DNA of 64,000 nt from the NCBI GenBank assembly GCA_026129405.1, contig JAHCID010000002.1:310001-374000 (forward strand), read 5' to 3'. The notes under the pieces are model-generated. The model worked only from the letters and a program-made list of their open reading frames with translations. It was not told the DNA's origin and did not search any database. Source of the DNA: a bacterium (GTDB taxonomy: Bacteria; Desulfobacterota; Binatia; DP-6). Made by a program: the position numbers and the translations under genes. How positions within the stretch are numbered: the first letter of the stretch is position 1; each line of letters begins with the position of its first letter. Shown piece after piece: positions 1 to 64,000 of this stretch.

Positions 1-207
1 TCCACGGGCGCTCCTTGCACGAGCGGTGCCGGCCCGATTCTCCGCGCCGATTCGGACGGCCGGGCGGCGGAGCCCTTGTAAAGTGTAGACGCGGCGCGAG
101 TCCGCGTACGCGCACGCCGCAAGCGGCGCGGACGCCGGCTCGGCACGGATGCTGCTCTGCGGGTGTGGCCATGCGCGCTGGTGCGGCGGGCCGGGAGGAG
201 GGACCGC

Positions 208-1758
208 ATGAATCGCGTGCCGTGGATCGACCCGCTCGCCGAGGCCGCCGCGCGTCCGTTGCCGCTCACGGGTGACGTGCACGCCGACGTCTGCGTCGTC
301 GGTGCCGGTGCTGCCGGGCTCGCGAGCGCGTATCTGCTCGCACGCGAGGGGCGGCGCGTCGTCGTGCTCGACGAGCGTGGCGTCGTCTGCGGCGACACGG
401 CCCGCTCGACGGCGCACCTCACCACCTGGCTCGACGACGGATGGGCGCGCATCGTGCGCATCCACGGCCAGGAGCGGGCCTGGCTCGCGGCCCGCAGCCA
501 CGCCGCCGCGATCGATCGCCTGGAGGCCATCGTGCTGCTCGAGGAGATCGACTGCGGCTTCGAGCGCGTCGACGGCTGGCTCTGCCCGCAGCCCGGCGAC
601 GATCCCCGGCGGCTCGACGACGAGGCGGCGGCGGCGCGCCAGGTCGGTTTCGACGTCGAGGAGGCGACGCACCCGCCCGTGCGCGGTCTCGCCACCGGGC
701 GTTGCCTGCGCATCGCGCACCAGGCCCAGTGCGATCCGGTGCGCCTGCTGCGCGGCCTCGCGGCCGCCGTGGAGCGCCACGGCGGCCACGTCTATCGCGC
801 GCGCGCCGTCGAGCTCGGCGGCGACGGGCCGGTCCGCGTCGTCGTGGCGGGCGAGCGTACGGTGGAGGCCGATGCCGTCGTGCTGACGACCCATGCGCCG
901 CTCACCGACGTCCACGGGCTCGAGGAGAAGCAGGTGGCGAATCGTACCTACGCCATCGCGGCCACGATCCCGGCGGGGACGGTGCCGGTGGCGCTGTACT
1001 GGGACACGGCGGAGCCGTTCCACTACGTGCGGGTGGTCCGGGGGCCAGACGGCGCCGCGGACCTGCTCGTCGTCGGCGGCGAGGACCATCGCACCGGCGA
1101 CGCCGGCGCGTCGCCGGGACGCTGGGATCGGCTCGAGACCTGGGCGCGGGAGCGCTTCCCGATGCTGGGCGACGTCACCCATCGCTGGTCGGGACAGGTG
1201 CTCGCGTCGCTCGACGGGCTCGGCTTCATCGGCCGCGTCGGCTCCCGCCCGCAGGTCTGGATCGCCACCGGCGATTCGGGCACCGGCCTCACGCACGGGA
1301 CGATCGCCGGCATGCTGGTCGCCGACGAGATCGCCGGCCGCGGCAATCCCTGGTCCGAGGTCTACGACCCGAGCCGGCTGCGGCTGCGCGCCGTCGGCGA
1401 CCTCTCACGCGGTGCGCTCGGGGTCGCCGCACGTCTCGGCAGCTGGCTGACGCCCGGCGACGTGGCCGAGGTCGAGGCGATTCGCCCGGGCCACGGCGCC
1501 GTCGTTCGCCGCGGCCTGCGCAAGGTCGCGGTGTACCGCGACGAGGACGGTCGCGTCGCCGAGCGCTCGGCGGTCTGCCCGCACCGCGGCTGCATCGTCG
1601 CCTGGAACGAGGCGGAGGCGACCTGGGACTGCCCCTGCCACGGCTCGCGCTTCGCCGCCGACGGTGCGCGGCTGGCCGGCCCGGCCATCCGCGGGCTCGC
1701 GCCGCTCGACGACGACGCGGCGGCGGTGCCTCAGCCGGGCGGCGGCTTGATCATATAG
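208..1758 (+). CDS. FAD-dependent oxidoreductase with C-terminal Rieske [2Fe-2S] domain
   Basis: The 516-residue product opens with a GAGAAG dinucleotide-binding loop at residues 32-37, as in DAO/glycine-oxidase-type FAD enzymes. It ends in a Rieske domain: C457-x-H459 and C475-x2-H478 form the classic cluster-ligand pattern. The layout matches cytosolic FAD-dependent oxidoreductases with a fused Rieske ferredoxin. The usual inference is amine or similar substrate oxidation with electrons passing to the Fe-S centre; the substrate is unknown. I chose ATG 208 because GGGAGGAGG lies just upstream and the flavin fold begins soon after; an ATG at 163 adds only low-complexity sequence. The 3' end overlaps the convergent thioesterase gene by 28 bp. 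Confidence 0.88.
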   Translation: MNRVPWIDPLAEAAARPLPLTGDVHADVCVVGAGAAGLASAYLLAREGRRVVVLDERGVVCGDTARSTAHLTTWLDDGWARIVRIHGQERAWLAARSHAAAIDRLEAIVLLEEIDCGFERVDGWLCPQPGDDPRRLDDEAAAARQVGFDVEEATHPPVRGLATGRCLRIAHQAQCDPVRLLRGLAAAVERHGGHVYRARAVELGGDGPVRVVVAGERTVEADAVVLTTHAPLTDVHGLEEKQVANRTYAIAATIPAGTVPVALYWDTAEPFHYVRVVRGPDGAADLLVVGGEDHRTGDAGASPGRWDRLETWARERFPMLGDVTHRWSGQVLASLDGLGFIGRVGSRPQVWIATGDSGTGLTHGTIAGMLVADEIAGRGNPWSEVYDPSRLRLRAVGDLSRGALGVAARLGSWLTPGDVAEVEAIRPGHGAVVRRGLRKVAVYRDEDGRVAERSAVCPHRGCIVAWNEAEATWDCPCHGSRFAADGARLAGPAIRGLAPLDDDAAAVPQPGGGLII

Positions 1759-2189
1759 GTGGTGGTGGCGCGGGCGGCGAGCTTGCCGCCCGCGAGCACG
1801 TCGACCTCGGCGTAGGCGCTGCGCCGGCTCGCGCGCAGGACGCGCGCCTCGGCCGCGACGGTGCCGCCGGCGATGGGCTCGAGGTAGTTGATCTTCATCT
1901 CGATGGTGAGCAGCGCGTTGCCGGGCGGATAGATCGTCAGCAGCGCCGCGGCGACCGCCGAATCGGCGAGCCCGAAGCTGGCCCCGCCGTGCATGACGCC
2001 GTGCGGGTTCGTCAGCTCGGGACGGCTCTCGACCTCGAGCCGCGCCCAGCCGCGCCGTGCGTCGACCAGGCGGTAGCCGAGGTGACCGCCGAAGAGCGGG
2101 CGGTTGATCGCGTTGAAGCGTTCGAGCAGCGCCGCGCGCGCCTCGTCGGGCAGCGGCGGATGCGGGTCGTCGGCGAGCGATGCGGCCAT
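1731..2189 (-). CDS. PaaI-type hotdog-fold thioesterase
   Basis: A 152-residue protein with the hotdog-fold signature NPHGVMHGGA followed by a hydrophobic helix, as in PaaI/YbgC-like acyl-CoA thioesterases. The Asn/His-Gly-Gly segment normally sits at the thioester site. It probably hydrolyses an acyl- or aryl-CoA; the substrate cannot be read from sequence. Length fits a single hotdog domain. I take the ATG at 2189; an ATG at 2267 would add 26 Arg-rich residues that do not look like the family. It converges on the FAD/Rieske gene with 28 bp of 3' overlap, so the two are not co-transcribed. Confidence 0.85.
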   Translation of the reverse strand: MAASLADDPHPPLPDEARAALLERFNAINRPLFGGHLGYRLVDARRGWARLEVESRPELTNPHGVMHGGASFGLADSAVAAALLTIYPPGNALLTIEMKINYLEPIAGGTVAAEARVLRASRRSAYAEVDVLAGGKLAARATTTYMIKPPPG

Positions 2190-2302
2190 GGCGGCCCACC
2201 ATCCGGTGCCGGTCGGACGACGCAAGCGCCGCGCTTGGGCTCGTCGCAGGTTGCGCCCCTCAGCCACCCCGGATACAGGCGGGCGCCGGAAGGAGGGTCG
2301 TT

Positions 2303-2611
2303 ATGAGACAGATGTTCGGTGCCCTGATGGTGGCGACGGCGATGACGTTGATCGCTTGCGGCGGCGGAGAGCATGGGGGCGGCCCCGCGGACAGCGGCGT
2401 CGGCGTGAAGGAGTGCGACGACTACATCGCCGCGTTCCACGCCTGCCTGCCGAAGCTGCCCGAGGCGGGCCGCGACACGCTCAACAAGGCCCTCGACGCG
2501 CAGACGGAAGGCTTCAAGCAGACGGCCGCGACGCCCGAGGGCAAGAGCTCGCTGGTCGGCACCTGCAACACGCTGCTCGAGAACCTGAAGAAGAACCCGG
2601 CCTGCCAGTAG
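2303..2611 (+). CDS. Small predicted lipoprotein
   Basis: A 102-residue exported protein. The N-terminus is a short signal peptide ending in a lipobox (LIAC, Cys about residue 20), then a Gly-rich spacer. The mature part is mostly helical with four further Cys residues: CDD and HAC near its start, GTC about 20 residues before the end and PAC at the end. These could form two disulfides in the periplasm. The start is firm: AAGGAGG lies 7 nt upstream of ATG 2303. I do not recognise the family. It stands alone between convergent neighbours. Confidence 0.8.
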   Translation: MRQMFGALMVATAMTLIACGGGEHGGGPADSGVGVKECDDYIAAFHACLPKLPEAGRDTLNKALDAQTEGFKQTAATPEGKSSLVGTCNTLLENLKKNPACQ

Positions 2612-2625
2612 GCCGTTCGCGTACG

Positions 2626-3897
2626 TCAGTCGGTGGGCGTCTCGAGCGCCCACGACCGGCACCCCCGCGGCGCGTTCACCGGATTGCAGCGGCCCGGCGC
2701 GCCGTCGGGGATCGCGACCTGGTATCCGGTACCGAAGTCCGGGTTCGGCACCGGGTAGTCGGTGCTGACGTACTGGGCCCCGCTCGCCAGCGCCGCTTCG
2801 CGCGGCGCGGTGTCGCCGCTGCGGGCCTCGCGCGTGTCGCCGTCGGCCCGTGTGCGCACGATGTAGCCCGTGGCGACGAGGTCCGGGATGTCGGTGTCGC
2901 CGATCGGGTCGTTGCGCTTGACGAAGGCGGCGTCGGGCGCGCCGGGATCGGCGTTCGTGAAGAGCACGCGGCCCTCGAGGCTCGGGCGGCCTTCCCGATA
3001 GAGCGCCGACTTGGCGCCGCCGTTGTCGAGCGCGAACAGCACGCGGCCGCGGCTCTCGCGCAGCGACGGCCAGCCGCGCGTGCGCACCGCCTCGTCGAGC
3101 GTCGCGGCCTTGCCGCGCACGTCGTCGGGCGTGATCAGCCGCTCCGGCGGGAAGACGCTGCGGATCTCGGCGTCGAGCGCGTCGAGCTCCGGCCCGAGGA
3201 TCGGGATCGGGATCGCGAAGTCGAGGCCGGGGTCGGGAATCGGGTCGTCCTTCAGCTCGACCATGATCATGATCGGCAGGTGGCCGCGGTTGGCGTCGGA
3301 CCACGCCTTCACCGTGCGGAGGCAGTCGACGAAGGTGAGGCACGTGGTCTCGAAGTCGACGTCCTGCGTGTGCAGGACCTTGAAGCCCGGCGCGAGCAGC
3401 TCGGGGATGTTCGTGTCGGGGTCCCGGCCGATGACGGTGAGGGCGCCGCGGCGCGCGTAGAGGCCGCCGTGCGGGTCGGCGAAGACGTCGAGCTCGATCT
3501 GGCGGATGCCCTGCGTCTCGAGCTGCTCCTCCAGCGGGACGTGCGTGTACTCGACGTCGAGGAAGAGCGGGCTGAAGGCGACCAGGATGGGGAACAGCTG
3601 CGGGCCGGGTTGGATATGGTAGCTATTGTGCGTTCCCAGCACCTGCACCTGGTTGAGCGCCACGCAGCGGTCGGCGATCGAGCGGCCGAGGCGGGCGAGC
3701 CGCCTCGCGCGTGCGGGCCGCGCGCGGCGGGCGCGCTCGATGCGGCGCTCGAGGGCCTCGAGCTTGCTGGCCGCACGGCGGCAGCGCGCGGTCTTCACGG
3801 GGGCGGCGTCGGCCGGCTCCGGCACGAGGAGATCGGCGCACGGCGCGGCGGCGAGGACGGCGACGGCGAGCACGGGGGCGAGCAGACGAGTCCGCAT
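2626..3897 (-). CDS. Secreted Ca2+-dependent PI-PLC-like phosphodiesterase
   Basis: A 423-residue exported protein: N-terminal signal peptide, an Arg/Ala-rich helical stretch, then a TIM-barrel-like PLC domain. GTHNSYH contains H90, and KVLHTQD supplies H176; a His pair like this is the general acid/base pair of the PI-PLC superfamily. The sequence most resembles the Ca2+-dependent phosphoinositide phospholipase C family (PI-PLC-C1) known in bacteria and fungi. It probably cleaves a glycerophosphodiester outside the cell; the actual lipid is unknown. ATG 3897 precedes a good signal peptide; an in-frame ATG at 3915 adds six residues. It converges on the small lipoprotein gene, 14 nt apart. Confidence 0.85.
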   Translation of the reverse strand: MRTRLLAPVLAVAVLAAAPCADLLVPEPADAAPVKTARCRRAASKLEALERRIERARRARPARARRLARLGRSIADRCVALNQVQVLGTHNSYHIQPGPQLFPILVAFSPLFLDVEYTHVPLEEQLETQGIRQIELDVFADPHGGLYARRGALTVIGRDPDTNIPELLAPGFKVLHTQDVDFETTCLTFVDCLRTVKAWSDANRGHLPIMIMVELKDDPIPDPGLDFAIPIPILGPELDALDAEIRSVFPPERLITPDDVRGKAATLDEAVRTRGWPSLRESRGRVLFALDNGGAKSALYREGRPSLEGRVLFTNADPGAPDAAFVKRNDPIGDTDIPDLVATGYIVRTRADGDTREARSGDTAPREAALASGAQYVSTDYPVPNPDFGTGYQVAIPDGAPGRCNPVNAPRGCRSWALETPTD

Positions 3898-3981
3898 CGG
3901 ATTCCGGCTTCCCATCCGCTGCGCGAGCCGGTCAAGTCGCGCCGCCCCGTGCGTGGCGCGTGCCGTGTCGGATGCGCGGTC

Positions 3982-4027
3982 GCGAGGCGCGTCCGCGAGG
4001 CGCGTCCGCGTGGCGCGTCCGCGTGGG
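3982..4027. repeat. 13-bp tandem repeat upstream of the UDP-glucose pyrophosphorylase gene
   Basis: Three consecutive 13-bp units of gcgtccgcgWggS type (3989-4001, 4002-4014, 4015-4027), preceded by a 7-bp partial copy at 3982-3988. The array ends 20 bp before the ATG at 4048. It could be a slippage-prone tract in the 5' leader; no function is shown. Confidence 0.75.
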
Positions 4028-4047
4028 CGATGGTAAGTCGGCCGACC

Positions 4048-5436
4048 ATGGCGTCCGATCCCTTCGCGCGATTCGCGGAGAAGATGCGCGGCGCGGGGCT
4101 TCCCGGTCTCGCGATCGAGACCTTCCGGCACGCGTTCACGCGCTTCGCCGCCGGCGAGCAGGGCACCATCTCGTGCCGCGACATCAGCCCCGTCGACGAC
4201 CTGCCGCGCAGCACCGAGCTCCACGACGTGCGCGACGCCGGCCGCGTCGCGCTCGACCGTACCGTCGTCGTGAAGCTGAACGGCGGCCTCGGCACGACCA
4301 TGGGCATGACGCAGGCGAAGTCGCTTCTGCCCGCGAAGGACGGGCACTCGTTCCTCGACGTCATCGTCGGCCAGGTCCTGCACCTGCGCCGCGAGCACGG
4401 CTGCCGCCTGCCGCTCGTGCTCATGAACAGCTTCCGCACCCGCGACGCCTCGCTCGCCGCGCTCGCGAGGTATCCGACGCTGCCGGTGCTCGGCATCCCG
4501 CTCGACTTCCTCCAGCACAAGGTGCCGCGCATCACGCGCGACGGGCTCGCGCCGGTGTCGTGGCCGCGGGAGCCGGAGCACGAGTGGTGTCCGCCCGGGC
4601 ACGGCGACATCTACGCGGCGCTGGAGACGTCGGGCACGCTGGCGGCGCTGCTCGACGGCGGCTTCGAGCACGCGTTCGTGTCCAACGCCGACAACCTCGG
4701 CGCCGTGCTCGACCTCGACATCCTCGGCTGGTTCGCGTCGAGCGGCGCACCCTTCGCGATGGAGGTCGCCGAGCGGACCGAGGCCGACAAGAAGGGCGGG
4801 CACCTCGCGCGCGGCCGTGACGGCGGACTCCTCCTGCGCGAGAGCGCGCAGTGCCCCGAGGACGAGAGGGCCGACTTCCAGGACATCGCCGTCCACCGCT
4901 ACTTCAACACCAACAACCTGTGGGTGAACCTGCGCGCGCTGCGCAGCGCGCTCGACGCCTACCGCGGCGTCCTGCCGCTGCCGCTGATCGCCAACGAGAA
5001 GCCGGTCGATCCCGACGATCCGCGCTCGCCCCGCGTGGTGCAGCTCGAGAGCGCGATGGGCGCCGCGATCGCGATCTTCCCCGGGGCCCGCGCGCTCTGC
5101 GTGCCGCGGGCGCGGCTCGTGCCGGTGAAGACCACGTCCGACCTGCTCGCGCTCTGGTCCGACGCCTACCTGCTGGCGCCGGACTGGCACGTGGTCGTGT
5201 CGCCGCGGCGCACGCTGGGGCCGCTCTACGTCGATCTCGACCAGACCTTCTTCCGCCAGGTGCCCGAGCTGGAGGCGCGCTTCCCCGCCGGGGCGCCCTC
5301 GCTCGTCGACTGCGCGCGCTTCGTCGTCGAGGGCGACGTCCGCTTCGCCGGCCGGGCGGTGGCGCGCGGCAACGTCACGCTGCGCGCGGGCGACGGCGCG
5401 CGGGTGGTCCCCGACGGCGCCGTGCTCGAGGGCTGA
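4048..5436 (+). CDS. UTP--glucose-1-phosphate uridylyltransferase, eukaryotic UGP2-type
   Basis: A 462-residue soluble enzyme of the UDPGP family, making UDP-glucose from UTP and glucose-1-phosphate. KLNGGLGTTMG is the nucleotide-binding loop of the eukaryotic-type pyrophosphorylases, unlike bacterial GalU. FVSNADNLG is the conserved uridine/metal-site segment, and a left-handed beta-helix-like tail follows. UDP-glucose would feed envelope polysaccharide or glycolipid synthesis. I use ATG 4048; ATG 4030 is in frame and adds six residues, and neither has a strong ribosome site. The 150-bp leader carries a 13-bp tandem repeat. The gene stands alone on its strand. Confidence 0.9.
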   Translation: MASDPFARFAEKMRGAGLPGLAIETFRHAFTRFAAGEQGTISCRDISPVDDLPRSTELHDVRDAGRVALDRTVVVKLNGGLGTTMGMTQAKSLLPAKDGHSFLDVIVGQVLHLRREHGCRLPLVLMNSFRTRDASLAALARYPTLPVLGIPLDFLQHKVPRITRDGLAPVSWPREPEHEWCPPGHGDIYAALETSGTLAALLDGGFEHAFVSNADNLGAVLDLDILGWFASSGAPFAMEVAERTEADKKGGHLARGRDGGLLLRESAQCPEDERADFQDIAVHRYFNTNNLWVNLRALRSALDAYRGVLPLPLIANEKPVDPDDPRSPRVVQLESAMGAAIAIFPGARALCVPRARLVPVKTTSDLLALWSDAYLLAPDWHVVVSPRRTLGPLYVDLDQTFFRQVPELEARFPAGAPSLVDCARFVVEGDVRFAGRAVARGNVTLRAGDGARVVPDGAVLEG

Positions 5437-5526
5437 GCCGGGCTCAAGATCCACCGTCGCTGTGCCGACATGAGGGAGTGCGCTAGAACGGTCGCGGGAC
5501 ACGACGTCGTGGTGGTGGAGCGCAGC

Positions 5527-6750
5527 ATGAAAAGGACGTGGACGGCGGGAACGTGGCGGGGGGCGATCGGGGGACTGGCGGTGGGGCTCGCCCTGCTCGC
5601 GGCGGGCGTCGCGCACGCCGACGTGGGCGGCTGGGACTACCTCGTCGACAAGCTCGTCGCCGACGGCGTCCCGCGCGAGCGCGCCGTGCGCACGTTCTCC
5701 GATCCGCGCATGCCGGCGTTCGACGGCCTGCCCTTCGGGCTCGATCCGCGCGAGCCGACCTCCCGCTACCGCAACTTCCGCACCGCGGCCGCGGCCCAGG
5801 CGGCGCGACGCTGCTACGACCAGCACCTCGAGGTCCTGCGCGCGGCCGAGGTCACGCACGGCGTGCCGGGCACCGTGGTCGCGGCGATCATGTACGTCGA
5901 GACCGGCTGCGGGCGGAACGTCGGCACGAGCCGCATCCTGCACCGCCTCGCGCGCCTCGCGATGGCGAACGAGCCCGCGAACCTGCGCTGGAACATCGAG
6001 CGCCACGGCGCCGGCGATCCGGTCACCGTCGAGCGCGTGCGCGCGCGCGGCCGCTATCTCGAGGACACGTTCTATCCCGAGGTGCTGGCCACCTTCGCCG
6101 TCGCCGACCGCCTCCAGTACGATCCGCTCGAGATCCGCGGCTCCGGCTCGGGCGCGTTCGGCAACCCGCAGTTCCTGCCGACGAGCTATCTGAAGCACGG
6201 CCGCGACGGCGACGGCGACGGCCACGTCGACCTCTTCTCGACCGCCGACGCCGCCAGCTCCTGCGCGCGCTACCTGGCCTCGTTCGGCTGGACGCCGACC
6301 AGCACGGACGCCGAGAAGCGGCGCGTGATCTGGCACTACAACCGCTCCGATGCGTACGTCGACACGGTGCTGCTGCTCGCGCAGCGCATCGACGACCCGG
6401 ACGCCCAGATGGCCGCCCAGCAGCCCGCGCCCAAGCGCCGCGCGGCCGCGGCGAAGAAGGCGCCCACCGCCACCACCAAGCGCAGTGCGCAGAAGACCGG
6501 CGCGGCGAAGGCAGCCTCGGCGCCGGCGTCCGCCAAGTCGGCGGGCAAGACGGCGTCGGCCAAGCCCGCGTCCGCCAAGCCTGCGCCCGCCAGGACTGCA
6601 CCCGCGAAGGCCGCGCCTGCGAAGAGCAACACCGCCAAGTCCGCTGCCAGGACCGCTCCCAACGCCGGTGCCCGGGCCGGCGGCGCGTCCGCGCGCAGCG
6701 CGAAGAAGGCGCCCGCGGCGCCGAGCAAGACCGCGAGCGCCACGCCCTGA
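5527..6750 (+). CDS. MltB-type lytic murein transglycosylase with Ala/Lys/Pro-rich tail
   Basis: A 407-residue exported protein: signal peptide ending near AHA (residues 28-30), a lytic transglycosylase domain to about residue 295, then a roughly 110-residue tail of Ala, Lys, Pro, Thr and Ser. The domain resembles MltB/SLT family 3. E125 in YVETGCG is the expected catalytic acid, and GSGAFGNPQFLPTSY matches the family's glycan-binding segment. It would cleave peptidoglycan to 1,6-anhydro-muropeptides in the periplasm. The very basic tail is unusual and looks like the PAKA-type tails of DNA- or polyanion-binding proteins. Start chosen for the signal peptide and a GTGGAG site upstream. Confidence 0.87.
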   Translation: MKRTWTAGTWRGAIGGLAVGLALLAAGVAHADVGGWDYLVDKLVADGVPRERAVRTFSDPRMPAFDGLPFGLDPREPTSRYRNFRTAAAAQAARRCYDQHLEVLRAAEVTHGVPGTVVAAIMYVETGCGRNVGTSRILHRLARLAMANEPANLRWNIERHGAGDPVTVERVRARGRYLEDTFYPEVLATFAVADRLQYDPLEIRGSGSGAFGNPQFLPTSYLKHGRDGDGDGHVDLFSTADAASSCARYLASFGWTPTSTDAEKRRVIWHYNRSDAYVDTVLLLAQRIDDPDAQMAAQQPAPKRRAAAAKKAPTATTKRSAQKTGAAKAASAPASAKSAGKTASAKPASAKPAPARTAPAKAAPAKSNTAKSAARTAPNAGARAGGASARSAKKAPAAPSKTASATP

Positions 6751-6807
6751 GCCGCGCGCCGCGTCCGCGGCTTGACGCCTGCCGCGACGGAATGCTCGTA
6801 GGAGCGG

Positions 6808-8238
6808 GTGCGAGACGTGCTCGATCGGCTCGACCGTGCGCACCTGATCCACGGCTTCGGCTCGCCGGCCGTGGCCCGGCGCCGCGGCACGCTGCGACTC
6901 GTGCGCGGGCGCGGCATCCACGTGTGGGACGCGGACGGCAAGCGGTACATCGACGGTCTCGCCGCGCTGTGGAACGTCGGCGTCGGCCACGGACGCGGCG
7001 AGATCGCGCGCGCCGTCGCCGCGCAGACGCGCCGGCTGGCCTTCGTGCCGACGTTGCTCGGCTTCACCTCGGAGCCCGCGATCCGTCTCGCGACGCGGCT
7101 CGCTCGCCTGGCACCGCCCGGCCTGCGGCACGTGGTGTTCACGTCCGGCGGCTCGGAGTCGAACGAGACCGTGATCCGCCTCGCGCGCCTGTATCGGCGG
7201 CTGCGTGGCCAGCCGGACAAGATCGGCTTCGTCGCCCTCGAGGGCGCCTACCACGGCTCCTCGACGGGGGCCGCCAGCCTCACCGGGCTCGACAATTTCC
7301 ACCGCCACTACGGGCCGATGATGCCGGGCGTCCACCGCGCGCCGCGGCCGTACTGCTGGCGCTGCCCGCTCGGGCTCGCGCGTCCGGCGTGCGCGGTCGC
7401 CTGTATCGACGCGTTGGAGCGGGTCGTCGTCGAGGCGGGACCGGCGCGCGTCGGCGCGGTGATCGTCGAGCCGGTGCAGGGCGTCGGCGGCGTGATCGTA
7501 CCGCCGGCCGGTTGGTTCGAGCGCCTGCGCGCCATCTGCGACCGGTACGACCTGCTGCTCGTCGTCGACGAGGTGATCACCGGCTTCGGGCGTACCGGCA
7601 AGATGTTCGGCATCCAGCACACCGGGGTCGTGCCGGACGTGCTCGTCTTCGCGAAGGGCGTGACGAGCGGCTACCAGCCGCTCGGCGGCGTCATCCTGCA
7701 CGACCGGGTGTGGGACGTCCTCGTCGGGGCGGGGGAGGACTTCGTCCTGCACCACGGCTTCACGTACTCGGGCCATCCCGTCGCCTGCGCGGCGGCGCTG
7801 GCCAACCTCGACATCCTCGAGCGCGAACGCCTGGTCGCCGACGTGCGCCGCAAGGCGCCGCAGTTCCGCCGCCGGCTCGAGGCGCTCGGCGACCTGCCGA
7901 TCGTGGGCGAGGTGCGCGCGCGCGGGCTCATGGCGGCGATCGAGATCGTGCGCGAGCGGGCGTCGCGTGCGCCGTTCGCACCCGAGGACCGCGTCCCGTT
8001 GCGTATCCGCGAGGCCGCTCTGCGGCGCGGGCTCATCGTCCGCGCGAGCGGCGATCTCCTCGTCCTCTGTCCGCCGCTGGTGATCACCCCGGCGCAGATC
8101 GACGTGGTCGCCCGTATCCTGCGCGCGGCGATCGCCGAGGTCGCCGCGGAGCTGGTGGCGGGGGCGGACCCGGCGCCGCGGGCCGCCGCCATGCGCGCCA
8201 CGGGCGCGCGCCGCCGGCGCGCATCCGGCGCGCGATGA
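6808..8238 (+). CDS. Class III (omega) aminotransferase
   Basis: A 476-residue PLP enzyme of the class III aminotransferase family. D254 in LVVDEVITGFGRTG binds the pyridine nitrogen and K283 in FAKGVTSGYQ is the Schiff-base lysine; GSESNE is the phosphate-cup segment. It would move an amino group from an omega-amine or amino acid to pyruvate or a keto acid; the donor is unknown. Four Cys at residues 183, 186, 195 and 199 form a CxxC/CxxxC cluster also seen in some omega-transaminases. GTG 6808 is preceded by TAGGAGCG. The C-terminus has an Arg/Ala-rich extension of about 25 residues. Confidence 0.9.
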   Translation: MRDVLDRLDRAHLIHGFGSPAVARRRGTLRLVRGRGIHVWDADGKRYIDGLAALWNVGVGHGRGEIARAVAAQTRRLAFVPTLLGFTSEPAIRLATRLARLAPPGLRHVVFTSGGSESNETVIRLARLYRRLRGQPDKIGFVALEGAYHGSSTGAASLTGLDNFHRHYGPMMPGVHRAPRPYCWRCPLGLARPACAVACIDALERVVVEAGPARVGAVIVEPVQGVGGVIVPPAGWFERLRAICDRYDLLLVVDEVITGFGRTGKMFGIQHTGVVPDVLVFAKGVTSGYQPLGGVILHDRVWDVLVGAGEDFVLHHGFTYSGHPVACAAALANLDILERERLVADVRRKAPQFRRRLEALGDLPIVGEVRARGLMAAIEIVRERASRAPFAPEDRVPLRIREAALRRGLIVRASGDLLVLCPPLVITPAQIDVVARILRAAIAEVAAELVAGADPAPRAAAMRATGARRRRASGAR

Positions 8239-8307
8239 CGCTGCGTCGCCGCGAGCGACGGTCGGTTGACGCCGCGCGTGCCCGGCGTGCGATAGTCCGG
8301 GCGCGGC

Positions 8308-9414
8308 ATGGGCGTTCCCACGGAGCTGATTGGCCTCATCCACGATCTCGGCGCGCGGCGGGAGCGCTGGCCGGCCGTGCTCGAGGGGCTCGGCGCGCTG
8401 GTGCGCTGTCCGGCGCTCGGCTTCTTCACGCTCGACCCCGCGACCGGCGCCAGCCGCATGGACGTCACGGTCGGGCACGACGACGCGTTTCGTCGCGCCT
8501 ACGATGCGCGCTGGGGCCGGCCCGAGCACAACGCCTACGGCGAGCGCGTCGATCCGGCGCGCCTCGCGCCCGGCGGATGGATCCCGGCCGCGTCGGTCTG
8601 CGACGACGGTGCCTTGCTGGGTTCGGCGTACTTCCAGGAGTGGCTGCGGCCGCAGGGGCTCGGCTGCGGCGGCTTCGGCGTGGTCATGACGCCGGCGCGC
8701 GGGATCACCGTGGTGAGCCTCGCGCGCAGCCGTGCGCGCGGCCATCTCGACGCCGACGAGACGGCCGCGGTCGAGATCGTGCTGCGCCATCTCCAGCGCG
8801 CCGCCGAACGCGAGGATCGGCTGGCCGCCGCGGAAGCCGCCCGGCTCGCCATGGAGGCGTCGTTCGAGACCGTCGATCCGGCCATCCTCATGCTCGACGC
8901 CCGCGGGCGCGTGCTGCACCAGAACCAGCGCGGGCGTGCGCTGCTCCGCGGCGGCGACGGCCTGCGCCAGGGCGCGGACGGCCTCCACGCCGCCGACCGG
9001 CGCACGACCGGGGCGCTGCGCCGGCTGGTCGCCGCGACCGCGCGCGGCCAGGGCGGCGTGCTCGCGCTGCCGCGTCCCAGCGGCCGCCGCCCGCTCCAGC
9101 TCCTGGCGAGCGCCCTGCCGCGCGGGATCGCGGCGGCCGACGCGACCGTGCTCCTCGTCGTGCGCGATCCCGCGCGGCCGCCGCAGGTTCCGGCCGTGGT
9201 GCTGCGCGACCTGTTCCGCCTCACCCCGTCCGAGGCGCGGCTCGTCGCCCTGCTGGTCGAGGGCTGCACGCTCGACGAGGCGGCGTGCGCGCTCGCCGTC
9301 AGCCGCGCGACCGTGCGCACGCACCTGCGGCACGTGCTCGCGAAGCTCGACGCCCACAACCAGGCCGAGGCGATCCGTCGCGTGGTGTCCGCGGTCGGCG
9401 CCGTGCGGCTCTAG
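8308..9414 (+). CDS. LuxR-family transcriptional regulator with PAS-like sensor
   Basis: A 368-residue protein. Residues 1-180 look like a GAF-type sensor, residues 180-290 like a PAS domain (ILMLDARGRVLHQN), and residues 305-365 carry a LuxR/GerE helix-turn-helix (LTPSEARLVALLVEG, then RATVRTHLRHVLAKL). It should bind DNA in response to an unknown cytoplasmic ligand. This three-part layout is common for orphan LuxR regulators in actinobacteria and deltaproteobacteria. It follows the aminotransferase by 69 bp on the same strand and may control it. Its stop codon TAG lies inside the terminal CTAG of the inverted-repeat element that follows. Confidence 0.85.
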   Translation: MGVPTELIGLIHDLGARRERWPAVLEGLGALVRCPALGFFTLDPATGASRMDVTVGHDDAFRRAYDARWGRPEHNAYGERVDPARLAPGGWIPAASVCDDGALLGSAYFQEWLRPQGLGCGGFGVVMTPARGITVVSLARSRARGHLDADETAAVEIVLRHLQRAAEREDRLAAAEAARLAMEASFETVDPAILMLDARGRVLHQNQRGRALLRGGDGLRQGADGLHAADRRTTGALRRLVAATARGQGGVLALPRPSGRRPLQLLASALPRGIAAADATVLLVVRDPARPPQVPAVVLRDLFRLTPSEARLVALLVEGCTLDEAACALAVSRATVRTHLRHVLAKLDAHNQAEAIRRVVSAVGAVRL

Positions 9415-9577
9415 TGTCCCGAGCCCGAAGTTCGTCACCAGATCTCGGGCGATCTCACGCCGCCCGCCTGCGTTGCTCCTCCTCACCATGGCGACGGCCA
9501 TGCCTCGTCGTCGCGCCGCGCCGGGCGGCGCGATCCCACCCGATCCTCGGCAACGAACTTCGGACTCGGGACACTAG
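9411..9577. mobile_element. MITE-like element, 167 bp with about 25-bp terminal inverted repeats
   Basis: The left end reads CTAGTGTCCCGAGCCCGAAG and the reverse complement of the right end reads CTAGTGTCCCGAGTCCGAAG. The match continues for five more bases, giving 24 of 25 identical. Both ends carry CTAG, which could be a 4-bp target duplication around TGTCCCGAG repeats. The roughly 115-bp core has no credible ORF. The element sits exactly between two convergent genes, and its outer CTAGs provide both stop codons. A long stem-loop acting as a two-way transcription end is an alternative, but the loop is large for an intrinsic terminator. Confidence 0.6.
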
Positions 9578-10779
9578 AACGCCGCTTCGATGCCGACGAT
9601 CGGGATCGCCTCGGCGCGGAAGCCGTCGTCGTTGAGCGGGACGAGGACGCTGACGAAGCCGATCAGCGTGTCGCGCCAGAGGAGCGTACGCCCGCCGATC
9701 GCGAGATCGTAGAAGCTCGGCCGCCCGCGGCTGAGCCCGAAGACCGGCGCGTAGGTGATCGGCCCGTCGCATGCGCCGGTGGCCGGGTTGGCGCGACAGC
9801 GCGGCCAGTCGAAGGTGCCCGGCCCGCCGATCTTCGCGAACGGCTCGCGCGCGAGGAATGCGAGGCCCAGCGTCGCGCGGCTGCCGATGTGGAGGTCGAG
9901 GCCGAGCGAGGCGCGCGCCTGGCTGCGCGCGACGTCGTTCGTGTTGAAGTCGACGAACGCGTTCACGTGGCCGCGGATGCTGAACGGTCCACCGAGCGGA
10001 TACGCGCGCGAGGTCGCATAGAGCGCGGGGCTCACCTCGAAGACGCCGGTACCCTGGAAGTCGCCGCGGCTGCCCGTCGGGAAGCGCAGCTGGAGGCCCG
10101 CCGCGACCGTGCCGTGGTCGCCGTAGAGGAGGCGGTACTTGGCACGCAGGAGGATGTCGCCGATTCCGAAGTGGTCGAGCGCCTCGTCGTCCTGCTGGAG
10201 CGGTGCGCCGGTGGGCTTGAGCCTGAGCGCGAAGTCGAGCTCGGTGTAGAGCACGGGGATCGTGAGGTCGAGGTCGAGATCGTCGGTGAGCCCGACGGTG
10301 GCGCTCGTCGTCACCTGGTTGGTGACGATGCCGAGGGACAGCTTGGGCACGCGCACGGTGCCCTGGATGCCGCCCACGTCGGTGACCATCGGTGGATGCG
10401 TGTCGTGCAGGTCGTCGAGATCCATGCCGTCGATGGAGCGGAAGTCGATGTACGACCAGTTCATGCGGACGTTCCACTTGCCGCGACCGATCGTCTTCGC
10501 CTGCTCGACGAAGAGCTGGCCGAGGACTTCGGTTTCGCGCTCGAAGGCGCCGCTCGCGTAGTCGAAGCGGAAGGTGACGCCGGGCGAACCCGAGGTCACC
10601 GGCACCGCGCGCGACATCTGATCGGCGAGCAGGCGGCCGAGCGGGGAGAGGAGCGTGCGGACACGCTGGCCCGTCCGCGTGCGGGCCCGGAACTGGTCGC
10701 GCAGCTCGTCGGCCTGCGCCGGCGGCGCGGCGACGAGGCACGCGACGCCGAGCACGAGGACCGCCATGCGGCGTTTCAC
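9574..10779 (-). CDS. Predicted outer-membrane beta-barrel protein
   Basis: A 401-residue exported protein: signal peptide (cleavage near AQA), then amphipathic strands rich in Gly, aromatic residues and alternating polarity, ending in a C-terminal Phe. These are features of transporter-like outer-membrane barrels. Motifs such as DLDLTIPVLYTELDF and GLQLRFPTG resemble the phenol/meta-pathway outer-membrane family. The GTG start overlaps the TGA of the CHAT gene by 4 bp (GTGA), so the two are probably translationally coupled. The gene ends the sigma/anti-sigma/CHAT cluster. Its stop codon lies in the neighbouring inverted-repeat element. Confidence 0.82.
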   Translation of the reverse strand: MKRRMAVLVLGVACLVAAPPAQADELRDQFRARTRTGQRVRTLLSPLGRLLADQMSRAVPVTSGSPGVTFRFDYASGAFERETEVLGQLFVEQAKTIGRGKWNVRMNWSYIDFRSIDGMDLDDLHDTHPPMVTDVGGIQGTVRVPKLSLGIVTNQVTTSATVGLTDDLDLDLTIPVLYTELDFALRLKPTGAPLQQDDEALDHFGIGDILLRAKYRLLYGDHGTVAAGLQLRFPTGSRGDFQGTGVFEVSPALYATSRAYPLGGPFSIRGHVNAFVDFNTNDVARSQARASLGLDLHIGSRATLGLAFLAREPFAKIGGPGTFDWPRCRANPATGACDGPITYAPVFGLSRGRPSFYDLAIGGRTLLWRDTLIGFVSVLVPLNDDGFRAEAIPIVGIEAAF

Positions 10780-12926
10780 GACGGCTCCCGCAGCCCGCGA
10801 ATCTTCCAGGCGCCCGCGTTCTTCACCAGGGTTCCCGTGATGCGCACCTCGAGCCGCATCGTACGTCCGGTGCCGCCGTCGGTGAACGCGTCCAGGCGCG
10901 TGAACGTGGCGAGCGCCTCGTCGCCCTCGACGAGCACGTCGACGTCGTCGATGCGCACCGCGAGGTCGCCGGCGTTCGCGAAGTAGCGGTCGAGCGACGC
11001 CCGCTGGGCGTCGCTCATGGTCAGCTGGAGGGCGGCCAGGCGCTCGACGCTCTTGGCCTGGAGTGCCTCGGCGTAGCGGCCGAGCAGCGTGCGGATGGCG
11101 GATTCGTCGTCGTCGGGCGCCTGCGCAAACGCGACGCCGCCGTCGAAGAGCCACGAGGTGTCGGGGGCGGGCCGATCGGGGGTGGGCGGCGGCGTCGTGC
11201 CGGAGGTGCCGCCGGACGGCGGCGTCGGCTCGCCGAGCGTCTCGCTGAGGAGGCGGTACGCGCGCAGCGTCTCGGGTCCGCGGGTCGCGAGCGCCGCCTG
11301 GACCTGCTCGGCCGTCGGCGACAACCCGAGGGCGCGCAGCGCCTGGAGCGCGAACTCCGCTTCGAGGTGCATCAGCTCCGACTCGGGCCCCTGCACCCGC
11401 TCGCTCGCGACGAGGATGCCGCTGGCGGGGTCGATCACCTCGAGGTCGAGGGTCACGAGCGACGCGTCGACCGAGACCGTGGCCGAGAGCAGCCGCGTCA
11501 TGCCGAGCGCCTCCGCCGCCTCCAGCTCGCCGATCTGGCGCTTGGTCCGCACGAAGTCGATCTTCTGGCGCGACACCACCTGCATGGGCGGGAACTTGCT
11601 CAGGATGGTGATGAGCCCGTCGCGCGTCAGCTCGCGCATCCACGCCGGCGCGGCGCCGCGGGCCTTCACCTCCATGACGCCGATCACGAGCGGGGACGCC
11701 GGCCGCACCCGATGGCGCCACAGGACCCCGCCGGCGATCGCGATCACGAGAAGCAGGAACGTGAGCCAGCGCCGCCGATCGCGCAGCGCCGACGCACCGG
11801 CGCCGCGGGCCGGGAGGGCGCCGGGCGTCGGCGCCTCGACGACGACGGGTAGCGCCGCCGGGGTCTCGTCGTCGGGGGGCGCGAGCAGCCGCTGCCCGGG
11901 ATTGCCGTAGAGGACGAACGACAGCCAGCTCGGCGAGCGCTCGCAGTCGACGTCGGCACGGCAGCCGGCGCGCGCGTGGCGCAGCGACTCGCCCAGCGTG
12001 GCGCCACCGAGGACCTGCGCGTAGAAGCGCTCGGCGAGCGGGGCGGCATGGCGGTCGCTGACCTCGCACAGGGTGCCGACGACGCCCAGCGCACCGCCGA
12101 AGAGGAAGCCGTTGGCGACGCTCGAGACGGTCGCCTCCCAGGCGCCGCCGTCGCCTTCGCCGCCGGTGGAGGCGCCGCGTGCGCTGGCGCAGCCGTTGAG
12201 GAACACCAGCGGCCGGCCCGCGAGGTTCGACTCGACGACGTGCGGCGAGAGGACGCGCTCGTCGGCGAGCAGCAGCCCGGGCGTGCCCGCGGCGTCGGCG
12301 ACGACGTGCCCCGCCCAGTGGATGAGCGAGAAGCCTTCGCCGAGGTAGGCGCTGACGGCGTCGAACGTGGCCAGGCGATCGGCGATGCAGACGACGTCGC
12401 AGCGCGCCTCCAGCGCCTCGCAGATGGCGTCGGCCTCGCGGCGCACGAACGGCAGGTCGCCGCGCGGGTCGGAGGCGATGACGAGGGCGCGCGGCCGCGC
12501 CCCTGCAGGCCCCGCGCTGCCGAGCGCCGCGACGGGGCGATCGAGCAGCAGCCGCTTGCCGAGGCCGTAGCGCAGCCCCCAGAACTCCTCGTCGTCGTGG
12601 AGCAGCTCCCAGGGCAGCCCCGTGAGCGAGGTGCTGACGAGCAGCGGTCGTCCGGCCAGCGCGCGCAGCTTCGGCCGCAGGCGCTCGGGGACGAGGGTGC
12701 GATAGAGGACGGCGCCACGCGCCTGCGCCTCGCGCGCGAAGCCGGCATGCTCGGCTCCGTGCAGGAGCTCGGCCGCGCCGTCGACGAGGGCCCGAAGCGT
12801 CGCCTCGTCGCACGGCTGGCGCACCTCCTCGTGCAGCGGCTCGCCGAGGTCGTGCTCCGGTATGTCGAGACGCCATCGCAGTGAACCGCCGACGGCCTCG
12901 ACCCACAGAACGGGGACGAGCCGCAT
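10776..12926 (-). CDS. Membrane-anchored CHAT (caspase-like) protease with TolB/FlgO-like and NTF2-like domains
   Basis: A 716-residue protein. Residues 95-345 form a CHAT caspase-like domain, with H207 in HWAGH and C246 in FLNGCAS as the expected His-Cys dyad. One transmembrane helix spans about residues 387-403. Residues 410-560 resemble the TolB-N/FlgO fold, followed by a Pro/Thr linker and an NTF2/SnoaL-like domain from about residue 595. The topology implies a cytoplasmic protease and periplasmic C-terminal domains, or the reverse. ATG 12926 is used; an in-frame ATG at 13058 exists and neither has a clear ribosome site. The gene sits 182 bp after the anti-sigma gene and is coupled to the barrel gene. 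Target unknown. Confidence 0.85.
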   Translation of the reverse strand: MRLVPVLWVEAVGGSLRWRLDIPEHDLGEPLHEEVRQPCDEATLRALVDGAAELLHGAEHAGFAREAQARGAVLYRTLVPERLRPKLRALAGRPLLVSTSLTGLPWELLHDDEEFWGLRYGLGKRLLLDRPVAALGSAGPAGARPRALVIASDPRGDLPFVRREADAICEALEARCDVVCIADRLATFDAVSAYLGEGFSLIHWAGHVVADAAGTPGLLLADERVLSPHVVESNLAGRPLVFLNGCASARGASTGGEGDGGAWEATVSSVANGFLFGGALGVVGTLCEVSDRHAAPLAERFYAQVLGGATLGESLRHARAGCRADVDCERSPSWLSFVLYGNPGQRLLAPPDDETPAALPVVVEAPTPGALPARGAGASALRDRRRWLTFLLLVIAIAGGVLWRHRVRPASPLVIGVMEVKARGAAPAWMRELTRDGLITILSKFPPMQVVSRQKIDFVRTKRQIGELEAAEALGMTRLLSATVSVDASLVTLDLEVIDPASGILVASERVQGPESELMHLEAEFALQALRALGLSPTAEQVQAALATRGPETLRAYRLLSETLGEPTPPSGGTSGTTPPPTPDRPAPDTSWLFDGGVAFAQAPDDDESAIRTLLGRYAEALQAKSVERLAALQLTMSDAQRASLDRYFANAGDLAVRIDDVDVLVEGDEALATFTRLDAFTDGGTGRTMRLEVRITGTLVKNAGAWKIRGLREPS

Positions 12927-13108
12927 CACCGGACGGATGGCTGCCGCATTCGGGAGATGCCGGATCCGCGCGGCGAGGCGTCGGCGCGCGGCCAGCGGAG
13001 CTCTGTCGGTCCTGCTCGGTCGAGCACGAACGTCGTCTCGGAGGACGGCACCTAGCATCGGATGGGGGGCTGGGTCCACCGCGTGCGCCAGGCCGCGGGC
13101 CACGCGTG

Positions 13109-13993
13109 TCACGCGCCGAGCTCGACGTCGAAACGGAGCTTGAAGCGGAGCGCCTGGTCCCTCTCGTGGATCTCGAGGACGTAGCGCCCCGGCCGCAGTC
13201 CCTTCACGAGGACCGGGGTGACGTCGTGAACGGTGTAGCGCGCGACCAGCTCGGTGCGATCCGCGAGCAGCTCGCGCAGGTGGACGGAGAGCCGATGGGG
13301 CGTGGGGCCCGAGACCGAGAGCGCCAGCCCGACGCGCTCGCGGCCCGCCGGCTCGAGCGCCATCTCGGCCCACAGCCCGGAGTCGGCGAGGGCGAACTGC
13401 ATGTGCTGGCCGAGTGCAGCGTGCGGCAACGTCGCGGCCTCGCCGCGCATCGCGCCGCCCCCGGCGGGGGCCAGGACCGCGAAGCCGTCGGGGACCTCGG
13501 TGAACGCGGCGGCGGCCTGACGAACGCCGACGACGATGCGGCCCACGATCTCGCGCACGGTCTCGCCCGCGCGGCCGGCGACGTCGCGCCAGGGTGCCGC
13601 GGCAGGAGCGGCGATGGCGTCTCCGAGCTCGCCGCGAGCGGCGATGGCTTCGACGACCACGAGCTCCGCGAGGCGGCCGCGGCACGCGAGGCACCAGCCG
13701 AGATGGCGGGCCAGGTCGGGATGGCCGTTGCGGATGGCGACGGCCTCGAGGCCGACGAGCTGCCACAGGTCGTCCCGGGTCTGGCCGCAGCCGAAGAGAG
13801 CCGCCATGCGATCTGCACCGGGCGGGGCGGCACCGGCCGCCAGCTCGTGCGCCAGCCGCAGGGCCTCCCAGCAATCCGAGCAATGCGCCACGTGCTCGCG
13901 AGCGGCGCTGAAGGCGGCGGCCGTGGGCCGGGGGAGGGGGGCGTCCCCCGGCCTGGCACCCAGCAATGCGGAAATGGCGTCTTCGTGCGTCAC
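13109..13993 (-). CDS. Soluble protein with two HxxxCxxC anti-sigma-type zinc motifs
   Basis: A 294-residue protein with no transmembrane segment. It has two copies of the zinc-binding anti-sigma motif H-x3-C-x2-C: H34/C38/C41 and H97/C101/C104. A helical middle and a beta-rich C-terminal domain (residues 160-294) follow. The gene lies 51 bp downstream of the sigma-factor gene on the same strand, so I infer that it binds and restrains that sigma factor. The repeated motif in a soluble protein is unusual. The GTG start at 13993 is well supported: GGAGGT lies 7 nt upstream. Confidence 0.8.
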   Translation of the reverse strand: MTHEDAISALLGARPGDAPLPRPTAAAFSAAREHVAHCSDCWEALRLAHELAAGAAPPGADRMAALFGCGQTRDDLWQLVGLEAVAIRNGHPDLARHLGWCLACRGRLAELVVVEAIAARGELGDAIAAPAAAPWRDVAGRAGETVREIVGRIVVGVRQAAAAFTEVPDGFAVLAPAGGGAMRGEAATLPHAALGQHMQFALADSGLWAEMALEPAGRERVGLALSVSGPTPHRLSVHLRELLADRTELVARYTVHDVTPVLVKGLRPGRYVLEIHERDQALRFKLRFDVELGA

Positions 13994-14044
13994 GGCCGTA
14001 CCTCCCTGACGGGCGTTCCCGGGGTCATGTGTCGGGACAAACCC

Positions 14045-14629
14045 CTAGTCCGTGTCATCGAAGGCCGTCCGGATGCCCTTGCGGATGCGTTTGAGCTGCC
14101 CGGCGACGCCGTCCCGGCTGAGGGACTGGCGGGCGGCGATCTCCTTCTCGGGGAGGTCCTCGACGAACCGCAGGCGGGCGACCTCCAGCCGCTGGCAGGT
14201 CTCGGCCACGATCTCGAGGCGCTCCTTCAGGCGGCGCATCTCCTCCGGGGTGGGCAGGTGGGAGGGCACGCGCTCGCGCAGCGCCTCCTCGGCGTCGTCC
14301 TCCGGGCCGCCGATCCAGACGCGTCGCTTCTGATGACGCTGCCGATCGCGGGCGAGGTCGATCACGGTGTGGACGAAGATGCTGCGTGCCCAGGCCTCGA
14401 TCCGGCTGGCGTCGTGGAGGCGCTCGAGCTTGTCGGAGGAGACGAGCTTCAGGAGCGCGTCCTGCACGGCGTCCTCCACGTCCGCGCCGAGGGACGGATA
14501 ACGTCGCTGCCCGAGCGCGAGCCACTGGCGGCGGAACGCGTCGAGCACGTCGGGCAGCCGCGCGTCGGGCGTATCCGACTGCGCGGAGCGCAGGATAGCG
14601 AGGATCGCTTCGGGCGGCCCGTGGCGCAC
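14045..14629 (-). CDS. ECF-type sigma-70 family RNA polymerase sigma factor
   Basis: About 194 residues. Region 2 contains DVEDAVQDALLKL and IEAWARSIFVHTVIDLARD, and region 4 contains LPEKEIAARQSLSRDGVAGQ with a helix-turn-helix. There is no region 3, as expected for ECF sigma factors. The start is uncertain: GTG 14629 gives a family-typical length, while ATG 14731 is in frame, adds 34 residues and lies closer to a candidate ECF promoter. It heads the cluster of anti-sigma-like protein, CHAT protease and outer-membrane barrel. It is divergent from the large FG-GAP gene, which could be a target. Confidence 0.85.
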   Translation of the reverse strand: MRHGPPEAILAILRSAQSDTPDARLPDVLDAFRRQWLALGQRRYPSLGADVEDAVQDALLKLVSSDKLERLHDASRIEAWARSIFVHTVIDLARDRQRHQKRRVWIGGPEDDAEEALRERVPSHLPTPEEMRRLKERLEIVAETCQRLEVARLRFVEDLPEKEIAARQSLSRDGVAGQLKRIRKGIRTAFDDTD

Positions 14630-14776
14630 GGAGGCTGGACCATGCCCCCGGAGTGGCGCGGGAATCAAGGCGAGGCCGCACGTCGCGCCGCCCTTTGGTA
14701 CGACCCCGGCCGACGATGGCGCATGACACATGCCCTCTGCCGCGCGCGTCCTCCATGCCGACGCCCGTGCATGCGC

Positions 14777-14799
14777 GACGTACAGCCGCCAGGCCTTCC
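14777..14799 (-). promoter_or_regulatory. Candidate ECF-type promoter for the sigma/CHAT cluster
   Basis: On the minus strand GGAA (14799-14796) and CGTC (14780-14777) are separated by 15 bp. This resembles the GGAA-N15-17-CGTC layout of many ECF promoters. It lies about 45 bp upstream of the alternative ATG at 14731, as expected for autoregulation. A match this short could be chance. Confidence 0.3.
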
Positions 14800-14851
14800 G
14801 GGTAGAGGACGCAGGTAGTAGTCTGCCCACTCCCGAGCCCGAGCGCTCCGC

Positions 14852-18613
<3,762 letters not shown>

Positions 18614-18659
18614 CACATGTGCGCCACCGCCCCCGTCTGCGGGGGGCAGGAGGAGGCAC

Positions 18660-18965
18660 ATGGATCACCAGGATCTGCTCAAGACCCGCCCGCGTGCAGT
18701 GGTCACCCGCTTCGAGGTCGCTGCCGTGCGCATGGCGGACGCCTGGCTCCAGGCCGGGCGGGTCCATGTGACCCCGGACGACTTCGCCCTCGCGCGCGAG
18801 TTCCTCGAAGGCACCGGCTCGACGGTCCGCGCCACCAGCGGCGCGCTTCTCCGCCTGCGCCACCGCGACGGCCGCGCCGAAACCCTCACCCGCGAGGCGA
18901 TGGTCCTCCTGGCGTTCCGCCGGCTGGCGTCGAAGTGCCGGGAGGACGGCGACGCGGCGGGGTGA
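18660..18965 (+). CDS. Hypothetical small cytoplasmic protein
   Basis: A 101-residue soluble protein without signal peptide or transmembrane segment, of mixed charge and mostly helical. I do not recognise a family. The start is firm: AGGAGG lies 5 nt upstream of ATG 18660. It begins 46 bp after the FG-GAP gene on the same strand, so it may be the last gene of that transcript, and it is convergent with the sulfotransferase gene. Confidence 0.7.
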   Translation: MDHQDLLKTRPRAVVTRFEVAAVRMADAWLQAGRVHVTPDDFALAREFLEGTGSTVRATSGALLRLRHRDGRAETLTREAMVLLAFRRLASKCREDGDAAG

Positions 18966-19005
18966 GCGTCCGGCGGGCGCGTGAGCCGCGACGGCGGCAA
19001 CCTCC

Positions 19006-19992
19006 TCAGCGCGCCAGCAGGAAGCGGAGCCCGCGGATCCACCCGCCCTCCGACCGCGCCCGGAACGCCAGCTGACGGAGGGCGTCGCGGCCGCGATATG
19101 CCGAGTAGGCGAGCGGCGAGAGACGCCGGACGGGGAGGTCGGGAAACTCGCGCGGGTAGGCGAGGTCGTCGAGCAGGTCGGCGGTGATGGCCTCGATGCG
19201 ACGGCGCTGGGAGCGCGACATCTCCTGCTCCCACTTGCGGCTGTTGCCGGCGACGACTTCGGTACGACCGCGGGCGTCGCCGTAGTTCTCCGGGATGCGG
19301 AGGAAGGTACCGGCGTCGGCGGGGGTGGGAAGGCCGAGGAACGTGAACAGACGGCCGAGATGCCGGCGGACGTCGGCGGTCAGATCCTCGTAGCGCAGCT
19401 CGAGATAGCGCGCGGGGCCGATGGCCGCGCCGGCGGTGCGGCAGGCGCGGACGCGGTCGGCCCACTCCTGTGCGGTACGCAGCGGCGAGTTGCCCCAGGC
19501 CTTGGCGGTGGACAGCGCGCAGTCGCGCGGGTCGCGCAGGAGATGGATGAAGCGGGCCTGCGGGAAGAGACGGGCGAGGAGGGGTAGCTCGGCCATGTAG
19601 ACCGGGGTCTTGTCGCCCCAGACGATCGTCTCCCAGGGCTGGGGCGGGTCGGGGATCTCCTCCTCGTGGACGCAATGGAAGAGCGCCTCGAGGACGCCCG
19701 GCCAGTCGCGCGCCCGGCAGCGCGACCACCACGTGTCGCGATCGATGCGGATGCCGCGCGTGCGCCAGTACCAGAAGGCGCGCGTGCCCTCGAGCGCGGT
19801 CGCCAGCGCGTCGAAGGCCGTGCGCTCGCGCAGGTCGCCATAGCGATCGAGCGTCCGCGTGAAGTGCGGGATGAAGTGCGACTCGATGTCCGAAATCCAG
19901 ACGTCGGGGCTGCGGTTCAGCAGCTCCCGGAGCATCTTGGTGCCGGACCTCGGATTGCCGACGAGAAAGAAGGGCGGGGCGGCGCGCTCCAC
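19006..19992 (-). CDS. Sulfotransferase family protein
   Basis: About 328 residues. GNPRSGTKML near the N-terminus is the PAPS 5'-phosphosulfate-binding loop of sulfotransferases, and HLLRDPRDCALS is the 3'-phosphate-binding segment with its conserved Arg and Ser. The product should move a sulfuryl group from PAPS to a hydroxyl on a lipid, glycan or small molecule; the acceptor is not evident. The start is uncertain: GTG 19992 places the loop at residue 12, as usual, and ATG 20040 is an in-frame alternative. No sulfate-activation genes are nearby. It is divergent from the next gene. Confidence 0.85.
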   Translation of the reverse strand: MERAAPPFFLVGNPRSGTKMLRELLNRSPDVWISDIESHFIPHFTRTLDRYGDLRERTAFDALATALEGTRAFWYWRTRGIRIDRDTWWSRCRARDWPGVLEALFHCVHEEEIPDPPQPWETIVWGDKTPVYMAELPLLARLFPQARFIHLLRDPRDCALSTAKAWGNSPLRTAQEWADRVRACRTAGAAIGPARYLELRYEDLTADVRRHLGRLFTFLGLPTPADAGTFLRIPENYGDARGRTEVVAGNSRKWEQEMSRSQRRRIEAITADLLDDLAYPREFPDLPVRRLSPLAYSAYRGRDALRQLAFRARSEGGWIRGLRFLLAR

Positions 19993-20095
19993 GGAAATGG
20001 ACGACTCCAGGGAGCGAGGGTAGCACCGGGTCCCGCGCATGTGGAGCCGAACGGGGCTGCTGGAAACCAGCCGCGTCCGCGCGCACCCTGGGCAC

Positions 20096-20875
20096 ATGGT
20101 GGTCGTGGCGCTCCAGCACCCGCGCGCCGATCCAGACGCCCTGGCCGAGGCGCTGGGCGTCTCGGTCTGGGACGCGCAGCAGCGGCTGCGCGGGGACGGC
20201 CCGCGCATCGTGGCCCGCGTCGCCGCGCGCGACGAGGCCGATCGCCTCGCGGTGACGCTCGCGGCCCACGGCTTCGCCCCGCTGGTTCTCGACATCGACC
20301 CGGCCGGGCCGGGCGAGCTCTGGGTGGTCCCGCGCACGTTCCAGCTGCGCGACGAGGCGCTGCACCTGACCACGCGCGACGGCAGCCCCTTCGCGATCCG
20401 CTGGGAGCGCATCGGGCTCCTCCTGCGCGGGACGCGCATCGTCTCCGACACCGTCACCGAGGAGCATCGCCGGCGCCGCTTCGATCCCGTCCGCGCGGTC
20501 ATGACCGGCGGCCTCATGATGACGCGCACCACGACCACCACGACGACCCGCGCCACCGAGGAGCGTATCGGGTTCCTCCACATCGTCGCCCACGGCGTGT
20601 CCGACGTGGTCGTCTACGAGGACGAGCTGCTCTACGACGGCCTCGGTCCGCAGCTCGAGCCGACGCGGGCCGGCAACTTCGCGGCCTTCGTCGCGCTGGT
20701 GCGCGCCGCGGCGCCGCATGCGCTCTACGACGAGCAGCTGCTGACGCGTGCGGGACAGATGGCCGTGCTGGGCGGCGTCCTCGACCCCGAGACGTACGTC
20801 GACGTCGCGACCGTGGTGCTGATCGCGGCCCTGGCGCCGGCGGAGATCACCCACGGCGCGGAGCGGCTGGTCTAG
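20096..20875 (+). CDS. Hypothetical protein
   Basis: A 259-residue soluble protein of unknown family. The first 70 residues could form a small alpha/beta domain, and the rest includes a beta-rich part (ELWVVPRTFQLRDEALHL) and an internal run of Thr (TTTTTTT near residue 163). No signal peptide, membrane segment or catalytic motif stands out. ATG 20096 is used. Its TAG stop overlaps the stop of the convergent TPM-domain gene by 4 bp. It is divergent from the sulfotransferase gene, so the two may share control. Confidence 0.7.
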   Translation: MVVVALQHPRADPDALAEALGVSVWDAQQRLRGDGPRIVARVAARDEADRLAVTLAAHGFAPLVLDIDPAGPGELWVVPRTFQLRDEALHLTTRDGSPFAIRWERIGLLLRGTRIVSDTVTEEHRRRRFDPVRAVMTGGLMMTRTTTTTTTRATEERIGFLHIVAHGVSDVVVYEDELLYDGLGPQLEPTRAGNFAAFVALVRAAAPHALYDEQLLTRAGQMAVLGGVLDPETYVDVATVVLIAALAPAEITHGAERLV

Positions 20876-21375
20876 AGCAGCGTCGGTCGATCCGGCAGCT
20901 GGTCGCGCCCGCCGTCTGCCGAGGGGAACTCGCGCCGCAGCAGTGCGCCGATCGCCGCCACCGCCGCGCACGTCCCGGCCTCGAATCGCCGTGCGGCGAA
21001 GGCGCGCGTCAGGTCGTGGCAGATCGTCGCCCACTCCGCCGGCGTCACGCCGGCGAGGCCGCGGTCGGCGACGATCTCGACGTCGTGGTCGGCGAGCAGC
21101 ACGTAGAGGAGGACGCCGTTGCGCTCGTCCGTGTCCCAGACGCGGAGACGGCCGAAGACGTCGAGCGCGCGCTCGCAGGGCGACGGCTCCCGGAGCAGCT
21201 CGCGCGTCGGCAGCGCCACCTCGATGGCGACGCGGATCTCGCCCGTCGTGCCGCGCTCGGCGCGCGCGACGGCATCGCGGATCGCGTCGAGCACGGCGGG
21301 CGGAAACGTCCGACGCGTCAGGAACGGCCCGGCGGCCAGATGGCGCAGGATGCGACGCGGACGCATGCTCACCAT
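20872..21375 (-). CDS. TPM-domain protein (second copy in the LemA operon)
   Basis: A 167-residue protein with a TPM/YgcG-type phosphatase-like domain: the segment TTGEIRVAIEVALP, then NGVLLYVLLADHDVEIVADRG, then a helical part. It lacks a signal peptide and the Gly-rich tail of its neighbour, so it may act on the cytoplasmic side. Its ATG overlaps the stop of the upstream TPM gene (ATGGTGA), which implies translational coupling. LemA-TPM-TPM trios are common in bacteria; roles in membrane-protein or photosystem-like quality control are proposed but not settled. Confidence 0.83.
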   Translation of the reverse strand: MVSMRPRRILRHLAAGPFLTRRTFPPAVLDAIRDAVARAERGTTGEIRVAIEVALPTRELLREPSPCERALDVFGRLRVWDTDERNGVLLYVLLADHDVEIVADRGLAGVTPAEWATICHDLTRAFAARRFEAGTCAAVAAIGALLRREFPSADGGRDQLPDRPTLL

Positions 21376-22202
21376 CTCCCCGAGGCGCCGCCGCCGCCGA
21401 AGCCCCCGCCGCCACCGCCGAAGCCCCCGCCGCCGCCGAAGCCGCCGCCGCTCCAGCCGTCGCCGTGCACGACGCGTCCGGGCACGCCGCCGCCGAGGGC
21501 CATCAGGAACGCGAAGACGGCGAGCACCAGGCCGACGACGAGCGAGCCGACGGCGAGCCATCCGACCACCCCGGTGACGCCGGCGGCGATCACGGCACCG
21601 GCGAGTCGGCCGAACATGGAGCGCAGGACCGCGGCCACGAACGGCAGTCCGACGAACAGCGCCGGGATGGCGATGGGGCCGATGTCCCGCAGCCCGTTCC
21701 GCGGCGTCGGCGGCGGCAGCGGCTCGCCGTCGACGACCGCGATCATGCGGTCGACGCCTGCGGCGATCCCGCCGGGCAGGTCACCGTCCCTGAAGCGGGG
21801 CACGATCACCTCGTCGATGATGCGCTTGCCGATCGCGTCGGGCAGCACGCCCTCGAGACCGTAGCCGACCTCGATGCGTAGCGTGCGGTCGTCGGTGGCG
21901 ACGACGAGGATGGCCCCGTCGTCGACGCCCTTGCGTCCGAGCTTCCAGGCGTCGGCGACGCGGATACCGTACTGCTCGATGGTCTCGGGCTCGGTCGTCG
22001 GCAGGATCAGGACGGCGATCTGCGAGCCTTTGGCGGCTTCGAAGTCGCGCAGCCGCCGCTCCAACGCCGACTTCTCGCTCGCAGAGAGGGCGCCGCTCAG
22101 ATCGGTCACCCGCGCCGTCAGCGTGGGCACCGGCACGTCGGCGGTGGCGACCGCCGCGACGAGCGCGACCGCCACGGCGAGCGCGGCGCCGAGTCGGCTC
22201 AC
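21369..22202 (-). CDS. TPM-domain membrane protein with Gly-rich tail (YgcG family)
   Basis: A 277-residue exported membrane protein: signal peptide, a TPM domain (residues 22-150) with the family segment VTDLSGALSASEK and VGYGLEG, two hydrophobic helices (about residues 175-240), and a Gly/Phe-rich tail. Such tails are typical of YgcG-like proteins. The periplasmic domain resembles Ca2+-binding acid-phosphatase-like TPM folds. Its GTG start overlaps the LemA stop by 4 bp (GTGA). It is the middle gene of a LemA-TPM-TPM operon. Confidence 0.87.
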   Translation of the reverse strand: MSRLGAALAVAVALVAAVATADVPVPTLTARVTDLSGALSASEKSALERRLRDFEAAKGSQIAVLILPTTEPETIEQYGIRVADAWKLGRKGVDDGAILVVATDDRTLRIEVGYGLEGVLPDAIGKRIIDEVIVPRFRDGDLPGGIAAGVDRMIAVVDGEPLPPPTPRNGLRDIGPIAIPALFVGLPFVAAVLRSMFGRLAGAVIAAGVTGVVGWLAVGSLVVGLVLAVFAFLMALGGGVPGRVVHGDGWSGGGFGGGGGFGGGGGGFGGGGASGRW

Positions 22203-22813
22203 TGCGCCGGCTTCGCCGCCGGCTCGCCGAAGTCGACCGTGGGCGGCTTCGACAGCTCGCGCTCGTTCTCGACCTGGAAGTTCGGCTTGGTGCTGTAGCC
22301 GAAGAGCTTGGCGGTGAGGTTCGACGGGAACTGGCGCACCATGAGGTTGTAGGACTTCACCGCCTCGATGTAGCGCCCGCGCGCGACCGTGATGCGATTC
22401 TCGGTGCCCTCGAGCTGGGCCTGGAGGTCACGGAAGCTCTGGTCGGACTTGATCTGCGGATAGTTCTCCGCGACTACGAGGAGGCGCGAGAGTGCGCTGC
22501 CGAGCTCGCGCTGCGCGGCCTGGAATCGCGCGAACGCGTCCGGGTCGTTCAGCAGCTGAGGGGTCGCCTGGATGCTGCCGAGCTTGGCCCGCGCCTGCGT
22601 CACCGAGTCGATGACGGCGCGCTCCTGCGCCGCCATGCCCTGCACCGTCTTCACGAGGTTCGGCACGAGGTCGGCGCGGCGCTGGTACTGGTTCAGGACC
22701 TCGGACCATGCGGCCTGCACCTGCTCGTCGCGTTCCTGGATGGTGTTGTAGCCGCAGCCGCCCATGCCGACGATCACGGCCACGAGGAGGAGGGCGCGCA
22801 TCCGGGTCTGCAT
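22199..22813 (-). CDS. LemA family lipoprotein
   Basis: A 204-residue LemA-type protein: short signal with a lipobox (GMGGC, Cys about residue 20), then a long coiled-coil helical domain carrying the family motif QYQRRADLVPNLVKTVQG and the region AKLFGYSTKPNF near the end. It is probably anchored to the membrane facing the periplasm. LemA proteins sit with TPM/YgcG proteins in many genomes and their biochemical role is open. It is the first gene of the operon and couples to the next through GTGA. The divergent hydrolase lies about 250 bp away. Confidence 0.9.
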   Translation of the reverse strand: MQTRMRALLLVAVIVGMGGCGYNTIQERDEQVQAAWSEVLNQYQRRADLVPNLVKTVQGMAAQERAVIDSVTQARAKLGSIQATPQLLNDPDAFARFQAAQRELGSALSRLLVVAENYPQIKSDQSFRDLQAQLEGTENRITVARGRYIEAVKSYNLMVRQFPSNLTAKLFGYSTKPNFQVENERELSKPPTVDFGEPAAKPAQ

Positions 22814-23066
22814 GCTGGCGATCTAGCGCGTTCCGTTCGGGGGGTCCACACTCCGCACCCCGTGCGACGCGGGCGTGGTGTGGCCCGGGTGCGCCCGCAC
22901 CTTCGCCGACACGATCCGGATCGAGGAGGGCATCATCCGGGGCCGTCTGGCCAAGGTCGGCGCGGAGGACCCCGGGACCCGCGGCCGCGCGTCCCCGGGA
23001 TCGTCCCGCCCATCCCGGCGCGCGAACGGCTCGGCCGACTCTCGCATCGGGCGCCCCGGGGACGGT

Positions 23067-23966
23067 ATGACCGCGGGCATGCCGCGCGCGCAGACGAACG
23101 GGATCGAGCTGGAGTACGAGGTCCACGGGCCGCCGGACGGTCGCCCGCTGCTCCTGATCCAGGGGCTCGGCATGCAGCTGATCCACTGGGACCCCGGGCT
23201 CTGCGAGCAGCTCGTGGCGCGCGGGCACCGCGTGGTGCGCTTCGACAACCGCGACGTCGGCCGCTCCACCTGGCTCGACGATCTCGGCTTTCCCAACATC
23301 GCCGCCGCCATGGGGGCGGCGGCACGGGGCGAGACGGCCGAGGCGCCGTACATCCTCGCCGACATGGCGCGCGACGTCGCCGGTCTGCTCGACGCCCTCG
23401 GCTGGGCGTCGGCGCACGTGGTCGGCGTCTCGATGGGCGGCATGATCGCGCAGACGCTCGCGATCGAGCATCCCGAGCGGGTGCGCTCGCTCACCTCGAT
23501 CATGTCGTCGTCGGGGGCGCCGGGGTTGCCCGGTCCGACGGCGGAAGCGGCGATGGTCCTCATGTCCCCGCCACCGCCCGATCGCGAGGGCGCGATCGCG
23601 TCGGCCGTCACCGCCTTCCGCACGATCGGCAGCCCCGGCTATCCGATCGAGGAGGACTTCCTGCGCGCGCGCGCCGCGGCGGCGTACGACCGCGGCTTCC
23701 ATCCGCTCGGCATCGGTCGCCAGCTGGCCGCGATCCTCTCGTCGGGCAGTCGGCGCGCCGGTCTCGCCGGGGTGCGGGTTCCGACCCTGGTGATCCACGG
23801 CCGGCAGGATCCGCTCGTGCCGCTCGCCTGCGGCGAGGACACGGCGGGCGCCGTTCCGGGTGCGCGCCTCGAGGTGATCGACGGCATGGGCCACGACCTG
23901 CCGCCGGCGCTCTGGCCGCGGCTCGTCGAGCTGATCAGCGAGCACACGCGCCGCGCCGACGCCTGA
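23067..23966 (+). CDS. Alpha/beta hydrolase
   Basis: A 299-residue alpha/beta-hydrolase. S122 in GVSMGG is the nucleophile elbow, IHGRQDPLVP carries the acid and GMGHD the catalytic His near the C-terminus. It resembles esterase/lactonase members such as 3-oxoadipate enol-lactonase-like proteins, but the substrate is open. ATG 23067 is used (23079 also possible); the upstream reading frame to 22875 does not look coding. The 250-bp region before it separates it from the divergent LemA operon. Confidence 0.86.
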   Translation: MTAGMPRAQTNGIELEYEVHGPPDGRPLLLIQGLGMQLIHWDPGLCEQLVARGHRVVRFDNRDVGRSTWLDDLGFPNIAAAMGAAARGETAEAPYILADMARDVAGLLDALGWASAHVVGVSMGGMIAQTLAIEHPERVRSLTSIMSSSGAPGLPGPTAEAAMVLMSPPPPDREGAIASAVTAFRTIGSPGYPIEEDFLRARAAAAYDRGFHPLGIGRQLAAILSSGSRRAGLAGVRVPTLVIHGRQDPLVPLACGEDTAGAVPGARLEVIDGMGHDLPPALWPRLVELISEHTRRADA

Positions 23967-23969
23967 GGT

Positions 23970-24156
23970 CGCGGCGTCGAGACGCGGACCCGCGCCGTCT
24001 GGCCGTCGGCGCACGATACCGAGCCGCTGCCGTCCGCGGTCTGGTAGAAGGCCGACCAGCCGCGCAGGTCGAACGCGAGCGTGCTGACCGTGTCGGCGGC
24101 CGCGGTCGTGGCCGCGAGCAGGACGAGGCGGCTATCCGGGGCGATGGTCCCCGCAA
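23970..24156 (-). pseudogene. Possible remnant of a small exported protein
   Basis: On the minus strand a frame reads like a signal-peptide core (RLVLLAATTAAADTV) followed by a short mature segment with one Cys (GSVSCADGQTARVRV). There is no ATG/GTG/TTG start at the right place, and the frame runs into the hydrolase's antisense. It may be a truncated gene fragment; a chance frame is quite possible. Confidence 0.25.
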
Positions 24157-24196
24157 CGGCTTTCCCGCGGCGGCGCCGCCGCGCTACGGAGACGCC

Positions 24197-25432
24197 ATGC
24201 CCCTTCCCGAGCACGGCCTGCCTGCGGCGGAGGTCCTGGAGCGTCTCGAAGCCCTGCGCACCGGCGACGTCGACTGGCGCGCCGGCCGCGCGTTCTCGCT
24301 CGCCTACTCCGCGGGCCCGGAGGTCCACGACCTCCAGCGCGACGCCTACGCCCGCTTCATGACCGAGAACGCGCTCAACACCGACGCCTTCCCGAGCCTC
24401 GCGCGCATGCAGCGCGAGGTCGTGGGCGTCGTGACGGAATGGCTGCACGGCGACGACGAGGCCGGCGGCTTCATGACCTCGGGCGGCACCGAGTCGCTGC
24501 TCATGGCCGTGCTGGCGGCGCGCGAGCGGGGGCGCATCGAGCGCGGGATCGGGGAGCCCGAGATGGTGCTGCCCGCGAGCGCGCACGCCGCCTTCGAGAA
24601 GGGCGCGCACTACTTCGGCGTGCGCTCCGTGCGCGTCCCCGTGGGGCCCGACTGGCGCGCCGATCCCGCGGCGATGGCGGCGGCGATCACCGACCGCACG
24701 GTGCTGCTCGCCGCCTCCGCGCCGCAGTACCCGCATGGCGTGATCGATCCGATCGCCGACGTCGCTGCGCTCGCCGCGGCACGCGGCATCGCGTGCCACG
24801 TCGACGCCTGCATGGGCGGTGCCGCGCTGCCGTTCCTCGAGCGCCTGGGCGAGCCCGTGCCGGCGTGGGACTTTCGCGTCCCCGGCGTGACGTCGATCTC
24901 GGTCGACCTGCACAAGTTCGGCTACACGGCGAAAGGCGCGTCGGTGATCGTGCACCGCACGCGCGCGCTGCGCCGCTTCCAGACGTTCGTCACCGACAAC
25001 TGGCTCGGCGGGCTGTACGGCTCGTCGGGCGTCCTCGGCACGAAATCGGGCGGCGCGATCGCGGCGGCGTGGGCGGTCCTGCACCACCTCGGCGCCGACG
25101 GCTACCTGCGGCTCACGCGCAGCGCACGCGCGACCACGAAGCGGCTCGTCGCCGCGCTGCGGGCGATGCCCGGCGTCGAGGTACGCGGCGATCCGGCGAC
25201 CATGCTCGTCGCGTTCGGCTTCGCCGACGTCGACGCGTTCGCGGTCGGCGACGCGCTCCGGCGGCGCGGCTGGTACGTCGACAAGCAGGGGCCGCCCGCG
25301 AGCCTCCACTGCACCGTCAACGCCGTGCACGCGGAGGTGCTCGACGCGTTCCTCGTCGCGCTCGGCGAGGCGGTCGCCGAGGCGCGGCGCGCGGCGCCGG
25401 GCGGGGCGGGGAGCTACGGCACCGTCGAGTGA
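24197..25432 (+). CDS. PLP-dependent lyase/decarboxylase, sphingosine-1-phosphate-lyase-like
   Basis: A 411-residue fold-type I PLP enzyme of the group II decarboxylase/S1P-lyase family. K240 in DLHKFGYTAKG is the Schiff-base lysine, matching the HKYGY...KG pattern of sphingosine-phosphate lyases. FMTSGGTES is the phosphate-binding loop and HVDACMGG carries the Asp that contacts the ring nitrogen. It may cleave a phosphorylated long-chain base or decarboxylate an amino acid. S1P lyases usually have an N-terminal membrane helix, which is absent here. It overlaps the convergent 106-residue gene by 19 bp. Confidence 0.85.
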   Translation: MPLPEHGLPAAEVLERLEALRTGDVDWRAGRAFSLAYSAGPEVHDLQRDAYARFMTENALNTDAFPSLARMQREVVGVVTEWLHGDDEAGGFMTSGGTESLLMAVLAARERGRIERGIGEPEMVLPASAHAAFEKGAHYFGVRSVRVPVGPDWRADPAAMAAAITDRTVLLAASAPQYPHGVIDPIADVAALAAARGIACHVDACMGGAALPFLERLGEPVPAWDFRVPGVTSISVDLHKFGYTAKGASVIVHRTRALRRFQTFVTDNWLGGLYGSSGVLGTKSGGAIAAAWAVLHHLGADGYLRLTRSARATTKRLVAALRAMPGVEVRGDPATMLVAFGFADVDAFAVGDALRRRGWYVDKQGPPASLHCTVNAVHAEVLDAFLVALGEAVAEARRAAPGGAGSYGTVE

Positions 25433-25734
25433 TCGGGCGCGTCGCCGACGTTGCGCCGCACGGCCTCGTGGCCCTCGATCGCCTCGAAGACGTGCGACGC
25501 GAGCCCGCCGATCTCGCGATTGATGCGCCGGATCGCGTCGTAGACGGCGCCGACGGCCTGCGTACCGCCGTCGCGTACGCGCGCCGCCGCGTCGCCGACG
25601 GGGCCGCCCGCGGGCACGGCATCGAACGGCACGGCGAGGATCGCCTCGTGGATGCGCTGGACGGCGGTCGTGCCGCGGTCGATCGCTTCCTCGACGAGAT
25701 CCTTCACGGCTTCGATCTGGAGCATGGTCGACAT
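25414..25734 (-). CDS. Small conserved-looking protein downstream of the desaturase
   Basis: A 106-residue helical protein without signal peptide, starting MSTMLQIEAVKDLVEEAI. I know no function. It lies directly after the desaturase gene: the TGA of the desaturase and this ATG are separated by one base, so it is translated from the same mRNA. Its 3' end overlaps the PLP-lyase gene by 19 bp on the opposite strand. The operon position suggests an accessory role in the acyl-desaturation system, for example as a small regulator or scaffold. Confidence 0.72.
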   Translation of the reverse strand: MSTMLQIEAVKDLVEEAIDRGTTAVQRIHEAILAVPFDAVPAGGPVGDAAARVRDGGTQAVGAVYDAIRRINREIGGLASHVFEAIEGHEAVRRNVGDAPDHSTVP

Positions 25735-25735
25735 C

Positions 25736-26818
25736 TCAGGCCTCCACGGGCGCGGGGCTGCCGCCGAAGGACGGCAGGCTGTGGGTGGCGATGCGCTTCA
25801 CGACCGACCAGAGCTGCGCCGCGAACGAGCCGGTGTTGTAGTGCTGGCCGTAGCGGTCGCAGATCGCGCGCACGCGCGGCGCCATCTCGGCGTAGCGGCG
25901 GGCGGGGACGTCGGGGAAGAGGTGGTGCTCGATCTGGTGGCTCAGGTTGCCGGTGAGGAGGTGGAAGAGGGAGCCGCCCTCGAGGTTGCTCGAGCCGCGC
26001 AGCTGGCGGACGTACCAGTGGCCGCGTGACTCGTCCTCGAGCACCGACTCGGGGAACACCTCGACGTCGGCGGTGAAGTGGCCGCAGAAGATGACGGCGA
26101 ACGCCCAGACGTTGCGGACGAGGTTGGCGGTGAGGTTGCCGAGGAAGACGGCCGGCGCGGCGGGCCCGGCGAGCAACGGGAAGACGACGTAGTCCTTGGC
26201 CAGCTTGCGCGCCGCCTTCTTCGCGACCGGCGCGAGGCCGCGTGCGACGTCGGCCGGGCGGCGCTCGCCGTCGGGCCCCAGGTCGGCGTCGTGGATCGCC
26301 ACGCCCCACTGGAACACGAGCGCGAGCCCGCCGGCGTAGAGGAGCTGCGGCAGGTTCGCCGGCGACCACGGCTGCTCGGGGAAGACGCGCAGCAGGCCGT
26401 AGCCGATGTCGCGGTCCTTCCCGAGGACGTTCGTGTAGGTGTGGTGCGTCAGGTTGTGGGTGCGTCGCCAGCCGTCGGCGGGGCAGACGTTGTCCCACTC
26501 GAACGTCTGCGAGTGCAGGGTCGGGTCCTGCATCCAATCGTACTGCCCGTGCATGACGTTGTGCCCGAGCTCCATGTTGTCGACGATCTTCGAGAGCGCG
26601 AGGAGCCCGGTGCCGGCGAGCCACGCCGGCGGAAGGAGCCCGAAGAAGAGCAGGCCGCGGCCCGCCGCGCCGCTGTAGCGCATGAACGCGCGCACGCGCC
26701 GCACGTACGCGGCGTCGGCCTCGCCGACGTCGGCGAGCACCTCGTCGCGGAGCGCATCCAGCTCGCGGCCGAAGGCCTGGAGCTCCTGTGGTGAGAGGGC
26801 GCGCGAACGGCTCGACAT
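25736..26818 (-). CDS. Membrane fatty acyl desaturase (DesB-like)
   Basis: A 360-residue integral membrane desaturase. Its three histidine boxes are HNVMH (86-90), HNLTHH (121-126) and HQIEHH near residue 308, which bind the di-iron centre. There are about four membrane helices. The enzyme inserts a double bond in a long acyl chain, probably an acyl-CoA or phospholipid as for Pseudomonas DesB and mycobacterial DesA3. It follows the ferredoxin-reductase partner by 12 bp. Expression is likely governed by the TetR operator at 27927. Confidence 0.92.
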   Translation of the reverse strand: MSSRSRALSPQELQAFGRELDALRDEVLADVGEADAAYVRRVRAFMRYSGAAGRGLLFFGLLPPAWLAGTGLLALSKIVDNMELGHNVMHGQYDWMQDPTLHSQTFEWDNVCPADGWRRTHNLTHHTYTNVLGKDRDIGYGLLRVFPEQPWSPANLPQLLYAGGLALVFQWGVAIHDADLGPDGERRPADVARGLAPVAKKAARKLAKDYVVFPLLAGPAAPAVFLGNLTANLVRNVWAFAVIFCGHFTADVEVFPESVLEDESRGHWYVRQLRGSSNLEGGSLFHLLTGNLSHQIEHHLFPDVPARRYAEMAPRVRAICDRYGQHYNTGSFAAQLWSVVKRIATHSLPSFGGSPAPVEA

Positions 26819-26830
26819 GGTGGGGTCTCC

Positions 26831-27895
26831 TCAGACGGCGAGGACGAGATCGGTGCGGGCGCGGACGGCGCACAGCTGGATCGGCTCGTCGATCTCGTGG
26901 CGGGTGGTGCCGGTGCGCAGCTCCTCGACCGCGCCGGCCGCGAGCGTGCAGGTGCACTGGCGGCAGATGCCGGCGCGGCAGCCGTGCGCGGGCCGCAGGC
27001 CGGCGGCTTCGAGCTCGACCAGCAGGCTGCGCTCACCGGGGACGGTGACGGTGCGGCCGCTGCGCGTGCAGGCGACGGCGACCGGCCCGGCGCCTGCGGC
27101 GGCGGCGCGCGGCGCGCCGAACCACTCGCGCCGCAGCTGCGTCGTCAGGCCGGCCGCGTCCCAATGTGCGGCGACGGCGGCAGTGAGCGCGTCGGGGCCG
27201 CAGACGTAGGCGCGACGCGCAGCCCAGTCCGGAGCCAGGGCGCGCAGCCCGTCGCCGGAGAAGCGTGCCATGCCGTCGCGCGTGAAGGCGGTATGGACGC
27301 GCAGGCCGGGGAGCCGCGCGGGCAGCGCGCCCAGCTCGTTGCGCGCGATCAGCTCCGCTGGCCGCGGTGCCCAGCAGAGGAGGACGACGTCGCGCCGCGC
27401 GCCGCGCGCCGCGAGCGTGCGCAGCATGGAGAGGAAGGGCGTCAGCCCGGTGCCGCCGGCGAGGAGGAGCAGCGGCGCGCGCGGATCGTCGGGCAGCACG
27501 AAGTCGCCCTGCGCCTGCCCGAGCTCGACGATCGCGCCCGGCCGCACCCGATCGTGCAGCGCGCCGGTCACGCGCCCGTCGGGCTGTCGTGCGATGGTGA
27601 GCCGCAGCGTGGGCTCGTCCTCGCCGCCGGCGAGGGAGAACGTGCGCGTGAGCCGGCGTCCGTCGACCTCGACGGTGACGGTCGCATGCTGCCCGGCGCG
27701 GAAGCCGCGCCACCGCCGGTTCGGTCGCAGCACGAACGTGCGCACGCGAGGCGTCTCCGCCTGCACCGCCTCGACGCGGGCGCGCACCCGCTCCACGGCG
27801 AAGAGTGGATCGAGGTGCTGGAGCCAGAATTCCAGCGTGGCCGGATCGACGAGACGCCGGGCCACGCCGGCGAGCTTTCGTGGACGCCCGCGCAT
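26831..27895 (-). CDS. Ferredoxin-NAD(P)H reductase partner of the desaturase (DesC-like)
   Basis: A 354-residue electron-transfer flavoprotein: FAD domain (RTFSLAG, about residue 80), NAD(P) domain (LLLAGGTGLTPFLSML) and a C-terminal plant-type [2Fe-2S] ferredoxin with C-x4-C-x2-C (CRAGICRQC) and a later Cys in IQLC. It delivers electrons from NAD(P)H to the desaturase, as DesC does for DesB and Rv3230c for DesA3. The start at ATG 27895 has AGGAGG 6 nt upstream. The desaturase gene follows at 12 bp. The operator lies 32 bp before the start. Confidence 0.92.
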   Translation of the reverse strand: MRGRPRKLAGVARRLVDPATLEFWLQHLDPLFAVERVRARVEAVQAETPRVRTFVLRPNRRWRGFRAGQHATVTVEVDGRRLTRTFSLAGGEDEPTLRLTIARQPDGRVTGALHDRVRPGAIVELGQAQGDFVLPDDPRAPLLLLAGGTGLTPFLSMLRTLAARGARRDVVLLCWAPRPAELIARNELGALPARLPGLRVHTAFTRDGMARFSGDGLRALAPDWAARRAYVCGPDALTAAVAAHWDAAGLTTQLRREWFGAPRAAAAGAGPVAVACTRSGRTVTVPGERSLLVELEAAGLRPAHGCRAGICRQCTCTLAAGAVEELRTGTTRHEIDEPIQLCAVRARTDLVLAV

Positions 27896-27926
27896 GACCG
27901 ACCTCCTACCCCCTCCCGGAGAGTCG

Positions 27927-27943
27927 GTCAACACTTGTTCACT
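27927..27943. promoter_or_regulatory. DesT/FabR-type operator between the reductase and the TetR regulator genes
   Basis: GTCAACACTTGTTCACT is a near-palindrome. Its reverse complement, AGTGAACAAGTGTTGAC, agrees closely with the Pseudomonas aeruginosa DesT site as I recall it (AGTGAAC, a 3-4 bp core, TGTTGAC). It lies between the divergent desaturase operon and its TetR gene, the right place for repression and autoregulation. Confidence 0.75.
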
Positions 27944-28009
27944 GAGAATGAGCGCGAGGCAGAAAAATTAAGTCGCAAAGGGACGATTCCGTGAACGATC
28001 GTGCTCGAA

Positions 28010-28657
28010 ATGATACGGCTCCGAGGCGTGAGCGTGCGGATCGAACGCAAGCTGCATACGCGCCAGGCGCTCCTCGACGCCGCCCTCGGGCTCATGGGCG
28101 AGGGTCGTGGCTTCGGCGCGCTGTCGCTGCGCGAGGTGGCCCGCGCGGCGCACGTCGTGCCGACCGCGTTCTATCGCCACTTCCGCGACATGGACGAGCT
28201 CGGCCTGACGCTCGTCGACGAGACCTTCCTCACGCTGCGCCGGCTGATGCGCGAAGCCCGCCAGGCGGCGCGCAGCGGCCATGACATGCGAACCGAATCG
28301 GTGCGCGTCTACGTCGGGTTCGTGCGCGAGCACCGCCGCGTCTTCGAGTTCGTCGTGCGCGAGCGCCACGGTGGCACGCCGAGCGTGCGGATGCAGATCG
28401 CGCGCGAGATCCGCTTCATCACCCAGGACCTCGCCGACGACCTGTCGGCGCTGCCGGCCCTGCGGCACCTCGATCGCAGCGCGCGCGAGACGGTCGCGCA
28501 CCTCATCGTCGGTGCGGTGGCGACCATGACCGGCGAGCTGCTCGATCTCCCACCCGGTCCGGGTGCCGAGGAGGCGGAGCGCGCGTTGGCGGAGCGCGCG
28601 GTCGCGCAGCTGACGGTCGTCATGCGCGGCGCGGCGACGCTCGGCACGCCGCCGTGA
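28010..28657 (+). CDS. TetR-family regulator of unsaturated fatty acid synthesis (DesT/FabR-like)
   Basis: About 215 residues. A TetR helix-turn-helix (SLREVARAAHVVPTAFYRHF) is followed by a ligand-binding helical domain. The DNA-binding part closely follows DesT/FabR, which sense the saturated-to-unsaturated acyl-CoA balance. It is divergent from the desaturase and reductase genes, and a matching operator lies between them. The start is open: ATG 28010, GTG 28001 and GTG 28028 are in frame; family comparison would favour 28028. I infer acyl-CoA-responsive control of desaturation. Confidence 0.88.
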   Translation: MIRLRGVSVRIERKLHTRQALLDAALGLMGEGRGFGALSLREVARAAHVVPTAFYRHFRDMDELGLTLVDETFLTLRRLMREARQAARSGHDMRTESVRVYVGFVREHRRVFEFVVRERHGGTPSVRMQIAREIRFITQDLADDLSALPALRHLDRSARETVAHLIVGAVATMTGELLDLPPGPGAEEAERALAERAVAQLTVVMRGAATLGTPP

Positions 28658-28752
28658 CGCTGTGCGCCCGAGCCGATCGACGTCTCGGCGCAGGCCGTCG
28701 CGGCGGCGCGTGCGCCGGCGCCGGATGCGGCTCCGGAGGCCCCGTCGCCGGG

Positions 28753-30960
28753 CTACGCCGTCGCCGCGCGCAGGCGCACCGGCACGCCGTTCAGGACCGA
28801 TTGTCCGACGATCGCCTCGACCTCCGCGTCGTCCGTCCAGTCGTTCGCCGACACGCCGGGGTGCGCGCCGGCGACGCGCTGCCAGCGCGCGCTCGCGGCG
28901 TGGCCCCAGCCGTGCGGCAGGCTGACGACCCCCGGGAGCATCTCGTCCGACACGCGCACGCGCACCGTGCCGGCATGCACGCGGCTCTCCAACACCGCGT
29001 CGGTGCCGTCGGCGACGCCGGCGCGGCGCGCGTCGTCGGGGTGCACGAGCAGGACGCAGCGGTCGCGGCCGCTCACCATGGCGGGCACGTTGTGCATCCA
29101 CGAGTTGTTCGAGCGCAGATCGCGCCGGCCGATCAGGCGCAGCATGTCGCCCGCCGGCCGCGCGACGTCGGTCTCGAGGACGCCCAGCCCGTGCAGGATC
29201 GGCGGCGCGGCCAGCTGCATGCGGCCGCTGCGGTGGAACACGCGGTGGGCGACGCCGGCGCGCGGCGGCCCGAGGTCGAGCCCGTGCGGGGCGGCGCGCA
29301 GCCGCCGCATGGTGAGGCCGCGCGACCAGGGGAGGAAGCGGTCGCCGTGCGGGCCCAGGCGCAGGACGAGGCCCGTGGTCGAGGTCGGATGCCACCGCAG
29401 GCCGACGCGCGCGCCGAGCCGATAGGCCGCGTCCAGCGCCCGCATGCCCATCGGGCCACCGCCGAGGCGCAGGGCGAGCGCGAGCAGAATCTCCCAGTCG
29501 GCACGCTCGTCCGCGCCGCGCGCGACCACCGGCGGCGACCAGCGTGCGACGGTGCGCACCGCGAAGCTCGCGACCAGCACGTCGACGTGGTCCTCGGCCA
29601 GCGCCCATGCGGGGGGAAGGATGACGTCGGCGTGGCGGGTCGTCTCGTTGACGTACAGGTCGATGCAGGCGACGAAGTCGAGCTGGCGGATGGCGGCCTC
29701 GACGCGGCGGCCGTTCGGCAGCGACAGCACCGGGTTGCCGGCGTAGGTGAGCAGCGCGCGGATCTGGCCGTCGCCGGGCGTCTCGATCTCGTCGGCGAGC
29801 GTGGCGCCGGGGAGGTCGCCGAGGGTCTCCGGGAGCCCGCGCACGCGGCTGCGCCAGCGGCCGTGGCCGTCGCCGAGAAAGCGGCCGAGGCGCGCGGTGT
29901 CGACGACCGGCTCGGGGAAGATCGCGCCGCCGATCGCGCCCAGGCGGCCGCCGGCGAGGTTCAAAAGGTCCGTCGCCCACTGCGAGAGGGTGCCGTGGTG
30001 CGCGTTGCAGGTGCCGATGCGCGAGTACGCGCTGCCCGACGGGGCGTCGGCGAACTCGAGCGCGAGCCGCTCGATGGTGGCGGCGGGCACCCCCGTGAAG
30101 CCGGCCACCCGCTCGGGCGCGAACGCGCCGAGCCGCGCGACGACCGCCTCCCAGCCGTCGGCGGCGCGGGCGATCGCCGCCGCGTCGACGCGACCGCGCG
30201 CCGCGAGCACCTGCACCATGGCGAGCAGGAGCGCGGCGTCGGTGCCGGGGCGGATCGGCACGTGCTCGTCGGCGATCCTCGCCGTCTCGGAGCGCCGCGG
30301 ATCGACGACGACGAGCCGCCCGCCGCGGCGGCGCAGCGCGTGCAGCCGCTCCTTGAAGTTCGGCGCGCTGACGAAGCTGCCGTTCGACACCACCGGGTTC
30401 GCGCCGATGCAGAGGAGGTACTGCGTGCGGTCGACGTCGGGCACGGGCACGACGAGCGACGCGCCGTAGAGGTAGTACGACGCCGCGAAGCGCGGCGCGG
30501 TGTCCTGCGAGCTGGCGCTGTAGGCGTTGCGCGTGCCGAGCGCCCGGAGCAGGGCGGCGCGCAGGAGCAGGGCGCCGTGGTTGTGGACGACGGGATTGCC
30601 GATGTAGACGCCCACCGCGTCGCCGCCGTGCGCGCGTTTCACCGCGAGCAGCCGCTCGGCCACGAGATCCAGCGCCGCGTCCCAGCCGATGGGCTCGAAG
30701 TCGCCGCTCTTCGTGCGGCGCAGGGGCGTGCGCAGGCGATCGGGGTCGTGATGCACGTCGGCGATCGCGAGGCCCTTCGGGCACACCCAGCCCCTGGAGC
30801 ACGGGTCGTCCGGGTCGCCGGCCACGCGCACGATGCGGTCGCCGGCGACGTCGAAGCGCAGGCCGCACATCGCCTCGCAGAGCGTGCAGGTGCGGAACAC
30901 GGTGCGGTCGGCGACGACGGCACGATCGCCGGATGCGCGCGTCGGCAGGGCGACGGCCAC
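28753..30960 (-). CDS. Molybdopterin-dependent oxidoreductase with one [4Fe-4S] cluster
   Basis: A 735-residue protein of the DMSO-reductase superfamily. C25-x2-C28-x3-C32-x27-C60 binds a [4Fe-4S] cluster; molybdopterin domains follow, and a C-terminal MoCo-binding domain has NNSWMHNVP and LPHGWGH. The position where formate dehydrogenases have Cys or Sec reads SASSQD, so the Mo ligand is not evident. No Tat signal is seen, so it is probably cytoplasmic. The reaction is unknown. GTG 30960 lies one base after the stop of the SnoaL-like gene, so the two are co-transcribed. Confidence 0.88.
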   Translation of the reverse strand: MAVALPTRASGDRAVVADRTVFRTCTLCEAMCGLRFDVAGDRIVRVAGDPDDPCSRGWVCPKGLAIADVHHDPDRLRTPLRRTKSGDFEPIGWDAALDLVAERLLAVKRAHGGDAVGVYIGNPVVHNHGALLLRAALLRALGTRNAYSASSQDTAPRFAASYYLYGASLVVPVPDVDRTQYLLCIGANPVVSNGSFVSAPNFKERLHALRRRGGRLVVVDPRRSETARIADEHVPIRPGTDAALLLAMVQVLAARGRVDAAAIARAADGWEAVVARLGAFAPERVAGFTGVPAATIERLALEFADAPSGSAYSRIGTCNAHHGTLSQWATDLLNLAGGRLGAIGGAIFPEPVVDTARLGRFLGDGHGRWRSRVRGLPETLGDLPGATLADEIETPGDGQIRALLTYAGNPVLSLPNGRRVEAAIRQLDFVACIDLYVNETTRHADVILPPAWALAEDHVDVLVASFAVRTVARWSPPVVARGADERADWEILLALALRLGGGPMGMRALDAAYRLGARVGLRWHPTSTTGLVLRLGPHGDRFLPWSRGLTMRRLRAAPHGLDLGPPRAGVAHRVFHRSGRMQLAAPPILHGLGVLETDVARPAGDMLRLIGRRDLRSNNSWMHNVPAMVSGRDRCVLLVHPDDARRAGVADGTDAVLESRVHAGTVRVRVSDEMLPGVVSLPHGWGHAASARWQRVAGAHPGVSANDWTDDAEVEAIVGQSVLNGVPVRLRAATA

Positions 30961-30961
30961 G

Positions 30962-31435
30962 TCAGGCCTCCAGGGCGGCGTGCGGGACGGTGCGGAAGGG
31001 CGCCAGCGCGGCGTCGACCTCGTGCACGGACAGGCCGAGCTGCGTGCACAGGGCGTGCAGGTCGAAGTGGAAGCGCTCGCCGGCGAGGAGCCCGTCGCGC
31101 ACGGTGAAGATGGAGCACATCGGCAGCCGGGCGGTGCGGTCGGTGGGCGGCAGCGGGCCGAGCGGGCCGCGCAGCGTGAGACGGACGTCGCCCCAGCAGA
31201 CCACCGCGTCGCCGTCGGCGGCGAGGCCCTCGAGCAGGACGGTGTAGTCGGGGAAGGCTGCGAAGAACGCCGTCAGATGGAGCGCCGTCTCGCCCGCGCC
31301 CTGCGAGCGGGTGCCGAAGGGGATGGTCTCGAGCACGAAATCCGGGTGACAGACGCGCAGCGCCGCCGCAACGTCGCCGCGGCTCTTCGCGATGCAGTAG
31401 GTGCGGACGAGGGCCTCGGGGCCGATGCTCTCCAT
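30962..31435 (-). CDS. SnoaL/NTF2-like protein
   Basis: A 157-residue NTF2-fold protein of the SnoaL type, with helices at the N-terminus and the hydrophobic strands LPMCSIFTVRDGLLAGERFHFD typical of the fold near the end. Members include polyketide cyclases, isomerases and hydrolases; the catalytic residues cannot be assigned by eye. It is the first gene of a two-gene operon with the molybdopterin oxidoreductase (TGA and GTG one base apart), so they may act on the same substrate. It is divergent from a MocR regulator across 71 bp. Confidence 0.8.
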   Translation of the reverse strand: MESIGPEALVRTYCIAKSRGDVAAALRVCHPDFVLETIPFGTRSQGAGETALHLTAFFAAFPDYTVLLEGLAADGDAVVCWGDVRLTLRGPLGPLPPTDRTARLPMCSIFTVRDGLLAGERFHFDLHALCTQLGLSVHEVDAALAPFRTVPHAALEA

Positions 31436-31506
31436 GCTGCCGGAGTAGCCGCGGGCGTGGCTATTTGAAACGGCCAATTCCGGCGCGCAGGGTGAGGCCA
31501 CTTTCG

Positions 31507-32961
31507 ATGGTCCTCCGACTCGACGGCAGCGGTCCGCTCTGGCGCCAGCTCTATCGCGCGCTGCGTGACGCGATCGTCGCGGGGCGCCTCGCGCCGGGCG
31601 CCCGGGCGCCGGCCACGCGGGCCCTGTCTGCGGAGCTCGGCCTGTCGCGGACGACCGTCCTGCTCGCCTACGACCAGCTGCTCGCCGAGGGCTACCTCGC
31701 CGGCCGCCGCGGTGCGGGCACGTTCGTCGGCGAGGGGGTCGCCTCGGAGCCGCGTACGTCGCGCGACGTGGGATCGCCCGCCGTGCCGTTGTCGCGCTTC
31801 GCGGCGCGCCTGCTCGCCGATCGCCGGCGGCCGTTGCTCTCGGCGTACGCGAGCGAGCGGCCCGGCCTGCCGTACGACTTCCGCTACGGTCTCGCGACGC
31901 TCCAGGACTTCCCGGTCGAGACCTGGCAGCGCTGTCTCGGCCGGCGCGCGCGCCGCGCGCCGCTTCGCGCCTACGACTACGGCCCGCCGCAGGGATCGCC
32001 CGCGCTGCGTACGGCGCTCGCCGGCTACCTCGGGCGTGCCCGCGGCGTCGCCTGCGACCCGGAGCAGATCATCGTCGTCAGCGGCTCGCAGCAGGGGCTC
32101 GACCTCGCGGCCCGTGTGCTCGTCGACCCCGGCGCCGCCGTGGCCGTCGAGGAGCCGGGGTACGAGGGCGCGCGCGGCGCGTTCCGCGCCATCGGCGCGA
32201 AGCTGGCGCCGATCCCGGTCGACGCGGACGGCCTCGATCCGGCGGCGCTCGCGAACCGGCGGCTGCGTGTCGTGCACGTGACGCCGTCGCACCAGTACCC
32301 GCTCGGCGGCGTGATGTCGTGGCCGCGGCGCGCGGCCCTGCTCGCGTGGGCCGAGCAGGCCGGCGCGTGGATCCTCGAAGACGACTACGATGGCGAGTTC
32401 CGCCTCGACGGCCGCCCGCTGCAGGCGCTGAAGGGCGTCGACGCCGCCGGGCGCGTCGTCTATCTCGGCACGTTCTCGAAGGTGCTCTTCCCGGCGCTGC
32501 GGCTCGGCTACGTCGTCCTGCCGCCGCCGCTCGTCGAGCCGTTCCTGCGCGCGAAGCTGGTCGCCGACGGCGGCAGCCCGCGCCTCGAGCAGGACGCGCT
32601 GGCCGACTTCCTCACGAGCGGTGCGTTCGAGCGTCACGTCGGCCGCGCCCGCACGCGCCATCGCGAGCGCCGGGCCGCGCTGCTGGCCGCGCTGGCGACG
32701 CACCTCGGCGAGCGCGTGGAGGTCGTCGGCGCCGCGGCGGGCCTGCACGTGGTGGCATGGATGCGCGACCTCGCGCCGTCGCGCACCGGCACGCTCGTGC
32801 GCCGCGCCGCCGCGGCGGGCGTCGGCGTCTACTCGATCACGCCGCATTACCTGACGCCGCCGCCGCGGGCGGGCTTCATCCTCGGCTACGGCGGTCTCAC
32901 GCCGGCGGCGATCCGCGACGGGGTGAGGCGGCTGGCGGCGGTGATCGACGAGGTGGGGTGA
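31507..32961 (+). CDS. MocR/PdxR-family regulator (GntR helix-turn-helix fused to aminotransferase fold)
   Basis: A 484-residue chimeric regulator: winged helix of the GntR type at residues 5-75 (LWRQLYRALRDAIVAGRLAPG), then a class I aminotransferase-like domain with the PLP lysine K325 in GTFSKVLFPALRLGY. Such proteins sense PLP or an amino compound and control neighbouring genes. It is divergent from the SnoaL/molybdopterin operon and may regulate it. ATG 31507 is preceded by GTGAGG at a suitable distance. No PdxS/T genes are nearby. Confidence 0.88.
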   Translation: MVLRLDGSGPLWRQLYRALRDAIVAGRLAPGARAPATRALSAELGLSRTTVLLAYDQLLAEGYLAGRRGAGTFVGEGVASEPRTSRDVGSPAVPLSRFAARLLADRRRPLLSAYASERPGLPYDFRYGLATLQDFPVETWQRCLGRRARRAPLRAYDYGPPQGSPALRTALAGYLGRARGVACDPEQIIVVSGSQQGLDLAARVLVDPGAAVAVEEPGYEGARGAFRAIGAKLAPIPVDADGLDPAALANRRLRVVHVTPSHQYPLGGVMSWPRRAALLAWAEQAGAWILEDDYDGEFRLDGRPLQALKGVDAAGRVVYLGTFSKVLFPALRLGYVVLPPPLVEPFLRAKLVADGGSPRLEQDALADFLTSGAFERHVGRARTRHRERRAALLAALATHLGERVEVVGAAAGLHVVAWMRDLAPSRTGTLVRRAAAAGVGVYSITPHYLTPPPRAGFILGYGGLTPAAIRDGVRRLAAVIDEVG

Positions 32962-33157
32962 CGCGGACGGTCCTACGCCCGGCGGTGCCGTGCGGACGAC
33001 GCGCAGCCGGCGACGCGACGTTTGGGCCGACCCGGGCGGCGTCGCCTGCACGCTCCGGTAGCCGTCGCTCGGACACCGGCACGACCGCGACGTCGAGCTC
33101 CCTGCGATCATCTCCTCCCGCGCCGGCGTCTCACGGGCGGGACCCGGCGCACGAGGG

Positions 33158-33775
33158 TCACTCGACGAGATATCGCGCCGCCAGCGCAGCGATCTCGTCG
33201 ATCAGCGCCGGGTCGCGCAGGCGGTCCGGGTACTCGAGCACCGCCGCGTTCGTCACCGCCTCGAGGGCCTGGACGACGACGAAGGCCGCGAGATCGAGGT
33301 CGCCGACGCGCAGGTCGACGCGGCGCAGCGCGAGCAGCTCGCGGACCACGAGGGTGACGCGGCGGATCTCCTCCTGGCGTTGCGCCGTGCGGCCGGCGGC
33401 GGGCAGCCCGTCGAGGAAGACGCGGTGGAGGTTGCGGTCGACCGTGTCGGCTTCGAGCAGGATCGCGACGATCTCGCGCAGCGCCTCCGGGACCGGACGC
33501 TCGGCGAAGGCGACCAGCACCGCCGCCAGGCGGGCCATCGTCTGCTCCGCATGGCGGTCGATCAGCTCGCCGAGGATCGCCTCCTTGCTCGGGAAGTACT
33601 GGTACAGCGAGCCGACGCTGACGCCGGCCAGCTCGGCGATCTGGTTCGTGGTGACGCGCGCGAGGTCGCCGCCGGCGAGCAGGCGGGCGGCGGCTTCGAG
33701 GATGGCGTCGACGGTCGCCTGCGAGCGCTGCTGGCGGGCTTCCTTGCGGGGACGGGTCGGCGTGCGGCGGGGCAT
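33158..33775 (-). CDS. TetR-family transcriptional regulator
   Basis: A 205-residue TetR repressor with an N-terminal Arg/Lys-rich lead and helix-turn-helix (TTNQIAELAGVSVGSLYQYF). The rest is an all-helical ligand-binding domain. It is convergent with the MocR gene (about 200 bp between, where I see nothing coding) and divergent from the DUF962 gene, which it may control. The ligand is unknown. Confidence 0.87.
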   Translation of the reverse strand: MPRRTPTRPRKEARQQRSQATVDAILEAAARLLAGGDLARVTTNQIAELAGVSVGSLYQYFPSKEAILGELIDRHAEQTMARLAAVLVAFAERPVPEALREIVAILLEADTVDRNLHRVFLDGLPAAGRTAQRQEEIRRVTLVVRELLALRRVDLRVGDLDLAAFVVVQALEAVTNAAVLEYPDRLRDPALIDEIAALAARYLVE

Positions 33776-33907
33776 GATGCGAGTCGGGTCTGCCGCGGGG
33801 CGTCCCACAGCGCCGGAACGCTTGCAAGTCGCAGGCTTGCGACCCCGCCCGGGGGCCGGCGAATGCGAGTTGGCCGAGGCGCGGGCGCCCCGTATCTCCG
33901 ATCCCCG

Positions 33908-34417
33908 ATGCGCACGCTCGACGCCTGGCTCGCCGCGTACGGCGAGAGTCACCGCAACCCGGCCAACGAAACCATCCACCGCATCGTCGTCCCCATCATC
34001 TATCTCGACGTGCTCGGGCTCCTGCGCGCGATCCCGCTCGGGGGCTCGCTCGACGGCGCCGCGATCGGCGCCGCTCTCGTGCTCCTCTACTACCTGTACT
34101 ACCTGCGGCTCTCGCCGGCGCTCGCGGCGGGCATGGCGGTGTTCACCGGCGCGGGGCTCGCCGCGCTCGCGGCCCTGCACGCGGTGCTCGGCGGTTGGTA
34201 CGTGGCGGCGCTGGCCGGCGTGTTCGTGGTCGCCTGGATCGCGCAGTTCGTCGGCCACGGCATCGAGGGACGCAAGCCCTCGTTCACCCAGGACGTGCAG
34301 TTCTTCCTCATCGGACCGTTGTGGGTGCTCGCCGACGTCTACCGCCGCTGCGGCGGTCAGCCGAGCGTCGCCTCCCCGCTGTCGCGGCGGACGACCGGGC
34401 CCGCGAAGAGCGCATAG
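33908..34417 (+). CDS. DUF962/Mpo1-like membrane protein
   Basis: A 169-residue membrane protein with four hydrophobic helices. HRNPANETIHRIVVP and WIAQFVGHGIEGRKPSF are the DUF962 motifs; their His residues bind iron in yeast Mpo1, which oxidises 2-hydroxy fatty acids in phytosphingosine breakdown. A lipid-oxidation role is inferred by family. The last about 20 residues lie over the 3' end of the convergent czcA-like gene (61 bp overlap), so its tail may be shifted or recently extended. Confidence 0.85.
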   Translation: MRTLDAWLAAYGESHRNPANETIHRIVVPIIYLDVLGLLRAIPLGGSLDGAAIGAALVLLYYLYYLRLSPALAAGMAVFTGAGLAALAALHAVLGGWYVAALAGVFVVAWIAQFVGHGIEGRKPSFTQDVQFFLIGPLWVLADVYRRCGGQPSVASPLSRRTTGPAKSA

Positions 34418-37400
34418 AGCGCGGGCAGCACGACGAGCGTCAGCGCGGTGCAGGTGACGAGGCCGCCAATGACGACCGTGGCCAGCGGGCGCTGCACCTC
34501 GGCGCCGGTGCCGGTCGCGAGCGCCATCGGCACGAAGCCGAGCGAGGCGACGAGCGCCGTCATCAGCACCGGCCGCAGGCGCGTGAGCGCACCGTCGTGG
34601 ACGGCGTCGTCCGTCGCGCGGCCCTGCGTGCGCAGCTCGTTGATGAACGTCACCAGCACGAGGCCGTTCAGGACGGCGATGCCGGAGAGGGCGATGAAGC
34701 CGACGGCGGCGGAGATGGAGAACGGCATGCCGCGCAGCCAGAGGCTCACGATGCCGCCCGTCAGGGCCAGCGGCACGCCCGAGAACACGATGGCCGACTG
34801 GCGCACCGAGCCGAACGTGCCGAAGAGGAGCAGCCCGATGACCGCGAAGCACGCGGGCACCACGACGAGCAGGCGCGCTTTCGCCTGCACCAGGTTCTCG
34901 AACTGGCCGCCCCAGGCGAGCCAGCTGCCGGCCGGCATCGCGACGCCGCCCGCGATGCGCGCCTGCGCGTCGGCCACGAAGGAGCCGATGTCGCGGCCGC
35001 GGACGTTCGCCTGCACCACGATGCGACGCTTGCCGTTCTCGCGGCTCACCTGGTTCGGGCCTTCGGTCTGGACGAGGTCGGCGACCGCGCCGAGCGCCAG
35101 GAACCCGAAGCGCGACGGCGCGCTGCCGCGCTCCCGGCCCCGCGCCACCTCTTCGTCGTGCGCCGGCAGCGGGATCGGCAGTGCCGCGAGGCGCTCCACG
35201 TCGGTGCGCACGTCGTCGGCGAGGCGTACGACCACGTCGAAGCGGCGGTCGCCTTCGAACAGCTGGCCGGCCGTGCGCCCGCCGACGCCGATCGCGATCG
35301 CGTCCTGCACGTCGGCGACGGTGAGGCCGTTGCGGGCGATGGCTTCGCGGTCGGGGTCGACGCTGAGCGTCGGCAGACCCTCGACCTGCTCGACGCGTAC
35401 GTCGGCGGCGCCGGGCGTCTCGGCGAGCAGGCGGCCGATCTGCTGCGCCAGCGGCAGCAGGGCGTCGAGATCGTCGCCGAAGAGCTTCACGGCGACGTCG
35501 CTGCGCACGCCGGCGATCAGCTCGTTGAAGCGCATCTGGATCGGCTGCGTGAACTCGAAGCTGCTGCCGAGCGTGGCGCCGAGCGCCCGTTCGATGCGGC
35601 GGCGGACGTCCTCCTTCGTGTCCGAGGGGTCGGGCCAGTCGGCGCGTGGCTGGAGGACGACGAAGGTGTCGGCGACGTTCGGCGGCATCGGGTCGGCGCC
35701 CGTCTCGGCCGTGCCGACCTTCGAGAACACGAACGCGACCTCGGGCACGGTGGCGATGACGCGCTCGAGGTCGGTCTGCATGCGCGACGACTGCGCGAGG
35801 CCGGTGCTCGGGATGCGCAGGGCGTGGATCGCGATGTCGAGCTCGGCCAGCGTGGGCACGAACTCCTGCCCGAGCCGCCCGAAGAGCAGCAACGAGGCCG
35901 CGAAGAGCGCGACCGCCGTGGCCACGACGCTGCGGCGCCAGCGCAGCGCCCAGCCCAGCGCCGGCGCGTACAGGCGCCGGGCCCAGCGCAGGACGACGTG
36001 CTCGCGCTCCTCGACGCGGCCGGTGATGCACAGCGCCACCATCGCCGGGATGAAGGTCAGCGACAGGACGAACGCGGCGCCGAGGGCGAGCATCACCGTG
36101 ATCGCCATCGGGCGGAACATCTTCCCCTCGACGCCGGTGAGGAAGAGGATCGGCACGTAGACGGTGATGATGATCGCCTCGCCGAAGGCGGTGGCGCTGC
36201 GCACCTGGCGGCTGGCGTCGAACACGACGCGGAGCCGCTCGGCGCGCGTGAGGACGCGGCCGAGCTCGTGCTGCCGCTCGGCGAGGTGGCGCAGGCAATT
36301 CTCGACGATGATCACCGCACCGTCGACGATGAGCCCGAAGTCGATGGCGCCGAGGCTCATGAGGTTGCCGCTGATGCGGCCTTCGACCATGCCGATGGCG
36401 GTCAGCAGCATCGACAGCGGGATGGCGAGCGCCGTCAGCAGCGCGGCGCGCAGGTTGCCGAGCAGCACCATCAGCACGACGACGACGAGGATCGCGCCCT
36501 CGGCGAGATTGGTGCGCACCGTGGCGACGGTCGCGTCGACCAGCGTCGTGCGATCCAGCACCGTCTTGGCGCGGATGCCCGGGGGAAGCGTGGCGTTCAC
36601 GGCGACCATCTTCTCGTCGACGGCCCGCGCGACGGTGCGGCTGTTGGCGCCGATCAGCATGAGCGCCGTGCCGACGACGACCTCGTGTCCGTTCTCGCTC
36701 GCGCTGCCGGTCCGCGGCTCGGGGCCGACGGCGACGCGGGCGACGTCGCGCACGCGGATCGGAACGCCGCCGCGCTCGGTGATCGCGATGTCCGCGAGCT
36801 GCTCGGGCGTCTCCAGCCGGCCCGTCGCGCGCACCTGATGCGCTTCGCCGTTGTGCTCGATGAAGCCGGCGCCGGTGCTGACGTTGTTGCGCTCGAGCGC
36901 GGCCAGGAGATCGGCGAACGTGAGCCCGTAGGCGACCAGCAGCTCCGGATCGGGCGTGACGACGTACTGCTTCACGAAGCCGCCGATGGCGTCGACGCCG
37001 GCGACGCCGGGCACGCCGACGAGCTGCGGGCGGATGATCCAGTCCTGCACCGTGCGCAGGTAGATCGCGCGCTCGACGTCGGTGGCGAGCACGGCGCCCT
37101 CGGGCGTGCGGAAGCTGCCGTCCGGCTGCCACCCGGGTCGGCCGTCGGCCGCCGGAGCGCCGGCGCCGTCCGGGTGCTCGTACTCGATGGTCCACATGTA
37201 GATCTCGCCGAGCCCGGTCGAGATCGGACCCATCTGCGGATCGGCTCCGGGCGGCAGGGTCGCGCGCAGCGGCGCCAGACGCTCGGCGACCTGCTGGCGC
37301 GCGAAGTAGACGTCGACGTCGTCGCCGAAGACGGCCGTCACCTGGGAGAAGCCGTTGCGCGAGAGCGAGCGCGTCTCGACCAACCCGGGGATGCCGGCGA

Positions 37401-37617
37401 GCGCCGTCTCGATCGGGAAGGTGACCTGCTGCTCGATCTCGCCGGGCGACAGCGCCGGCGCGATCGTGCTCACCTGCACCTGGTTGTTGGTGATGTCGGG
37501 CACCGCGTCGATGGGGAGGCGCGTGAGCTCGTGGACGCCGTAGGCCGCGGCCACGAGGGTCAGCATCACCACCAGCCAGCGGTGGACGATGGAGAAGCGG
37601 AGGACCCGTTCCAGCAT
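34357..37617 (-). CDS. czcA: CzcA/CusA-type heavy-metal efflux RND pump
   Basis: A 1086-residue inner-membrane RND pump with the two-fold repeated twelve-helix layout and periplasmic loops. DFGLIVDGAVIIVEN is the helix 4 motif of the CzcA/CusA heavy-metal subfamily, carrying its proton-relay Asp. It exports divalent or monovalent metal ions with the adaptor and the outer-membrane channel encoded just upstream. The exact metal cannot be read, though the His-rich adaptor favours Zn/Co/Cd/Ni-type cations. It starts 10 nt after the adaptor gene; it overlaps the DUF962 gene at its 3' end. Confidence 0.93.
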   Translation of the reverse strand: MLERVLRFSIVHRWLVVMLTLVAAAYGVHELTRLPIDAVPDITNNQVQVSTIAPALSPGEIEQQVTFPIETALAGIPGLVETRSLSRNGFSQVTAVFGDDVDVYFARQQVAERLAPLRATLPPGADPQMGPISTGLGEIYMWTIEYEHPDGAGAPAADGRPGWQPDGSFRTPEGAVLATDVERAIYLRTVQDWIIRPQLVGVPGVAGVDAIGGFVKQYVVTPDPELLVAYGLTFADLLAALERNNVSTGAGFIEHNGEAHQVRATGRLETPEQLADIAITERGGVPIRVRDVARVAVGPEPRTGSASENGHEVVVGTALMLIGANSRTVARAVDEKMVAVNATLPPGIRAKTVLDRTTLVDATVATVRTNLAEGAILVVVVLMVLLGNLRAALLTALAIPLSMLLTAIGMVEGRISGNLMSLGAIDFGLIVDGAVIIVENCLRHLAERQHELGRVLTRAERLRVVFDASRQVRSATAFGEAIIITVYVPILFLTGVEGKMFRPMAITVMLALGAAFVLSLTFIPAMVALCITGRVEEREHVVLRWARRLYAPALGWALRWRRSVVATAVALFAASLLLFGRLGQEFVPTLAELDIAIHALRIPSTGLAQSSRMQTDLERVIATVPEVAFVFSKVGTAETGADPMPPNVADTFVVLQPRADWPDPSDTKEDVRRRIERALGATLGSSFEFTQPIQMRFNELIAGVRSDVAVKLFGDDLDALLPLAQQIGRLLAETPGAADVRVEQVEGLPTLSVDPDREAIARNGLTVADVQDAIAIGVGGRTAGQLFEGDRRFDVVVRLADDVRTDVERLAALPIPLPAHDEEVARGRERGSAPSRFGFLALGAVADLVQTEGPNQVSRENGKRRIVVQANVRGRDIGSFVADAQARIAGGVAMPAGSWLAWGGQFENLVQAKARLLVVVPACFAVIGLLLFGTFGSVRQSAIVFSGVPLALTGGIVSLWLRGMPFSISAAVGFIALSGIAVLNGLVLVTFINELRTQGRATDDAVHDGALTRLRPVLMTALVASLGFVPMALATGTGAEVQRPLATVVIGGLVTCTALTLVVLPALYALFAGPVVRRDSGEATLG

Positions 37618-37627
37618 CGGCCCGCTC

Positions 37628-38626
37628 CTAGTGTGCGTGCTCGGCCGCGCCCTTGCCGGCCTCGGCCTTCAAGAGGAACGTGCTCGTGACCGCGATCGGA
37701 TCGCCCGGCGCGAGCCCGTCGAGCACCTCGACGAGCGTGTCGCCGGCGCGGCCGAGGACGACGTGGCGGATGGCGAAGCCGTCGCCCCGGTCGACGAACG
37801 CGACGGTCTGGCCTTCGATCGTCTGCACCGCGTCGCGCGGGATCGCGAGCGGCACCGGCACGGGCCGGAGCGCGCGCACGGTCGCGAAGATGCCGGGGCG
37901 CCAGGCGCCGCCCGGGTTCGGCAGCACGACCCGCGCCGTGGCGGTGCGCGTGGGGACGTCGACGACGGGCGTCAGATAGGTGACGGTGCCGAGCGCGGTC
38001 GGGCCGCCGGGCCCGGCGGAGACGCGCACGGCCTGGCCCAGCCGGACGTCGTCGAGATTGCGCTGGAAGACGCTCGCGTCGACCCACACCTGCGAGAGGT
38101 CGGCGATGACGAACGCCTGCTTCTCGCGATCGATGGCCTCGCCGCGCGTCAGGTGCTTCTCGATGACGGTGCCGTCGGTGAGGGTCACGAGCGGGTAGGG
38201 CGCGAGGCTCTCGCTGCTCTCGATCGTCGCCAGGACGTCGCCGCTCTTCACGCGGTCGCCGACGTTCTTGCGTACGTCCTTCACGATGCCCGGGAAGCGC
38301 GGCACGATGTGCGCGAGGCGGTCGCCGTCGGGCCGCACCTCGGCCGGCAGGTCGACGCCGAGGTCGAGCTCGCCCGGCCCGGCGGGCGCCGTGGTGATGC
38401 CGTAGCGCGCGCGCTGCGCGGGGGTGACGTGGATCTCGTTGCGGTGCTCGTCGTGTCCGGCGCCGCCGTGCGCCGTCTCGTGGTCGTGGCCGGCGGGCGC
38501 GTCGCCGTGATCGTGATCGTGATCGTGGCCGGCGACGGCGTCGCCGTCGGCCGCCGTGTGCCCGCCGCCGCAGCCCGGGAGGGCGAGCAGCAGCACCAGC
38601 CCGCAGGCCAGGAGTCGTGTCGTCAT
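37628..38626 (-). CDS. czcB: RND efflux adaptor (CzcB-like) lipoprotein, His-rich N-terminus
   Basis: A 332-residue membrane-fusion protein: lipobox near residue 19 (LPGC), then a His/Asp/Gly-rich stretch of about 40 residues, then a lipoyl-like and beta-barrel adaptor core (GIVKDVRKNVGDRVKSGDVL). It bridges the CzcA-like pump and the CzcC-like channel. The His-rich stretch can bind metal in the periplasm and pass it to the pump, as in CzcB. Start and stop fit a coupled operon: ATGA overlap with the channel gene upstream. Confidence 0.9.
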   Translation of the reverse strand: MTTRLLACGLVLLLALPGCGGGHTAADGDAVAGHDHDHDHGDAPAGHDHETAHGGAGHDEHRNEIHVTPAQRARYGITTAPAGPGELDLGVDLPAEVRPDGDRLAHIVPRFPGIVKDVRKNVGDRVKSGDVLATIESSESLAPYPLVTLTDGTVIEKHLTRGEAIDREKQAFVIADLSQVWVDASVFQRNLDDVRLGQAVRVSAGPGGPTALGTVTYLTPVVDVPTRTATARVVLPNPGGAWRPGIFATVRALRPVPVPLAIPRDAVQTIEGQTVAFVDRGDGFAIRHVVLGRAGDTLVEVLDGLAPGDPIAVTSTFLLKAEAGKGAAEHAH

Positions 38627-39957
38627 GGCCGGGCCTCCTCCGCCGTGGGCTCGCCGGCGATCGGCGTGCCGCTGAGTCGCTCCACGTCGACGCGGGCGGC
38701 GTGGTAGGTCGCGAGCGCCTGGACGTACTGGTCGCGCACCGCGAACAGGGTGCGCTGCGCGTCGAGCACCTCGAGCCAGCGGTAGAGCCCGCGGGCGTAG
38801 GCGTCGCTCGCGCCGTCGAAGACCGCGCGCGCGCGCGGGATCACCCGGTCGCGCAGCGAGACCACCTGGTCCCAGGCCGCGTGGAACTCCTGGTACGCGC
38901 GGCCGAGCGCGCCGCGCACCGACGCCTCGGCGGCGGCGCGCTCGGCCTTCGCCTTCGCGAGCCGCTCGTGCGCCTCGCGGACGCCGCCCTGGTTGCGGTC
39001 GAAGATGGGCAGCGGGATCGACAGCTCGACCACCGCACCGCTGGTGTCGTCCTCGTCGAAGTGCCGCCCGCCGACGCCGACCGTGATGTCGGGGATGCCC
39101 CGCGCCCGCTCGAGCTCGATCGCGGCGCTGCGCTGCTCGAGCTCCGTGGTCCAGCGTGCGAGGTCGGGATTGGCGTCGACGCGGGCGAGGAACTCGGCTT
39201 CGGGCGCGGGGGCGGTCACGCGTGCGAGGTCGCCGCGCACGGCCGTGAAGGTCACGCGCTCCGCGCCGAAGGTCGCCGCCAGCGTCGCCTTCGCGGCCGC
39301 GACGTCGTGCTCGATCTGCACGCGCTCGAGGCGCGTGCGGTCGAGCGCGACCTCGGCGCGGTCCCGCTCGATCGGCGACACCGCACCCGCCGCCACCTGA
39401 TCGCCAACCGTGCGCACCGACGCCGCGGCGACGCGCACCAGCTCGTCGGCGAGCGCCAGCCGTTCCTGCGCCGCGAGCGTGGCCACGAAGGCCTTCGTCA
39501 CCTCGGCGAGGACGGTCGCGCGCCGGGCCTCGTAGTCCCAGCCCGCGAGGTCGCGCTCGAGGCTGGCGACGCGCTGCCGCTTCGCGCGCTTGCCGCCGAG
39601 CTCGACGAGCTGGGCGAGGCTGATCGTCGTCTGCGCGCTGTGGAAGGCGGCGCGCCGGCCGCTGCCGCCGAAGTCTTCGAGGTCGGTCCGCAGCACCGGG
39701 TTCGGCAGCAGGCCGGCCTGGAGGGTCGCGGCTTCGCGGGCGCGCACCTCGGCGGAGAACGCGGCCAGCTCGGGGCTGCGCACGAGCGCCGCGGCGACGG
39801 CGTCGCGCAGCGTGATCGCGCCGGACGGCGCCGGCGCGGCCGCCGCCTCGGGCGGCGACGCCGGCATCGCCGCGTCGCGAGCCAGCGCGGGTGGGGCGGT
39901 GCAGGCCAGCGCGGCCAGCAACGCCATGGGTCGAACCATCGGGACGAGCGCGTCCAT
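38623..39957 (-). CDS. czcC: TolC/CzcC-type outer-membrane efflux channel
   Basis: A 444-residue outer-membrane efflux protein. A signal peptide (cleavage near ALA) is followed by two OEP repeats with long coiled-coil helices and the segment ANPDLARWTTELEQR typical of the CzcC family. It forms the trimeric exit duct of the Czc-type complex. I chose ATG 39957 because GGAGG sits 6 nt before it; an ATG at 39963 directly abuts the site. It overlaps the adaptor gene by 4 bp. Two hairpins lie just upstream in the mRNA. Confidence 0.9.
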   Translation of the reverse strand: MDALVPMVRPMALLAALACTAPPALARDAAMPASPPEAAAAPAPSGAITLRDAVAAALVRSPELAAFSAEVRAREAATLQAGLLPNPVLRTDLEDFGGSGRRAAFHSAQTTISLAQLVELGGKRAKRQRVASLERDLAGWDYEARRATVLAEVTKAFVATLAAQERLALADELVRVAAASVRTVGDQVAAGAVSPIERDRAEVALDRTRLERVQIEHDVAAAKATLAATFGAERVTFTAVRGDLARVTAPAPEAEFLARVDANPDLARWTTELEQRSAAIELERARGIPDITVGVGGRHFDEDDTSGAVVELSIPLPIFDRNQGGVREAHERLAKAKAERAAAEASVRGALGRAYQEFHAAWDQVVSLRDRVIPRARAVFDGASDAYARGLYRWLEVLDAQRTLFAVRDQYVQALATYHAARVDVERLSGTPIAGEPTAEEARP

Positions 39958-39987
39958 GGACATCCTCCGGAGAAAGAGTCGAGCCGT

Positions 39988-40032
39988 GCCGGCGCGAGCG
40001 CGCCGGCGGGACGCGTCGCGGAGCCGCGACGC
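39988..40032 (-). promoter_or_regulatory. Twin intercistronic hairpins in the czc operon
   Basis: Two perfect 8-bp stems with the same four-base loop follow each other: 39988-39995/40000-40007 (gccggcgc, loop gagc) and 40013-40020/40025-40032 (gcgtcgcg, loop gagc). They sit between the small His/Cys-rich gene and the channel gene. They might act as attenuator, processing or stability elements; no U-run follows. Confidence 0.55.
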
Positions 40033-40047
40033 GCGGAGGATGGCGGC

Positions 40048-40503
40048 TCAGTTGCGGAGGACGACGGTGCGACGGGCCACGAGGCGCGCCTCGCTGCCGG
40101 CGGTGGCGCGGGTCAGCAGCGGCTGCGCGGCCGGGGTGGCGACGGCGGGCGGCGGCACCAGGCCCACCAGGGCCGGGGTTGCGACGACGTCGTCGCCGGC
40201 CCGCGACAGCGCCCGCCCGGCGGTCTCGCCGAGGGCGATGTCGGTGCAGGGATGGCCGTTGCACGGCGCCCCGAGCCCGGCGTCGTGGTCCGCCTCATGA
40301 TGGCGGCGGGCTTCCGCCTCACACGTACCTGCATGGGCGGTCTCGAGGGCGACGTGGCCGTCGGACGCGACGCAGAGCACGGTCTCGAACGCCAACGCGG
40401 CGCCGCCCAGCTGGAGCAGCAGACAGAGCCACGCGATCACGCGGATGGGGCGGAGTCGGAGCACGACGGCGACGTTCTCGCGGGGCACTGTAGCGGAGGC
40501 CAT
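40048..40503 (-). CDS. Small exported His/Cys-rich protein heading the czc operon
   Basis: A 151-residue protein with one N-terminal hydrophobic segment (WLCLLLQLGGAALAF), then a mature part rich in Cys, His, Asp and Glu (HAGTCEAEARRHHEAD, GAPCNGHPCTD). Such small periplasmic proteins precede czc/cus-type genes in many proteobacteria and are thought to bind metal, but I cannot name a family. The start is uncertain; ATG 40503 is used. The channel gene follows about 90 nt downstream on the same strand. Confidence 0.72.
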   Translation of the reverse strand: MASATVPRENVAVVLRLRPIRVIAWLCLLLQLGGAALAFETVLCVASDGHVALETAHAGTCEAEARRHHEADHDAGLGAPCNGHPCTDIALGETAGRALSRAGDDVVATPALVGLVPPPAVATPAAQPLLTRATAGSEARLVARRTVVLRN

Positions 40504-40618
40504 CGCAGGTGGGAAACCGCGCCACCCTCCCGGCGCGGTACGCCGTTCAGGTGTGCCCCGCGGCGATTCGGGCATTCCCCGATTGCAAACACCGGAGGCC
40601 GCCACGCATGGTCCCGAC

Positions 40619-43600
40619 ATGCTTGGCTTCGCGCGACGTTCTCGGGGGATGCTCGCGGCCACGGCCGCGGGGCTCGGCGCGCTGCTCCTCGCCGGTGCAC
40701 CGCGGGCCGCCGCCCAGAGCTTCGTCAACTTCGAATCGGGGCAGACGCGTCCCCTCGCGCTCTCCCCCGACGGCAGCCGGCTGTTCGCGGTCAACACGCC
40801 GGACAACCGGCTCGAGATCTTCACGATCGACGCCGCGGGCCTCACCCGCACCGGGTCGGTTCCCGTCGGCCTCGAGCCGATCGCCGTCGCCGCGCGCTCC
40901 GACGGCGAGGTCTGGGTCGTCAACCTGCTCTCCGACTCGGTGAGCATCGTCGACGTCGCCGCGAGCCCGCCGCGCGTGGTGCGCACGCTCCTCACCTGCG
41001 ACGAGCCGCGCGACATCGTCTTCGCCGGCCCCGGCAACGGACGAGCGTTCGTCACCACCGCGCGCCGCGGCCAGAACTGTCCGGTGCCGGACCAGCCGGC
41101 GGCGACCAGCACGCCGCGCGCGATCGTGCAGGTATTCGACGTCGTCACCAGCCTCGACGCCACCTTCGAGGGCACCCCGATCGCCAACGTGGCGCTGTTC
41201 GGCGACAGCCCGCGCGCGCTCGCGCGCAGCGCCGACGGCAGCACCGTCTACGCCGCCGTCTTCCAGTCCGGCAACCAGACGACCGCCATCAGCGAGGCCG
41301 TGGTCTGCGACGGCGGCGCCGGCGCGCCGCCGTGCGGTCCGGGCGGCGTGTTCCCGGGCGGCCTGCCGGCGCCGAACCTGGACAAGCACGGCGACCGCGG
41401 CCCCGAGGTCGGCCTCATCGTGCGCTACGATCCGCAGACGGCCGTCTGGGCCGATCCGCTCGGCCGCAGCTGGAACGCCGCCGTGCGCTTCACGCTGCCC
41501 GATCTCGACGTCTTCGCGATCGACGCGAACGCGCCGGTGCCGGTGGAGACGGCGAGCTTCCCGCACGTCGGCACCGTGCTCTTCAACATCGCGACCAACC
41601 CGGTGAGCGGCAAGGTCTACGTCAGCAACACCGAGGCGCGGAACGAGGTCCGCTTCGAGGGACCGGGCACGTTCTTCGGCAGCACCACCGTGCAGGGGCA
41701 TCTGCACGAGGCGCGCATCACCGTCATCGACGGCAGCAGCGTCACGCCGCGCCACCTGAACAAGCACATCGACTATGCGGTCCGCCCGGCCCCGCCCGGC
41801 GTGAAGGAGAAGAGCCTGGCGCAGCCGGTGGAGATGGTGGTGTCGAGCGACGGCACGACGCTCTACGTGGCGGCGTTCGGCTCGTCGAAGGTCGGCGTCT
41901 TCGACACCGTCGCGCTCGAGAACGACACGTTCATGCCGTCGGCCGCGGACCACATCCCGGTGAGCGGCGGCGGTCCGACCGGGCTCGTGCTCGACGAGGC
42001 CCGCAACCGCCTCTACGTCTTCACGCGCTTCGACAACGCGGTATCGGTGATCGACCTCGCGACGCGCACCGAGCGCGCCCACGTGCCGGTGTACACGCCG
42101 GAGCCGCCGCAGGTCCGCGCCGGGCGGCGGTTCCTGTACGACGCCGCCTACACGTCGAGCAACGGCGAGGCGTCGTGCGCCAGCTGCCACGTCTTCGGCG
42201 ACCTCGACCACCTCGCGTGGGATCTCGGCAACCCCGACGACGAGACCATCCCGAACCCGATCCCGGTGCGCATTCCGCCGCTGCTCGGCACCTTCGTCGA
42301 CTTCCATCCGCTGAAGGGCCCGATGACGACGCAGAGCCTGCGCGGCATGGCCAACCACGGGTCGATGCACTGGCGCGGCGACCGCACGGGCGGCAACGAT
42401 CCCGGCGGGAATCCGTTCGACGAGGAGGTCGCGTTCAAGAAGTTCAACCCGGCGTTCGTCGGGCTCATCGGTCGTGAGACCGAGCTCACCGATGCCGAGA
42501 TGCAGGCCTTCACCGACTTCGTCCTCGGCGTCACCTATCCGCCGAACCCGTTCCGGCGCCTCGACAACGCCCTGCGCGCGAACGAGCAGGCCGGCCGCGA
42601 CCTCTACTTCGGTCGCAACACCGACGTGCTCTTCAACTGCAACGGCTGCCACCGCCTCGACCGCGCCGCCGGCTTCTTCGGCAGCGACGGGTTCTCGACC
42701 TTCGAGGGCGAGACGCAGATGTTCAAGGTCCCGCACCTCCGCAACGTCTACACCAAGATCGGCATGTTCCGCTCCGCCGGCGCCAACCCGAACCTGCCGC
42801 AGGTGCGCGGCTACGGCGTGCTCCACGACGGCAGCGTCGACACGGTGGCGAACTTCCTCAGCGCCTCGGTCTTCTCGCTGTCGATCGCGGAGGAGAACGA
42901 CCTCCAGCGTTTCATGTTCGTGTTCGACTCGAACCTGTTCCCGATCGCCGGCCAGCAGGTGACGCTCGACGGCGTGACGGCCGCCGACGCGGGGAGCCGT
43001 CTCGATCTCATGCTCGCGCGCGACGACCGGGGGGAGTGCGAGGTGATCGTCCACGGCGTCGTCGCCGGCGAGGCCCGCGGCGGCTACCGGCGCGCCGACG
43101 GCTTCTTCCAGATGGACCGCGCGACGGACGTCCGCACCGCCGCGTCGCTGCGCGCGCTGGCGATGGTGCCGGGCCAGGCGCAGACCTTCACCTGCGCGCC
43201 CCCGGGAACGGCGGTGCGCATGGCCGTCGACCGCGACGAGGACAGCTTCCTCGATCGCGACGAGCTCGACGCGGGCAGCGACCCGGCCGACGCCTCCAGC
43301 ACGCCGCTCGCGCCGATCGTCGCCACCGCCTTCAAGATGAACGACGACGCGAAGCCGCCGCTCGACCTGCGCAAGCGACGACTGACCTTCCGCTCCGCGG
43401 GCGTCCGCAACGTGCCGCAGCCGATCGTCGTCCCGGCGTGGGGCAGCGCCGGCGATCCGACGCTGGCGGGCTCGGCCGACGGCGCCTTCCTCGCCGTCTC
43501 CGGCGGGAGCGCCGGCGTCGTGATCCCGCTGCCGGCCGGGCGTTGGACGCGGATCGGCACGGCGGTGAAGCCGGGCTACAAGTACCTCGATCGCCGCGGC

Positions 43601-43849
43601 GAGGCGGGGCCGATCACCACCATCACGCTGCGCAACGGCGCCCTCAAGATCATGGGGAAGGGCGACGGCCTCCTGCCGCTCGCGGGCGCGCCCCTCGGCG
43701 TGGCCAGCCTGCGGCTCCAGCTCGACCCGAGCGCCGGCTACTGCGCGACCGCGCCGGCCAAGACCCCGGCGGCGAAGAACGACACGCCGGCGAAGTTCCT
43801 GGGCGTGGCGAAGTCGCCCGCACCCGCGGCCTGCGCGCCGCTGCCCTGA
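40619..43849 (+). CDS. Exported beta-propeller protein with two c-type haem sites
   Basis: A 1076-residue secreted protein: signal peptide (cleavage near AAA), a YncE/YVTN-like beta-propeller of about 450 residues (RPLALSPDGSRLFAV and similar blades), then a cytochrome c region with CASCH (520-524) and CNGCH (674-678). A Ca2+-type loop (DRDEDSFLDRDELD) follows and the C-terminal beta-rich domain is of unknown fold. It resembles di-haem MauG/cytochrome c peroxidase-like proteins joined to a propeller, so it probably works as a periplasmic or surface redox protein. ATG 40619 precedes the signal peptide; the upstream frame is not coding. Confidence 0.85.
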   Translation: MLGFARRSRGMLAATAAGLGALLLAGAPRAAAQSFVNFESGQTRPLALSPDGSRLFAVNTPDNRLEIFTIDAAGLTRTGSVPVGLEPIAVAARSDGEVWVVNLLSDSVSIVDVAASPPRVVRTLLTCDEPRDIVFAGPGNGRAFVTTARRGQNCPVPDQPAATSTPRAIVQVFDVVTSLDATFEGTPIANVALFGDSPRALARSADGSTVYAAVFQSGNQTTAISEAVVCDGGAGAPPCGPGGVFPGGLPAPNLDKHGDRGPEVGLIVRYDPQTAVWADPLGRSWNAAVRFTLPDLDVFAIDANAPVPVETASFPHVGTVLFNIATNPVSGKVYVSNTEARNEVRFEGPGTFFGSTTVQGHLHEARITVIDGSSVTPRHLNKHIDYAVRPAPPGVKEKSLAQPVEMVVSSDGTTLYVAAFGSSKVGVFDTVALENDTFMPSAADHIPVSGGGPTGLVLDEARNRLYVFTRFDNAVSVIDLATRTERAHVPVYTPEPPQVRAGRRFLYDAAYTSSNGEASCASCHVFGDLDHLAWDLGNPDDETIPNPIPVRIPPLLGTFVDFHPLKGPMTTQSLRGMANHGSMHWRGDRTGGNDPGGNPFDEEVAFKKFNPAFVGLIGRETELTDAEMQAFTDFVLGVTYPPNPFRRLDNALRANEQAGRDLYFGRNTDVLFNCNGCHRLDRAAGFFGSDGFSTFEGETQMFKVPHLRNVYTKIGMFRSAGANPNLPQVRGYGVLHDGSVDTVANFLSASVFSLSIAEENDLQRFMFVFDSNLFPIAGQQVTLDGVTAADAGSRLDLMLARDDRGECEVIVHGVVAGEARGGYRRADGFFQMDRATDVRTAASLRALAMVPGQAQTFTCAPPGTAVRMAVDRDEDSFLDRDELDAGSDPADASSTPLAPIVATAFKMNDDAKPPLDLRKRRLTFRSAGVRNVPQPIVVPAWGSAGDPTLAGSADGAFLAVSGGSAGVVIPLPAGRWTRIGTAVKPGYKYLDRRGEAGPITTITLRNGALKIMGKGDGLLPLAGAPLGVASLRLQLDPSAGYCATAPAKTPAAKNDTPAKFLGVAKSPAPAACAPLP

Positions 43850-43856
43850 CCCGGCG

Positions 43857-43888
43857 CCGCCCCGGCCCGCACGCGCGGGCCGGGGCGG
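43857..43888 (+). terminator. Strong GC hairpin after the propeller/cytochrome gene
   Basis: A perfect 14-bp stem (43857-43870 with 43875-43888) and a four-base loop (acgc) begin 8 bp after the stop codon at 43849. No U-run follows, so it may be a Rho-aided or bidirectional end signal, or an mRNA 3' stabiliser. Confidence 0.6.
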
Positions 43889-43933
43889 GCGGCGACTGTT
43901 GCCCCTCGGGCGGGGCCGTGGACTTATGGGCGC

Positions 43934-44560
43934 ATGACGTCCACCGATCCGCACCGCATCGACAGCGTGGAGGCCCTGCGGGCGATCGTCGGCGCGCCCG
44001 GCACGGCGACCGAGGCCAAGATCGAGCCCGTGGTCGGTGAGTTCGCGCGTGCCTTCATCGCGCGCTCGCCGTTCCTGCTCATGGCCACCGCGGACGCCGA
44101 GGGGCGTCTCGACGTCTCGCCGAAGGGCGACGGCCCGGGCTTCGTCGCCGTCCCCGACGCGCGCACGCTGCTCGTGCCGGATCGCACCGGCAACCGGCTC
44201 GTCTTCGGTCTCCAGAACATCCTCGCGAACCCGCATGTCGGGCTCGTCTTCCTCGTGCCGGGGACCGGCGAGACCCTGCGTGTGAACGGGCGTGCCGAGC
44301 TGACGCGCGATCCCGCCGTCTGCGAGCGTCTCGCGGCGCGCGGCAAGCCGGCGCTGCTCGCCATCCGGGTCACCGTGGAGGAGTGCTTCTTCCACTGCGC
44401 CAAGGCCTTCCTGCGCTCGCAGCTGTGGCGGCCCGAGGCCTGGCCGCCGCCCGAGAAGGTCTCGTTCGGGCGCATGATGGCGCGCAAGTTCGGCGGCGAC
44501 GACGCGATGGCGACCTCGATCGACCAGATGATCGACGAGGACTACCGCAACAACCTCTGA
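43934..44560 (+). CDS. PPOX-class FMN-binding protein (pyridoxamine oxidase-like)
   Basis: A 208-residue FMN-fold protein of the pyridoxamine-5-phosphate oxidase class. The segment FLLMATADAEGRLDVSPKGD is the flavin-phosphate-binding strand, and FGLQNILANPHVGLVF is characteristic of the MSMEG_1061/DR2398-type subfamily. It may reduce a small molecule or a cofactor; the substrate is unknown. The next gene starts 4 nt after its stop, so the two are co-transcribed. Confidence 0.85.
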   Translation: MTSTDPHRIDSVEALRAIVGAPGTATEAKIEPVVGEFARAFIARSPFLLMATADAEGRLDVSPKGDGPGFVAVPDARTLLVPDRTGNRLVFGLQNILANPHVGLVFLVPGTGETLRVNGRAELTRDPAVCERLAARGKPALLAIRVTVEECFFHCAKAFLRSQLWRPEAWPPPEKVSFGRMMARKFGGDDAMATSIDQMIDEDYRNNL

Positions 44561-44564
44561 CGCC

Positions 44565-44948
44565 GTGGAGCGCTTCCTGCCTCGATCGCGCAGCGCGCGA
44601 CTCGTCCTGCGGACGGTCGGGGCCGTCGTCTGCTTCGTCATCGCGGCGCTGCTGAGCGTCCTGCCCGGACCGGCGTTCGTGTTCTGGATCGCCGGGTTCG
44701 TGCTGCTCGGATTCAGCGCCGGGCAGATCCTGCTCTCGGTGCACGCGGTGCAGGAGGTTTTGCACCGCCGCGTGCCCTACGCCGATCGGCTGCCGCGCCT
44801 GCGCAAGCACCAGATCCGCCGCATGCTCCGGCACCGCTGGGTGCGGGCCATCGACCGTCTCTCGAAGCGCCACGAGCGCCGCGTCCAGCGGCGCAAGGCG
44901 CGGGCCGCCGAAGCGGCGGCGCAGGCACGCCGCCGGGCCGCGGGCTGA
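44565..44948 (+). CDS. Small membrane protein, PGPGW-like
   Basis: A 127-residue protein with two adjoining hydrophobic helices (about residues 15-60) containing LSVLPGPAFVFW, like the PGPGW transmembrane family, and a long, very basic C-terminal tail that should face the cytoplasm. The GTG start lies 4 nt after the PPOX gene. Function unknown; it may interact with nucleic acid or membrane phospholipid through the Arg-rich tail. Confidence 0.75.
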   Translation: MERFLPRSRSARLVLRTVGAVVCFVIAALLSVLPGPAFVFWIAGFVLLGFSAGQILLSVHAVQEVLHRRVPYADRLPRLRKHQIRRMLRHRWVRAIDRLSKRHERRVQRRKARAAEAAAQARRRAAG

Positions 44949-45020
44949 GCCGCTCGCGCAGGCGCCGGGGCATGCGAGGGATGACACGGCTCCGGGCGAT
45001 GTGTGAGATTGGCCGCCGAG

Positions 45021-46637
45021 ATGCGCTCCCGTGCGGTCGCGGTCCTCGCCGTCCTGCTGTTGGCCACGGTGGCGGCCGCGGCGGGGAAGGGGCGCCGCGG
45101 CGCGCTGACGCTGAAGGTCGCGGGCGGTCCGCCGCCGGCGAAGACGCTGCGGCAGCTGGCGCTCCTCGGCGCCGACACGGGCGAGGTCGTCGCGGTCGAC
45201 GGCATCGGCAAGCGCGCCAAGACGGTGCTGCGCCCGGCCCCCGGCGTGCTGTTCGCGGCCGTCGCCGACGTCGGCGCGCGCGGCGCGCGCAGCGGCGTCA
45301 GTCGCGTGTTCCGCGTCGATCCGGCGCTCGCGGCCGTCGCCACCGTGAAGCCGCTGCGCGGGCCGGGGGCGGTCGCCGCCACGGCGGCCGTGGCCGGCGT
45401 GACGTCGGCCACGGGCAGCCCCGGCGGGGGACTCGTCGTCACCATGGGCAGCATCCCCGTCGAGGGCGGATCGGGCCGGACGGGCTCGATCGCGGCCGGC
45501 CTGCTCACCGGCGTGTTCGACGCGACCCACGACGCGGGCACCCGCTGGGTGAACACCGACCAGCGCTTCCTCGACGCGCACGCGCGCGAGCTGCAGCTTC
45601 AGGCCGACGGCAAGCTCGACCCGTCGACGCCGGTGCGCGACGAGCTGCTGACCCCGAACGCGCGCGTCGAGGGCGACCTCGCGATCGACGGCGGCCACAT
45701 GACGGGGGAGATCCGTATCGTCGATCCGGCCACCGGCGACGTGATCCACCGCATCCCCGTCGACCGCGACTTCGACAAGGACTCCATCGACGATCTCAGG
45801 AAGCTGCTCGGCGATCTCTCCGACGAGCTGATCAAGAAGATCCTAGACCTGCTCCCGACGACCACCACGACGTCGACCAGCACGATGACCACCTCCACCA
45901 CGACGACCACGACGATCGCGACCACCACCACGACGGTGACCATGACGACCGTCGTCACCACCACCGTCCCGACCACCACGACCACGTCGTCCTCGACCAC
46001 GTCGACGACCGTGCTCTGCGGCGGCGGGCTCGTCGCGTCCGTCGAGGTCTTCTACGACATCCTGGGTTCGTCGCAGGCGCAGTCGGGGGGCAACCTCGAC
46101 CCGAAGACGTTCGACACCGGTCCCGTGACCCTGCCGCTCGGATCCGCGGGCGGGTCCGACACCCAGGAGTACACCCTCCACTCGATGCGCGGCACCGCCG
46201 AGGCGTTCGCCAACGGCGCCGTCACCTGGGATCTCGGGCGCTGTCAGCTCCACGCCAGCGGCACCTTCGGCGAGAAGAGCCAGGGCGGCAGCGAGACCAC
46301 GGTCGCGACCACCGGCCTCGACGCCCGCTTCCAAATCAAGCTCAAGGTGAAGCAGCAGACGCCGTTCACGTTGACGGGGCACGTGAAGGCGTCGGGTACG
46401 CCCAACACGGGCCCGCCGCTCCAGCGCTACCTCAAGTGCACGGGGCACTTCGGCGAGGCCGACGGCAACATCCAGAGCCCCTCGGGGATCGCGATCCCGT
46501 TCGGCGAGACGTCGTCGCTACATCCGGACGACGAGTACGTCCTGCTCTGCGCGGTGGTCCGCGGCGGCTCGAGCACCGTGCTCGGCGACGACGACGCCGA
46601 TCTCGAGTGGAGCTGGACGATCACGCTCGGCAGCTGA
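45021..46637 (+). CDS. Secreted protein with central Thr-rich linker
   Basis: A 538-residue exported protein: signal peptide, an N-terminal domain of about 255 residues (including the spacer DRDFDKDSIDDLRKLLGDL), a 51-residue Thr/Ser-rich linker, and a C-terminal beta-rich domain with paired Cys residues (LCGGG, GRCQ, LKCTGH, LLCAV). I know no family for either domain. ATG 45021 follows the weak upstream context and gives the signal peptide; a GTG at 45003 is in frame. It converges on rlmJ. Confidence 0.75.
   Translation: MRSRAVAVLAVLLLATVAAAAGKGRRGALTLKVAGGPPPAKTLRQLALLGADTGEVVAVDGIGKRAKTVLRPAPGVLFAAVADVGARGARSGVSRVFRVDPALAAVATVKPLRGPGAVAATAAVAGVTSATGSPGGGLVVTMGSIPVEGGSGRTGSIAAGLLTGVFDATHDAGTRWVNTDQRFLDAHARELQLQADGKLDPSTPVRDELLTPNARVEGDLAIDGGHMTGEIRIVDPATGDVIHRIPVDRDFDKDSIDDLRKLLGDLSDELIKKILDLLPTTTTTSTSTMTTSTTTTTTIATTTTTVTMTTVVTTTVPTTTTTSSSTTSTTVLCGGGLVASVEVFYDILGSSQAQSGGNLDPKTFDTGPVTLPLGSAGGSDTQEYTLHSMRGTAEAFANGAVTWDLGRCQLHASGTFGEKSQGGSETTVATTGLDARFQIKLKVKQQTPFTLTGHVKASGTPNTGPPLQRYLKCTGHFGEADGNIQSPSGIAIPFGETSSLHPDDEYVLLCAVVRGGSSTVLGDDDADLEWSWTITLGS
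45858..46010 (+). repeat. Thr/Ser-codon repeat tract (interdomain linker)
   Basis: A 153-bp run of acg/acc codons with scattered Ser, Met, Val, Ile and Pro codons encodes a flexible linker. On the other strand it produces an uninterrupted Val-rich frame, which is an artefact of the repeat. Confidence 0.85.
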
Positions 46638-46656
46638 GCGCGCGGTCGTACCGGGC

Positions 46657-47532
46657 TCAGGCCGCCGTCGGCCCGAACGCGCGCAGGCGCAGCGACCAGA
46701 CCCCCGGGAACGTGGCGCAGTGCGCGGCGACCGCCGGCGCCGCCGCGGCGACGCGCGCGGCGACGTCGGCCGGCGCGTGGATCAGCAGCATGCCGCTGCC
46801 GTTCAAGCGGCGCCGCTGGTGCTCGAGCGGCGTCGTCACCAGCTCCGCGGCGACACCGGTCACGCCGCCGGCGGCGAGCCGGTCCATCATCGCGTTCGGC
46901 CGCGTGAGGCTCTTCAGCGGATACCAGAGGAGCAGGCACGCGCGCGGATGGCGGCGTGCCGCGGCCGCGACCGTCTCCGGCACGTCGTGCCAGTCGCCCT
47001 TGCGCGACCACGGCGGATCGACGAACGCGACCACGGTCCGCGCGCGGCTCGAGGCGGCGCCGAGCGCGTCGTCCAGGGCTGCGAGGCCGTCGGCGGTGGT
47101 GATGCGCGTGTGGCCGTCGTCCAGCACCGACGCGAGCCGCGCCGCCGCCTTGGCGTCGCGCTCCCAGAGCGCGAGCGGCGCGTCGGGTCCGAGGATCGTG
47201 CGCGCGAGCAGCGGCGAGCCGGGATGGTTCGTCGGCCGGGCGTCGCCGCGTCCGTGCGCGCGGCAGATAGCGAGGTAGCGCTCGAGCGCCGGCGCCGCCG
47301 CCGTCCACAGCCGCCCGATGCCCAGGGTCCACTCGCCGGTCGCCGCGAGCGGGTAGCGTCCCTCGCCGGCGTGCGTCTCGACGTACGCCGCCCGTGCCCC
47401 CGTCGCCGCGACCTGCGCGAGCACCTCGACCAGGACGACGTGCTTCCATACGTCGCCGACGTTGCCGGCGTGGAGGCGGTGGCTGTAGTCGGGCGGGGTG
47501 CCCTCGGACGCGTAGCGCGAGCGGTCGGCCAT
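46657..47532 (-). CDS. rlmJ: 23S rRNA (adenine-2030-N6)-methyltransferase RlmJ
   Basis: A 291-residue enzyme with the RlmJ motif YSHRLHAGNVGDVWKH at its N-terminus and VDPPWSRKGDW, the catalytic N6-adenine methyltransferase DPPW motif. It methylates A2030 of 23S rRNA using S-adenosylmethionine in the cytoplasm. Length agrees with the family (about 280). It is alone, converging on the Thr-linker gene with 19 bp between stops. Confidence 0.9.
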   Translation of the reverse strand: MADRSRYASEGTPPDYSHRLHAGNVGDVWKHVVLVEVLAQVAATGARAAYVETHAGEGRYPLAATGEWTLGIGRLWTAAAPALERYLAICRAHGRGDARPTNHPGSPLLARTILGPDAPLALWERDAKAAARLASVLDDGHTRITTADGLAALDDALGAASSRARTVVAFVDPPWSRKGDWHDVPETVAAAARRHPRACLLLWYPLKSLTRPNAMMDRLAAGGVTGVAAELVTTPLEHQRRRLNGSGMLLIHAPADVAARVAAAAPAVAAHCATFPGVWSLRLRAFGPTAA

Positions 47533-47616
47533 CGCGGAAACCTACGCCGGCGCGGCCGCAGTGGCGAACCGGGGCGCGGATTGACGCGCCGGCCCCGCCC
47601 GCGGCACACCCGGCGC

Positions 47617-48696
47617 ATGCTCTCGTCGATGGACGACTATCCGCTGCACCAGATCTCGGAGCCGATCCGCTTCGCGGGGACCAGCGACCGCAACTTCTAC
47701 GACCGCTACTACTTCAACCTGCACGGCTCGAGCGACGAGCTCTTCCTCGTCATGGGCTTCGGGCAGTATCCGAACCTCGCCGTGCAGGACGCGTTCGCGG
47801 TCGTGCGCCGCGGCGACAAGCACGTCGTCGTGCGCGCCTCGCGCGAGCTCGGCGACCGCATGGACACGCGCACCGGGCCGTTCCGCGTCGAGGTGGTGCA
47901 GCCGCTCGAGCAGCTGCGCGCGGTGCTCGAGCCGACGGAGCACGGGCTGTCGTTCGATCTCACCTGGCGCGGCGCGATCCCCGCGTTCCTCGAGCCGCGC
48001 CAGTACATGCGCAAGTACGGCCGCGTCCTCTTCGACACGCAGCGGTTCGCGCAGACCGGCTACTGGGCGGGCACGCTCACCGTCGCCGGCGAGACCTTCG
48101 CCGTCACGCCCGACCGCTGGAAGGGCACGCGCGACCGCTCGTGGGGCGTGCGCCCCGTGGGCGAGGCGGAGCATCCGGGCATCCGGCAGGGCGAGGGGCA
48201 GCTCACCGGGATGTGGAACTACGCGCCGATGCAGTTCGACGACTTCTCCATCCTCTACATCCTGAACGAGCAGGACGACGGCCAGCGGCCGCTCGAGGAG
48301 GCGGTGCGCATCTGGGCCGATCCGGCCAAGCCCGTCGAGTGGCTCGGCCGTCCCGAGCATCGGCACCGGCTGCGCGAGGGGACGCGGATGATCGAGTCGG
48401 GCAGCGTGCTGTCCTTCCCGCAGGCGCCCGGCGGCGGCTTCGACGTCCACGTCGAGCACCTCACGCACTGCTACCTGGCCGTCGGCACCGGCTACGGCAT
48501 GGAGTCCGACTGGCGCCACGGCATGTACCAGGGGCCGCTCGTCGTGCAGGGGCTCGAGCGCGACATGGCGGAGCTCGACACGTGGGGCTGGGTCGGCGTC
48601 GTCGACCACGCGGCGCGCTTCCGTCTCGGCGACCTCGTCGGCTACGGGCTCCACGAGCACGGCTTCTTCGGATCGTACGCGCGCTACGGCCTGTGA
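47617..48696 (+). CDS. Hypothetical protein, possibly AttH/CrtC-like lipocalin fold
   Basis: A 359-residue soluble protein with no signal peptide. It is rich in aromatic beta-strands such as DRYYFNLHGSSDELFLVMGFG and DRSWGVRP, which recall the AttH/CrtC-type double-lipocalin proteins and actinobacterial relatives. The DRSWG motif is common there, yet the catalytic role is unclear. ATG 47617 is used; the upstream frame is not coding. It lies 84 bp after rlmJ's start, on the opposite strand. Confidence 0.68.
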   Translation: MLSSMDDYPLHQISEPIRFAGTSDRNFYDRYYFNLHGSSDELFLVMGFGQYPNLAVQDAFAVVRRGDKHVVVRASRELGDRMDTRTGPFRVEVVQPLEQLRAVLEPTEHGLSFDLTWRGAIPAFLEPRQYMRKYGRVLFDTQRFAQTGYWAGTLTVAGETFAVTPDRWKGTRDRSWGVRPVGEAEHPGIRQGEGQLTGMWNYAPMQFDDFSILYILNEQDDGQRPLEEAVRIWADPAKPVEWLGRPEHRHRLREGTRMIESGSVLSFPQAPGGGFDVHVEHLTHCYLAVGTGYGMESDWRHGMYQGPLVVQGLERDMAELDTWGWVGVVDHAARFRLGDLVGYGLHEHGFFGSYARYGL

Positions 48697-48766
48697 AGCC
48701 GTCCGGGCTGGGATGCCCCGGGGGAAAGATGCTACAGGCCCATGACTCGAATCGAGGAGGTGACGC

Positions 48767-49024
48767 ATGACGCACACCACGCTCCGGACGGCCTCGCTCG
48801 TGGCGGGCGCCCTGCTGCTCATGGGCACCGCCGCGCTCGCGGCGGACCCGGCCCTGCCGACCTGTGCGCAGGTGCAGGACGTGCAGCGCGAGCTGGGCTC
48901 CATGGCCAGCGAGGCCGAGATCGCGCGGCGGCTCGATACGAACGTCGAGCTCGTCCAGAAGTGCCTCGCCACGCCCGGCGAGAAGGTTCCGAAGCAGGAG
49001 ACGCTCGGCGACGACGGCGAGTAG
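48767..49024 (+). CDS. Small exported protein
   Basis: An 85-residue protein with a signal peptide (cleavage near ALA) and a short helical mature part with two Cys residues (CAQ and KCL), possibly one disulfide. The start is firm: GAGGAGG lies 6 nt upstream of ATG 48767. The family is unknown to me. It sits between the lipocalin-like and META-domain genes on the same strand. Confidence 0.75.
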   Translation: MTHTTLRTASLVAGALLLMGTAALAADPALPTCAQVQDVQRELGSMASEAEIARRLDTNVELVQKCLATPGEKVPKQETLGDDGE

Positions 49025-49118
49025 GGCGGATCGCGCGACCGTGCGGCGCGGGCTCTCGCCCGGCCGCCGGTCGGCCGCGCCGTCCGCTTCGCCGTCGTGC
49101 CCGGGTCGGGAGCCGGCG

Positions 49119-49532
49119 ATGCGTCGCCAGGCAGTCGGACTCCTCGTCGTGCTCGTGGTCGTGATGGCCTGCGGTCGCGCCCGCGTGCCGAGCTTCGCGG
49201 AGCATCAGTGGAGCCTCGTCGAGCTCGACGGCCGGGCGGTGGGCGCGGACGTCGCCCGCGTGCCCTACCTCACCTTCCACCGCGACGGGCGGGTGTCGGG
49301 GTTCGGCGGCTGCAACCGTCTCGCCGGTACGTATCGGGTGGATCGCGACAGCCTGACGTTCGGTCCCCTCGCCGCGACCAGGATGGCCTGCCTCGACGCA
49401 CCCGACGTCGAGACCGCGTTCCTCGCAGCGCTCGGGCGGGTGCAGCGTTGGACCGTCGCGGACGGGCGCCTCGCCCTCCTCACCGGCGACGGCACGCGGC
49501 TGGCGGTGCTGGTCGAGGCGGCGGCGCACTAG
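49119..49532 (+). CDS. META-domain lipoprotein (HslJ-like)
   Basis: A 137-residue lipoprotein with a lipobox near residue 18 (VVMAC) and a META domain: WSLVELDGRAV, then FGGCNRLAGTYRVD and the Cys-containing MACLDAP, which match the HslJ/META fold with its conserved Gly-Cys-Asn. The domain usually faces the periplasm and has been linked to heat-shock or antibiotic tolerance. ATG 49119 starts the signal peptide. Confidence 0.84.
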   Translation: MRRQAVGLLVVLVVVMACGRARVPSFAEHQWSLVELDGRAVGADVARVPYLTFHRDGRVSGFGGCNRLAGTYRVDRDSLTFGPLAATRMACLDAPDVETAFLAALGRVQRWTVADGRLALLTGDGTRLAVLVEAAAH

Positions 49533-49628
49533 CGCTTTTCCTTGACATCCCGCCGGAGGCGACGGTACGCCGCCTGCGGTCTGCATCGTGCCCGCGGTCG
49601 CGTCGGGTGCGAGGCAAAGGGGGGCGAC

Positions 49629-51530
49629 ATGACGACGATCGGACGGTGGCTCGGCGCCAGCTGGGCGCTGCTCGCCATGGCCACGGGTGCGCTGGCGGCC
49701 GAGCAGACGCTGCTCGGCAACGCCTTCACGGTGAAGAACCCGACCGGCGCCAACGCGAAGCGCGTCGTCGTCGGCGTCGCCAAGGAGAAGCCGAGCAACA
49801 ACACGCTGGTCGGCGATCCGACGCTCGCCGGCAGCGCGGGCGGCGCGATCCTCGAGCTGTTCGTCGACGGCGACGGCCCCACCCAGCAGCGCCTCGTCCT
49901 GCCGCAGGGGATCGACGGTGCGGGCAAGCCGTTCTGGCGCGCCACCGGCACCACCGGGTTCCAGTACAAGGACGCGAAGGGCGTGAACGGCCCGGTGAAG
50001 GTCGTGCAGCTGAAGCGGACGACGAGCGGCCTCTTCCAGATCAAGATCGTGCTCGGCGGCAAGTACGGCGCGATCGACGTGGTGCCGGCGAACCCCGGCA
50101 CGGGCGGCTGCTTCGCGCTCCAGATCGGCCAGACGGGAGCCAGCGGTGATCGCTACAGCGCGGAGTTCGGTCCCACCAGCGCGATCACGAACGGCGGGAC
50201 GAAGCTCTTCAAGGCGTCGAAGCCGTCGGCCGAGGGCGTGTGCCCCGAAGTCCTCCCGCCGACCACCACCACCACCACGAGCACGACGACCACCACGGCG
50301 GAGCCGCCGACCACCACGTCGACGACGGAGCCGGAGCCCACGACGACCACCACGTCGACGACCGAGCCCACCACGACCACGACGACCACGACCACGTCGA
50401 CGACCGAGCCCACGACGACGACCACCACCACCACGTCGACGACGCTCGAGCCGACCACGACCACGACCACGAGCACCACCACGACGACGCTCGAGCCGAC
50501 CACGACCACGATCGTCACCACCACGACCACGCTGGAGCCGACGACCACGACGTCGACGGCGCCCGGTCCCTTCTGCGGCAACGGCATCCGCGAGGACTAC
50601 GAGGCCTGCGACGGCGCCGACGCGGCCGCCTGCCTCGGCGCCTGCACGGCGTCGTGCGACTGCGCGCCGCCGCCCAAGAAGATCAGCGTCGCCGGCGACA
50701 GCATCTCGCAGGGCTTTGCCGCCGACTGCACCTCGGGCGGCATCGGCGGCGCCATCTGCCTGCTGGCCGCGGACAAGCCGCAGTACAGCTGGTTCAACGG
50801 CACGCACGCCTCCATGAACTCGATCCACAAGCGCTACCTGGCGATCAACCCGGCGGTGGCGTCGCAGCGGCAGTCGGTCTCCGGCGCCGAGATGCGCGGC
50901 GGCAGCAACAGCTTCGCGGCGCAGGCGGCCGGCATCCTGGCTCAGGTCCCGGTGCCGGACCACGTCGAGGTGCTCCTCGGCGGCAACGACATCTGCAACC
51001 GCGACTGCGTGGATCCGGCCAGCTGCGGCAACCCGATGTACACCGATCAGCAGTGGCGCGATGCCGTGCGCGCCGGCCTCAATCCGCTGGTGACGAACCT
51101 GCCGCTGGGCTCGACGATCTTCCTCCTCGGCATCCCGCGGGTGCAGGACCTGCGCGAGGTCGGGCTGGTGAAGACCGGCACCACCTGCAACACGCAGTGG
51201 AGCACGTTCAGCATCTGCCGCATCGTCACCGACGGCGGCACGCTGAACGGCGAGACCTACGCCGTGCGCCGCGCCGGCGTCGGCGCGCGCCAGCGGCGTT
51301 ACAACGAGATCCTGCGCGAGGAGGCGCTGGCGTACGACTCGAACGCGAACGGGCTCAACCCGCGCGGCATCGAGGTCGTCGTCGACTACGTCGACGAGGA
51401 GACGCCGTCGGTCGGCACTACGCCGTTCGAGCCCGGCGACATCGACGCGGCGGACTGCTTCCACCCGAGCATCGCCGGGCAGAACAAGATCGCCGAGGGC
51501 GTCTGGACCATCAATCCGGACCGCCCGTAG
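49629..51530 (+). CDS. Secreted SGNH-family hydrolase with long Thr-rich linker
   Basis: A 633-residue exported protein: signal peptide (ALA), an N-terminal beta-rich domain of about 180 residues, a 99-residue Thr-rich linker, then a Cys-rich CGNG...EACDGAD motif and an SGNH/GDSL hydrolase. S358 in AGDSISQG is the nucleophile; GGNDICN carries the oxyanion Asn; D609 and H612 in DCFHPS complete the triad. It should be an extracellular esterase, lipase or carbohydrate deacetylase; the acyl donor is unknown. The linker probably displays the domain from the surface. ATG 49629 gives the signal peptide. Confidence 0.88.
   Translation: MTTIGRWLGASWALLAMATGALAAEQTLLGNAFTVKNPTGANAKRVVVGVAKEKPSNNTLVGDPTLAGSAGGAILELFVDGDGPTQQRLVLPQGIDGAGKPFWRATGTTGFQYKDAKGVNGPVKVVQLKRTTSGLFQIKIVLGGKYGAIDVVPANPGTGGCFALQIGQTGASGDRYSAEFGPTSAITNGGTKLFKASKPSAEGVCPEVLPPTTTTTTSTTTTTAEPPTTTSTTEPEPTTTTTSTTEPTTTTTTTTTSTTEPTTTTTTTTSTTLEPTTTTTTSTTTTTLEPTTTTIVTTTTTLEPTTTTSTAPGPFCGNGIREDYEACDGADAAACLGACTASCDCAPPPKKISVAGDSISQGFAADCTSGGIGGAICLLAADKPQYSWFNGTHASMNSIHKRYLAINPAVASQRQSVSGAEMRGGSNSFAAQAAGILAQVPVPDHVEVLLGGNDICNRDCVDPASCGNPMYTDQQWRDAVRAGLNPLVTNLPLGSTIFLLGIPRVQDLREVGLVKTGTTCNTQWSTFSICRIVTDGGTLNGETYAVRRAGVGARQRRYNEILREEALAYDSNANGLNPRGIEVVVDYVDEETPSVGTTPFEPGDIDAADCFHPSIAGQNKIAEGVWTINPDRP
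50262..50558 (+). repeat. Thr-codon repeat tract of about 300 bp (interdomain linker)
   Basis: Roughly 99 codons, mostly acg/acc, with an irregular superrepeat of Glu-Pro-Thr and Ser-Thr-Thr blocks (TSTTEPT/TLEPT). It encodes a disordered linker in the SGNH protein. The unit is prone to slippage, so its length may vary among strains. Confidence 0.88.
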
Positions 51531-51567
51531 CTTGCACCCGGGCCGCGCGGCACGCACACCCTCGGGC

Positions 51568-52992
51568 ATGAGGTGGCGTGCCGGCGTCCGGCTCGCGTGC
51601 GGCGTCGCGCTGGCGGCGGCGGGATGCGGGGGCGCGCCCGAGGTGCCGCCGCCCGCCCCCGTCAGCACGACGACGCTCGCCGCGGCGGCCGACGAGGTCG
51701 TCGCCCGCGTCGGCGGCGAGGCGATCACGGCGGCGCGTCTCGACGAGGCCATCCGGCTGCCGCTCCACGACCTCGAGCGCGCGCGCTGGGAGCTGCGGGC
51801 GCGCCGTCTCGACGAGATCGTCCGCGGCCGCGTGCTCGGTCCGGCTGCCGCGGCCGAAGGCCTCTCCATCGACGCCTACGTGCGCGGTCACGCGGGCGCA
51901 GAGGGCTCCGACGCGTTCGTCGCGGCGGCGCTCGCCGCGGCGGGCGTCGAGATCACGCTCGCCGAGCCCGAGCCGCCGGTGGTCGCCGTGTCGGCCGACG
52001 GCCGGCCCGTGCGCGGGCGGCCCGACGCACCGGTCACGGTGCTCGCGTTCGTCGATCTCCAGAGCCCGTACTGCGCGCGCATGCAGCCGGTCTTCGCACG
52101 GCTCCTCGCGCGCTACCCGGAGCACGTCCGCCTGGTCGCGCGCGACCTGCCGCTGCCGGTCCACCGCGACGCGGTCCGCGCCGCCGAGGCGGCCGCGTGC
52201 GCGGGCGCGCAGGGCGCCTACTGGCCGTTCACCGACCGCGTCCTCCAGGCCCAGGACGACCTCTCCGCCGCGGCGCTGGCGCGGCATGCGGCGCACGCCG
52301 GCGTCGATCCGGCACGCTACGCGGCCTGCGTCACGTCCGGCGCGCCGCGAGCCGCGGTCGAGGCCGACGTCGCCGCCGCACGTGCGCTCGGCGTCTCGGT
52401 CGTGCCGACGCTGTTCGTGAACGGGCGCTACCTGCGCGGCCCGCAGCCGTACGACGTGCTCGCCGCCCGCGTCGAGGCCGAGCTGCGGGGGCTCGGATCT
52501 GTGCCGCCGCCCGCGCCCGCCGCCGTCGGACGCCGTGCCCGCGCCCGGGCCGGCGCGTGCCGGCGGCGGATGCGAAGAGGGCGGCGTACCGCCCGCCGCG
52601 CAACCGCTCACGCTGCGCGCCGCCGACGTGCAGGCGGCGCTGCGCCGGCGCGCCCGCCTGGCGCGCGACCTCGAGCGCGCGCCGGGCGACCTCGGTCCGG
52701 GCTACGAGGGCCGCCGCCTCGTCCGCGTGCGGGAGGTGCGGGCGGGCTCGCTCTGGGAGGCCATGAGCCTGCGGCCCGGCGACGTCGTCGTGCTCGTGAA
52801 CGGGACGCCGCTGCTCGACGACGGCGCCGCCCTCCTCGACGCCCTGCGCGACCGCACGCAGGTGACGGTGCAGCTCCTGCGCCGCGGCCTGCCGGTCACC
52901 TACGTGTACGCGATCGAGTAGCGTCGGGCAGGGCGCCGAAGCACACCACGCTGATCCCGAGCGCCGGCTCGTGCGGGTCGGCGTTGCGGTAG
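51568..52992 (+). CDS. DsbA-like thioredoxin-fold lipoprotein, frameshifted after the linker
   Basis: The frame opens with a lipobox (AAGC, residue about 20), a SurA-like N-terminal helical segment (DEVVARVGGEAITAARLDEAI) and a DsbA-like thioredoxin domain at about residues 155-320 (VTVLAFVDLQSPYC, then VSVVPTLFVNG with the cis-Pro). The active site reads SPYC where family members usually have CPYC, so only the resolving Cys is left. The in-frame sequence after about 52530 is Arg/Ala-rich and not domain-like; the expected PDZ domain lies in the next frame (52535-52921). I infer one gene broken by an indel near 52505-52535, or a sequence error there. Confidence 0.7.
   Translation: MRWRAGVRLACGVALAAAGCGGAPEVPPPAPVSTTTLAAAADEVVARVGGEAITAARLDEAIRLPLHDLERARWELRARRLDEIVRGRVLGPAAAAEGLSIDAYVRGHAGAEGSDAFVAAALAAAGVEITLAEPEPPVVAVSADGRPVRGRPDAPVTVLAFVDLQSPYCARMQPVFARLLARYPEHVRLVARDLPLPVHRDAVRAAEAAACAGAQGAYWPFTDRVLQAQDDLSAAALARHAAHAGVDPARYAACVTSGAPRAAVEADVAAARALGVSVVPTLFVNGRYLRGPQPYDVLAARVEAELRGLGSVPPPAPAAVGRRARARAGACRRRMRRGRRTARRATAHAARRRRAGGAAPARPPGARPRARAGRPRSGLRGPPPRPRAGGAGGLALGGHEPAARRRRRARERDAAARRRRRPPRRPARPHAGDGAAPAPRPAGHLRVRDRVASGRAPKHTTLIPSAGSCGSALR
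52535..52921 (+). CDS. PDZ-like domain in the shifted frame of the DsbA-like gene
   Basis: A frame that begins at GTG 52535 and encodes 128 residues: Gly/Ala/Pro linker, then RAADVQAALRRRARLARDLE and a PDZ-type core (VRAGSLWEAMSLRPGDVVVLVNG), as in the C-terminal domain of GspC or DegP-like proteins. There is no ribosome site, and the linker continues the Pro-rich composition from the upstream gene. It is therefore most likely the C-terminal half of the same protein, separated by a frameshift. Its 3' end overlaps the convergent XRE gene by 26 bp. Confidence 0.6.
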   Translation: MPAPGPARAGGGCEEGGVPPAAQPLTLRAADVQAALRRRARLARDLERAPGDLGPGYEGRRLVRVREVRAGSLWEAMSLRPGDVVVLVNGTPLLDDGAALLDALRDRTQVTVQLLRRGLPVTYVYAIE

Positions 52993-53486
52993 CCGTGTCG
53001 CTGGTCGCCGCGGAAGACGAGCACGTCGCCGGGAGCGAGCGCCCAGCGCTCGCCCGACGCGGTGAGCTCGATGCGGCCGCGCTCGCAGACGAGGTACTCG
53101 CGCGTGCCCGGCGTATGCGGCACGCCGGCCAGCGAGGCGCCGGGCGCCAGCTCGAGGCGCGAGACCAGTAGGCCCGGGATCGCCTCGGGCACGAGGTCGC
53201 GCAGCACCGCCCCGCCGCGCCGGCGCAGGCGCGCCTCGGCGGCGGGAAAGAGGCGGCACGCCGTGCGCGGCGGCCCGATCAGCTCCTCGACCGAGACCTG
53301 CAGCGCGGCGGCGACGCGCACGAGGACCTGGAGGGTCGGATTCGCCGCGCCGGCTTCGAGGCTCGCCCAGGTGGGGCGCGGGATGCCGGCGAGCCGTGCC
53401 ATCTGCTGCTGCGACAGGCCGCGGCCGTCACGCAGCCGGCGGAGGTTCGCAGCCAGATGCGCCCCCGCTGTCTCATCGTCCGACAT
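52896..53486 (-). CDS. XRE-family regulator with C-terminal cupin domain
   Basis: A 196-residue regulator: Cro/cI-type helix-turn-helix at residues 12-65 (LSQQQMARLAGIPRPTWASL) and a cupin ligand-binding domain (residues 105-185) with PGTREYLVCERGRIELT and the metal-site residues H and E. Members such as PuuR-like proteins sense a small metabolite. It is divergent from the questin-oxidase-like gene across about 90 bp and may regulate it. ATG 53486 is used; a frame to 53573 is not coding-like. Confidence 0.87.
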   Translation of the reverse strand: MSDDETAGAHLAANLRRLRDGRGLSQQQMARLAGIPRPTWASLEAGAANPTLQVLVRVAAALQVSVEELIGPPRTACRLFPAAEARLRRRGGAVLRDLVPEAIPGLLVSRLELAPGASLAGVPHTPGTREYLVCERGRIELTASGERWALAPGDVLVFRGDQRHGYRNADPHEPALGISVVCFGALPDATRSRTRR

Positions 53487-53577
53487 GTCGGCGAAATATC
53501 CATCGGCTCCCGAGATGGCAATCCGCGCGCCCCGCCGCGGCGCCCGGGGCACCCTCGCGGTCGGGAGGAGCACGCCG

Positions 53578-54624
53578 ATGCCTGCCGACTACCGCGCCAT
53601 GGAACCCGCCCTCGATTTCCTGTCCGCCTACGGGCCCGACCTGGCGAACGGCTTCACGACCCATGCGCCGATGGTCGCCGAGGCGCTCGCCGCCCTCGGA
53701 CGGGTCGACGCGGTGCTGCCCTGGCTCGAGGCGCAGCGTGCCGGCCTGCTGCCGCGTCCCGCCGGGCGCGCGCCGATCGCCGCCGACCGCTGGGCCGAGG
53801 CGCTCGGCCGCTACGAGCGGGTCGGCGACTGGAGCGATCTCTTCGCCCGCGATCTCGCCGCGGCGCCATGGCGCCAGGTCCTCGTCCGCTGGACGGCGCG
53901 CCTGCTGCCCGGGCTGTGTGCCGCCGCGGCGCACGGCGTGATCCGCGTCGGCCACGCCGCGCGCAGCCTCGCCGACGCCGAGACGCCGCTGCGCGTGCGC
54001 GAGCTGGGCGACGCGCTGGCGCTGTGGGCCGCGTCGTATCGGGTGCTGCCCGCGTCGCCGGTCGTCGGCCCGGCGCTGCCTGCCGCCGCGGCGCTGGCGC
54101 GCGTGCCCCGCGTGCCGGCGGCGCAGCGCGTGTTCACGGGCACGATCGTGTCGTCGCTGGAGGCGCTCGACCGGTTCGCGCCGTTCGCCGACGTCCTCGG
54201 CATGCTCGCGGTGGACGCCGATCCGGCCGACACGCTGTCGGACCTGAGCGAGACGTTCGCGCGCGTCTTTCTCGCCAACGCGCGCGATCCGCTCGCCGCC
54301 GTCGTCTTCGTGCACGCGGTGACCGACGTCACCGCGATCCGCTCGCTGCTGGCCGTGCTGCCGCCCGCGGTCGCCCGCGTCGGCACGCGCTACGCCTGGC
54401 AGGCGAGCGCCGCGCTCTATGCCGCCTTCGCGACGACGGCGCCGGCGCCGGGCGAGGTCCGGCCGCCGCGCGAGTCGGCCGCGACCCTCGTCGACATGGC
54501 GGTCGCCAGCGGCGACGACCATGCGATCAAGCTCACCGAGGCCTGCCTGCGCGAGCACGCGCGCCGGCCGTCGCCGGTCTACCTGGCGGCGGTGCGCCGG
54601 GCGCTGGCGGTGCTGGGGTCGTGA
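53578..54624 (+). CDS. Questin-oxidase-like (DUF4243) protein
   Basis: A 348-residue helical protein. The N-terminal pattern LANGFTTHAPMVAEALAALG and HGVIRVGHAAR match the questin oxidase/DUF4243 family, which in fungi opens an anthraquinone ring by Baeyer-Villiger-like oxidation. In bacteria the role is unknown. GGGAGGAG lies upstream of ATG 53578. It begins a run with the PEP-mutase-family gene on the same strand; the XRE-cupin gene is divergent. Confidence 0.83.
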   Translation: MPADYRAMEPALDFLSAYGPDLANGFTTHAPMVAEALAALGRVDAVLPWLEAQRAGLLPRPAGRAPIAADRWAEALGRYERVGDWSDLFARDLAAAPWRQVLVRWTARLLPGLCAAAAHGVIRVGHAARSLADAETPLRVRELGDALALWAASYRVLPASPVVGPALPAAAALARVPRVPAAQRVFTGTIVSSLEALDRFAPFADVLGMLAVDADPADTLSDLSETFARVFLANARDPLAAVVFVHAVTDVTAIRSLLAVLPPAVARVGTRYAWQASAALYAAFATTAPAPGEVRPPRESAATLVDMAVASGDDHAIKLTEACLREHARRPSPVYLAAVRRALAVLGS

Positions 54625-54684
54625 GGCGTGCGGCCTCCGTCGCGGGCTCTTGCGCCGGCGCGTGCGGTCGGGGCACGGTCGGCC

Positions 54685-55533
54685 ATGCCCACCGTCGACG
54701 AGAAGCGCCGTGCCTTCCGGGACCTCCACGCGTCGGGCTGCTTCGTGATGCCGAACCCGTGGGACGTCGGCAGCGCCCGCTGGCTCCAGCACCTCGGCTT
54801 CCCGGCGCTCGCGACGACGAGCGCCGGGGCGGCCTTCGGGCTCGGGCTGCCCGACAGCGACGCCGCCGTCGGCTGTGAGGTCGCGCTGGCGCACGTCGCG
54901 GCCGTCGCGGCGGCGACCGACGTGCCCGTGAACGCGGACTTCGCCTCGGGCTATGCGCGGGCGCCGGAGGACGTCGCGGCCAACGTCGGCCGCTGCCTCG
55001 GCGCCGGCATCGCCGGCCTCTCGATCGAGGACGCGACCGACGATCCCGCCGCGCCGCTGCTCGACTTCACGCTCGCGGTCGAGCGCGTGCGGGCGGCGGC
55101 GGAGGCGGCGGGGCCGAAGGTCGTGCTCACCGCGCGCGCGGAGTGCTTCCTCGTCGGCCGTCCCGACCTCGACGAGACCGTCCGGCGCCTGCACGCGTAC
55201 GCCGACGCCGGCGCCGACTGCCTGTTCGCGCCGGGGCTGCGCACGCGCGACGAGATCGCGGCCGTGGTGGCCGCGGTCGCGCCGAAGGCGGTGAACGTGC
55301 TCGTCGGCGCGGCCAGCGGCTTCACCGTGGACGAGCTGGCGGGGCTCGGCGTGCGCCGGCTCAGCGTCGGGAGCGGGCTCGCGCGCACCGCCTGGGGCGG
55401 CTTCGTGCGCGCCGCGCGCGCCCTCGCCGGCGAGGGCCGGTTCGACGCGATGGCCGACGCCACCCCGCATGCGGAGCTCGACGCGTTCTTCCGCGCCGAT
55501 CTGCCGCACCGGCCCGACCGCACGCCGGGCTGA
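54685..55533 (+). CDS. Isocitrate lyase/PEP mutase superfamily protein
   Basis: A 282-residue TIM-barrel enzyme of the isocitrate-lyase/PEP-mutase superfamily, with VNADFASGYA (metal-site Asp) and LTARAECF. It lacks the KKCGH motif of isocitrate and methylisocitrate lyases, so a carboxyphosphonate-mutase- or oxaloacetase-like activity is more likely. It breaks or forms a C-C or C-P bond next to a carboxylate in the cytoplasm. It follows the questin-oxidase-like gene by 60 bp. Its stop codon directly adjoins the stop of the convergent lipoprotein. Confidence 0.84.
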   Translation: MPTVDEKRRAFRDLHASGCFVMPNPWDVGSARWLQHLGFPALATTSAGAAFGLGLPDSDAAVGCEVALAHVAAVAAATDVPVNADFASGYARAPEDVAANVGRCLGAGIAGLSIEDATDDPAAPLLDFTLAVERVRAAAEAAGPKVVLTARAECFLVGRPDLDETVRRLHAYADAGADCLFAPGLRTRDEIAAVVAAVAPKAVNVLVGAASGFTVDELAGLGVRRLSVGSGLARTAWGGFVRAARALAGEGRFDAMADATPHAELDAFFRADLPHRPDRTPG

Positions 55534-56067
55534 TCAGTCGCCGGGGACGATCACCGCCGGCGCGAGCAGCACGAGGACCGGGGTGCCGACGACGTCGAAC
55601 GCCGCGGTGAAGGGCAGCAGCGGCCACACCCACGGCGCGATCGGGACGCGGGTCAGCGTGCCGGGATAGAGCACGGCGTCGGGCGCCGGCGGGTCGCGCA
55701 CGACGAGGACGCCGTCGTCGCGTGCGCTCGCCGCCGCGCCGTCGAGCGGGACCGCGCGGCCCGGCGACGCCGGCACGCGCGTCAATGTCCGGCTCGGGAT
55801 CGTGTCGACCGGCGGCGCCTCGGTACGGCGCAGGGGCTCCAGCGGCACGGCCGTCACGCGGGCGGCGTGCCCGACGGGACGGCCGCGGTGGTCGCTGACG
55901 GTCGCGTCCCACGCGACGACGAGCAGCTCGTCGTCGAGCCACACGCCGCGATAGGCGGCCAGCGTCTCGCGCGTGCGGGCGCGATCGAGGAGGTGGCCGC
56001 TCGTGCACCCGGCGAGGACGAGGAGCAGGAGCAGGCCGGCCGCGCGCCGCCTAGTAGAGCAGGCCAT
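55534..56067 (-). CDS. Predicted lipoprotein, unknown
   Basis: A 177-residue protein with a lipobox (VLAGC) near residue 20, then a polar domain and a C-terminal hydrophobic stretch (VGTPVLVLLAPAVIV) that could be a membrane-associated or strand-rich segment. No family is recognised. Its start overlaps the 3' end of the upstream lipoprotein gene by 17 bp, so the pair is probably one transcript with coupled translation. Confidence 0.75.
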   Translation of the reverse strand: MACSTRRRAAGLLLLLVLAGCTSGHLLDRARTRETLAAYRGVWLDDELLVVAWDATVSDHRGRPVGHAARVTAVPLEPLRRTEAPPVDTIPSRTLTRVPASPGRAVPLDGAAASARDDGVLVVRDPPAPDAVLYPGTLTRVPIAPWVWPLLPFTAAFDVVGTPVLVLLAPAVIVPGD

Positions 56068-56824
56068 CGTAGACGGTGTAGGCGCGGACGGGACCGCCGG
56101 CGTAGTAGGGCACGCGCGGATAGCGGAACTGCGCCGCGCCGCGATCCCAGGTGACGACGATGGGCTCGGCGGCGTCGTTCGGATCCCAGGCGCGGAAGCG
56201 GATCGTCTCCGGGTCGTCCTCGGCGTCGAAGACGAGGATCAGGTGGTTCAGGTAGAGGGTCGGGAACTCGACGATGTGCAGGATGGGCGTCGCGCCGGCC
56301 CGTACCGCGGCGAGCATCTCTTCGGCTTGCGCCCGCTGCTGCGTGGCGGTGAACGGAAAGATCATGCGCCAGTTGCCGCGTTGGAGATAGCTCTGGTAGG
56401 CGCTCGGCATCGCCGCCTTGAACAGCGCCTCGTGCGCGGCGCTGAAGGCGTGCAGGTCGGCGAAGGCGGGAATGACGATCGGCGGGCCCGGCGCCGCGCG
56501 CGGGTCGCGCGCCAGCACCTCGGCGACGAGGCGGCGATAGGTGGTCTCGTCGGCGGGCGGCGCCGCCGGATCGAACCGTGCCTGACGGTGGAACAGGCGT
56601 CCCGTGCGCACCATCGCGCCGCAGCGCAGGACGAAGTCCGGCTCCGGGTCGCGGCCGAGCATCTCGGTGTTGCCGTGCGCGTCGACGCGGTACTCCCACG
56701 CCGTCTCGTTGGGGAACGCGAGCGTGTCGACGCCGAAGCGGAACGGCCGCGGCTCCGCCACGGGGCCGCGCGCGGCGCAGCCGGCGACCACGAGACCGAG
56801 CAGCGCGCACGTCCACGGAGGCAC
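56051..56824 (-). CDS. Predicted lipoprotein, unknown
   Basis: A 257-residue protein starting at a GTG (56824), with a short signal and lipobox (VVAGC, Cys about residue 16). The mature part is rich in aromatic residues and beta-strands (FRFGVDTLAFPNETAWEYRV; IVVTWDRGAAQFRYPRV). I do not know the family; the long spaced aromatic pattern suggests a single folded periplasmic domain. It heads a two-gene lipoprotein unit. It is divergent from the pectinacetylesterase gene across about 200 bp. Confidence 0.75.
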   Translation of the reverse strand: MPPWTCALLGLVVAGCAARGPVAEPRPFRFGVDTLAFPNETAWEYRVDAHGNTEMLGRDPEPDFVLRCGAMVRTGRLFHRQARFDPAAPPADETTYRRLVAEVLARDPRAAPGPPIVIPAFADLHAFSAAHEALFKAAMPSAYQSYLQRGNWRMIFPFTATQQRAQAEEMLAAVRAGATPILHIVEFPTLYLNHLILVFDAEDDPETIRFRAWDPNDAAEPIVVTWDRGAAQFRYPRVPYYAGGPVRAYTVYDGLLY

Positions 56825-57020
56825 CCGGCGGCGACGGCGGTGGGCGGAGACGGCGATGCGCCCGCGCTATCCGCCGTGTCGTGGGCCGTCAAGGCGCGGC
56901 GTCGTGTCGGCGCGGCGCGTCGCGGATTTCCCGCCCGCCGGCGCACGGAATGCATTGACCGTTCGCGGGTACGGATCTTAGGCTCGACGGCGCTCATCAC
57001 CCGTCGAAGGAGGACTGCCC

Positions 57021-58841
57021 ATGACGTCGCGTGTGACGCGCATCTTGCTGGTCCTAGGCCTCTCGAGCCCCGCGCTCGCCGCCGGCGAAGCCCTGGCCGC
57101 GAAGCTCTATCCCGTCAACGTCTGCGTCGCCGTGAAGCAGCGTGCGGCGGGCACGTACTGCAAGCGCGTCCTGCGCACGCTCGCCAACTGGGAGCGCGAC
57201 GGCGACGCCGTGCGCCGCGACGCGCGGCTGATCCGCATCGGGGGCCTGCTGGCGAGCGACTGGGCCAAGGCCGAGGCGAAGTCGGCCGCGCAGAGCGTCG
57301 ACTGCGCCGCCACGACGCTCTCGACCGACGCGCTGGTGTCGCTCGTCGGCTCTGCGACCGGCGCCATCCTGACGGCGGTGAACGAGAACCTCGATCTCGG
57401 CGATCCCGCCGATGCGCGCTGCGGCAAGAAGCTGCTCCAGGCCGCGGGCAAGAAGTGCCAGAAGCTCCTCGCCGCCGAGAGCGACTACGTCCGCAAGCTC
57501 GCCGCCGATCCGCACGAGGCCCGCCTGTCGGCCCGGCGCGGGCGCGTGTCGTCGACCTTCACGACCGAGTTCACGAAGCAGCGCCGCAAGGGCTGCGGCA
57601 CCGCCGCCACCTCCGGCGGGCTCGGGGGGCAGGTCGACGCCCTCGTCGGCGACGTCGTCCGGCAGACGACGGTGTCGCCCAACCTGAGCGACACGCAGTT
57701 CACGACCGTCACGCCGACCGGCACGACCCCGTACGAGGGCAACCGGATCACGCCCGTCTGCATGGAGGGCTCGCCCTACAGCTTCTTCGTGAAGCGCGGC
57801 TCGGTGAACAAGCTGCTCATGTACTATCAGGGCGGCGGCGCCTGCTGGGAGCAGCTCACCTGCTCGATCCCGGTCTGCGACCCCAACGTGACCCAGGGCG
57901 ACAACCCGCAGAACGCTCCGGTCGGCTTCTTCGACCTCGCCAACCCGAGCAACCCGTTCCGGGACTGGAACATCGTCTTCGTGTCGTACTGCTCGTGCGA
58001 CATCCACTTCGGCGACGCCGCGCAGGACTATCCGCTGCACGTCGAGCACCGCGGCTGGCACAACTCGCGCATCGCCGAGAAGTTCGCGCGCGAGCACTTC
58101 GTGAACCCCGAGCAGATCTTCGTCACGGGCTCGAGCGCCGGCGCCTACGGCGCGTGGTTCAACGGCGCGGTGCACCACCAGGTGTGGCCCGCGTCCGAGT
58201 TCCAGATCCTCGCCGACGCCGGCAACGGCGTCATCACCCGGGACTTCCTCGAGAACGAGTTCCCGAACTGGAACTTCGCCGCGCACATCCCGGACGACAT
58301 CCCGGGCGTGCAGGAGTCGCTCGTCGACGGCACCGGCATCCCGGGCTACACGAAGGCCGTCACGTCGTACTTCCCGGAGACCCGCTGGGCGCACTACACG
58401 ACCGCGTTCGACGGCGGCTCGGGCGGGCAGACCGGCTTCTACAACGTGATGCTGAACGACAATAACCCCGCCGCCGCGCTCACGTGGTGGGGGGGGAGCT
58501 GCGCGTTCAACGCCAGGATGCGCGAGCAGGCCCTCGCCACCGCCGCCGCCGTGCCGTCGAACTACCGCTACTACATCGGCACCGGCTCGCGGCACACGAT
58601 CTGGTTCAACAACAAGGTCTACTCCGACACGACCGGCGGCGTGCCGGTGTTCCTCGACTGGATCGGCGGCATGCTCCACGGCACGCCGGCGTGGACGAAC
58701 GTCGAGTGCACCGACTGCGGCAAGCTCCTTCCGGGCGACCCGCGGCCGCCGACGATCCCGACCCCGCCGTTCTTCCAGGTCGGGCCCGACGTCAAGATCG
58801 TCTGCGACGGCGGCTCGCCGTCGGGCGCCTTCCTCGAGTGA
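57021..58841 (+). CDS. Secreted pectinacetylesterase-family protein with Cys-rich helical N-domain
   Basis: A 606-residue exported protein: signal peptide (about residues 1-27), a helical, Cys-containing domain to about residue 215 (VNVCVAVKQRAAGTYCKRVL; ADARCGKKLLQAAGKKCQ), then a pectinacetylesterase/Notum-like alpha/beta hydrolase. LLMYYQGGGACWEQL is the conserved oxyanion-loop motif, S372 in GSSAGAYG is the nucleophile and H525 in GSRHTIW a likely triad His. It would remove acetyl or acyl groups from a polymer or a lipid-linked substrate outside the cell. ATG 57021 has AAGGAGG upstream. Confidence 0.88.
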   Translation: MTSRVTRILLVLGLSSPALAAGEALAAKLYPVNVCVAVKQRAAGTYCKRVLRTLANWERDGDAVRRDARLIRIGGLLASDWAKAEAKSAAQSVDCAATTLSTDALVSLVGSATGAILTAVNENLDLGDPADARCGKKLLQAAGKKCQKLLAAESDYVRKLAADPHEARLSARRGRVSSTFTTEFTKQRRKGCGTAATSGGLGGQVDALVGDVVRQTTVSPNLSDTQFTTVTPTGTTPYEGNRITPVCMEGSPYSFFVKRGSVNKLLMYYQGGGACWEQLTCSIPVCDPNVTQGDNPQNAPVGFFDLANPSNPFRDWNIVFVSYCSCDIHFGDAAQDYPLHVEHRGWHNSRIAEKFAREHFVNPEQIFVTGSSAGAYGAWFNGAVHHQVWPASEFQILADAGNGVITRDFLENEFPNWNFAAHIPDDIPGVQESLVDGTGIPGYTKAVTSYFPETRWAHYTTAFDGGSGGQTGFYNVMLNDNNPAAALTWWGGSCAFNARMREQALATAAAVPSNYRYYIGTGSRHTIWFNNKVYSDTTGGVPVFLDWIGGMLHGTPAWTNVECTDCGKLLPGDPRPPTIPTPPFFQVGPDVKIVCDGGSPSGAFLE

Positions 58842-58847
58842 TCCGGG

Positions 58848-58882
58848 CCGGGCGCGGCGGGAGGGGGGCTCGCCGCGCCCGG
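58848..58882 (+). terminator. GC hairpin after the pectinacetylesterase gene
   Basis: A perfect 12-bp stem (58848-58859 with 58871-58882) with an 11-base G-rich loop begins 6 bp after the stop codon at 58841. No U-run follows. It may act as a Rho-aided end or shield the 3' end. Confidence 0.55.
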
Positions 58883-58980
58883 TCCTGCGCGGGGCGCGGA
58901 TGGCCGCCGGTCGCCGCGCCCCGCGTGCCCGTCAGGGCGGCGCGTGCTCGCGGCCCGCGGTCACGTCCGGCGACGGCACG

Positions 58981-59967
58981 TCAGCGCAGCATGCCGGCCT
59001 GGCGGAACCAGGCCGCGGCCTTCGCGATCGCCTCGCGGATCGGCGTGCGCCGCAGCCCGAGCGCGACGGTCGCCTTGGTCGGATCGTAGTAGTGACGCAC
59101 GTAGCCGAGCCGGGCCGTGAGCGAGTTCACCGCCGGCTCGCGGCCGCCGAGCCGGCCGGCGAGGTCGCCCGCGAAGCCGCCGAGCCGCGCGAGCGGCCGC
59201 GGGATCGCGAAGCGCGGCGGCCGCACACCGAGCGCGTCGGCGATCTCCGAGAATATCTCGCGGTAGGTGAGGTTCACGTGGCCGAGGATGTAGCACTCGC
59301 CGCGCACGCCGCGGGACGCCGCCTCGATCATCGCCAGCACGACGTCCTCGACGTCGACGAAGTTGTTGCCGCCGCTCGTCCAGCCGATCGCCCTCCCCGC
59401 TGCGACCTCGAGGATCATGCGCCCGCTCGACGGCCGCGTGTCCCACGGCCCGAACATGTAGGCTGGGTTCACGACCACCGCGTCGAGGTCGCCGGCCACC
59501 GCCGCCAGCACGCGCCGCTGCGACTCCCACTTGGTGCGCGCGTAGGGGTTGTCGACGCCGAGCCGATCCCAGTTCCACGGCATCGTCTCGGTGCTGGGCG
59601 CGTCGCCCTCGGGCAGGCCGATGGCGTCGACGCTGGAGCAGTGGATCAGCCGGCGCACGCCGGCGCGGCGGCAGGCGGCGACGACGTGGTCGGTGCCCTC
59701 GACGTTCGTCCGCCACATGGCGTCGCCGAGCCGCTCCCACATCGAGACCAGCGCGGCGCAGTGGTAGACGTGCTCGACGCCGTCGCAGGCGCGGACGAGG
59801 TCGCCCGGGACGGTGATGTCGCCGCGTACCGGCTCGACGCCGGGCAGCGTCTCCAGGTCGGGCACCGGCCGGCGCAGGAGGACGCGGACCCGGCGCCCGC
59901 GGGCGACGAGCGCGCGAACGAGGTTCTGGCCCACGAGCCCGCCGGCGCCGGTCACGAGGTCGCGCAT
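58981..59967 (-). CDS. NAD(P)-dependent SDR epimerase/reductase
   Basis: A 328-residue extended short-chain dehydrogenase: TGAGGLVGQNL is the dinucleotide-binding loop, HCSSVDA and YARTK supply the Ser and the YxxxK pair. It resembles dihydroflavonol-4-reductase-like and HpnA-like enzymes, which reduce or epimerise sugar- or lipid-linked carbonyls. The substrate cannot be read. It stands alone; the region between it and the pectinacetylesterase gene (about 140 bp) holds only a hairpin. Confidence 0.87.
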   Translation of the reverse strand: MRDLVTGAGGLVGQNLVRALVARGRRVRVLLRRPVPDLETLPGVEPVRGDITVPGDLVRACDGVEHVYHCAALVSMWERLGDAMWRTNVEGTDHVVAACRRAGVRRLIHCSSVDAIGLPEGDAPSTETMPWNWDRLGVDNPYARTKWESQRRVLAAVAGDLDAVVVNPAYMFGPWDTRPSSGRMILEVAAGRAIGWTSGGNNFVDVEDVVLAMIEAASRGVRGECYILGHVNLTYREIFSEIADALGVRPPRFAIPRPLARLGGFAGDLAGRLGGREPAVNSLTARLGYVRHYYDPTKATVALGLRRTPIREAIAKAAAWFRQAGMLR

Positions 59968-60020
59968 CGCGCCGCGGCTCTACCGTCGTCGCGGCACTCG
60001 CCGCAACCGACCCGGCCGGA

Positions 60021-61004
60021 TCACGCGCGCAGCAGCGCCGTCAGGCGCTCCAGCCCCCAGTACACGGCCAGCGAGCCGACGGCGTAGGGCACTGCCAGCC
60101 GTGCCCCGGGCGCAGCGGCGGGCCGGATGCGGCGGCACGCCGCCGCGGCGGCGAGCGCGGCGGCGACGAAAAGCAGCTGCCCGAGCTCGATGCCGGCGTT
60201 GAACGAGAGCAGGGCGCGCGGGACGTCGTCCGGCGGCAGCCCCGCCTCGCGCAGCGCCGACGCGAAGCCGAGCCCGTGCAGGAGCCCGAACGCGAAGGCC
60301 ATCGCCGCGGGGTGGCGCCGCCAGGCGCTGCCCGCCGCCGGGTCACGCGTCAGCTCGACGGCCAGGAGGTAGAGCGTGCCCGCGATCGCGACCTCGACCG
60401 CCATCGCCGGTACGGCGACGACGCCGAGCATCGCCAGCGCCAGCGTCACGCTGTGGCCGAGCGTGAACGCGGTCACCGTCGCCAGGAGCCGCCGGGTCGC
60501 TCCCGCGAGCAGGACGAGGCCGAGCACGAAGAGCAGATGATCGGGCCCGCCGGCGATGTGCGCGACGCCGAGCCGCAGGTAGCCTCCCACGACGGTGGCG
60601 GGACGCGCGGGCGCCGGCAGCGTCGGCGCGGGCGCGCTCGGCCGGGCGACCTCCTGGGCGATGCGCCCGTCGGCGAGCACGAGGCGCACGAGCGCGTCGG
60701 TGCGCGCGAGGGCGAGTCCGTGCACCGTGACGACCTCGCCGACGAGCCCGCGTGCGCCGCAGTCGACGCGCCAGCGGCTGGTGCGGCTGTCGTCGTCTTC
60801 GACCACCGCCGGTGCGTCGAGCGTGCGGCAGTGGGCGGGCAGCTCCGGGACGAGCTCGACGCCGGGTACGCCGCGCGCCGGCACCTTCCAGACGACGTCG
60901 ACCCGGCCGTCGGCGTGCGCGCGCAGCTCGAGCAGCGCCGGTGCGAGCGGGTGTGCGGCGGCGACGCCGGCGACGAGCGTCCACAGCGCGAGCACGCGCG
61001 TCAT
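60021..61004 (-). CDS. HupE/UreJ-family membrane protein with N-terminal extracytoplasmic domain
   Basis: A 327-residue membrane protein. A signal peptide (cleavage near AAA) and a soluble domain of about 125 residues (HPLAPALLELRAHADGRV) precede roughly six helices with HIAGGPDHLLFVLGLVLL and TLGHSVTLALA, the HupE/UreJ signature. Related proteins carry Ni or Co, but larger members with this N-terminal domain are of unknown role. Its ATG overlaps the stop of the parvulin gene by 4 bp (ATGA), so it is translated from the same message as the parvulin and DUF3604 genes. Confidence 0.85.
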   Translation of the reverse strand: MTRVLALWTLVAGVAAAHPLAPALLELRAHADGRVDVVWKVPARGVPGVELVPELPAHCRTLDAPAVVEDDDSRTSRWRVDCGARGLVGEVVTVHGLALARTDALVRLVLADGRIAQEVARPSAPAPTLPAPARPATVVGGYLRLGVAHIAGGPDHLLFVLGLVLLAGATRRLLATVTAFTLGHSVTLALAMLGVVAVPAMAVEVAIAGTLYLLAVELTRDPAAGSAWRRHPAAMAFAFGLLHGLGFASALREAGLPPDDVPRALLSFNAGIELGQLLFVAAALAAAAACRRIRPAAAPGARLAVPYAVGSLAVYWGLERLTALLRA

Positions 61005-61903
61005 CCCGCGCCCTCCGTCCCGACCACGCCCCAGCGGCGGCGGAGGCCGGCCAGGTACGTCGCATAGGCGCGCTCACCCTCCGTGAAGCGCCAGGCGGCG
61101 AGCACCCGGGACCGCACCTCGGCGAGCGCTGGTATGCGGCCGTCGTCGCGCGCCTCGAGGCGCAGGAGATGGACGCCCCAGGCCGAAGCGAGCGGCCCCG
61201 ACCAGGTCCCGACGGAGCCGAGCTCCGCGGCGCCGTCCGGGCCGAGGAGCGCCGCGAGCCCGCGTGCGTCGAGCTCGTCCGCCGCGAGCGGATCTCCGAG
61301 CGTGGCGGGGTCCGGCGGCGACGGGCCGCGCAGGCGGGCGAGCGCCGCGGCGGCGTCACCCGCCGGGTCGGCGCGGTCGCGGGCGAAGAAGACCGGGGTC
61401 GTCCGCACGCGCGGCGGCAGCCGGAAGCGCTCGGCATGCGCCGCGAGGAACGCCGCGAGGACGGCTTCGTCGGGCTCCGGCGCGGACGGCGCGCGGCGGG
61501 CGAGGAGGCGCATGCGCTCGACCAGGCTGCGGCGGACGAACGGGTCCTCGCGCCCGAGGTCGAGCGCGACGGCTTCCGCGTACAGCGCCGCCTCGTCGTC
61601 GCCGCCGGCGTGCTCCGTGCCGTGCAGGAAGCGCATCTTCTCGACGAGCCGCGCGCGGATCGCGGGGTCATCGCGGTCGAGCCCGCGCGCGAGCGCCTCG
61701 CGGTGCAGGATCTCTTCGTCGAGCTCGCGGTCGACGAGCGCGGCCTCCTCGGCCGGCGACGGCGGCCGCCCGGTCTGGCGCGCGAACTCGGCGCGCAGCG
61801 CCGCACGCCGCGGCGCCGAGACCGCGGGAGCGTCGCGCGCGAGCCCGCCGCCGAGGACGAAGAGCGCGGCGCCGATGGCGAGGAAGTGCAGGGCGGGCCG
61901 CAC
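61001..61903 (-). CDS. Peptidyl-prolyl cis-trans isomerase, SurA/PpiC-like
   Basis: A 300-residue protein with an N-terminal hydrophobic helix that could be a signal anchor, a SurA-like helical region and a parvulin-type rotamase domain near residues 170-265. It lacks the clearest catalytic Cys/His of parvulins by eye, so it may be mainly a chaperone. GTG 61903 follows 3 nt after the DUF3604 stop. Position between DUF3604 and HupE genes suggests that it folds or tethers those proteins in the periplasm. Confidence 0.75.
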   Translation of the reverse strand: MRPALHFLAIGAALFVLGGGLARDAPAVSAPRRAALRAEFARQTGRPPSPAEEAALVDRELDEEILHREALARGLDRDDPAIRARLVEKMRFLHGTEHAGGDDEAALYAEAVALDLGREDPFVRRSLVERMRLLARRAPSAPEPDEAVLAAFLAAHAERFRLPPRVRTTPVFFARDRADPAGDAAAALARLRGPSPPDPATLGDPLAADELDARGLAALLGPDGAAELGSVGTWSGPLASAWGVHLLRLEARDDGRIPALAEVRSRVLAAWRFTEGERAYATYLAGLRRRWGVVGTEGAG

Positions 61904-61906
61904 GGC

Positions 61907-64000
61907 TCAGCTCGTGCGCAGGACGTCGCCGCGCAGCTGCCAGAGTCGGCTCTGCGTCGCGCGCTGCGTCCCCGCGCCGATCTCCAGCTCGACGAAGTGG
62001 TCGGCGCGCGCCGCGGCCGAGAGGTCGCGCGGCACCGTGCGCAGGACGACGGTCGTGGTGCCGTCGAGCTGCCGCGCCACGCGCAGCGAGGCGATCTGCG
62101 GCGTGCCGGCGAGCCTCCACACGGGCTTGTCGCCGCGGCGCCGCATCGTGCCGGCGGGGATCGCGAGGCGCACGATGTCGTCGTCGTCGCGAAGGACGAC
62201 CTCGAGCGGCTGCCTGTCGGGGTCGACCGCGGCGCCGAGGCGGGCCGTCAGGCGCAGCACGTCGCGACCGCCGCCCGCCGGCCCGAAGCGCAGCTTCGCC
62301 TTCACCGCGCCGAGGGCCTCGGGACGGAACCACACGGGCGACGTCCAGGCGCGCTCCTGGATCGTGCGCGGGGCCCGGCAGCAGGGCGCGAACGCGGGCG
62401 GGACGCTCGCGGGACGCGTGCAGTCGACGCCTTCCGCGTCGCACAGCCGCGCGCTCCAGCGGCAGGTCGGGTTCTCGAGCACGCGCGCGTAGTAGAAGGC
62501 GCGCTGGTCGCGGTCGAACGTCGGGTCCTGCCAGACCGCGCAGAGCGTGTCGGCACCGGGGCCCGTCGGCGTGCAGGCGGCGTCGACGCCCGCGCCGTTG
62601 GCGGCGTCGCCGGCGACGTCGAAGACCGCCTCATGCGTCCGGCCGTCCGCGTCGAGCCAGCCCTTCACGATCTGGACGCGCTGCAGCGCCGTGCCCGGAT
62701 GGCCTTGGATACCGGCGTCGCGCTGGGCGAGGACGGCGAAGTGCGGGCTGCGGGCGCCGCGCACGGCGCCGAGCTCGCCGCCCATGGGAACGCCGCGCTG
62801 GTAGCCGGTCGTGACGAAGCGCGCGTCACGGCAGAGATCGCTCGGGAGACGGCCGGCGAAGAGGCGCACCAGCGGGCGCGTGCCGCTGGTGGCGTACGCC
62901 TCGCGGCGCTGCATGGCCGCGAACAGCGCGTCGCGCGAGTTCTCCTCGGCCCAGACGACCATGAGGCCGCCGGGGTTGTACTCGTCGTGGACGACGTTGC
63001 CGCCGGCCTGGATGCGGAACGCGGGCGTCGCGTCGGCGGTGCCGGCGTGCCCGGCCCAGTCGTCCTCGTCGGTGGCGCCCGGCGTGCCGTTGTGGGTGTC
63101 GGTGCCGGCGACGAGGCCGAAGCGGAACGGGTTCACGCCGGTGCGCGCCTCCTCGCGCAGGCCCTCGGCCAGCGCGTTGCGCACGAAGCCGAGCGGCAGG
63201 AACGTCTGCGCCGGGTTGGCGGGGCCGAACAGCGTCTGCCGGTTCACCTTCTCGAACCCGCACAGCTCGTCGGTGGTGCCGACGCCGGGCCGGCATTCCG
63301 ACTCGCCCTTGTGCTGGATCACCTCGACCAGCGGCTCGAACGCGGCCCGCGTGGCGGCGTCGGCGGCGGTGAGCGGGCTGCCGTCGGGGTTGCGCGCCTC
63401 GAACATCGTGCCCGTGCTGAAGTTCGAGTTGTGCGGGATGGCGAGCACGTCGCAGCCGGTGCCGGCGTCGAGGCAGTCGGTCCGCAGCCGTGCCCAGAGC
63501 CCCTGCGGCGTCTGTTCCTGGATGTACGAGGTCGGCAGCACGGGGACGTTGGCGTTGCGGAAGATGACGTTGCGATGGAGGTTGCGGTTCGCCGGTGTGC
63601 CCGACCACTCGTAGGCGACGAAGGTGGTGAACCCGCACGCGGCCGTGCGGTCGTAGAACTCCTCGGCGGCGTCCTGCTCGGCCTGCCAGAAGACCGAGTC
63701 GAGCGCGCGGCAGAACGCCCCGCCCGGGCCGCAGAGCGGCGGCGGCGTCGGCGCCGGGCTCAGCACCGGCGGCAGGATCAACGTCGTGAAGCTGAGCGGC
63801 GGTGCGCTCGGTACGAAGGTGCCGATGTCGCGGCGCAGCAGCGCGCACTCGGGGGAGTCGTAGCCCGGGATGCCCGGCGTCAGGCAGATGTACTCGGTGC
63901 CGAAGGCCTCGGCGTGATCGCTGACGGCGGTGAAGTCGAGCGGGCGGCGCAGCCGTGCCGTGCGGGTCGCGCTCCCGAGCGCGTCGTAGGGCGGCAGGCC
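61907..64000 (-). CDS. DUF3604 domain protein, 5' end beyond the window
   Basis: At least 698 residues are visible, reading in frame to the right edge. The segment DFTAVSDHAEAFG has the PHP-like metal-binding Asp/His pattern that defines DUF3604 proteins, and GTDTHNGTPGATDEDDW and FVAYEWSG are other family landmarks. DUF3604 proteins are usually exported, but the signal would lie beyond this window. Predicted role: metal-dependent phosphoesterase or similar hydrolase; substrate unknown. It heads an operon with a parvulin-type foldase and a HupE-type membrane protein. Confidence 0.88.
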   Translation of the reverse strand, partial: GLPPYDALGSATRTARLRRPLDFTAVSDHAEAFGTEYICLTPGIPGYDSPECALLRRDIGTFVPSAPPLSFTTLILPPVLSPAPTPPPLCGPGGAFCRALDSVFWQAEQDAAEEFYDRTAACGFTTFVAYEWSGTPANRNLHRNVIFRNANVPVLPTSYIQEQTPQGLWARLRTDCLDAGTGCDVLAIPHNSNFSTGTMFEARNPDGSPLTAADAATRAAFEPLVEVIQHKGESECRPGVGTTDELCGFEKVNRQTLFGPANPAQTFLPLGFVRNALAEGLREEARTGVNPFRFGLVAGTDTHNGTPGATDEDDWAGHAGTADATPAFRIQAGGNVVHDEYNPGGLMVVWAEENSRDALFAAMQRREAYATSGTRPLVRLFAGRLPSDLCRDARFVTTGYQRGVPMGGELGAVRGARSPHFAVLAQRDAGIQGHPGTALQRVQIVKGWLDADGRTHEAVFDVAGDAANGAGVDAACTPTGPGADTLCAVWQDPTFDRDQRAFYYARVLENPTCRWSARLCDAEGVDCTRPASVPPAFAPCCRAPRTIQERAWTSPVWFRPEALGAVKAKLRFGPAGGGRDVLRLTARLGAAVDPDRQPLEVVLRDDDDIVRLAIPAGTMRRRGDKPVWRLAGTPQIASLRVARQLDGTTTVVLRTVPRDLSAAARADHFVELEIGAGTQRATQSRLWQLRGDVLRTS

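Follow-up and report, generated by a model that had tools for sequence, protein, structure and literature searches.

The 64,000-nucleotide stretch of DNA analysed here (the window) carries four minus-strand genes in the order sigma factor, zinc-finger (ZF) protein, CHAT protein and barrel, with a fifth gene divergent from the sigma factor:

14045-14629, minus strand: ECF sigma factor of 195 codons, GTG start at 14629 (Pfam and NCBIfam)
13109-13993, minus strand: soluble ZF protein, a putative anti-sigma factor (alignments, profile and predicted structure)
10776-12926, minus strand: predicted transmembrane CHAT protease, ATG at 12926 (Pfam, alignments and structure model)
9574-10779, minus strand: PF13557-like outer-membrane beta-barrel with a signal-peptide-like start (Pfam)
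14852-18613, plus strand: secreted FG-GAP repeat protein with 13 repeats, divergent from the sigma gene

Coordinates and profile matches bear out the four same-strand genes and their order as given in a preliminary description of this DNA, made from the sequence alone. The coupling of the barrel to the CHAT gene by GTGA, claimed there as well, is also seen in the sequence: the GTG start of the barrel gene (PF13557, 26 bits) overlaps the CHAT stop at 10776-10779. The sigma factor scored above the cut-offs of Sigma70_r2 and Sigma70_ECF (Pfam) and of sigma70-ECF (NCBIfam); its region 4 scored under the Pfam cut-off, with the NCBIfam model above its own. It consists of regions 2 and 4 only, as ECF sigma factors do, and its orthologues in two related loci, L041 and L038, are likewise 195 codons long. 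In both of these loci, as in the window, an FG-GAP-type secreted gene lies divergent and upstream of the sigma gene, and its product is possibly a surface partner of the system or a target of the sigma factor.

A scan of genome contigs with the ZF protein alone found no relative, so a CHAT alignment served as the query instead, and the 80 best CHAT loci from that scan were kept. The ZF gene was found directly upstream of CHAT in 44 of these 80 loci by profile searches, and 39 of them had the sigma gene as well; since the 80 are the best matches to the window's own CHAT family, this proportion does not tell how often CHAT genes in general have such neighbours. The preliminary description would have been refuted by homologous loci in which CHAT is never near a sigma or zinc-finger gene, and these counts show the opposite. 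In four of the five ZF-CHAT loci without sigma, no more than 250 bases separate the ZF gene from the start of the contig; in the fifth (L146), 2.7 kb of upstream sequence held no sigma match. Elsewhere in the 80 flanks, sigma and ZF matches were nearly absent, being restricted to L118 and L140, each with a sigma-ZF pair on the reverse strand, and to L146, with a single ZF match on that strand. The carriers are labelled as Omnitrophota, Nitrospirota, Desulfobacterota-type lineages, Schekmanbacteria and others. A reverse search in about 980 genomes gave a concordant picture, with a CHAT gene adjoining 13 of 14 full-length ZF homologues. In the remaining case (L164:5347-11371), the place of CHAT after the sigma and ZF-beta genes is taken by a gene for a secreted protein of 1455 residues that bears the caspase-like motif DACHAG. 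Desulfonema magnum, too, has a cassette of this kind (L161). Chance would hardly account for the gene order, since further genera of the family share it, as do other phyla, though there the barrel is missing. The distance matrices of sigma, ZF and CHAT correlate (r 0.71-0.86), which fits joint inheritance and is no proof of contact.

The ZF protein is made up of a helical ZAS half (residues 1-165), a linker (164-184) and a C-terminal Ig-like beta domain (197-290). It contains the following sites:

13871-13894, minus strand: first zinc motif, H34xxxC38xxC41, with H3 (sequence and alignment A1)
13682-13705, minus strand: second zinc motif, H97xxxC101xxC104, with C69 (alignments A1 and A4)
13445-13447, minus strand: codon of R183, the proposed P1 residue of a cut between R183 and G184 (alignment, model and motif statistics)

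In both motifs an upstream Cys/His ligand accompanies HxxxCxxC, as is typical of ZAS proteins, giving the sets C69-H97-C101-C104 and H3-H34-C38-C41. The two anti-sigma HxxxCxxC motifs reported earlier are therefore both present here, but only the second is the widespread ZAS motif; the first was seen only in this lineage and in genome G340, and most ZF proteins have a single zinc motif. The family profile matches the solved anti-sigma factors RsiW (5.7e-4) and 3hug (3.4e-4). Pfam zf-HC2 did not match the window's ZF protein taken alone and does match one of its relatives.

The two zinc motifs of the window's protein, together with the fact that soluble ZAS anti-sigma factors often sense oxidative stress (PMC8999054), might suggest that ZF senses redox state or metal through its ligands and frees sigma alone, CHAT being a downstream effector or a protease that clears spent inhibitor. 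We regard such a scenario as rather improbable: most members have one motif only, and a few members of the cassette, as seen in the homologues L105:4485-5141 and L107:3615-4334, have lost the zinc ligands and yet retain the linker arginine and the beta domain.

All 42 ZF proteins in one alignment share R183 and Y271; L108 and L121 are omitted from this alignment, on which the invariance depends. H97, C101 and C104 come close to invariance without reaching it. The pattern [hydrophobic]R[GST] occurs in the linker of 45 of 53 ZF proteins, against a mean of 13.7 and a maximum of 24 in 2000 shuffles; this test overstates the surprise, because the pattern was picked after inspection of the alignment, and the invariance of R183 is the cleaner observation. 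In the predicted structure, R183 falls within a stretch of pLDDT<50 (164-184), ahead of the confident beta domain (197-290). The linker motif is absent from L168, a divergent ZF homologue without a CHAT neighbour. The invariant arginine gives the proposed cleavage of ZF by CHAT, already suggested in the preliminary description, more support than it had before. Several points count against such a cut: confidence in the ZF structure model is modest (mean pLDDT 67.5), the ZF protein of L042 is without a clear linker motif even though a CHAT gene adjoins it, and L164 keeps the arginine without an adjoining CHAT, a membrane CHAT being encoded elsewhere in the same genome. R183 might instead be a structural or binding residue. 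The sigma factor was also considered as a CHAT substrate and rejected; among 39 sigma factors, no column reaches 90% arginine, which leaves the inhibitor as the better substrate candidate.

The CHAT protein comprises a CHAT domain (residues 1-350), a transmembrane helix (~381-402), a TolB-N/LpoB/FlgO-like region (~410-560) and a SnoaL/NTF2-like C-terminus, with these sites and domains:

12306-12308, minus strand: H207, predicted catalytic histidine (invariant in alignments A3 and A5)
12189-12191, minus strand: C246, predicted catalytic cysteine (invariant in alignment A5)
12054-12056, minus strand: D291, candidate S1 aspartate for a P1 arginine (invariant in alignments A5 and A9)
11721-11786, minus strand: transmembrane helix, residues 381-402 (AF2 model; similar position in relatives)
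11247-11699, minus strand: TolB-N/LpoB/CsgG/FlgO-like domain, predicted periplasmic (profile and structure comparison)
10788-11114, minus strand: SnoaL/NTF2-like domain, predicted periplasmic (Pfam)

The CHAT domain matches PF12770 with 96.6 bits against a cut-off of 24, and its AF2 model has the separase/caspase-like fold of CHAT peptidases, the structural matches being separase (Z 25), Csx29 (Z 24), DdvA (Z 22.7) and Arg-gingipain (Z 21). The residue numbers H207 and C246 proposed earlier are correct for the ATG at 12926. Moreover, the preliminary description had made its reading depend on retention of this His-Cys pair in relatives, and the dyad is present in all 44 cassette CHAT proteins, including that of L096, where it appears as HYTGH and NAC. 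D291 is present in almost all of them and, by counting of profile positions, lies within about one residue of the aspartate of separase that receives the P1 arginine. In separase, this pocket aspartate binds the P1 guanidinium, so that the cut falls after arginine (PMC10317155). According to the alignment, an aspartate occupies the D291 position in SAVED-CHAT and DdvA, and not in Csx29. From the match in position to the separase aspartate, we infer that D291 could receive a P1 arginine in CHAT as well.

The tight gene linkage and the correlated divergence described above (r 0.71-0.86) require only that the proteins bind each other, and some soluble ZAS anti-sigma factors are released by conformational change (PMC8999054). 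CHAT could accordingly control sigma by binding ZF, acting as a scaffold or through conformational release, with proteolysis secondary or absent. We consider this unlikely, given that the His-Cys dyad is intact in 44 of 44 cassettes and D291 in almost all, and that the zinc ligands vary more than the arginine of the linker, a region modelled with low confidence.

Of the 44 cassette CHAT proteins, 40 show a single transmembrane helix, mostly about 160-240 residues past the catalytic His. By the charge rule, 30 of these 40 helices favour an N-in orientation, which would place the CHAT domain in the cytoplasm; against the cleavage model count the other 10, which show no N-in preference by net charge, and the window's own protein, in which both flanks of the helix are basic. 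Behind the helix, the TolB/FlgO- and NTF2-like domains of the preliminary description hold up by Pfam, profile and structure matches: this region matches the CsgG/FlgO region of relatives in profile-profile comparison (E 1.7e-6), and Foldseek pairs it with TolB-N and LpoB by structure. Eight cassette CHAT proteins were scanned with Pfam; they have TPR and/or CsgG, FlgO, LpoB and FlgT_C matches behind the helix, and in four of them a class III cyclase domain precedes CHAT.

CHAT proteases are found in defence systems, and Foldseek matches the window's CHAT to Csx29 and SAVED-CHAT. One could therefore imagine the cassette as a defence or cell-death module in which the main substrate of CHAT is another protein, and sigma and ZF only regulate CHAT expression. 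This seems to us very unlikely: no recognised defence genes adjoin the cluster in the window, PADLOC returned only a weak partial match to CHAT, and the predicted periplasmic CsgG/LpoB/TPR regions, together with the barrel, point to the envelope.

Among six further genomes of the family, four carry the ZF gene (44-52% identity). The complete four-gene order is found in L041 (genome G299), whereas L038, L039 and L040 hold upstream parts of the cassette on short contigs; in L063, from the same genome as L038, the end of CHAT is followed by the barrel. The barrel is a member of the cassette within this lineage only. A divergent version of the locus (L042:7230-14238, genome G340) has a sigma-like gene with only a weak region 2, a double zinc-finger protein and a CHAT protein with Clp_N repeats, followed by a P-loop protein and others.

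The half of the CHAT protein formed by the transmembrane helix and the FlgO- and NTF2-like domains also occurs in paralogues. In the window's own genome (contig C1), L043:7404-8966 bears it behind a TIR-like N-terminus, the latter scoring 17.9 bits, below cut-off; this gene is divergent from a barrel paralogue (6090-7265), with no sigma or ZF gene adjoining. In G299, the N-terminus of one paralogue (L069:1489-3138), situated close to a barrel paralogue, is cyclase-like, and that of another (L066:256-1755) gave no Pfam match to cyclase. At least 7 of the 12 barrel paralogues of the family are on a contig near an NTF2-domain match. With one and the same half found behind such varied N-termini, it looks as if the outer-membrane side were constant and the cytoplasmic output half varied across the paralogues. 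Sigma and ZF genes were seen only beside the CHAT form of this set, which is a small one.

The ZF and CHAT genes are separated by a gap of 182 nt, within which a further feature was noted:

13049-13078, minus strand: conserved element TGGACC-N17/18-TAGGTG with TG before the second hexamer

Three genomes of the family have exactly one copy of this element each, every time in the ZF-CHAT gap. Judging from its composition and position, it is possibly a separate extended -10 promoter for CHAT and the barrel, and a single transcript from sigma to barrel is therefore not assured. A scan for consensus sigma-70 promoters and terminators found none at its threshold, which demanded more matches. The link from envelope through protease and regulator to sigma, as the preliminary description had it, is partly supported: gene linkage and dyad retention speak in favour, while the lineage-specific barrel and the possible separate CHAT-barrel promoter speak against its full extent.

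On balance, we lean towards the cassette being an envelope-responsive protease switch, in which CHAT cuts the soluble ZF protein after R183 and thereby frees the ECF sigma factor. In such a switch, ZF would keep the sigma factor in an inactive state. The CHAT protein would be anchored in the inner membrane so that its separase-like domain faces the cytoplasm, while its TolB-N/FlgO-like and NTF2-like region would lie in the periplasm and, in this lineage, be coupled to the barrel of the outer membrane. CHAT would be activated by some change in the periplasm or at the barrel and would then cut ZF after R183, in the linker between the sigma-binding helical half and the beta domain. Finally, the freed or destabilised ZF fragment would release sigma.

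Release of an ECF sigma factor by a protease is already known from RseA, from CalpL/CalpT/CalpS and from Csx29-Csx30, and the layout in the window would be a variation on it. The proposed switch resembles RseA/DegS-RseP and FecR-type signalling in leading from an envelope signal through anti-sigma proteolysis to the release of an ECF sigma factor. In those systems, however, it is the anti-sigma factor that spans the membrane, whereas here the protease is predicted to span it and the putative anti-sigma factor is soluble. The arrangement of sigma factor, soluble ZF and transmembrane CHAT was not found described in the literature searched, which covered only a minority of subscription journals.

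The type III-E CASP/Craspase system likewise has a protease (Csx29, TPR-CHAT), an inhibitor (Csx30) and an ECF sigma factor (CASP-sigma) as neighbours: Csx29 cuts the sigma inhibitor Csx30, and the cut falls between residues 427 and 429, which its authors do not appear to describe as an arginine site (PMC10028731). The two CHAT domains have a common fold (Z 24), but Csx29 is without an equivalent of D291, and the window's protease is, unlike the CASP one, predicted to be membrane-anchored. No CRISPR-like array was seen in positions 1-30000 of the window, and no cas gene was recognised among the neighbours of the cluster. The ZF profile gave no sequence match to Csx30 chains in the PDB; for the C-terminal domain of ZF, the matches from Foldseek and VIA were all general beta-sandwich proteins, a fold so common as to be uninformative on kinship with Csx30.

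DdvS/DdvA of Myxococcus xanthus (8rot, 8rw5, 8rlz) also combines an ECF sigma factor, a ZAS anti-sigma factor and a CHAT domain, with a weak profile match between its ZAS and ZF. In DdvA, CHAT is part of the transmembrane anti-sigma factor itself; in the window, by contrast, ZAS and CHAT are encoded by separate genes, so that no single polypeptide unites ZAS, transmembrane helix and CHAT, and the putative anti-sigma factor is soluble. CHAT, carboxypeptidase and subtilase proteins occur in the genomic context of ECF54, for which proteolytic control was proposed partly because of the CHAT proteins nearby (PMC8999054); unlike the system described here, ECF54 is proposed to act without an anti-sigma factor.

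What is known of CHAT proteases comes mainly from CRISPR and cell-death settings, and for the majority no substrate is known; the cassette points to a likely substrate for one of them and to where the cut probably falls. If our reading is true, it adds an envelope-to-sigma layout in which the protease, and not the anti-sigma factor, resides in the membrane, and gives a hint at the origin of CRISPR-linked CHAT-sigma modules. It is tempting to go further and to suppose that sigma-ZF-CHAT represents a widespread, undescribed form of envelope signalling, built on a separase-like protease in the membrane that cleaves a soluble anti-sigma factor after a conserved arginine, as well as the chromosomal source of the CHAT-inhibitor-sigma modules of type III-E CRISPR and DdvA; we put this forward as a speculation that is more doubtful than probable. 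Far from the cluster, positions 50260-50558 contain imperfect ACGACC/ACCACG-type repeats, which probably encode a threonine-rich linker of a secreted protein.
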